In this document: positions 1 through 30,535 of the stretch, in pieces
How the letters are laid out: every line of letters starts with the position of its first letter
Position numbering within the stretch: the stretch's first letter is position 1
From: Candidatus Schekmanbacteria bacterium
Lineage (GTDB): Bacteria; CSSED10-310; JACPHN01
Assembly (NCBI GenBank): GCA_016188575.1
Contig: JACPHN010000142.1
Location: 1-30,535 of the forward strand
DNA length: 30,535 nucleotides
Direction of reading: 5' to 3'
Translations under genes and position numbers: made by a program
Notes under the pieces: generated by a model
Database searches by the model: none
What the model saw: only the letters and a program-made list of their open reading frames with translations
What the model was told of the DNA's origin: nothing

Positions 1-2
1 AC

Positions 3-89
3 CGCTGGCCTGATGTCTTCTTTGCCAAACAGGGGCTGTTCTCACTAACCGCAGCCAATGCCAAGGCCTGTCAATCCTCTCGCAGGTAA
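3..89 (+). CDS. Group II intron reverse transcriptase, C-terminal end (partial)
   Basis: The third frame is open from the window edge to a TAA at 87-89 and encodes 28 residues including WPDVFFAKQGLFSL and ending QSSRR. This matches the usual tail of group II intron-encoded proteins, where an 'FF..QGLFSL' segment is followed by a basic end. The rest of the protein (reverse transcriptase and maturase domains) lies upstream of the window. The intron's structural RNA domains follow within 15 bases, as expected when the ORF sits in domain IV. The identification rests on the tail together with that RNA context; the tail alone would be too short. Confidence 0.7.
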   Translation, partial: RWPDVFFAKQGLFSLTAANAKACQSSRR

Positions 90-103
90 TACCACCAACC
101 GGA

Positions 104-180
104 GAGCCCAGTGCGGGAAATCCGCACGCTGGGTTCGGAGGGGGGAGGGGCCGGGAGTAACCGGCCCTTCCTACCCCTAT
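104..180 (+). ncRNA. Group II intron domains V and VI (3' end of intron)
   Basis: Positions 104-136 fold as a group II domain V: GAGCCCA pairs with the strand ending in TGGGTTC, and an inner GTGCGG / CCGCAC stem is capped by a GAAA-type loop. Positions 137-180 form a domain VI-like stem (GGGGCCGG, then CCGGCCC) with an unpaired A in CCTACCCC that would be the branch point. The intron should end at about 180 (...CCCCTAT), with the 3' exon starting at about 181. Together with the reverse transcriptase tail at 3-89, this marks a retroelement whose 5' part is outside the window. Confidence 0.75.
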
Positions 181-288
181 CATGCAAGGCAGCTCGGAAC
201 GCCCAGCTTGTAATTGAGCCTTCTTGAAATACGTGCTCATCAAGGGTCGCGAGAATCGGACGATGGACCGGCCACTTTCCGACGAGAC

Positions 289-428
289 AAAACATCTAAC
301 GCGAATTTGGCCGGGAAATTCCTGAAAAACCGGCCATAATCTCCCTTGATACGGCCATCTGCGCGAAAAGTGGCCGGAACCGGGGCGAGTTGAGGCGAAT
401 TGGCGGCCAGAATCGCCTCAGATGTTTT
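289..428. repeat. Imperfect 27-nt inverted repeat, likely IS-end debris
   Basis: A 27-nt sequence starting AAAACATCT and running into TGGCCG at 289-315 recurs inverted at 428-402, with about 20 of 27 bases identical. Further GGCCGG/GGCCAC motifs lie between and around the copies (about 268, 328, 367 and 441). Multiple short repeats of this kind are common at the ends of transposons such as IS21-type elements. No transposase is visible, so the family is a guess. Confidence 0.35.
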
Positions 429-463
429 ATCTGCGGCAAGTATGGCCGGTCCGGCCGCCACTT

Positions 464-1046
464 ACCAGCCCCCCCGCTGCCACCCGCTCACCACCGCATC
501 CAGGCAGTCGCGCAGCTCCCCGAAACCCATAAAGAGCCTTCATCTTTGCGGAACGAGTGGGCCCCGCAGGCGGGAGGAGGGGTGAACAGATACGAATCCA
601 CCGTCCACTCGCCGCCGTCGCTTGCCTGGCGTCCGAGCCGAAATACCGCCGACGGCGCCGGGTCCACGCGCGACCGGGAGGGCGGTCTCCTGGCGCCCTG
701 GCGTCGGAGCCCCTGCCGGTCGCGCAGGCTGTGGCAACGGCCTCACCGGTAGATCCGCGCGACCGCGGCGAGGGGCTCCTGCTGCTCCCCGCGTCGCCTC
801 GCGGTGGCGCAAGTGCTCTTGGTTACGGATGTTACGTGGCGTGCCCAATGTCAGAAATCGGCCGCGTCCGTTGCAGAGTGAGCGTCAGTCGATCGGTGCT
901 GGGACACTGGCGGCGCAAATTCGCACAAACGTGGTCGTTCTCTCTCCCCATGGGGGCGCGTGGTTTATCCCCGGTCTCTGGCAAGGCTTTTCCTGCTGAC
1001 ATCGCGCGTGCAACGAGGTCAGGCTGGGGGCATGCAACGCAACAAC
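464..1046. other. Gene-free stretch
   Basis: No reading frame here has a plausible start, ribosome binding site and recognisable product. Open frames are short, overlap on both strands and read as arginine/proline/alanine-rich GC artefacts. I see nothing functional except the palindrome and repeats that follow. Confidence 0.5.
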
Positions 1047-1062
1047 GGAGTACTCGTACTCC
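1047..1062. promoter_or_regulatory. 16-bp palindrome, operator-like
   Basis: GGAGTAC-TC-GTACTCC is a perfect inverted repeat with 7-bp arms. It lies about 350 bp upstream of the TonB receptor gene and just before the REP-like array. It could be an operator or chance; no cognate regulator is evident. Confidence 0.25.
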
Positions 1063-1111
1063 TCGGCGCGGACGTACACCGCGCCGATGGAGCGCCCTTG
1101 CGGGCGCACGG

Positions 1112-1256
1112 GCTCCGTCCCGCGCGGTACGGCCGATTCCGGAATTCGTAGGAGCTCCGTCCCGCGCGGTGCGGCCGATTCCGGAATTCGTAGGAGCACC
1201 GCCCCGCGCGGTGCGGCCGATTCCGGAATTCGTAGGAGCACCGCCCCGCGCGGTGC
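1112..1256 (+). repeat. REP-like hairpin array, four units of 42-bp period
   Basis: Units begin at 1112, 1154, 1196 and 1238. Each holds an imperfect or perfect hairpin; the last two are GCACCGC-cccgc-GCGGTGC. The joining segment contains the palindrome TTCCGGAA and ends in GTAGGAGC, so three hairpins are preceded by GTAGGAGC. A GTAG/GGAG head followed by a GC-rich hairpin is the classical layout of REP sequences mobilised by RAYT (TnpA-REP) transposases. The units are contiguous and nearly identical, with no unique spacers. No RAYT gene is in the window. Confidence 0.6.
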
Positions 1257-1413
1257 GGTGCAGCCGGCCGCTTCCAGGCTGCGCGATTCGGCCCGCGTCC
1301 GCTCATGAGGGCAGCGCGCGCTTGAAATCGCCGCCGAACGGTGACACGGTGTCTTGAGGCGCCGCCCGCGGCGGGGCGCGCCGACAACGCGTGGTGGAGG
1401 AGGGAGACGGAGC

Positions 1414-3561
1414 GTGAGCAAGCGAGATGGGATGGGGCGGCAGGCGCGGCGACGTCTGCCTCATGGAGTCGCGGCAGTGGGGCTGGTGGCGGCCCTGATG
1501 ACCTTGGCCGGGGCCGGCGGTGCGATCGCGGAGACCGAAACGGTGGTGCTCGATATCGAGCAGCTCATCAATCTCGAGGTGGTGACCGCCGCGCGCAAGC
1601 TGCAGAAAATCAACGAGGCGCCGTCGATCATCACGACGTTTCGCCGCGAGGACATCGACAAGATGGCGGTAGAATCGCTCATCGACGTGCTGCGCTTCGC
1701 TCCGGGCATCGAGACGAGCATCGGGCCCGACGGCCGCTACCGCGTCGCCATCCGCGGCGAACGCAAGGACGGCAATATCCTGCTGTTGGTCGATGGCCAT
1801 GCCGTCAACGACCCCTACGACGGCAGCGCCGACTTCGACCTTCCCGTCAGCTTCATCGAGCGGGTGGAGATCATCCGCGGGCCGGGCTCGGCGCTATACG
1901 GAACCAATGCCGTCGTGGGCGTGGTCAACGTGTTCACGGCGAGGGAACGGCGCGACGCCGCGATCACCGCCGGCACCCGCGGCCAGGCGGCCGCCGGCGC
2001 TAACTACGCGTTTGGCACCAGGGAGGCGCCCATCGCGTCACTGTCGCTCGGATACGCCGCCACCGACCGGGGCGGAGACAAGGTGGCCAAGGCGCAACAG
2101 GCGGGAGCCGCCGAGAAAACGGACTACTTTCGCCGGGACGGTCTCCTGTCCGCGGGTTTTCAGCGCCAGGGGCTGCGGCTTTCGACGGTCGCCCTGCACC
2201 GCACCCGCGGCGCCTGGACCGGACCGCTTTTCGAGCTCACCAACGAGAACCGGCTGGAGGCGACCAGGGGCCTGGTCGACGCCTCCTACGAGGTCAAGGC
2301 AGGGAAAAAGCTCAAGCTCCTCCCCAAGGTGAGCCTGGCGCTCCTGGACCGCGAGGACCTGCACCACGACCATCCCGCGGGCTTCACCGCCGATGGCAAT
2401 GTCTTTGCCGACGGCGCGCGCACGCGCGAGGATTATTCGGCAAGCACTCTGGGCGCCGAGCTCTCGGCGGACTACGCGCCGACAGAGGACATGGGCATCC
2501 TGGCAGGCCTGGTCGGCGAGCGGCAGAAGATGGAGAGCTACAAGCTCGTGCGCGATTATCAGGTGATCGGCATGGTGCCCAAAGGGACCTTCGGCAACCA
2601 CGACGGAGTCAGTTACGATCAGCGCGGCAAGGACCGGCGGATCCTGGCCGCGTACGCGCAGGGTGACTACCGCTGGGCGAAGGCGAACCTGACGCTGGGG
2701 TTTCGGCTCGACGACTACAGCGACTTTGGTTCCTCATTCAATCCGCGCGTCGGTCTGGTGGTGCGGCCCTGGACGTGGCTCGGCCTCAAAGCGCTCTACG
2801 CGCACGCGTTTCGCGCCCCGACCTTCCGCGAGCTCTTCGACGACACCTCGGTAGGCAACCGCGGCGTGCGCAGCAACGCGGACCTCGCCCCCGAGAAGAT
2901 CCGCACGGCCGAGCTTGGCGCGGAGGTCAGAGCCGCCTGGGTGGTCGTTCGCGGCAACGTCTTCTACAACCGTATCGAGGACGCCATCGGCGTCTATGAC
3001 CCGGAGGGCTCGGGCGCGCCCGGCGACATGGAGAATCTCGGGCAGCTCAAGAGCTGGGGCGGTGAGCTGGAGATTCTGGCGGTTCCGAGCACGCACTTCA
3101 GCGCCTTCTTGAACGTAGCCGACATCCGCACGGAGTTCGAGTGGTCCAGCGACCCGAAGTTCGATCGGTTTCGCCAGTATCTCGCGTCGCGCGGGCACAA
3201 GCGCATGGTCAACAGCCCGAGCTTTCTGGCAAACGTGGGCGCGGATGCTCGCTTTGGCCAGCTCGAAGCGTTCGTCGGCCTGCAGAACGCGGGCAAAAGC
3301 GGCGCCAACGACCGCTCGCCGATCGAAGGCATCCGCGCCTTCTCGGAACGGATCGTCATCGAGGACTACCTGCGACTGGCGGTGAGCCTGTCGTATTCAC
3401 TGCCGCGCGGCATCAAGCTGCGGCTCAGCGGCACCGGTATCGACCTCTGGGATCACAAGCATGCGGATCCCGACGAATCGACCAACATCAATTTTTACGG
3501 ACCCAACGGCATGAGCCAGCCGGGCGCGGTGTACGCGCTGCGGCTGGTATATTCCATGTAG
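1414..3561 (+). CDS. TonB-dependent outer-membrane receptor
   Basis: A 715-residue outer-membrane receptor of the usual length. GTG at 1414 is preferred because GGAGGAGGGAG at 1396-1406 sits 7 bases upstream; the frame is open further 5' but reads as arginine-rich non-coding sequence. A signal peptide with a VGLVAALMTLAGAGGAIAE core is followed by a plug domain at about residues 40-160 (EAPSIITTF, LRFAPGIE, IRGERKDGNILLLVDG, IERVEIIRGPGSALYGTNA) and then a beta-barrel with alternating aromatic and charged strands (for example HAFRAPTFRELF) ending in a C-terminal aromatic strand, LRLVYSM. It should import a substrate using energy from TonB/ExbBD, which is not encoded here. The substrate is unknown; the downstream gene, 9 bases away, hints at nucleotides or phosphate esters, but that is inference. 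Confidence 0.9.
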   Translation: MSKRDGMGRQARRRLPHGVAAVGLVAALMTLAGAGGAIAETETVVLDIEQLINLEVVTAARKLQKINEAPSIITTFRREDIDKMAVESLIDVLRFAPGIETSIGPDGRYRVAIRGERKDGNILLLVDGHAVNDPYDGSADFDLPVSFIERVEIIRGPGSALYGTNAVVGVVNVFTARERRDAAITAGTRGQAAAGANYAFGTREAPIASLSLGYAATDRGGDKVAKAQQAGAAEKTDYFRRDGLLSAGFQRQGLRLSTVALHRTRGAWTGPLFELTNENRLEATRGLVDASYEVKAGKKLKLLPKVSLALLDREDLHHDHPAGFTADGNVFADGARTREDYSASTLGAELSADYAPTEDMGILAGLVGERQKMESYKLVRDYQVIGMVPKGTFGNHDGVSYDQRGKDRRILAAYAQGDYRWAKANLTLGFRLDDYSDFGSSFNPRVGLVVRPWTWLGLKALYAHAFRAPTFRELFDDTSVGNRGVRSNADLAPEKIRTAELGAEVRAAWVVVRGNVFYNRIEDAIGVYDPEGSGAPGDMENLGQLKSWGGELEILAVPSTHFSAFLNVADIRTEFEWSSDPKFDRFRQYLASRGHKRMVNSPSFLANVGADARFGQLEAFVGLQNAGKSGANDRSPIEGIRAFSERIVIEDYLRLAVSLSYSLPRGIKLRLSGTGIDLWDHKHADPDESTNINFYGPNGMSQPGAVYALRLVYSM

Positions 3562-3570
3562 GAGGCGGTG

Positions 3571-4344
3571 GTGAAGCGAAAACGGCTCGGATTTCTGCTG
3601 CTTGCCGTGGTTTCCCACGTGCTGCTCTTCGCCTGCGACTATGACCCGTTGTTGGAGGCACCCGCCAGCGACAGCGCCGTCGTGGGCTTCACCTCTGTCG
3701 ACCTGGACGCCAACAAGGCGGTGGTGAGAGCGGTGGAGGCGCCGCTCGGAAACTTGGTTGCCGATGCCTTGGCGGCGGCGGCGCGGAGCTCCGGCGTTCC
3801 CGCGGACCTGGCCCTCATGAATGGCGGCGGGATTCGGTTTAACACGGAAAGCCATCCAACCGGTGTGTTTGCGGCCGGCGTTCTGACCCGCGGGGATGTC
3901 GGCGAGATGTTGCCGTTCGGCAATACGATCGTCGTGGCCGAGGTGACGGGCCAACAGCTCCTGCTGATCCTGGAAAGGAGCGTGGCCGCGCTTCCGGCCG
4001 CCGCCGGGGCTTTCCTGCAGGTGTCGCGCGATCTGGTCGTGGACATCGACACCGCCGGCGCACCGCAGATTGTCGACACCACGACGGATCCGCCCGCCAT
4101 CGTGTTCGCCGGAGAGCGCATTCGCGCGGTGTCCTATCGCGGTGCGGCGATCGCACCTGGCGAAACACTGCTCGTAGCGACAAACGATTTTCTCGCCGAT
4201 GGCGGCGACGGCTACGTGGCGTTCCGGGAAATCCCGGCCGCGGACAAGCAACGGCTGAACATCGATCTGAAGGTGGCCTTGGAGGCGTACCTGCAGGAGA
4301 GCTCCCCGGTCAGCCCCGCGGTGGAGGGGCGGCTCCTTCAGTAG
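3571..4344 (+). CDS. Lipoprotein with a lone 5'-nucleotidase C-terminal domain
   Basis: About 257 residues. The N-terminus is a lipoprotein signal (basic KRKRLG, a hydrophobic stretch, then LLFAC, with Cys as the lipidation site). The rest matches the C-terminal substrate-binding domain of 5'-nucleotidases of the UshA type: ALMNGGGIRF, RGDVGEMLPFGNTIV, and NDFLADGGDGYVAF near the end. The N-terminal metallophosphatase domain that does catalysis in full-length enzymes is absent. GTG at 3571 is favoured over GTG at 3568 because GGAGG at 3561-3565 then has 5-base spacing. It directly follows the TonB receptor and is probably cotranscribed. It may act as a ligand-binding surface or periplasmic lipoprotein for the receptor rather than an enzyme. 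Confidence 0.8.
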   Translation: MKRKRLGFLLLAVVSHVLLFACDYDPLLEAPASDSAVVGFTSVDLDANKAVVRAVEAPLGNLVADALAAAARSSGVPADLALMNGGGIRFNTESHPTGVFAAGVLTRGDVGEMLPFGNTIVVAEVTGQQLLLILERSVAALPAAAGAFLQVSRDLVVDIDTAGAPQIVDTTTDPPAIVFAGERIRAVSYRGAAIAPGETLLVATNDFLADGGDGYVAFREIPAADKQRLNIDLKVALEAYLQESSPVSPAVEGRLLQ

Positions 4345-4407
4345 CCGGAGGCCCGCAGCGGCCACCGGCGGGCGGCGCCGGCGCCAGCGGCCGGCGGGCT
4401 GTTCACC

Positions 4408-5418
4408 CTACTGCGGCAAGGGCGGAGGCTCTGGCGCGACTCCGCGCAGCCCGAGCTCCGGCGGCAGGGTGGCGGCAAGCGGCGGCAGGGGCACAATCAG
4501 GGGCAGCGCGTCACCCGGCTCCGAGTCAAGCAGAGTGACGCTGGCGGCAAGCTCGGGCGAAACAGCGGTGATCGGTGCGAACCCCGTCAGCGCGAGGGCG
4601 CGGTCGAGATCGCCGGAGAGCGCCGCGGGCAAGGTCGCCAGCGCGCGCAGGAGCTCAGGCGGCGGCGGCGTTTGACCGACGGCGAAAAGCACGGGCAATG
4701 GCGCGGGCGCGGTCGTCACGACGGCAACGAGCGGAGAATCCGTGCGCAATCGCGCTACCAGGCGACGCGGAACGAGGGCCGCGGCCGCCTGGCCGAGCTT
4801 TACGGCGAGGGCGGCCGAGGCGACATCCGGGGCCGAGGAAACCGCGAGCTTCGCCGCCGCCCCGACCTCGTCCTCGAACAGCACGCGCGCAACGAAGCGG
4901 TCGAGTGCCTCCGGCGGCAGGGGGTTGGCGATGGCGACGGTCGCACCGGCGAGCGCGGCCAGCCAGTCGGCGGGGTAGGCCTGGCGGGCGAGCAATACGT
5001 ACGGTTCCGTGGCGGCGCCGTCGGCGAGCAGTTGCATGAGCGGCGGCATGGCGACCTGCTGCGGATCCGTTGCCCAGTAGGCGCCGTCGACAATGGCCAG
5101 ATCGAGCGCTTTCGCGGCCACGGCGGCGGCGAAATCCTCGCGGCGGCGATAGGTGTTCCAGGTGACGCGCACCCCACTTGCCGCGGTCAGTCTCTCCGAC
5201 AGGCCATCGAGATCGGCCAGCGACGCGACCACGTCGATGGTCCGGCCGGGCACGAGCACACCGATCTTCACGGCAGCAGCGCCGGCGCTGGCGGCGGGGA
5301 CGGACGCCAGGGCGGCGAGCGGCAGCGCGAGCACTACCAGGACCCGCATGGCAGCGGCCGCCGGGGAGGCCGCGAGGCGCTCGAGGCAGCGCAGGAAGTT
5401 ACGGGGTAGTCGGGTCAT
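4408..5418 (-). CDS. PhnD-like periplasmic substrate-binding protein
   Basis: A 336-residue secreted protein. An Ala/Leu-rich signal segment (about residues 24-46) precedes a domain starting VKIGVLVPGR. The body resembles PhnD-type phosphate/phosphonate ABC binding proteins: WNTYRRREDFAAAVAAKALDLAIVDGAYW fits the 'build a window, test the substrate' lobe, and GATVAIANPLPPEA fits the second lobe. There is no ABC permease or ATPase beside it. Its ATG overlaps the last 20 bases of the upstream TPR gene, so the two are translationally coupled. Such orphan PhnD-like proteins often work as sensor or scaffold partners rather than transporters. The tail is proline-rich (PEPPPLPQ). The fold assignment is fair; the ligand is unknown. 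Confidence 0.7.
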   Translation of the reverse strand: MTRLPRNFLRCLERLAASPAAAAMRVLVVLALPLAALASVPAASAGAAAVKIGVLVPGRTIDVVASLADLDGLSERLTAASGVRVTWNTYRRREDFAAAVAAKALDLAIVDGAYWATDPQQVAMPPLMQLLADGAATEPYVLLARQAYPADWLAALAGATVAIANPLPPEALDRFVARVLFEDEVGAAAKLAVSSAPDVASAALAVKLGQAAAALVPRRLVARLRTDSPLVAVVTTAPAPLPVLFAVGQTPPPPELLRALATLPAALSGDLDRALALTGFAPITAVSPELAASVTLLDSEPGDALPLIVPLPPLAATLPPELGLRGVAPEPPPLPQ

Positions 5419-7582
5419 GGCTCGGGGGCATCCAGTATTTCTTCATGATGGCCAGCCGGCCGTCGAGCGCCGCGCGCAACCTCTCCAGCCCGCGCGCGTG
5501 GACCTCCGACGCGGCGCTCCTGGAGAGGAGATCCGCCGCCTGCGCGAGCGTCTGGGTCGCCTGCACCGGATCGCCATGGGCGCGCAGGTCGCGACCGACG
5601 TGGTAGAAGGCGGCGGCGCGGACCTCGACCGGCAGGTCGGTCCGGGCGGCGATACGGAGAACCGCCTGCCGAGCGGCCTCGCGGTTCGGGTCGGCGGCGG
5701 CGCTCAGGTCGGCAACGGCGATGCCGAGCTGCGCTTCTACCAGCTCGCGTTGCAGCTCGAGCGCACGGGCGAAAGCGGCCCGCGCGGGCTCCCGCGATCC
5801 AGACTCGAGGTGGTCGGCGCCGCGACGGACCCAGGCGAGCGCCACGACCGAGGCGTGGTCGGAGCTCTCACGCCCCGAGGCTCGCAGCAGCGCTTCTGCC
5901 TCGGGGGCGCGACCCGCCTGACCGGCGGCCAGCGCCTGTGCAAACGTCGCGAGCGCTAGCCGCGCCGGGTCCGCTTCGCCGCGCATCGCGACCTCGAGGT
6001 ATGAAAAGGCGCGGTCGCCCAGGTTCGCCGCCACGGCCAGGAGACCGGCGTTGTAGGCCGCATCGCGGAAATCTGGGCGCAGCGCCAGCGCGGCGGAGAA
6101 CGCCTCCAGGGCCTCTTCCGGCCGCCCGGCGCGGGCCAGGACGAGACCGAGATCGTATGGCGCCCGTTCCATGGCCGGTGCGAGGCTGGCGGCGCGCCGC
6201 GCATCCTGCTCGGCCCCCTCCAGGCTCTGCGCCTCCGGAGCCGCGGGCGCCGCGGCAAACGACGCGCGCAGCACGGTTTCGGCACGCGCCAACAGGGCCG
6301 CCGCGAGGCGCGCCTCTCCTCCCGCTACGGCGGCGCCCTGGAGAGACTCGTAGGCGGCGATCGCGGCGGGGTAGTCCGCCAACCGATAGGCGCTGTCGCC
6401 GGCGCGACGGCAGAGCTCGGGCGCCCACTGGACGTCGAGCCCGCGCCGGTAGAGATCCGCGGCGAGACGCAGCTCTCCCGCGGCCTCCTGGCGTTGCCCG
6501 AGCGTCTGGTAGGCCGAGCTGATCTGCCCGCGGAGCGCGTCATCCCAGCCCCGACGCGCCGGTGCGTCCGCTACTTTTTCCGCATAGGCAACAAGATGCT
6601 CCGCGGCGGCCTCCGCTTGACCTGCACGCACCATCCCCTGCGCCAGACGCAGGCGCAGCTCCAAAGGCTCGGCCACTGCCGGCTCCGCGGCGATCTTCCG
6701 GAGCTCCGCGGCAGCTTCATCGTAGCGTTCGAGCGCGATAAGGCAGTCCACCATTTCGCGGCGCGCGCGGGGCAGGTCCTCGATGGCGAGCGACCGCTGA
6801 AATCTGCTCACGGCATCCTTGCAGTTGCCGAGCGCCCTTTCGATTGTTCCCATGCGGCGATGGAGCTCTGCCGAGGTCGCCTCGATGGAGGGATTGAGCG
6901 CGCTCGCTTGCGAAAACGCCTTTCTTGCCTCTTTCAGGCGGCCGAGCTCACTCAGCGAAACCCCGAGATTGAACCATGCCGCAGTGTGTCCCGGCTCGGC
7001 CTCGACGAGCTCCTCAAACACTTCGACGGCTGCGGCGTGCTCGCCCCGTGCGGAATGAATCGCCGCGGCCACCAGGAGCGCACGCACCTTCTGCGCCGGG
7101 TCGAGCGCGCTCGAGGCAAGGGCTCGCCGGGCGTACGGCAGCGCGAGGTCGGGCTCGCCGGCCGCGTGATAGGCAGCGGCCAAATTGACGAGCAGCTCGG
7201 GGGTGGGCGTGTCGCTCAGACGCTCGACCGTCTTGAAGGCCGCGATGGCATCGCTCAGGCGGCGTAGCCGCAACAGCACCGTGCCGAGATTGTTCCACGC
7301 CGGCGCCATCGTGTTGTCCAGAGCCAGCGCCTTTTCGTACAGCTCCGCCGCCGCCGCAAAGTTGCCCGCGGCCGCCTGATCGACCCCGCGGTTGTAGGCG
7401 TCGATGGCGAGGTTGCGCTCACTTCCTCCCAGCGGGGCCGGCGTCGATGCGGGCGACTGCGACCACGCCAGCGGCGAGCCAAGGCTCAGCCCGAGCGCGA
7501 TCGCGGCCAGCACGACGCCGCGCGGCGTCGCGCCGAGACTGCCTCGCAGGTGCTTTTTCGGGCACGGCAGCATGGTCGACAC
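5399..7582 (-). CDS. Secreted TPR-repeat protein
   Basis: About 727 residues. GTG at 7582 is chosen because AGGAGG (7592-7597 on the complement) lies 9 bases upstream; an ATG at 7573 would have a poorly spaced site. A signal peptide (GVVLAAIALGLSLGSPLAWSQ) is followed by a dozen or more tetratricopeptide repeats from about residue 55 onward, for example NRGVDQAAAGNFAAAAELYE, WNNLGTVLLRLRRLSDAIAAF, WFNLGVSLSELGRLKEARKAF and AAYNAGLLAV-type helices. TPR arrays are protein-binding scaffolds; here the location should be periplasmic. It is expressed from a consensus-like promoter at 7639-7667 together with the PhnD-like gene, suggesting the two products act together in the envelope. No enzymatic domain is visible. 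Confidence 0.85.
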   Translation of the reverse strand: MSTMLPCPKKHLRGSLGATPRGVVLAAIALGLSLGSPLAWSQSPASTPAPLGGSERNLAIDAYNRGVDQAAAGNFAAAAELYEKALALDNTMAPAWNNLGTVLLRLRRLSDAIAAFKTVERLSDTPTPELLVNLAAAYHAAGEPDLALPYARRALASSALDPAQKVRALLVAAAIHSARGEHAAAVEVFEELVEAEPGHTAAWFNLGVSLSELGRLKEARKAFSQASALNPSIEATSAELHRRMGTIERALGNCKDAVSRFQRSLAIEDLPRARREMVDCLIALERYDEAAAELRKIAAEPAVAEPLELRLRLAQGMVRAGQAEAAAEHLVAYAEKVADAPARRGWDDALRGQISSAYQTLGQRQEAAGELRLAADLYRRGLDVQWAPELCRRAGDSAYRLADYPAAIAAYESLQGAAVAGGEARLAAALLARAETVLRASFAAAPAAPEAQSLEGAEQDARRAASLAPAMERAPYDLGLVLARAGRPEEALEAFSAALALRPDFRDAAYNAGLLAVAANLGDRAFSYLEVAMRGEADPARLALATFAQALAAGQAGRAPEAEALLRASGRESSDHASVVALAWVRRGADHLESGSREPARAAFARALELQRELVEAQLGIAVADLSAAADPNREAARQAVLRIAARTDLPVEVRAAAFYHVGRDLRAHGDPVQATQTLAQAADLLSRSAASEVHARGLERLRAALDGRLAIMKKYWMPPSHDPTTP

Positions 7583-7638
7583 GGTGAGTCGCCTCCTGCG
7601 GGTCAAGGCGGAGAGAGTGGCCACGGGTAGAGCACTCG

Positions 7639-7667
7639 AGTCTAGGGGGCGGCTGCCCGCGTGTCAA
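7639..7667 (-). promoter_or_regulatory. Sigma-70-type promoter of the TPR/PhnD-like operon
   Basis: On the minus strand TTGACA (7667-7662) and TAGACT (7644-7639) are separated by exactly 17 bases. Transcription would start near 7633, giving a leader of about 50 bases to the GTG at 7582. Confidence 0.7.
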
Positions 7668-7854
7668 CCTCGGTCGACCTCGGCGGGGCGACACGCGGTC
7701 GCGGCACACAATCTGTTGCGATGCAGTTGCGCGATGCGCCGGAAAAGTGGTTGCCGCTCGCCACAAATGCAGCGCAGAGCCGGTCTTCCTGCCGCTACGC
7801 CTACAGCCGTCGCTGGCGAAGGCGAAGAAACCGCATCGGGCCGTCACTTGTCGC

Positions 7855-7870
7855 TGGCACTGTGGTTGCA
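7855..7870 (+). promoter_or_regulatory. Sigma-54 promoter (-24/-12) of the glycoside hydrolase gene
   Basis: TGGCACTGTGGTTGCA matches the sigma-54 consensus TGGCAC(G)-N4-TTGCA almost perfectly, with GG and GC separated by the required 10 bases. The start codon at 7928 lies 58 bases downstream. Transcription needs an AAA+ activator bound upstream. Candidate upstream elements include GTGG...CCAC at 7747-7764 and the near-repeats GTTGCGATGC / TTGCGCGATGC at about 7715-7737. The nearest activator gene on this strand is the CARF protein at 10719-12236. Confidence 0.75.
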
Positions 7871-7927
7871 CATGGTATCGCTGACCGTTCGCACCCATCT
7901 AACCTCACTCAAGGAACAGGTCCCACC

Positions 7928-9529
7928 ATGTCCCGAAATCCATGTAGATTGAGCTTGACATCGCGCCGTCTGTCCATCGCGGCCGCTGCTCTCACGGGCA
8001 TTGGCTGCCTCTTGCTGCAAGTTTCGGTGGCGCGCGCCATCGGATCTTCCTCGCCTGCTGAGGTGGTGGTCACCTTCGATACGAGCCACGGGCCTGCGGA
8101 CCGCCTTGCCGCGCTCCTGGGCTCCACCAGCTACGGAACAGATCTGGACATCGCGGACCCCGACAATCCTGGCGTCCACGCCTGGCGGGAAGCGGGCCTG
8201 GCCTACTACAGGGCAGTCAACCTGTTCGACGGGGCCAACGGTGTGCAGGTAAGCAGGGAACCCAGGAGAGGTTTCCGATACGACCGATATTCCCGCCTTT
8301 TCTTGCGGTACCAAGGCCTCGATCGCCACCTTGGCTACGTGCGTGACGTGCTGGGCGCGGTGCCGATCATCAACGTCGGAGAAATCCCCGGGGTGCTCTC
8401 GTCCTGCCCGGACTATCCTGGAGGTTCGACCGCCTGCGCGCCCACCGATTGGAAGGAATACTCGCGCCTCCTGACGTCGGTGGCGCGCCACGTCGATGCG
8501 CGGTTCCCGGGCCTGGGCGAGCGCACGTGGTACGAAGTCGGCAATGAGCCGGAGAGTCATGATGGAGCGCCTGGCGAGTATTGGATGGGCTATGAGTGGG
8601 AGCGCTTGGCGCTGGCCGGCTCGCTGCGCTCGAGTGTCGACTGGTTCACGGCAGCGTATCGGGGGCTCAAGGCCGCGAACCCGCATGCGCGAGTGGCGGG
8701 ACCGGTCACCTCCCACTGGGCAATGGGACCCGACGGCTGCGGCGCCGCTGATTGGGGGCCCTCCGAATGGCTGACCCAGCTCGCCGCTGACGGTACCGGT
8801 GTCGTTCCCGACGCGATCGTTTACCACGATTATGCGTGGGCCGCGCTCGACAACGGCCGACTGTGGTGCTTTGGCGACGGCGACGACGTGTCTCGCGCGA
8901 GCTGGCTGCACGGCGAGGCGTGGACCCGCACGAAGCTCGCGGCGAACGGCTTCTCGCCCAACATACCGATCTTGTTGACCGAGCACAATCGAGACCTCAG
9001 CGACACCGATCACGTCCAACATAAGGCAGCAGCTCACCTCGCTGCCAACATCGCCCGTGTCGCCAACCCGATAAACGGCAGCAATCTCGCGCAGGCTGAC
9101 TTCTACGTATTCGACGGCGAGCCGGGTCATCTCATGGCCATGTATGCCGCTGAACCCGAGTGCCGGCGTCCCGCGTGGGCAGCCTATGCGATGCTGGGAG
9201 CCATGGTTGGCCAGGACATTCTCGACACCGCCTCCTCGGGAGCCGCAATCGACGTCCTCGCTACCGGCGATCCGCACGCGCCGCTTGCTCGGGTGCTGCT
9301 CGCCAACGACAACCCCGTGGCGGCCCCGGTGTCGCTGGCGATCCGCAACCTGGTTGACTGGAGCCAGGCCACAGCTCACCTGCAGGCTATCGACGCAACG
9401 TCAGACGCGTGTGTGCCTGATGCCGGGTCATTTCAGACTGTGGGTGTAGACGAGGAGGGGACGCTCGCCCTTACGATCGAGATGCCAAGTTTCTCGGTGC
9501 GCCTGGTCACGGTAACTCGGCACCCGTAA
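7928..9529 (+). CDS. Secreted glycoside hydrolase, GH39/clan A-like
   Basis: 533 residues from ATG 7928 (AAGGA at 7911-7915). The N-terminus is a signal peptide (LSIAAAALTGIGCLLLQVSVARA). The body looks like a clan A (beta/alpha)8 hydrolase: WYEVGNEPE holds the probable acid/base Glu after the conserved Asn, HARVAGP and AIVYHDYAW are typical barrel strands, and PILLTEHNRD holds the probable nucleophile Glu. The C-terminal part (from about residue 430) reads as a beta-sandwich, as in GH39 and GH51 enzymes. Substrate is unknown; beta-xylosidase-like or related oligosaccharide hydrolysis outside the cytoplasm is likely. It is preceded by a sigma-54 promoter and followed after 191 bases by the Cas6-family gene. 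A long antisense frame across it has no protein features. Confidence 0.7.
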   Translation: MSRNPCRLSLTSRRLSIAAAALTGIGCLLLQVSVARAIGSSSPAEVVVTFDTSHGPADRLAALLGSTSYGTDLDIADPDNPGVHAWREAGLAYYRAVNLFDGANGVQVSREPRRGFRYDRYSRLFLRYQGLDRHLGYVRDVLGAVPIINVGEIPGVLSSCPDYPGGSTACAPTDWKEYSRLLTSVARHVDARFPGLGERTWYEVGNEPESHDGAPGEYWMGYEWERLALAGSLRSSVDWFTAAYRGLKAANPHARVAGPVTSHWAMGPDGCGAADWGPSEWLTQLAADGTGVVPDAIVYHDYAWAALDNGRLWCFGDGDDVSRASWLHGEAWTRTKLAANGFSPNIPILLTEHNRDLSDTDHVQHKAAAHLAANIARVANPINGSNLAQADFYVFDGEPGHLMAMYAAEPECRRPAWAAYAMLGAMVGQDILDTASSGAAIDVLATGDPHAPLARVLLANDNPVAAPVSLAIRNLVDWSQATAHLQAIDATSDACVPDAGSFQTVGVDEEGTLALTIEMPSFSVRLVTVTRHP

Positions 9530-9601
9530 CCGGTGCGGGGAGCGACGCAATTCGCCCGCCTACTCGGGGCCAGGCCGCTGCTATTGTCATGCGGACGACG
9601 A

Positions 9602-9619
9602 TCCCGGCTTTCGCCGGGA
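9602..9619 (+). terminator. Hairpin after the glycoside hydrolase gene
   Basis: CCCGGC-TTTC-GCCGGG, extended by a T-A pair, lies 73 bases after the stop codon. There is no T-run, so it may be a weak or Rho-assisted terminator, or a dispersed palindromic repeat, rather than a strong intrinsic terminator. Confidence 0.4.
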
Positions 9620-9690
9620 GCCCAACCGGTACGGACAAGAGCACTTCAAGAAGCAAGCGGATCCCCGTATCATGCTGGTAAAGAAAGCGA

Positions 9691-9722
9691 ATTGTTTCAA
9701 CCACAAGGAACTGGGTTGCAAT
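9691..9722 (+). promoter_or_regulatory. Hairpin covering the cas6 ribosome binding site and start
   Basis: ATTG(TTTC)AACC at 9691-9702 can pair with GGTT(G)CAAT at 9714-9722, placing the ribosome binding site AAGGAA in the loop and the A and T of the ATG in the stem. The segment begins GTTTCAA, a common start of CRISPR repeats, and Cas6 enzymes cut next to such hairpins. Self-regulation through this structure is speculation. Confidence 0.3.
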
Positions 9723-10722
9723 GCCCGTGACAACCGTGAATTCTCATCGTCTGCTGGCGTCAGGTCTGGAACAAGTCCGCTTCGCTTCATTGCAAGCGAC
9801 GATGTCGCTCGCGGCGCCTACGAGGCTGCCTCCGTATTTGGGCCCGTTGCTGCGGAGCTGCATAGGATCGGCTTTGAAGCGCCTGACGTGCGTGCTCCGA
9901 TGCGAGTCGGTCGATGCCTGCCCGATTCTGGGTCGCTGCGCGTATTCGTCACTGTTTGAGGTGCCTTCACGTGACGACGCATCACGCCCTCGGCTACCCT
10001 TGCCGATGATCCTGGCGCCGCCGCCCGCCGGCGAACCACCGTGCTCGCCGGTACGCGACTGCATCGACTTCGACGTCACGCTCGTCGGCAACGCGGTCGA
10101 CTTCCTCCCCCACCTCGTTGGCGCGATCATCGCATCGGGCGAGGCTGGCCTCGGTCCGGAGCGCATTGTCGCTTGCCTTGAGAGGGTCACGGCGCGTGCC
10201 CCGGGAGGTCGGTCCGAGCCGGTTTTCACGCTGCCGCGGGGATTTCGGGGCGACGTCTGTCCCACGCTTGGTCTCGACGATCTGCCGCCGCTCGACCTCG
10301 CCGGCGGCCTCAACCTCACCTTTCAGACGCCGCTGCGCCTGAGCGCGAAGCGGCGGCCTCCCCGCGACATCTCCTTCGCCGAGCTCGCGCGCGCGATCAT
10401 GCGCCGCGGCTCGGCGCTCGGCCGATACTGCTGCGGTGTCACCGTCGCGGCGGACTATCCCGCGCTCACCATGGCGGCGCGAGGCGTCGCGACGGTGGCG
10501 GCGGACCTCCGCCCCATCCACCTCTCGCGGTGGTCCTCCCGCCAGCAGCAGCGCCTGCCTCTGGACGGCCTGATCGGCACCATCAGCTTTGCTGGTGAAG
10601 CGCTCGCCGCCTTCGAACCGTGGATCAGGCTCGGGCAGCACGTGCACGTCGGCAAGGGAACGGTGATGGGCCTCGGGCGCTACGCGGCGATGCCATTGTC
10701 ATCGCGGGGAAGCGACCAGTGA
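9721..10722 (+). CDS. cas6: Cas6-family CRISPR RNA endoribonuclease (orphan)
   Basis: 333 residues, matching the Cas6 family of Pfam PF10040 (RAMP fold). Visible hallmarks are the N-terminal LPPYLGPLLRSCIGSALKRL segment, then four cysteines (about residues 57, 61, 67, 73) ending RCAYSSLFE, and near the C-terminus GLIGTISFAG followed by the glycine-rich loop HVGKGTVMGLGRY that binds RNA in RAMP proteins. Family members cut CRISPR precursor RNA at repeat hairpins in the cytoplasm. No CRISPR array or other cas gene is found in the window. Its stop codon overlaps the GTG of the CARF activator, so the two are coupled. Possible roles are serving a distant array in trans, or a CRISPR-independent RNA-processing job. 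Start: ATG 9721 with AAGGAA at 9705-9710. The family call is firm; the role is open. Confidence 0.8.
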   Translation: MPVTTVNSHRLLASGLEQVRFASLQATMSLAAPTRLPPYLGPLLRSCIGSALKRLTCVLRCESVDACPILGRCAYSSLFEVPSRDDASRPRLPLPMILAPPPAGEPPCSPVRDCIDFDVTLVGNAVDFLPHLVGAIIASGEAGLGPERIVACLERVTARAPGGRSEPVFTLPRGFRGDVCPTLGLDDLPPLDLAGGLNLTFQTPLRLSAKRRPPRDISFAELARAIMRRGSALGRYCCGVTVAADYPALTMAARGVATVAADLRPIHLSRWSSRQQQRLPLDGLIGTISFAGEALAAFEPWIRLGQHVHVGKGTVMGLGRYAAMPLSSRGSDQ

Positions 10723-12236
10723 GGAGCACGCTTGTGGCCTGGATCGGGGCCCAGGACCTCGCGGCTCCGCGCGCCAGCACGCCGGAGGATGCGGGGCCGA
10801 TCGCCGCAGCGTTGGACACGGGCGACTTCGCGCGCGTGGTCCTGCTCAGTGCATACCCGCCGCCGGCAGCCGCGGCCTATGTGAGCTGGCTTCAGACCCG
10901 CCATGAGCTGCCCGTGCGCCTCGAGCTCGTGTCGCTGTCTTCTCCCACCGAGTATGGCGAGATTTTCCGCGCCGCAGACGCGCTTGTGGAGCAACTGACG
11001 GCCGCGCTACCGGCGCCGCGGCTCACGTTTCATCTCAGCCCTGGAACACCTGCCATGGCCGCCGTCTGGATCCTGCTGGCGAAGACGCGCTACAGGGCGG
11101 ACCTCATCGAGTCTTCACGCCAGCACGGGGTGCGCGCGGTCCACATTCCGTTCGATATCGCCGCGGAATTCATCGCCGGCGGCAGCGACAGCAGCGAAGC
11201 AAAAGGAGCTCAGTGGACGGTCGACCACCCGCCGGAAATCGCCAGTTTCGGCGACATCATTTTCCGTGGAGGACCGATGGCGGCGGTCGTCGATCGCGCG
11301 CGCCGCGTCGCTGCGCACAGCGTGCCGGTGTTGATCGAGGGGGAATCAGGGACGGGCAAGGAGCTGCTCGCCCGCGCCATACATCGTGCCAGCCCGCGTG
11401 GCAGCGAGCTGCTCGTCGCCATCAACTGCGGAGCGATTCCCGAGGATCTCTTCGAGGCGGAGATGTTCGGCCACGAGCGGGGTTCGTTCACCGGCGCGGA
11501 TCAATCCCGGCCGGGGTTCTTCGAGGAGGCCGCGGGCGGGACGTTGTTTCTGGATGAGGTCGGCGAGCTGTCGACGGCGGGACAGGCAAAGCTCCTGCGC
11601 GCCATTGAGGACAGAGCTGTCCGCCGCGTGGGCGGTCGCGGTTCGCGCGCCATTGACGTCCGAGTCATCGCGGCAACCCATCGCGACCTGCTCGAGGAAG
11701 TCCAGCGCGGTCTGTTCCGCGACGATCTGTACTATCGCCTGGGGGTCGCCGTGCTGCGGCTGCCGCCGCTGCGCAAACGCAGAGGCGACCTCGGCCCGCT
11801 CATCGGCGCGCTGCTGCAGCGCATCCGGGCGGAAACCGCGCCGGCCGCGCATGTCGTCACCGAGCTGAGCCCTGGTGCCCGCCAGATGCTGCTCAACCAT
11901 CCATGGCCGGGCAACGTGCGCGAGCTGCTCAATACCCTCTGGCGAACTGCGATCTGGACCCGCGGTCCGCGGATCGAGCGCAAGGACGTCGAAGCCGCGC
12001 TGCTGCGACCGGCACCGCACGAAGAGCAGATTCTCAATCGTTCCCTAGGCGCCGACTTCGACCTGCGCGAGGTGCTGGCGGCGGTGGCGCGCCACTACCT
12101 GTCCAGGGCGATGCGCGAGAGCAGTGGCAACAAGACCAACGCCGCCGCGGCGCTCGGTCTGCCGAGCTACCAGACGCTGTCGAACTGGCTCGGCAAGTTC
12201 GGAGTCACCGCGGCAGGGGCGATCGCTGACGAGTGA
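10719..12236 (+). CDS. RtcR-like CARF domain plus sigma-54 AAA+ transcriptional activator
   Basis: 505 residues from GTG 10719, which overlaps the cas6 TGA (GTGA); GTG 10734, with GAGGAG upstream, is an alternative. Residues 1-150 form a Rossmann-like CARF domain of the RtcR kind: strand TLVAWIG, then FHLSPGTPAMAAVWILLAKTRY, which parallels the 'ITTGTHVAQICWFLLAEARY' part of E. coli RtcR. Residues 180-420 are a sigma-54 activator AAA+ domain: Walker A GESGTGKE, the sigma-54 contact loop as GSFTGA instead of GAFTGA, Walker B TLFLDE, and HPWPGNVREL. A Fis-type helix-turn-helix closes the protein (KTNAAAALGLPSYQTLSNWL). CARF domains bind cyclic oligoadenylates or other RNA-derived ligands, so this should be a ligand-gated activator of sigma-54 promoters. 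It is coupled to cas6, and a strong sigma-54 promoter lies upstream at 7855. Confidence 0.8.
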   Translation: MRSTLVAWIGAQDLAAPRASTPEDAGPIAAALDTGDFARVVLLSAYPPPAAAAYVSWLQTRHELPVRLELVSLSSPTEYGEIFRAADALVEQLTAALPAPRLTFHLSPGTPAMAAVWILLAKTRYRADLIESSRQHGVRAVHIPFDIAAEFIAGGSDSSEAKGAQWTVDHPPEIASFGDIIFRGGPMAAVVDRARRVAAHSVPVLIEGESGTGKELLARAIHRASPRGSELLVAINCGAIPEDLFEAEMFGHERGSFTGADQSRPGFFEEAAGGTLFLDEVGELSTAGQAKLLRAIEDRAVRRVGGRGSRAIDVRVIAATHRDLLEEVQRGLFRDDLYYRLGVAVLRLPPLRKRRGDLGPLIGALLQRIRAETAPAAHVVTELSPGARQMLLNHPWPGNVRELLNTLWRTAIWTRGPRIERKDVEAALLRPAPHEEQILNRSLGADFDLREVLAAVARHYLSRAMRESSGNKTNAAAALGLPSYQTLSNWLGKFGVTAAGAIADE

Positions 12237-12504
12237 TTGTGCGCGGAGGTGGCGCCCGAAGTGACCGGGGTGGACTGCCACGCCGTTTCCATCCTCTTCT
12301 CCGAGAAGCAGCCCGGAGGTGAGGCCCGGCAGTAGTGGGAGGCGGTGATGAGGCGACCGTGGGCTCATCAGCTCCGCCCTTCACGGGTTGCGCCACGGGT
12401 TTGTTCGGTGCCCGCTACAGGAAGGCCGATTTACCCGACGCCAAAACGTACGGCAAGCTCGCCGGGGTTCACCGCCCTTGTCGTAGTTTTCCCGCCGCGC
12501 GGGA
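12237..12504 (+). other. Intergenic stretch without a gene
   Basis: No convincing gene, CRISPR-like repeat or strong sigma-54 site between the CARF activator and the promoter of the defence module. A GG-N10-GC match near 12399-12413 has poor flanking bases and is not counted. Confidence 0.4.
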
Positions 12505-12533
12505 TTGACTCGCCGCCACGCTGCCTGTAGTGT
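12505..12533 (+). promoter_or_regulatory. Sigma-70-type promoter of the PHP-ATPase operon
   Basis: TTGACT (12505-12510) and TAGTGT (12528-12533) are separated by 17 bases. Transcription would start near 12540, about 20 bases before the ATG at 12562. The module therefore appears to be transcribed independently of cas6 and the CARF gene. Confidence 0.6.
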
Positions 12534-12561
12534 CGACGTTCAAAAAAGAGTGGATCGACAG

Positions 12562-15252
12562 ATGATGTGGCCCGATCCGATCCGTGGCGCCGCGGCCTTG
12601 CCTCATGGCGCGAGTTTCTACAAGTGCGCGCTCCAGGTAAACCCGCACCACTATTCCCGAACCTTCCGCGGGCAGAACCAGCCCATGAGCGGGCCGGAAT
12701 ACGTCACCGCGGTCGTCGCGAAGTGTGTCGAGATAGGCATCGGCGTCATCGCCATCACCGACCACAACGACGTCGGCCAGGTGGACGCCTTCCGCGAGGA
12801 AGGCAAGAAATACGGAGTTCACGTGCTCCCCGGCTTCGAGCTCGCCTCGCAGGAAGGGGTCCATGTGTTGTGCATCTACCCGCCGGACTGCCCGGTCGAG
12901 AAGCTCACCAGATACCTGGGCGAATTCGGAATCCGGGATGTGGAACCGTCCTCGGACCTTTCGAACAAGCCCTTCGCCGAGCTGCTCCGGTGCGTGCGCG
13001 ACCAGGGTGGGATCACCATCGCGGCGCACGTCACGCAGGACAATGGCCTGCTGAGCTTGCTCCAGGGTCAGGCCAGGATGAACGCCTGGAAGGACAGGAA
13101 TCTCCTCGCCGTACAGATTCCCGGTTCCATCGACAACGCTCCAGACGACAAACGGCCTATTCTTCGGAACCAGAACCCGGACTATCGTCGCGTGCCGGCG
13201 GCCGGGACGAAGCTTGCAATCGCCGTTGTCAATGCGAAGGACGTCGCGCAGCCGGGCGACTTGGCAGACCCTTCGGCAACTTGCTGGCTCAAGATGTCTG
13301 AGATTAGCGTCGAGGGCCTGCGGCAGGCCTTCCTGGATCCCGATTCACGGATCCGACTCGGCAATGATCCGGTACCCGAACAGCACATGGAGCTCCTTGC
13401 CATCGCCTGGCAGGGAGGCTTTCTCGATGGCGCCGCCATTCGCTTCAACGAGAACCTGAACGTGCTGGTCGGCGGTCGGGGGACCGGGAAGTCCACGGTG
13501 ATCGAGAGCCTGCGATATGTTCTGGGCCTGGAGCCGTTGGGCGATGAGGCTCGAAAGGCGCACGAGGGCATTCTCCGCCAGGTCCTGCGGAGCGGGACCA
13601 AGGTCTCGCTATTGATCCGGTCGGACGGCCCGGCGAAGCGCGAGTATCTGGTCGAGCGAACCTACCCGAATCCCGCACGCGTGCGAGACGAATCCGGCGC
13701 AGTGCTTGCCCTAGTGCCATCGGACATCGTTACCGGTCTGGAGGTGTACGGCCAGCACGAGATTTCCGAGCTCACCAAGAGTCCGGAGAAGCTCACTCGA
13801 CTTCTTCAGCGCTTCGTGCAAATGGACCCGGCGCTGGGACGACGGAAAACAGAGCTGCAGCGGGAGCTGGAGCAGTCCCGCTCGCGAATCCTGGACGTTC
13901 GCAGCGAGTTGAAACTGGTCACGGAGCATTTGGGATCTCTGCCCGCTCTGGAGGAGACGTTGAAACGCTTCCAGGAGGCGGGGCTGGAGGACCGGCTCAA
14001 GGACCAGAGCTTGCTCGTGCGTGAGGAGCGAGTGTTGAAGACGGCGTCCGAGCGTGTGGGGCCCGTGCGGCTGTGGCTCGAACAGCTCCGCCGCAATCTC
14101 CCGATCGACCGCGCGTTTCTCGCCGCCAAGGCCCTCGAAGACTTGCCGGGCAAGGAAATCCTGGCGGCGGCCGACAAGGCCCTCGATCGCCTCAACAGCG
14201 ATCTCGAGGCGGCGGCTTTGGCGATTGCGCAGGCCGTCGACCTTGCCGATCAGGGCCTGAGCAGCGTCCGAACGGCATGGCAGCCCCGCGAGAGTGCAGC
14301 TCAGGCGGCATACGAGAAGATCCTCCGGGAGTTGCAGAAGTCGAAGGTGGACGGCGAGGAGCTCATCCGCGTGCGGCGCCAGATCGAGGATCTGCGTCCG
14401 CGCCGGGAGCGAGACGTCGCACTCCGTCGCGACGAGAAGGAACACGCCGCCCATCGGCGCAAGCTCCTCGCCGAATGGGAGGACTTGAAAGCCGACGAGC
14501 ACCGCAAGCTCGAACAGGCCGCCAGGAAGGTGAGCAAGCACCTCCGTGATCGCGTCCGTGTGCAGGTGACATTCGCGGGAAACAGGGAGCCCCTGTTCGA
14601 TCTCCTTCGCGAGGTCGGCGGGCGGCTTTCCGAGACGATCGATTCCCTCAGACGGCGAGACACCCTCTCCTTGTCCGAGCTGGCAGATGCGTGGCGTTCC
14701 GGCGCCGCGGTACTGGCATCGAAGTTCGGCATCCCTTCGGGGCAGGCCGACAGAATGGCACAGGCCGGTCCGGAGCTCGTCATGCGTGCCGAGGAGTTGG
14801 ACCTCGTTCCAACCACGGCGATCGAGCTAAACGTGTCTCCTGAGGGGCAGTCTGCCTCGTGGCAGTCCCTTGACAATCTCTCGACCGGGCAGAAGGCGAC
14901 GGCCGTGCTGCTCTTGCTCCTGCTCGAGTGCGCGGCGCCGCTTGTCGTCGACCAGCCCGAGGACGATCTGGACAACCGCTTCATTACGGAAGGCATCGTC
15001 CCGAAAATGCGGGAAGAGAAACGCCGGCGCCAGTTCATTTTCGCGACCCACAACGCCAACATTCCGGTTCTTGGCGACGCAGAGCTTATCGTTGGACTCA
15101 CCGCGGCCGGCGACGCGACTCAAGGCAAGGCGGAAATCCCGACGAGCCAGATGGGCTCCATCGACTCTTCTCGAGTTCGCGAGCTCGTCGAAGAGTTGCT
15201 CGAGGGTGGGAAAGAGGCCTTCGAAATGCGGCGGCTCAAGTACGGATTCTGA
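12562..15252 (+). CDS. PHP domain plus SMC/RecF-like ATPase, Ppl/TrlF-like defence protein
   Basis: About 896 residues. Residues 20-290 resemble a PHP phosphoesterase: IAITDHND, VHVLPGFELAS and GGITIAAHV are metal-ligand motifs. The first motif, normally HxH, reads ALQVN, so one metal site may be lost. Residues 300-320 carry Walker A (VLVGGRGTGKST); a long coiled coil (about 430-730) follows, then an ABC-type signature LSTGQKA (about 773), Walker B LVVDQPEDDLDN and an H-loop FATHNAN, the order of SMC/RecF-type ATPases. This is the architecture annotated as 'TrlF family AAA-like ATPase' and of the antiphage gene Ppl (polymerase/histidinol phosphatase-like). It probably senses DNA or phage structures and cleaves a nucleic acid or nucleotide. 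ATG 12562 is chosen from the promoter position; the ribosome site is weak. The AlbA_2 gene follows after 10 bases. Confidence 0.8.
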   Translation: MMWPDPIRGAAALPHGASFYKCALQVNPHHYSRTFRGQNQPMSGPEYVTAVVAKCVEIGIGVIAITDHNDVGQVDAFREEGKKYGVHVLPGFELASQEGVHVLCIYPPDCPVEKLTRYLGEFGIRDVEPSSDLSNKPFAELLRCVRDQGGITIAAHVTQDNGLLSLLQGQARMNAWKDRNLLAVQIPGSIDNAPDDKRPILRNQNPDYRRVPAAGTKLAIAVVNAKDVAQPGDLADPSATCWLKMSEISVEGLRQAFLDPDSRIRLGNDPVPEQHMELLAIAWQGGFLDGAAIRFNENLNVLVGGRGTGKSTVIESLRYVLGLEPLGDEARKAHEGILRQVLRSGTKVSLLIRSDGPAKREYLVERTYPNPARVRDESGAVLALVPSDIVTGLEVYGQHEISELTKSPEKLTRLLQRFVQMDPALGRRKTELQRELEQSRSRILDVRSELKLVTEHLGSLPALEETLKRFQEAGLEDRLKDQSLLVREERVLKTASERVGPVRLWLEQLRRNLPIDRAFLAAKALEDLPGKEILAAADKALDRLNSDLEAAALAIAQAVDLADQGLSSVRTAWQPRESAAQAAYEKILRELQKSKVDGEELIRVRRQIEDLRPRRERDVALRRDEKEHAAHRRKLLAEWEDLKADEHRKLEQAARKVSKHLRDRVRVQVTFAGNREPLFDLLREVGGRLSETIDSLRRRDTLSLSELADAWRSGAAVLASKFGIPSGQADRMAQAGPELVMRAEELDLVPTTAIELNVSPEGQSASWQSLDNLSTGQKATAVLLLLLLECAAPLVVDQPEDDLDNRFITEGIVPKMREEKRRRQFIFATHNANIPVLGDAELIVGLTAAGDATQGKAEIPTSQMGSIDSSRVRELVEELLEGGKEAFEMRRLKYGF

Positions 15253-15262
15253 GGAGCTTCCC

Positions 15263-16498
15263 ATGACCAAGACGGAGCTGCTCGAGCTCATCAGAAACGG
15301 CGAGAGCTCCGGCGTAGAGTTCAAGCGCGACACGATTGAGACCCGTGCGCTCGCCAAGGAACTGGTGGCATTCGCCAATCTCGAGGGTGGGCAGGTGCTG
15401 CTTGGCGTCGAGGACGATGGAACCCTGCTTGGCCTGACGCGCGCCAAGCTCGAGGAGTGGGTCATGACGGCCTGTCGAGACAAGATCCGGCCGGAAGTGA
15501 TTCCGTACTTCGAGGTGGTCAGGGACGTCGAATCCGGGAGGGATGTGGCGGTGGTTCGAGTCGGCCGTGGTTGGGGCGTCCACCATGTCTGGCACGACAA
15601 CCACCGCACGTACTACATCCGCGTGGGCACGGTGAGTCGCGAGGCCAGCGCCGAGGAGCTGGAACGGCTGTTCCAGCAGCGGGGCGCCTTCCGACTCGAG
15701 TTGCGTCCAGTGTCCGGGACTACGATGCTCGACCTGGACCGGCGGCGCCTGCGCGACTACTTCAGTCGTGTCCGCGGGCAGGAGACGCCTGCCGACAACG
15801 ACGGTGTCGGATGGCGAACAATCCTGATCAACACGGAGCTCCTGGCAGAGGAGTCACCGGTCCCTCCTGCTACCGTCGCGGGCCTGCTTCTCTTCGGCAC
15901 GAATCCCAAGCGGTATCTTCCCCAGGCTGGTGTCGATGCGGCGGCATTCGCGGGTCTCGAGAAGGAATACGCGGCCAGGGAACGCATCTCCCTGCGTGGA
16001 CCGTTGGTACCGCTTTTCGGTTCCTCGGGCCTCGTCGAGAACGGTCTTGTCGAGCAGGCGGTGGAGCTCGTCAGGCGGCACACCGGGGTAACCGCCACCC
16101 TGGAGGGCGGTGCACGCCGCGAAGAGCGATGGGAGTACCCCGACGAAGCGATTCGGGAGGCCATCGTCAACGCTCTCGTGCATCGTGACTACTTGCTGTC
16201 CGCTACTGATGTGGAGCTCACCGTCTTCGCGGACCGTGTCGAGATCGTCTCTCCTGGGCGTCTGCCCAACGGAATCACGCCGGCGCGAATGAGGACGGGA
16301 TGCCGCGCCGCACGCAATCAACTTCTCAAGGACGTCATGCGCGATTATGGGTATCTGGAGCACATGGGAATGGGCGTGCCCCGCAAGATCATCAAGTCGA
16401 TGCTCGAGCACAACGGCACGCAACCGGACCTGATCGAGGAGGGTGAGCGATTCCTGGTCCGACTCTGGAAGAAAGTACCTGGAGAGCGGACAGAATGA
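15263..16498 (+). CDS. AlbA_2-domain ATP-binding protein (Schlafen-like)
   Basis: 411 residues. The N-terminus is an AlbA_2 domain (ESSGVEFKRD at about 14-23, then FANLEGGQVLLGVEDDG), a fold shared with Schlafen proteins and often linked to nucleic-acid binding or cleavage. The C-terminal part has a degenerate GHKL/HATPase-like region (EAIVNALVHRDY, then VELTVFADRVEIVSPGRLPNGIT). Proteins of this two-domain type are often annotated as transcriptional regulators but recur in antiphage islands. GAGGAG overlaps the stop codon of the PHP-ATPase gene and gives a good site for ATG 15263, so the two genes form an operon. A probable PglZ remnant follows 28 bases later. It is probably the second component of the same defence module; its exact activity cannot be read from the sequence. 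Confidence 0.8.
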   Translation: MTKTELLELIRNGESSGVEFKRDTIETRALAKELVAFANLEGGQVLLGVEDDGTLLGLTRAKLEEWVMTACRDKIRPEVIPYFEVVRDVESGRDVAVVRVGRGWGVHHVWHDNHRTYYIRVGTVSREASAEELERLFQQRGAFRLELRPVSGTTMLDLDRRRLRDYFSRVRGQETPADNDGVGWRTILINTELLAEESPVPPATVAGLLLFGTNPKRYLPQAGVDAAAFAGLEKEYAARERISLRGPLVPLFGSSGLVENGLVEQAVELVRRHTGVTATLEGGARREERWEYPDEAIREAIVNALVHRDYLLSATDVELTVFADRVEIVSPGRLPNGITPARMRTGCRAARNQLLKDVMRDYGYLEHMGMGVPRKIIKSMLEHNGTQPDLIEEGERFLVRLWKKVPGERTE

Positions 16499-16526
16499 GG
16501 CCGTCCAGGCGCGTCAGTGGGACGAG

Positions 16527-16742
16527 ATGAGCGACACGGAGCCACTTCGCGGGTGGCTGCAGCGCGAGATTCGAGGCGTGCTCGACCGTGGGGTCACACC
16601 GCCTCCACCGCCTCCACCGCCTCCACTGGTGCTCTGGTGCGATCCCGACCATGCTTGGCGGGAGCTGCTGGCGGCGGCCACGGCGTCGGGGGTTTACCGT
16701 AGTCGGCGCGGCGCGCTTGGCAACCCGAGCGCGACTGTGTAG
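16527..16742 (+). pseudogene. Truncated PglZ-like gene (N-terminal fragment)
   Basis: 71 residues from ATG 16527. The start LRGWLQREIRGVLDRG, a proline run, then LVLWCDPDHAWRELLAAATASG resembles the N-terminus of PglZ-domain proteins (alkaline-phosphatase superfamily) found in BREX/Pgl-type defence loci, which are normally several hundred residues long. After 'ATASG' the sequence loses resemblance and stops at 16742, inside the promoter of the next, unrelated ABC transporter gene. This looks like deletion of the rest of pglZ and probably of further genes. It follows the AlbA_2 gene by 28 bases and extends the same operon. The PglZ assignment rests on a short segment. Confidence 0.5.
16599..16625 (+). 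repeat. Three tandem copies of CCGCCTCCA
   Basis: A perfect 9-base microsatellite that encodes most of the proline run in the PglZ-like fragment. Slippage here would keep the frame. Confidence 0.7.
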
Positions 16743-16745
16743 ACT
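16717..16745 (+). promoter_or_regulatory. Sigma-70-type promoter of the ABC-2 transporter
   Basis: TTGGCA (16717-16722) and TAGACT (16740-16745) are 17 bases apart, with the start at about 16752. The promoter overlaps the end of the truncated PglZ-like frame, so the deletion joint lies just upstream of it. Confidence 0.6.
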
Positions 16746-16772
16746 GCTGTCCCGGGTGTCGAGGGTCGCCTG

Positions 16773-17753
16773 ATGCCGATCGCTGCAACTGCCACATCAA
16801 CAGCGCGAGCCGTCAACCTGAAGGTTGAGGGGCTATGCAAGCGCTTTGGGAGCTTCGTGGCCGTGGACGATCTCGCGCTCGAGGTCTATGAAGGCGAGAT
16901 TTTTGGCTTCCTGGGCCCCAATGGCGCGGGCAAGACGACCTCGATCAACATGATGTGCGGCCTCCTTCGGCCTGACGCCGGGCAGACGCTGGTGTACGGC
17001 AGGCCGTCCGCGGGTGATGACCCCGAGGTGCGGGCGCGCGTCGGCATGTGCCCACAAAACGTCGTGCTGTGGCCGCGACTCACCTGCATCGAGCAACTGG
17101 AGTTTGTCGGCCAGGCGTACGGAGTGCCGCGCAAGACAGCTCGGCGGCGCGCCGAGGCGCTGCTCGAGGTCATCGGTCTCGCTGACAAGCGACGCTGGCT
17201 CGCCAGGACCCTGTCGGGCGGCATGCAACGCCGCTTGAGCATCGCGATGGCGCTCGTTCACGAACCCGATATCGTCGTTCTCGACGAACCCGAGGCCGGG
17301 CTCGATCCGCAGAGTCGCGTGCTGGTGCGCGAGCACATCGTCGCGCTCGCGCGCCAACAGAAAAAAACCGTCATCGTCACGACGCACAACATGGACGAGG
17401 CCGAGCGCGTCGCGGACCGCGTGGCGATCATCGACCATGGTCGGCTTCTGGAGCTCGACACGCCCGCCGGTCTCAAGCGCCGGGTTGGGCAGGGCGACAC
17501 TCTGGAGCTGGTGGTGAGCGCCGCGAACCGCAGCCTCACGACCAGCGAGCGAGAACGGCTCGCGCAAGCGTATCCTGCGGCGCACGTCACCGCCGACCAC
17601 ATCGTGCTCAATGAGCGCGCCATCGTCGACAGGCTCCCGGAAATCCTCGATGGCGTCAAGCAGTTGGGATTCGGCGTGGCGAGCGTGCAACTGCGCGCGA
17701 GCACGCTCGAGGACGTGTTCCTTTCGCTTACCGGGAGGAGCCTGCGCGAATGA
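16773..17753 (+). CDS. ABC-2 type transporter, ATP-binding subunit
   Basis: 326 residues, normal for the family. It shows Walker A GPNGAGKTT, Q-loop CPQNVVLWPRLT, signature LSGGMQRRL, Walker B IVVLDEPEAGLDP and an H-loop in VIVTTHNMDEAERVAD. A C-terminal regulatory extension of about 90 residues (from RRVGQGDTLELVV) is typical of drug or lipid exporters of the DrrA/CcmA kind. GAGGG at 16761-16765 serves ATG 16773. It powers export by the overlapping permease. The substrate (antibiotic, lipid or polysaccharide) cannot be told from the sequence. Confidence 0.92.
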   Translation: MPIAATATSTARAVNLKVEGLCKRFGSFVAVDDLALEVYEGEIFGFLGPNGAGKTTSINMMCGLLRPDAGQTLVYGRPSAGDDPEVRARVGMCPQNVVLWPRLTCIEQLEFVGQAYGVPRKTARRRAEALLEVIGLADKRRWLARTLSGGMQRRLSIAMALVHEPDIVVLDEPEAGLDPQSRVLVREHIVALARQQKKTVIVTTHNMDEAERVADRVAIIDHGRLLELDTPAGLKRRVGQGDTLELVVSAANRSLTTSERERLAQAYPAAHVTADHIVLNERAIVDRLPEILDGVKQLGFGVASVQLRASTLEDVFLSLTGRSLRE

Positions 17754-18922
17754 GGCTGTGGTGCGTGTTCCGCAAGAGTCTGCGCGAGCAGCTCCGCGAG
17801 CTGTGGCTACTGTCACTGGTGCTGAGCCTGGCGCCGTTTTTCGTCGTGCTCTTCTACCTGGTCTTCGGCGGCGGCACCTGGAGTTACCGGGTCGTTGTCG
17901 TCGACCACGACCAGCCGGCCAAGCTTGCCGACGGCAGGCTCTATCGCGGCGGGCCGGAGCTGCTCGCGGTGCTGGTGGCGGCCAGGAATGCCGCTGGAGG
18001 CAGCGCGCTACGCGTGCTCACGGCGGGTGACCGGAGTCACGCCGAACGCTTGCTGCTTTCCGGCGAGGCCCACGCGCTCATCGAAATTCCCGAGGGATTC
18101 TCCCGCGCCATCGCCGCCGCCCGAGAAAAACGGCCGGCAGGTCAGCCCGCCGAGCTTGTCTACATGGGTGACATGACGTCCACGAGCTACATGGTCGCAG
18201 CAGTGCTCGCCATCACCCAGGTCTCGAGCTACCTCGAGAGCGTCACCGAGGTGAGGTTCCCCGTGACGCTTGTGGAAAAACCGCTCGGCGGCTCAGGCAC
18301 CCGCTCCGAGCTCGACCTGGCAATCCCGGGCCTGTTCGTTCTCGCTATCATCCTGCTCATTTTTCCCGTGGCCATGTCGCTGGCGCGCGAGTCCGAGAGC
18401 GGTTGCTTGCGCCGGCTGCAGCTCACCCGCCTCACCTCGTTCGACCTGCTCGGTGGGCTCAGCCTCGTGCAAGTTTTGGTCGGTGTGGTCGCGGTCCTGT
18501 GTGCCTTCGGCACCGCGCACCTCGTCGGCTTTCGCAGCCAGGGCCCGCTGTGGGCGGCCATCGCCATCAGCGCCGTAGGCAGCTTCGCCATGATCGGTGT
18601 GGGACTCCTCGTCGCCTGCTTCTCGCGCTCGGTCACCGAAGCGTTTCTGCTGGGCAACTTCCCCATGATGCTGCTCATGTTCTTCTCCGGCGCCATGATC
18701 CCCATTCCGAAGGTTCCCATCTTTTCGATCGGTGCAGTAACCGTCGGCCTCTGGGACTGGCTGCCGGCGACCCACGCGGTTTCGGCGATGAACAAGGTGC
18801 TAGGCATCGGACTCGGCATCGGCGCAGTGTGGTACGAGCTCGTGTCGCTCGTGATACTGTCGGCGCTTTACTTTTTCGCGGGGGTGTGGCTGTTCAAGCG
18901 GCGGCGCATGAGAGCGAGCTGA
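17750..18922 (+). CDS. ABC-2 type transporter, permease subunit
   Basis: 390 residues. It starts in an ATGA overlap with the ATPase gene. One transmembrane helix near the N-terminus (LLSLVLSLAPFFVVLFYLVF) is followed by a large extracytoplasmic domain of about 150 residues, then five helices: IPGLFVLAIILLIFPVAM, VQVLVGVVAVLCAFGTAHL, AAIAISAVGSFAMIGVGLLV, GNFPMMLLMFFSGAMI and LVSLVILSALYFFAGVWLF. This 1+5 layout with a long first loop is that of ABC-2 permeases such as YhhJ/YbhR. It forms an inner-membrane exporter with the preceding ATPase. No membrane-fusion protein or outer-membrane partner is adjacent. Confidence 0.88.
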   Translation: MRLWCVFRKSLREQLRELWLLSLVLSLAPFFVVLFYLVFGGGTWSYRVVVVDHDQPAKLADGRLYRGGPELLAVLVAARNAAGGSALRVLTAGDRSHAERLLLSGEAHALIEIPEGFSRAIAAAREKRPAGQPAELVYMGDMTSTSYMVAAVLAITQVSSYLESVTEVRFPVTLVEKPLGGSGTRSELDLAIPGLFVLAIILLIFPVAMSLARESESGCLRRLQLTRLTSFDLLGGLSLVQVLVGVVAVLCAFGTAHLVGFRSQGPLWAAIAISAVGSFAMIGVGLLVACFSRSVTEAFLLGNFPMMLLMFFSGAMIPIPKVPIFSIGAVTVGLWDWLPATHAVSAMNKVLGIGLGIGAVWYELVSLVILSALYFFAGVWLFKRRRMRAS

Positions 18923-19021
18923 AGGAGCGCGCGAGCCTTTTTTCGCCGTTCCGTCGGGGTTGTAGTTGGCCGGGTAGGTAGCCCGCCAATACCGATCCAT
19001 CGCCCGCTGGATACGGCCGCT

Positions 19022-19063
19022 CCTGAATCCACCGCCTGCGGTCGAGCAGGCGGTGGATTCAGG
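19022..19063. terminator. Perfect 18-bp inverted repeat between convergent genes
   Basis: CCTGAATCCACCGCCTGC and its exact complement are separated by a 6-base loop. It sits between the ABC permease (ends 18922) and the minus-strand acyl-CoA dehydrogenase-like gene, and contains the latter's stop codon (19061-19059). There is no T-run on either side, but so long a perfect stem could serve as a bidirectional terminator. A six-T run at about 18936, right after the permease, may contribute. Confidence 0.55.
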
Positions 19064-20141
19064 CGGTCAATGCCGCTTGCGCGAGCGCGCGCTCGATGCC
19101 GGCCGGGTCGACGTACATCGCTAACAATGCGCTTGTGTCGCGGAAATAGCGCTCGATCCCGAAGTCCCTCATGTAGCCGTAGCCGCCGAAAATCTGGATT
19201 GCCTGCGCCAGGAGCCGCGGCAGGCGCTCGCCGGCAAACGCGGCGCCCGCCCCCACGAAAGCTGTCCCCTGGGCCGCGATGGCCCGCTCGGCCAGTGCTT
19301 GCAGCGCGTCCTCAGCGACCAGGAGCTCGCCAATGGCCTGGCGGATCGCATCGTGCTCGGCGATCGCCACCCCGCCCTGCCGTCGCGAAAGAGCGTAGCG
19401 AATGCCCCGCCGGGCACACTCCCCGAGCACCCCGGCGGCGATTGCCGCCACCGCCCCGTCGATGTGCGCGGCGGTCATCTGGCGGGTCTCCGCGTCAAGC
19501 GGCCAGATGTGCGCGGGCGGCACGATCTGCTCCGCCATCCGCACCTGGCCACGAGTCAACAGTCGTAGACCCGAAGGCGACCCCGCTGCCGCGAAAACCT
19601 CCGACAGCTCGGGGACGAGGCAAAGATAGGCTTCCTCTGCGCCATCGGTGGCGAAGACCACGAGCTGATCGGCGCCGGCGCACACAAGCGCCGGCGCGGT
19701 TCCCGAAAGCCGCCAGTGGCTGGGTCCCCGATCAACCGCAAACGCACCCGTAACCTCGGGTCGCGGGCGAAGCTCTGCCAAGGCGAACCACTGCTGTCGC
19801 AGCGCCGCCATCAGATCCGCGTCGCGCCCGGGCGCGGCCGAAACTCGGGCGATGGCCCGCGCCGCGACGAGATGCTGCAGCAGCGCTACCGCCAACGCCG
19901 GGGAGGCCGCGGCAATGCCCCGATACACCTCGACCTGCGCGGCAGCCGTCGCTTCGGTCCCGCCGGCATCCTCCGGCAGCCCCATGCGCGGCGCGCCGAG
20001 CCGTTCCAGACCCACCAACAGGCTCGGCAGGCAACCAACCGGCGGCCGGTCCAGCTCGTCCCACCGCGAGTCGAGCTCCGTTACGCGAAATTGTGCCACG
20101 GCGTCCCGGGTGAGCTCAACCTCGCCGGAGTCGTGGCTCAT
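19059..20141 (-). CDS. Acyl-CoA dehydrogenase-like flavoprotein
   Basis: 360 residues, slightly short for the family (usually about 380-400). ATG at 20141 overlaps the stop of the upstream gene as ATGA. The C-terminal half is clearly of this family: AIRQAIGELLVAEDALQALA and the flavin-proximal IFGGYGYMRDFGIERYFRDT. The catalytic base normally found in a 'YEGT' loop is not there: the aligned segment reads MYVDPAGIER, with Val in place of Glu. No Glu is visible at the alternative position in the mid-domain helix used by isovaleryl-CoA dehydrogenase. The N-terminal and middle domains are weakly conserved. It may be a degenerate subunit or an enzyme with changed chemistry. Coupling to an enoyl reductase-like gene suggests a lipid or acyl-CoA pathway. 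Confidence 0.75.
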   Translation of the reverse strand: MSHDSGEVELTRDAVAQFRVTELDSRWDELDRPPVGCLPSLLVGLERLGAPRMGLPEDAGGTEATAAAQVEVYRGIAAASPALAVALLQHLVAARAIARVSAAPGRDADLMAALRQQWFALAELRPRPEVTGAFAVDRGPSHWRLSGTAPALVCAGADQLVVFATDGAEEAYLCLVPELSEVFAAAGSPSGLRLLTRGQVRMAEQIVPPAHIWPLDAETRQMTAAHIDGAVAAIAAGVLGECARRGIRYALSRRQGGVAIAEHDAIRQAIGELLVAEDALQALAERAIAAQGTAFVGAGAAFAGERLPRLLAQAIQIFGGYGYMRDFGIERYFRDTSALLAMYVDPAGIERALAQAALTA

Positions 20142-21259
20142 CTGCGCACCGCCGCGCCGAGGCGCCGCCGCGAACCCGCAAGCAAGTCGGAGAACGCCGC
20201 GGAAACTCCGATCGCGCCGAGGCTGTCGAGGATTTCCTCGGCGCCGAACGCCTGCGCCGTCGAGGTGACGCCCACGGTCAGATGCTTCGCCGCGAGCAAG
20301 CGCGCAGCAGCCTCGGCGCACAAGAAACCCGTGACGATGTACGGCGCGCTTCCGAAGACGTCGCAGCATACGCGCGCGGCGTCTCCCTCGCCGAGCGCCG
20401 ACACGATGAACCGCGTCTCGGCCGGGTTCTCCGGCGGCGGAGAGGAATAGAATCGCGATACCAGGCCGTCACCCAGGTCGTCGAGGCGCGGCCCGATGAT
20501 TTTCGACAGGTAGTACCAGCCGTTGAAAAAGGCGCGCACGGCCGCGACCTCGGCGACCATCACGCCCCGCAGGTTGCGCACCCGGCGATCCGTGCGGTAG
20601 TACGCCACCTCGCCCGTGGGAATCGCCATGCCGTCGCGCACCTCGATCGACCCGGGGAGCTGCACCACCACCGCGTCGAAACGATTCGGCACCAGCGCCC
20701 CGTTGGCGATCGCAAACCCCGGGCGCTGCGCTGTGCGCAGCAGCGATTGCAGCGAGGCGCGAGTCGGCTTACCGCGCGGCGCGTACAGGACCCGCAGCGT
20801 GTCGACCCCGACGACCTCGAGACAAAGCTCGCAACAACAGGAGCCGAGCGCGTAGTACCAGCTATTGCCGTTGATGACGACGCGCCCGGCCTGCTCCGCC
20901 GCCGTAGCGAAACGATCCCGGACGGCGAGCATGAAATCCTGCTCGCCCGTCGTGTCCAGATAGTGGCAGCCCGCGCGCAGCGCCGCCTCGACGACCGGCA
21001 GGCCGAGAAGGCCGAACGGACCCGAGCAGTTGACGACTACGGTGGCACCCGCAAACGCCTCCGCCAAGTCCGCGACCTGGTGGCGCACTGCCCGCGGGCG
21101 CGCCTCGGCATCGCGGAGGTCGGCGCACCACGCGGCGAGCTTCGCCTGGTCACGCCCGCCTACCGTGATCGCAATGCCACGCCGGGCGAGCTCCTCGCAA
21201 ACGAGACGCCCCGTGTACCCTGTGGCGCCATAGACGAATACCGGTGCTGAGGTGTCCAC
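20138..21259 (-). CDS. Saccharopine dehydrogenase-family / trans-acting enoyl reductase-like protein
   Basis: 373 residues from GTG 21259, with GGAGG 5-6 bases upstream; the long frame further upstream is rejected as arginine-rich non-coding sequence. The N-terminus is an NAD(P)-binding Rossmann motif (VFVYGATGYTGRLVCEELARRG, then VGGRDQAKLAAW), followed by VVVNCSGPFGLLGLPVVEAAL and HYLDTTGEQDFM, the pattern of the saccharopine dehydrogenase-like family that includes mycobacterial trans-acting enoyl reductases. It probably reduces a lipid or polyketide intermediate. First gene of a two-gene operon with the acyl-CoA dehydrogenase-like protein, read from the promoter at 21303-21331. Confidence 0.8.
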   Translation of the reverse strand: MDTSAPVFVYGATGYTGRLVCEELARRGIAITVGGRDQAKLAAWCADLRDAEARPRAVRHQVADLAEAFAGATVVVNCSGPFGLLGLPVVEAALRAGCHYLDTTGEQDFMLAVRDRFATAAEQAGRVVINGNSWYYALGSCCCELCLEVVGVDTLRVLYAPRGKPTRASLQSLLRTAQRPGFAIANGALVPNRFDAVVVQLPGSIEVRDGMAIPTGEVAYYRTDRRVRNLRGVMVAEVAAVRAFFNGWYYLSKIIGPRLDDLGDGLVSRFYSSPPPENPAETRFIVSALGEGDAARVCCDVFGSAPYIVTGFLCAEAAARLLAAKHLTVGVTSTAQAFGAEEILDSLGAIGVSAAFSDLLAGSRRRLGAAVRR

Positions 21260-21302
21260 ACGAACCTCCAGGTGATGCGGGGAGGGCGGCACGACGTGCT
21301 GC

Positions 21303-21331
21303 ATCCTAGCAGCCCACCGGCCGAGGGTCAA
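21303..21331 (-). promoter_or_regulatory. Sigma-70-type promoter of the reductase/dehydrogenase operon
   Basis: On the minus strand TTGACC (21331-21326) and TAGGAT (21308-21303) have a 17-base spacer. The predicted start near 21296 leaves a leader of about 37 bases before GTG 21259. Confidence 0.65.
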
Positions 21332-21393
21332 TGGCGGGTGAGGGCCTGAATTCACCACCGGTTTGACGCCGTCACGGCAGCGTCCCTGCCGTT

Positions 21394-21417
21394 CCTTCCC
21401 CCGCAAGCGGAGGGAGG
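21394..21417. repeat. Dispersed GC-rich palindromic repeat, copy 1
   Basis: CCTTCCCCCGCAAGCGGAGG is the inverse of the core CGCTTGCGGGG also seen at 24821-24845 and 30141-30164. All three copies are intergenic. Confidence 0.5.
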
Positions 21418-21467
21418 TGCGGCGGGGGGTCTTCGCGATGCGCTCAACATCTCCACCCTCAGACGCG

Positions 21468-23279
21468 CTACGAGCGCTCGAGCGGGTGTTCCTCCTCCAT
21501 GCGCGCCTCCGAGATCTTGCCCGTGAAGATCGACGCGTCCACCGGAAAAACCTCCGGCCGCAGGTGCGCGCAGTAGAAGTGCCAGACAATGATGACGAGC
21601 AGCGCCATCATGGCTTCGTAGCTGTGCGCGGTCTTCGCCGCGGGGATGAATTCCCCCGGCAGGTAGCGCGCAAAAAACGTCGGAAAGTACAGCGTGAAGC
21701 CCGTCACGATCATGACCATGCTGCCGAGCACCATGCCCCAGTATTCGAACTTCTGCCGAAAATCGTACCGCCCCCAGAGTGGCCGCCGCGTCGCGAGCCC
21801 GAGGGAGTAGCGGATGCTCGCCAGCGACTCGGTGAAGTCCCTTCGCGTCGGCACCATGCTCGGTTTCATCCATCCCCGCTGGATGCCGATGACGGCCGCG
21901 ACGAGGTGAGCCGCCGCGTGGGCGGCGAAAACGAGGCCGGCGAGGCGGTGAATGACGCGCGCCACGTTGATCCCCCCTAGACTCACGATGATCCACTCGG
22001 CCCAGGCGCTATCGTGAAACTTCTGCGGCACTCCGGTGACCATCAGCAATGTGAACGTCACCATCATGAGCAGGTGCTCGGCGCGGCGCCAGCGGTTGAA
22101 GCGCACGCATTGGGCGCCCGACGCCCTCGGCAGGCGCGGCGGGAGCCCATGTCTGAGCAGATACGCCACGTCCATCCCGATGTGCGAAAGGAGCCCCAAC
22201 AGGACGAGCGGAATGAAGATCCAGTAGCTGACCTTCACGAGGAGGACGAGCGGCGCCGACTCGAGACTGGGGACGTGATGAGAGAGCCAGGCTTCCGAGA
22301 AACTCTCGTTTGCGCCCTCGTGACATCGCGCGCACGCCTTCGCGCGGTTGGCCTTCACCGCCAACGACCCCGGCAGCTCCTTGCTCGCGATGTCGTGTGC
22401 GCCGTGACAATCGATGCAGGTCGCCTTCGCGGATACCTCGGTGAGACGCCCAAGCTTGCGGTCGTAGGTGACGCTGACACCGTGAAAGTCCTGCAGGTAG
22501 GTTGTCGTCACCGCGGTGGACAGACCGTAGCCGGCCATTTTCTTTTCATCGGAATGACACTTGGTACACAGGGCGACGGAATCGAGGTGGGCCTTGGCGG
22601 ATGTTGCTGCGAGCGTGCGATGCGGCCGATGACAATCCGTGCAGACCGGAACGTCCGGGTTGTGCCTGGCGGACAATGCCTGTCCGTGCACGCTGCGCGC
22701 GTACGCGACCGACACCTGCTCGTGGCAGCCGGCGCAGGTCATCTGCACGGCTGTTCGCGCGTCAGGTGACGGTGCCGGCTCGTGGGGACGATGGCAGCCG
22801 CTGCATCCCACGGCTCCGCCGGCAGCGGTACGGTGCACGTCTGCCGCAAACCCTTTGACGATATCCTCGTGGCACTCTCCGCAGATCTGGGACTTGCTCG
22901 CGCCGTAGGCATTGCGGGTGAGCGAAACGCCATCCGTCTCGGGGTGGGTATCGAGATCGACGCCCTCATGGCAGTCCACGCAGAAGATGTCTTCGCGGGC
23001 GTGCGCAGACGCCGCCCACTGCTGGGGCGAGATGAAGACAGAAATCGGACCGTCTTTCGCGGCCATGACCTCGCCGTCGTCCTCGTGACAGTCGAGGCAC
23101 TCCGCGTCATCGCCTGCGGCGGGCTCGTCGCTCGGGTCCGTCGCTTCGGCGGCTGGGGCGGTTTGCTGGTTCGCGGGCTCCGCGATCACGGTCTCCGCCC
23201 GCGCCGCCACGGTTACTGCTACCGGTGCGGCAACGCACAGCAGGATCAGCAATAGCAATCGCTTCGGTAGTGAGTCCAT
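21468..23279 (-). CDS. CbcL-like inner-membrane cytochrome: nine haem-c motifs plus cytochrome b domain
   Basis: 603 residues from ATG 23279. A signal peptide or anchor (LLLLILLCVAAPVAVTVAARA) is followed by nine CxxCH motifs between about residues 61 and 330: CLDCH, CVDCH, CGECH, CSGCH, CAGCH, CTDCH, CTKCH, CIDCH and CARCH. The C-terminal 260 residues form a membrane di-haem b domain of the HydC/FdnI/b561 type, with helices around LLVKVSYWIFIPLVLLGLL and LMMVTFTLLMVTGVPQKF, candidate ligands in RRAEHLL, VIHRLAG and AAHAAAHL, and the family end motif HLRPEVFPVDASIFTGK. Nine c haems fused to such a b domain is the layout of Geobacter CbcL, which passes quinol electrons to the periplasm in extracellular respiration. 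It is the last gene of a sigma-54-driven operon, 2 bases after the membrane-tailed response regulator. Confidence 0.88.
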   Translation of the reverse strand: MDSLPKRLLLLILLCVAAPVAVTVAARAETVIAEPANQQTAPAAEATDPSDEPAAGDDAECLDCHEDDGEVMAAKDGPISVFISPQQWAASAHAREDIFCVDCHEGVDLDTHPETDGVSLTRNAYGASKSQICGECHEDIVKGFAADVHRTAAGGAVGCSGCHRPHEPAPSPDARTAVQMTCAGCHEQVSVAYARSVHGQALSARHNPDVPVCTDCHRPHRTLAATSAKAHLDSVALCTKCHSDEKKMAGYGLSTAVTTTYLQDFHGVSVTYDRKLGRLTEVSAKATCIDCHGAHDIASKELPGSLAVKANRAKACARCHEGANESFSEAWLSHHVPSLESAPLVLLVKVSYWIFIPLVLLGLLSHIGMDVAYLLRHGLPPRLPRASGAQCVRFNRWRRAEHLLMMVTFTLLMVTGVPQKFHDSAWAEWIIVSLGGINVARVIHRLAGLVFAAHAAAHLVAAVIGIQRGWMKPSMVPTRRDFTESLASIRYSLGLATRRPLWGRYDFRQKFEYWGMVLGSMVMIVTGFTLYFPTFFARYLPGEFIPAAKTAHSYEAMMALLVIIVWHFYCAHLRPEVFPVDASIFTGKISEARMEEEHPLERS

Positions 23280-23281
23280 GG

Positions 23282-23956
23282 TCAGCGATTCCTTCTTCCA
23301 ATGCGCCAGGTGAGAAGCTTCTTGACGGCCACCCAACCGACCATCCCCAGGCCGATTACGGGCACGAAGACGACGTAGGCCAGGCCCAGGAGCGGCGCGG
23401 CGACCAGCAGCGACACGCCTTTGATCGCCGCGAACCGCGGCGCGCGTGGCGCGATCGGCCGGCCCTCCGGCACCTCGGCCGCGCCCGTGCCAGCGGTAGC
23501 GGCGGCGCTGGTCCCGGCCGCGGGCAGGGGAATGACGTTGTCGACAGGCCCACGAGGCTGAGCAACGGCCATCTCCCGCTCGTCGACGATCATTCGCCAG
23601 GTTTCGCTGGTGAGCTGCGTGAGCTCCTCGGGAGTGATCGGCTTGGACAGAAAGGCCGTCACTCCCAGTTCCTCAGCTTCCCGCCGCGCTTCCGATGTGC
23701 CGAAACCGGTAACCACGACGCAACGAGTGCTCGGCCGTGTCCGGCGGATCCGCCTGACGACCTCCATGCCGTCCATCCCGGGCATCTTGAGGTCCACGAA
23801 GGCGATGTCGACGGCCTCCTGCGCGACGCGCGCGAGTGCGGCGTTGCCGTCCACAGCGGTGTCCACGTGGCAGCCGCTTTCGGAAAGCACGCGCCCGAAG
23901 CTCATACGCACTACCTTTTCATCGTCAACTACGAGAATTTTCGGTCCGGGTTTCAT
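23282..23956 (-). CDS. Response regulator with a C-terminal membrane tail
   Basis: 224 residues; ATG 23956 has AAGGAGG 7 bases upstream. Residues 5-122 are an intact receiver domain: ILVVDDE acidic pair, phosphoacceptor Asp in FVDLKMPGMDG, Thr in VVTGFG and Lys in LSKPI. There is no DNA-binding or enzymatic output. A Pro/Ala-rich linker leads to one or two hydrophobic segments (GVSLLVAAPLLGLAYVVFV, then PVIGLGMVGWVAV) and a basic end, so the protein should sit in the inner membrane with the receiver in the cytoplasm. It overlaps the GcvH-like gene by 32 bases and ends 2 bases before the cytochrome gene. A phosphorylation-dependent effect on the cytochrome or its kinase is plausible but not shown. 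Confidence 0.85.
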   Translation of the reverse strand: MKPGPKILVVDDEKVVRMSFGRVLSESGCHVDTAVDGNAALARVAQEAVDIAFVDLKMPGMDGMEVVRRIRRTRPSTRCVVVTGFGTSEARREAEELGVTAFLSKPITPEELTQLTSETWRMIVDEREMAVAQPRGPVDNVIPLPAAGTSAAATAGTGAAEVPEGRPIAPRAPRFAAIKGVSLLVAAPLLGLAYVVFVPVIGLGMVGWVAVKKLLTWRIGRRNR

Positions 23957-24749
23957 GGTCAATCCTCCTTGTGCTCGCGGGTGATCCGGTTCCGGCGACA
24001 GCCCCCAGGAGCGGGCGCTCCCGCGCTGGAACGATCATCTCCACCAACCAACAGTCCGGCCGGCGCAAGACCGCGGCGTCGGCCACGAGCGCTTCGTTGA
24101 TCCTGCGCACGGTACCGGATACGGGGCTCGCGATCACGTAGATCGTGCGGTCTTCGCGCAGGATCCTTGCCAGCGGTTCTTCCCAGGCGATGCGGGCGCC
24201 GGCTGACGGTAGCTCGACGTAGAGCGCCGGGCCGAGGCTCACGACCAGGCGCGGATCGATGCCGATCCGCGCGACTTGATCGCCCTCGTAGGCGGTCCAG
24301 GTATCCAGGATTGGAGCGGCCTCCGGCTCTGGCCGCGCCGCCGCGGGTTCGTCGTGGCGCTGCAAGGCCCAGGCCCGGCGCTCGATTGCCTTCGCCACGC
24401 GCCAGAGCAGCTCGGCCTGCCGGATCGGCTGCACCAGGACGTCGGTTGCGCCGTGCGCGATCGCCGCCTTGGCGTCACCAATCGTAGGGCGTTGGGCGAT
24501 GGCCACGACTTCCAACCACGGCCGGCGCCGCTTGAGCTCGTCGAGAATGGCCAGCGCCGACGCTCCGGGATCCGCCATGGAGAAGATGATCACGTCATAG
24601 TCCGCGGCGTCGACGCACCGCAGAGCCTCGGGGGCCGAGCGCGAGACCGCGGTCCGGTAGCCGGCGCTGGCGAGGACGCGGTCGAAGGTCTCGGTCATCG
24701 CCCGCCCCTCGCCGTCGATTACCAGGATATTCGCCGTCTCCGCTGCCAC
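23925..24749 (-). CDS. Pseudo-receiver fused to a GcvH-like (lipoyl-fold) domain without the lipoyl lysine
   Basis: 274 residues from GTG 24749. Residues 7-125 follow a receiver fold, but the acidic pair reads VIDGE, the phosphoacceptor position reads VIIFSMADPG (Ser instead of Asp) and the conserved Lys is Gln (LVQPIR), so it probably cannot be phosphorylated. Residues 150-250 resemble glycine cleavage H protein: ASPVSGTVRRINEAL and DCWLVEM match the H-protein 'SPVSG..V.VNE..' and 'GWL' segments. The lysine that carries lipoate, 7 residues before SPVSG, is Arg (EDRTIYVIASPVSG). It therefore looks like a non-catalytic docking module. First gene of the sigma-54 operon with the membrane response regulator and the nine-haem cytochrome. 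Confidence 0.8.
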   Translation of the reverse strand: MAAETANILVIDGEGRAMTETFDRVLASAGYRTAVSRSAPEALRCVDAADYDVIIFSMADPGASALAILDELKRRRPWLEVVAIAQRPTIGDAKAAIAHGATDVLVQPIRQAELLWRVAKAIERRAWALQRHDEPAAARPEPEAAPILDTWTAYEGDQVARIGIDPRLVVSLGPALYVELPSAGARIAWEEPLARILREDRTIYVIASPVSGTVRRINEALVADAAVLRRPDCWLVEMIVPARERPLLGAVAGTGSPASTRRIDHETRTENSRS

Positions 24750-24781
24750 GATGAATCACCGTCCTTTCTGACCAAGGAACT

Positions 24782-24797
24782 TGCAGTTCCCGTGCCA
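24782..24797 (-). promoter_or_regulatory. Sigma-54 promoter of the cytochrome operon
   Basis: On the minus strand TGGCACGGGAACTGCA matches the -24/-12 consensus (TGGCACG-N4-TTGCA) with one mismatch and exact GG-N10-GC spacing. The GTG at 24749 is 32 bases downstream. The obvious activator is the NtrC-type regulator encoded just upstream (25047-26459). Confidence 0.85.
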
Positions 24798-24820
24798 GAT
24801 CGGCGGGAGGTGACCGTTCA

Positions 24821-24845
24821 CTTCTCCCCGCTTGCGGGGGGAGGG
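24821..24845. repeat. Dispersed GC-rich palindromic repeat, copy 2
   Basis: CTTCTCCCCGCTTGCGGGGG and following bases share the CCGCTTGCGGGGG core with copies near 21394 and 30141. It lies just upstream of the sigma-54 promoter, where an activator would bind. Confidence 0.5.
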
Positions 24846-24941
24846 TCGGGGTGGAGGGTGGAAACGTGATCGCCAAGCGCATCGACGAGGGTCGACAGCA
24901 CTCCCGCGAGGGTGGCAAAAAACATCATGTCCGCCTCTCTG

Positions 24942-24965
24942 CCCCCCCCGGAAAGCGGGGGGGGG
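24942..24965 (-). terminator. C8/G9 hairpin after the kinase-regulator operon
   Basis: Eight C, a 7-base loop and nine G form a very strong stem 82 bases after the stop of the NtrC-type gene. No T-run follows directly, although TTTTTT occurs about 20 bases further on. It probably separates the regulator operon from the sigma-54-driven cytochrome operon. Confidence 0.45.
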
Positions 24966-25046
24966 CTGACAGTCACGCGGTACGTATGATTTCCCTATAC
25001 ACCCCTGGAGCGGACAGCCGATCGAGCGGGGCGGCCCTGGGCCAGG

Positions 25047-26459
25047 CTACTCGTCCGCGTCGGTCTCGCGAAGGCGGATCCCGAACTTGCGCATGAGCGC
25101 CTGAAAGTTGGTGCGCTGCATTCCGACGTCACTTGCGGCGCGCGTCGCGTTCCAGTCGTTGCGCTCCAGGGCCGCGACCACGAACAGATGCTCGAGCCGG
25201 TCCGTCGACTGGGAACGTATATTTTTTTTGAGCTCCTTCAGCTCTTCCGCCGTCGCTGGCACGTCGACTCCGAGCTCCAGCGCGGGGTGTCGCAGCTCCA
25301 GCGGCAGATGCTCCGGCCGAATCGTCGTCCCATCGCCGAGCACCACCGCGGCCTCGATGACGTTGGCGAGCTCGCGCACGTTGCCGGGCCAGTCATGACC
25401 GATCAGAATGCTCATGGCCTCGGCGGAGAGGCGCTTGACGGGCTCCTGGCCGGTAGCGGCCCGCCGCAGGAAGTGTCGCGCCAGCACGGGAATGTCCTCC
25501 TTGCGCTCGCGCAGCGGCGGGACGCGGATCACCAGGACGTTGAGCCGATAGTAGAGATCGTCGCGGAATCTCCCCTCCTTGACCATCGCGCTCAGATCTC
25601 GGTTCGTGGCGGCCACGAGGCGAAAGTCCGCCTTCACCAGCCGGGTCTCCCCGACGCGGCGATACTCGCGCTCCTGCAGGACGCGCAGCAGACGCGCCTG
25701 AACCGCCAGGGGAATGTTGGCGATCTCGTCCAGGAGCAGGGTGCCCCCATCGGCGGCTTCCAGCAGACCCGACCTGGTCGCTACCGCGCCGGTGAACGCC
25801 CCTTTGTGATAACCGAAGAGCTCGCTCTCGAGCACGCCTTCCGGGATACCCGCGCAGTCGACCGGCACGAACGGCTTGTCCCGGCGCAGGCTGTTGAAGT
25901 GGATGGCCTTGGCCACCAGCTCCTTGCCGACTCCGCTCTCGCCCTGGATGAGCACCGTCGAGCTCGTCGGCGCGACCTTGACGATGGCGCGGAACATCTC
26001 CTCGAGCCGGCGGCTCGTGCCGACGATGTTGTCCAGCTCGTACCGAGCCCGCAGCTCCTCCTGGTGCGCGGTACCTTCGCCGAGCAGTGCCCGCTGCGCG
26101 ACAGCTCGTCCGATGACCGCCGTCAGATCGTCCGGCGCGAACGGCTTGCACAGGTAGTCGATGGCGCCGAGCTTCATCGCCTCTACCGCGGTCTCCACGG
26201 TGGAATATCCGGTGATGATGATGACGCCCACCTCCGGGTGGGTCTCGCGGACCCGCCGCAGCACTTCCATCCCGTCGATCCCGGGCATCTTGAGGTCAAC
26301 GCACGCGATGTCGCAGCCCTCTCGCTCGATATGCTCCATTCCCTCCAGGCCGCCGGAGGCGGTGCTCACCTGGTATCCCGCCTCACCCAAAACGCGTTCG
26401 CAGCTCTTGCGAACGACCTCCTCGTCATCGATTACCAGAACGCGTGCCGCTGATTCCAT
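25047..26459 (-). CDS. NtrC-family sigma-54 response regulator
   Basis: 470 residues, standard length and order. Receiver (residues 6-120): LVIDDEE, phosphoacceptor in CVDLKMPGIDG, IITGYS, LCKPF. AAA+ domain (about 145-385): Walker A GESGVGKE, sigma-54 loop GAFTGA, Walker B LLLDE, R-finger region FRDDLYYRLNV, and HDWPGNVRELANVI. The C-terminal Fis-type helix-turn-helix is NATRAASDVGMQRTNFQALM. It lies 3 bases after the haem histidine kinase gene, so the two are a cognate pair. Its likely target is the promoter at 24782-24797. In role and setting it resembles the sigma-54 regulator BccR, linked to CbcL-type cytochromes in Geobacter; that parallel is inference. Confidence 0.93.
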   Translation of the reverse strand: MESAARVLVIDDEEVVRKSCERVLGEAGYQVSTASGGLEGMEHIEREGCDIACVDLKMPGIDGMEVLRRVRETHPEVGVIIITGYSTVETAVEAMKLGAIDYLCKPFAPDDLTAVIGRAVAQRALLGEGTAHQEELRARYELDNIVGTSRRLEEMFRAIVKVAPTSSTVLIQGESGVGKELVAKAIHFNSLRRDKPFVPVDCAGIPEGVLESELFGYHKGAFTGAVATRSGLLEAADGGTLLLDEIANIPLAVQARLLRVLQEREYRRVGETRLVKADFRLVAATNRDLSAMVKEGRFRDDLYYRLNVLVIRVPPLRERKEDIPVLARHFLRRAATGQEPVKRLSAEAMSILIGHDWPGNVRELANVIEAAVVLGDGTTIRPEHLPLELRHPALELGVDVPATAEELKELKKNIRSQSTDRLEHLFVVAALERNDWNATRAASDVGMQRTNFQALMRKFGIRLRETDADE

Positions 26460-26462
26460 GTC

Positions 26463-28109
26463 CTACGCCTGCCGCCGCATATCGCCGCAGTCGCCTACGG
26501 GAAGCGCTACCGTGACCTGGGTTCCCGCGCCGAGCGTGCTCGCGATGTCCATTGTCCCGCCGTGACTCTCGATCATGCGGAGGCTCACGGAGAGGCCGAG
26601 GCCGGTGCCTTTTCCGGGTTCCTTCGTCGTAAAAAAGGGATCGAACACTTTGCTGATGTTCTCCGGCGCGATGCCACAGCCCGTGTCGCGAATGACGACG
26701 GCGACCGTGTCGATCGCCCCGTGCGCCGCTGGCCGCAGCGACGCCGTGATCTGCAGCGTACCGCCATCGGGCATCGCGTGCACGGCATTCTGGACCAAGT
26801 TGATGAGGACCTGCGTGATCTGACCCGCGTCCACCACGACGCGCGGAAGCTGTGGGTCGATGTCAACCGCAACGTCGATGTTGAAGAAATCCGCCTGATG
26901 CTGGAGCAGCAACAGCGCCTGGCGAATCAGCGCGCCGAGATCTTCCGGCCGGCGGTCCGGCTGGGATTGCCGCGCGAACTGCAGAAGATCCCGGATAATC
27001 TTCGCGCAGCGCTTCGTTTCCGAGATGACGACTTCCAGATCGGCTCGCTCCGTCGAGCCCTCCGGCATCTTGCGCGCCACCAGGTGCGCGAACGTCAGTA
27101 CGCCCGTCAGGGGATTGTTCAGCTCGTGAGCAACGCCGGCGGCCATGCGGCCGACGGAAGCGAGCTTCTCCGCGCGCATGATCTGCGCCTGGGAGTCGGT
27201 CAGCTCCCGGGTGGCATGCGCGATGCGCCGTTCGAGCGACTCGTTGAGCTGGTGCAACTTTTCATCTGCAGCGCGCAGCGAGCTCGTCATGCTGTTGAAC
27301 GAGCGCCCGAGCAGCGCGATCTCGTCGCTACCTTCGATGGGAATCGCGGATGCGAAGTCTCCGGCCGCGACCCGGGTCGTGGCCGCCACCAGCGCGCTTA
27401 CGGGGCGGCTCACCGACCACCACAGAAACAGGCCTACAAACAGGCAGATCAGCACCACCGCCACCAGCCCGTAACCGACGATCGTGGCGGTGCTCGCGCG
27501 AATCAGCGCATCGGTCGCTTCCAGCGAAACGGCCACGTCGAGAACGCCCAGGACGCTTTGCTCGGACGGCGCGCCATGGCAATCGGCCCGCGCACACGAC
27601 CGGGAGTTATAGATAGGATCGACCGTGGCGAGCACCCGGTGCGCGCCCGCGCGACCCAGAATGCGCGAACGTTCCGTATGCTCAAGACTCTTGACGAGCT
27701 TGCCGTCGAGGTGGCAAAGATCGCACGATTCCGCTTTCTTGTCGACTACCGCACCGATTTCTTGGGTGTTGGTCGAGAAGATGATCTTGCCTTCCTGGTT
27801 CATCATGCGGACCCATTCCACCCCTTTCTGGTGCCCGACCGCGGCGATGATCTCGCTCAGGGTGCGGATTTCCTTGCGCCGCATCGAGGACTCCATGCTA
27901 CGCTTGATGGTATCCGCGAAGCGCTCGGTTTCCAAAATCGCCGCTTCCATGTGCGCGCGCTCCCACAACGTGATCACGCGGTAGGAAAACGCCCCAAGTA
28001 TCGCACAAAGCGCCGCGGCAAGGCACAGGGTGAGCCTGAGCCCGAGGCGGTTGACCTGGACGATTGCCACCTTCTCTCGGGGCCGTTCCGGCGGCTCCAC
28101 GTCGCTCAC
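26463..28109 (-). CDS. Haem-c-binding sensor histidine kinase
   Basis: 548 residues from GTG 28109, overlapping the stop of the upstream gene (GTGA). Transmembrane helix 1 (about 24-44) and helix 2 (about 208-232) bracket a periplasmic sensor with two possible haem-c attachment sites: CDLCH at 129-133 and the unusual CARADCH (CX4CH) at 172-178. A HAMP domain (about 233-285) and coiled coil lead to HisKA with the phosphoacceptor His in GVAHELNNPL (about 328), and a HATPase domain with NLVQNAVHAM, DTGCGIAP, FDPFFTTKEPGKGTGLGL. Covalent haem in the periplasm implies sensing of redox potential or a gas ligand. It should phosphorylate the NtrC-type regulator encoded next, controlling the cytochrome operon. 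Confidence 0.9.
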   Translation of the reverse strand: MSDVEPPERPREKVAIVQVNRLGLRLTLCLAAALCAILGAFSYRVITLWERAHMEAAILETERFADTIKRSMESSMRRKEIRTLSEIIAAVGHQKGVEWVRMMNQEGKIIFSTNTQEIGAVVDKKAESCDLCHLDGKLVKSLEHTERSRILGRAGAHRVLATVDPIYNSRSCARADCHGAPSEQSVLGVLDVAVSLEATDALIRASTATIVGYGLVAVVLICLFVGLFLWWSVSRPVSALVAATTRVAAGDFASAIPIEGSDEIALLGRSFNSMTSSLRAADEKLHQLNESLERRIAHATRELTDSQAQIMRAEKLASVGRMAAGVAHELNNPLTGVLTFAHLVARKMPEGSTERADLEVVISETKRCAKIIRDLLQFARQSQPDRRPEDLGALIRQALLLLQHQADFFNIDVAVDIDPQLPRVVVDAGQITQVLINLVQNAVHAMPDGGTLQITASLRPAAHGAIDTVAVVIRDTGCGIAPENISKVFDPFFTTKEPGKGTGLGLSVSLRMIESHGGTMDIASTLGAGTQVTVALPVGDCGDMRRQA

Positions 28110-29518
28110 GCCTCCAGCACCAGTCGCTCACCATGGGCGGGATTGACGGTGTGCGTCCCGAAGCGCGTCGCGATCAGGCGGCCAAACGGACCGATGACGC
28201 TCTCTTCACCGTGGATCAGGATTACCGTCGGCGCTGGTCCGGTCTTTTCGTACCACGCGAGCAGCGTCTGCCGTCCTCCGTGGGCCGAAAATCCGTTGAG
28301 CGTCGCAGTCGCCGCTCGCACTTCGATCTCCCGACCGTAAATGGTGACCTTCCGCTCGCCATCAATGAGCTGCCGGCCCAGGGTCCCGGACGCCTGATAC
28401 CCCACGAACACCACCAGCGTCTTGGGCGAATGCAGCCGGTTTCGCAGATGGTGAAGGATGCGCCCACCGTTGCACATGCCGCTCGACGCGATGATGATGA
28501 GCGGCCCATCGAGATCGTTGAGGCGGCGCGACTCGTCGCTGGTGCGCACGTAGCTCAGCTCCCCCCACGAAAACGGCGATTCCCCGCCGGCAATGAGCCT
28601 GGTGAGCTGCTCGTCGTAGCATTCGGGATGTCGGGCGAAGATCTCTGTGGCGTCGCACGCCATCGGGGAATCGACAACAACCGGCACCCGCGCCAGCAGC
28701 CCCTGGCACCAGAACCCCTGCAGGACGAACAGCAGCTCCTGCGTCCTCTCCAGGGCGAAGGACGGGATCAGCATGACCTTGCGATGCTCCACGACATCGC
28801 GAATCAGCTCCTCGAGCTCCGCCACGGATTGTGCGAAGCTACGGTGATCGCGGTCCCCATACGTGCTCTCGAGCATGACCACATCCGCGGGGCCGGGCCA
28901 CACCGGATCGCGAACGATCGGCTTGTCCAGGTTGCCGATATCGCCGGAGAACGTCAGACGTAGCGGGGTCAGGCCAGGGCGAACGATCGACAGCTCGACA
29001 AATGCCGAGCCAAGAATGTGACCGGCGTCGCGAAACGTGGCGCGCACTCCGGGTAGGACGTCAAAAGCATGGTCATAGGCGATGTCGCGGGCAAACAGGT
29101 CGAGCGTCACCAGCACGTCGGTCGTCGTATAGAGCGGATGGAGGTCCGCCGGCTCGTACCTCTTGCCGGCGCGCATGCGCCGGAGCGCCCGCCGCGCATG
29201 GTCCTCGTGGATTCCGGCCGAATCGAGCAGCACGATCTTGGCCAGATCGCGGCTCGCTTCGGTGGCGAATACAGGGCCGCGAAACCCTCTCTTGGCGAGC
29301 ATCGGCAAGCGGCCCACGTGATCGAGGTGGGCGTGCGACAGCACCACGGCCGCGATGTCGAGCTTGCCGTGGTCAAATGTCTGGTTGCGCCGCTCGATGC
29401 GCGCGCTTCCTTGAAACATGCCGCAGTCGATCATGATCGCTCCGGAGGGCGTTTCCAGGACGTAACAGGAACCGGTTACCGTGTCGGCGGCGCCGAGAAA
29501 GCGGAGCGCAATCGGCAT
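28106..29518 (-). CDS. MBL-fold beta-CASP RNA metallo-hydrolase
   Basis: 470 residues. N-terminal metallo-beta-lactamase motifs: FLGAADTVTGSCYVLE, MIDCGMFQG, the zinc motif SHAHLDHVGRLP, DAGHILGSA and FSGDIGN. The beta-CASP domain is inserted (ESTYGDRDH, PSFALERTQELLF, SSGMCNGGRILHHL), and the C-terminal RMMBL segment has FSAHGGRQTL and IHGEE. The length and motif set match the family related to CPSF-73 and archaeal/bacterial exo- and endoribonucleases. It should cleave RNA in the cytoplasm using two zinc ions. ATG 29518 has AAGGA upstream. It is the first gene of the operon with the haem kinase and the NtrC-type regulator, an odd pairing for an RNase. Confidence 0.9.
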   Translation of the reverse strand: MPIALRFLGAADTVTGSCYVLETPSGAIMIDCGMFQGSARIERRNQTFDHGKLDIAAVVLSHAHLDHVGRLPMLAKRGFRGPVFATEASRDLAKIVLLDSAGIHEDHARRALRRMRAGKRYEPADLHPLYTTTDVLVTLDLFARDIAYDHAFDVLPGVRATFRDAGHILGSAFVELSIVRPGLTPLRLTFSGDIGNLDKPIVRDPVWPGPADVVMLESTYGDRDHRSFAQSVAELEELIRDVVEHRKVMLIPSFALERTQELLFVLQGFWCQGLLARVPVVVDSPMACDATEIFARHPECYDEQLTRLIAGGESPFSWGELSYVRTSDESRRLNDLDGPLIIIASSGMCNGGRILHHLRNRLHSPKTLVVFVGYQASGTLGRQLIDGERKVTIYGREIEVRAATATLNGFSAHGGRQTLLAWYEKTGPAPTVILIHGEESVIGPFGRLIATRFGTHTVNPAHGERLVLEA

Positions 29519-29741
29519 GGGTTGAATCCTTTCATCAGCTCGTGCGGGAAAGCCTGAGAGCGGGTGGGTGCTGGCGCACAGCGTAGCTCAGGGCGACGTT
29601 CTTTTCCACGGTGCTTGCAATTCTTGCAAAGCACGGGCAGCTTTTTCACTTGCCTCCCGATCCGTGGCAACTTCTGGCGAAGGTGTCGGAGAAGCTGCCT
29701 TATTATGAGTCGGTTTGCGCAAAAAATGCGACCATGCGTGC

Positions 29742-29757
29742 GGCATGATTCGTGCAT
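29742..29757 (+). promoter_or_regulatory. Candidate sigma-54 promoter, divergent from the metallo-hydrolase
   Basis: CGGCATGATTCGTGCA keeps GG-N10-GC and agrees with TGGCACG-N4-TTGCA at most positions (T-to-C, C-to-T and T-to-G differ). It points rightward into a small frame at 29811 and a terminator at 30039-30074. Confidence 0.45.
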
Positions 29758-29810
29758 GGGTAGCATTCAGCGCGGAGATCCCGCGAAGCCATTCTGAGAG
29801 GAGCACGCGA

Positions 29811-29927
29811 ATGCTGATGGTCGCCGCTTCCGGCGTGGATCGGCAGCGAGTCGGCGGGCCGGTACTCATGATCGGCCTGTCCCGTTCGCGCCGCCCTGCG
29901 CCGCCAGAAAACAAGGTGCCACCGTAA
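29811..29927 (+). CDS. Possible small protein, 38 residues
   Basis: ATG 29811 has a good ribosome site (GAGGAG, about 8 bases upstream) and lies about 54 bases after a candidate sigma-54 promoter. The product is MLMVAASGVD... ending RRPAPPENKVPP, with no recognisable family, membrane segment or cysteine. It may be a genuine short protein, a leader peptide, or chance within a small RNA transcript that ends at the terminator at 30039-30074. Confidence 0.3.
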   Translation: MLMVAASGVDRQRVGGPVLMIGLSRSRRPAPPENKVPP

Positions 29928-30038
29928 GCGCAGCTCGCGCGCCGGCCACCTTTCCCCCCGGAAGGCGGCGCGGCCCGAGCACCATGCCCGCCTGCCGCCA
30001 CAACCCGGCAGGTCGCTTGAACCTACCTCCCTACGGAC

Positions 30039-30074
30039 AGGTGGTCGCACTTCGAGAGCGACCACCTTTTTTTT
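30039..30074 (+). terminator. Perfect intrinsic terminator
   Basis: AGGTGGTCGC (30039-30048) and GCGACCACCT (30058-30067) form a perfect 10-bp stem with a 9-base loop, followed by T to 30074. An upstream GGTCGC (30011-30016) could compete for GCGACC, an arrangement seen in attenuators. It is the strongest terminator in the window, although no large gene precedes it on this strand. Confidence 0.85.
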
Positions 30075-30140
30075 GGCCTCGGCGGAATGTGGTTTACACC
30101 ATGGCGAACGCAATGCGCGTAGCGTGCTGCCCCCACCTCA

Positions 30141-30164
30141 CCTCCCCCTGCTTGCGGGGGGAGG
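30141..30164. repeat. Dispersed GC-rich palindromic repeat, copy 3
   Basis: CCTCCCCCTGCTTGCGGGGG shares the GCTTGCGGGGG core with the other copies. The surrounding 30075-30340 holds no convincing gene. Confidence 0.5.
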
Positions 30165-30340
30165 CAGGGAGGGGGGCGCCTGCGACACTCGTAAAGGAGC
30201 ATCACCCGACATTCGGCCGACGCTTTTTTTTGGCCTCGCTCCTCGAGCTGCAGAGCTCGGCAGCCGGGCAGGTTCAGGATATCGACGATCATCGCGGCGA
30301 GCGCCGTTGATGGTCGCGCTTTGCCTTCGTGCGGGAACTG

Positions 30341-30535
30341 AGCCTCCCCACGGCTAAAGCCGGGGGGTTCTGAACGGAAGAACCTTCTGTACATACCTCC
30401 ACCATGGAGTAGGGCCATCGGCATGCACATAAGGCCTGGCCTTTTCGGGGCTCTCGCAATCAACCAACGGGCTTGATGCTACAACATCCGACTTGGCGAT
30501 TGGACCTTGCAAGCAATGTCCCGCCACCAAGTCCC
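30341..30535 (-). mobile_element. 3' end of a TnpB (IS200/IS605-type) element with possible reRNA scaffold
   Basis: On the minus strand two hairpins follow each other: GGTTC...GAACC (30384-30366) and CCCCGGC-TTTA-GCCG(T)GGGG (30366-30346), ending near GGCTCA. The 'CCGGCTTTAGCCGtGGGG' hairpin is a recurrent sign of the right end of tnpB-bearing IS200/IS605 elements, where it forms the 3' scaffold of the guide (reRNA/omegaRNA). The bases beyond, from about 30336 downward, would be the guide. The sequence 30385-30535 would be the tnpB tail or upstream scaffold, but I cannot recognise TnpB residues in it. The element continues beyond the window or is a relic. Confidence 0.5.

Follow-up and report, generated by a model that had tools for sequence, protein, structure and literature searches.

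The DNA analysed here (the window, a whole 30.5-kb contig from a 9.2-Mb genome) carries two adjacent genes, trlF and an AlbA_2 gene of Schlafen type, which by gene anatomy and relationship are very probably an accessory cassette orphaned from a BREX-1 locus. In this account brxABC, pglX, pglZ beyond its first ~57 codons and brxL would have been lost, with both cassette genes left intact (Table 1). The explanation that we favour as a whole, with moderate confidence, couples this origin to a function, namely an orphaned BREX-1 cassette encoding a Schlafen RNase backup licensed by TrlF. Its mechanistic part is drawn by homology and is tentative, with somewhat less than an even chance of being right.

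Table 1. Features of the cassette and its surroundings (positions within the window)
Feature	Position	Strand	Description or basis
Cas6	9721-10722		upstream of trlF; domain search
CARF-AAA-HTH RtcR-like sigma-54 activator	10620-12236		upstream of trlF; domain search
trlF	12562..15252	+	896-aa TrlF-family protein, intact ORF
PHP-fold domain, altered metal site	12613..13377	+	alignment of 28 homologues; fold search
AlbA_2/Schlafen gene (SLFN_AlbA_2)	15263..16498	+	411 aa, intact; PF04326 and PF13749 above cut-off
Candidate Schlafen RNase triad E14, E19, D52	15302..15418	+	conservation in alignment; SLFN13 triad
Broken pglZ 5' remnant, codons 1-57	16527..16697	+	46% identity over 57 aa to L082 PglZ
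ABC transporter ATP-binding protein, outside module	16773..17753	+	ORF list

The two cassette genes and a short third ORF lie on one strand with intergenic gaps of 10 and 28 bp, which fits the operonic order PHP-ATPase, AlbA_2, PglZ-like given in a preliminary description of this DNA. The promoter assigned to the module in that description found no support, as a search of 12200-12620 confined to sigma-70-type promoters returned no match. GC3 of the TrlF and AlbA_2 genes (0.79 and 0.76) is inside the range of the neighbouring genes, and base composition therefore does not point to recent transfer. The adjoining Cas6 and CARF genes are present as described. The defence island proposed on this basis is nevertheless thin: cas6 and the CARF gene are near, but no CRISPR array was found in the window, including beside cas6, and the further window genes tested (encoding a TonB receptor, a TPR protein, a cytochrome, an acyl-CoA dehydrogenase and others) are ordinary. 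Besides Cas6 and the CARF-AAA-HTH activator (9721-12236) no further cas gene was noticed in the window. Elsewhere in the window, at 1105-1258, a 42-nt unit repeated three times in tandem encodes a proline-rich repeat within a small ORF that precedes the TonB-dependent receptor.

The third ORF (71 aa, 16527-16742) is read as the beginning of a BREX pglZ gene on the strength of its alignment to the PglZ of an Acidobacteria locus, L082, its score relative to shuffled sequence, and the point at which similarity stops. Its first 57 residues match the L082 PglZ N-terminus (E 7e-14), with LVLWCDPxxxWRxLL common to both, and the Smith-Waterman score is 130 against 34 +/- 5 for 500 shuffles (maximum 59). 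After codon ~57 the similarity ends and the frame continues to a stop at 16740-16742. The earlier identification of a PglZ-like fragment is thereby borne out. Pfam did not detect PglZ in the 71-aa ORF because the PglZ domain sits further downstream in the protein. No plasmid match to the stub was obtained by tblastn, and no BREX-gene similarity was found between the stub and the ABC transporter gene. A further possibility, that the stub copies one of the PglZ proteins from this genome used for comparison (C209, C230), was rejected for want of convincing similarity.

The origin of the cassette is best seen by comparison with L082, a metagenome-assembled genome locus that is the closest relative among the best 80 TrlF loci (73% identity for TrlF and 76% for AlbA_2). 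At the DNA level the two are 71% identical over 3.9 kb, ending at the cassette edges, and their TrlFs are sisters in the TrlF tree (SH-aLRT 100). The L082 gene order is brxC, pglX-M, a first TrlF/AlbA_2 pair, pglX-S, a second pair that is the sister of the window's, pglZ and brxL. L082 therefore qualifies as BREX-1, with brxC, pglX, pglZ and brxL around the pair, and the window locus fails the same test (brxC, pglX, complete pglZ, brxL) as its contig has the pglZ 5' stub only. No BREX similarity was found in the window flanks, and the BREX homologues that the rest of the genome does contain are parts of other BREX loci. A hidden pglX or other BREX remnant upstream of the pair was rejected when blastx of 12237-12561 returned none; with no BREX trace in this stretch the left break is inferred, which counts against the favoured explanation. 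The first L082 pair shows 26% (TrlF) and 33% (AlbA_2) identity and has a canonical PHP HxH. Two tandem TrlF/AlbA_2 pairs per locus were seen both in L082 (2080-12916) and in L214; the L082 TrlFs, one with canonical HxH and the other with Q/N, look as if two specificities had been stacked.

The ATPase of the cassette is a TrlF, as it passes the NCBIfam TrlF model NF045780 (502 bits, cut-off 350) over the full profile (1-944). The preliminary description had called it Ppl/TrlF-like. Identity with Ppl was rejected at 178 bits against the 1000-bit cut-off of NF042955, and so the reported activity of Ppl does not transfer to it. Ppl, a single-gene anti-phage PHP-ATPase, does share the combination of PHP and SMC-like ATPase and a C-terminal region like that of TrlF, but the window TrlF stays below that cut-off and has a gene partner. 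In the AlphaFold model (pLDDT 86) residues 18-272 adopt a PHP fold (EndoQ PHP domain, Z 19.0, rmsd 3.6 over 222 residues) and residues 276-881 an SMC/Rad50-like ABC ATPase head with coiled coil (head match Z 22). The ATPase motifs G304-T312 (Walker A), LSTGQ, DQPEDDLDN and THNAN have key residues invariant in 28 of 28 relatives, and the Walker A, signature, Walker B, H-loop and head fold expected of an SMC/Rad50-type ABC ATPase are all present. In the PHP domain the HxH metal ligands of motif I are absent, replaced by Q25/N27 in all 28 homologues, while D67, H68, E93, H101, H156 and D227 are kept. The loss of motif I makes nuclease activity of TrlF uncertain.

The partner had been described as an AlbA_2 ATPase, of which the AlbA_2 domain stands (PF04326, E 1.4e-16, 61.6 bits against a cut-off of 25.3; PF13749, E 5.1e-21) and the ATPase class does not, since the C-terminal part has a GHKL/histidine-kinase rather than an AAA ATPase fold. 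In the AlphaFold model (pLDDT 88.5) residues 1-110 resemble the Schlafen C-lobe, with matches of Z 9-11 that include SLFN5, SLFN13 (Z 9.4) and the SAMD9 tRNase (Z 10.7). Residues 221-409 match histidine kinases at Z ~10, and the whole model matches DIP2311 (3lmm, Z 21). An E-x4-E...D triad is present, in which E14/E19/D52 correspond in order and roughly in spacing to E205, E210 and D248 of the SLFN13 triad (PMC5862951). Across an alignment of 36 sequences E14 is conserved in all 36, and E19 and D52 in 35 each. From triad and fold the protein is a likely, candidate Schlafen RNase, a role read from predicted models and shared folds.

How general the pair is was assessed on the best 80 TrlF loci taken from a scan of 84,980 species genomes. 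AlbA_2 lies directly 3' of TrlF at 70 of the 74 testable loci. With domains called on representatives, the neighbours are DUF1156/DUF499/SNF2 systems (BR) at 13 loci, Res and/or Mod at ~9, HsdM at 3 and BREX at 4 (3 of them with PglZ right after AlbA_2). The other 51 of the 80 have no recognised host, a figure that includes loci near contig ends or with short flanks and depends on our own reference set for host detection; it counts against the favoured explanation, in that dependence of the pair on a host system is only a possibility. The TrlF tree contains 8 or more switches of host kind. Distances among the TrlFs are correlated with those among the AlbA_2 proteins (Mantel r 0.67, where 999 permutations reached 0.23 at most). 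The pair is therefore portable. Gene neighbourhoods show it inserted in BREX-1 and, on predicted domains, in three or more further kinds of methylation-based defence system.

Individual loci illustrate this portability. The order pglX-TrlF-AlbA_2-pglZ-brxL is found in L082, L210 (with two AlbA_2 genes), L213, L215, L217 and the V. parahaemolyticus plasmid pVPSD2016-2 (L009), and TrlF-AlbA_2-pglZ also in L092. L082 and L009 are thus BREX-1 loci with accessory genes in the pglX/pglZ slot, in which the pair, identically ordered, immediately precedes pglZ; the window stub is the start of that pglZ. All that the window keeps of such a locus is the pair plus ~57 codons of pglZ. An equivalent slot is used in the type I locus of Citrobacter plasmid pCFR-0b27 (L008; hsdM-hsdS-TrlF-AlbA_2-hsdR), where the host of the same cassette is a restriction system and not BREX. 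On a Klebsiella plasmid a solo TrlF follows brxL, which counts against a pair-based explanation. An archaeal plasmid locus (Halapricum, L172:8983-16704) places TrlF between genes for DUF1156 and DUF499 proteins and has a DUF262 protein next where AlbA_2 would be expected. In a second sample of 396 genomes evenly drawn from the phylum of L082, TrlF was above cut-off in 20; there were 16 pairs, 5 of them with PglZ next, and solo TrlFs also occur. L210, L213, L215 and L217 come from this sample. Among 8 genomes searched from the window's own phylum, including its own, no other carrier of TrlF was found at E 1e-30.

That the pair is inserted where modification genes give way to effector genes suggests a backup role when the host system is blocked. 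In the mechanism that we tentatively propose, TrlF would dimerise like SMC/Rad50 and spend ATP inspecting DNA, looking for free ends or for DNA left exposed by a blocked restriction or BREX host complex. The altered PHP domain may sense or process nucleic acid or a nucleotide. TrlF would then license the Schlafen RNase, otherwise held off, through its GHKL domain, and cleavage of tRNA or other RNA would halt translation as an abortive infection layer behind the primary system. The window pair would act alone, without a BREX host, as many relatives lacking a recognised host must. A broader form of this idea, in which TrlF and Schlafen constitute an uncharacterised, general 'restriction-failure' module, is doubtful. 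The two-gene cassette would then serve four or more unrelated methylation-based defences (BREX-1, DUF499/DUF1156, type I and Res/Mod systems) and would kill translation once a phage has blocked the host system, much as PARIS responds to Ocr, though with other components.

The pair might instead be a two-gene defence that works on its own and recognises foreign DNA directly, with placement in BREX and restriction operons reflecting shared expression and co-transfer in defence islands. We regard this as rather unlikely, yet it is the most probable of the alternatives: it accommodates the loci with no recognised host, a Yersinia ruckeri plasmid on which the pair is flanked by transposon genes, and a window pair intact although BREX is lost. 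What it explains less well is the repeated position of the pair inside operons, in a slot with modification genes on one side and effector genes on the other (pglX/pglZ, hsdS/hsdR, DUF1156/DUF499), which is more specific than nearness.

A less probable alternative makes AlbA_2-GHKL a DNA-binding regulator or antitoxin, and TrlF itself the nuclease or toxin. Several plasmids and solo subfamilies have TrlF but no AlbA_2, which implies that TrlF can act alone, and databases name AlbA_2 proteins 'RNA-binding' or RecG-related. However, the Schlafen triad is almost invariant in a fold that matches tRNase domains, and PHP motif I is lost in this TrlF clade. It is more improbable again that the cassette is a dead remnant, decaying as passenger DNA after BREX loss. 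Such decay would suit the absence from the window of all BREX genes other than the pglZ stub, and the lack of a promoter match upstream of the pair. Against it, neither ORF is truncated and no catalytic motif is missing, and the window TrlF branch is no longer than that of its intact sister (0.20 against 0.19 for L082). By these signs both window genes look maintained.

The preliminary description had raised the prospect of a three-part Ppl-AlbA_2-PglZ system. Its link to BREX was right, and intact loci with the PHP-ATPase, AlbA_2 and PglZ genes in this order exist (the seven listed above), but brxL comes after pglZ and pglX before the pair, so that loci of the L082 type are BREX-1 with the pair in the pglX/pglZ slot and not a new three-gene system. 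The description had also made its proposal depend on PglZ accompanying the pair widely. This failed among the close relatives (PglZ next in 3 of 70 with the pair), and in the phylum sample pairs lacking PglZ were the majority without being nearly universal. A separate three-gene system was therefore rejected, and it is highly improbable even though the order recurs, as every intact case with enough flank is part of BREX-1, PglZ is absent from most pairs and the ATPase fails the Ppl profile. On gene order the functional unit is, by prediction, the TrlF/AlbA_2 pair. The odd three-gene order is then explained as BREX plus a portable cassette.

The nearest published counterparts are Schlafen RNases with a C-terminal histidine-kinase domain, which the main text of Rakesh and Krishnan (2026, PMC12839542) reports from BREX/BR systems in at least 1017 taxa and describes as backup effectors. 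These Schlafen-histidine kinase-wHTH effectors have the Schlafen plus GHKL architecture and hosts in common with the window pair. They differ in that a term search of that main text returned no PHP, Ppl, AlbA or TrlF partner, and the pair studied here extends to type I and Res/Mod systems and to loci with no recognised host. PARIS, which the same text presents as answering Ocr as a backup for a blocked host system (PMC12839542), offers a works-like analogy, being an ABC ATPase and a separate RNase encoded by two adjacent, BREX-recruited genes (AriA, OLD-family; AriB, TOPRIM tRNase). The window TrlF is instead SMC/Rad50-like with PHP and its nuclease is Schlafen, not TOPRIM; membership of PARIS was rejected, since TrlF gave a weak AriA match of 34 bits and the partner matched no AriB model. 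Beside brxL in SXT/R391 elements lies a gene for a 'putative DNA repair protein' (PMC7251087), which, at a guess from the annotation, may be TrlF. Our literature search found nothing naming TrlF together with BREX. An ABC ATPase classification by Krishnan et al. from 2020 reportedly may describe PHP-ABC/Schlafen pairs, and could already cover the pair.

Together with the intact loci the pair provides a testbed for one abortive backup common to different restriction-type systems, and the window pair indicates that a backup can outlive its host system.

The same genome holds further BREX loci with their own slot contents. One (L011:2919-19837, C209) is a BREX-1 locus with brxA, brxC, split pglX, type A pglZ and brxL, whose pglX/pglZ slot is occupied by two ORFs, a short one for an AAA_21-like ATPase and one of 431 aa with no Pfam match, perhaps a broken ATPase-effector pair. 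A second BREX-1 locus (L193:2686-17560, C150) has a type B-like pglZ, a brxL split into two frames, and HEPN, ParA-like and AAA_16 proteins in the slot. Two BREX-2-like loci with PglY/BrxC-like, PglZ and BrxD-like genes (L012, C230; L013, C147) add to these, bringing the BREX-type loci of this genome to at least four, not counting the remnant.
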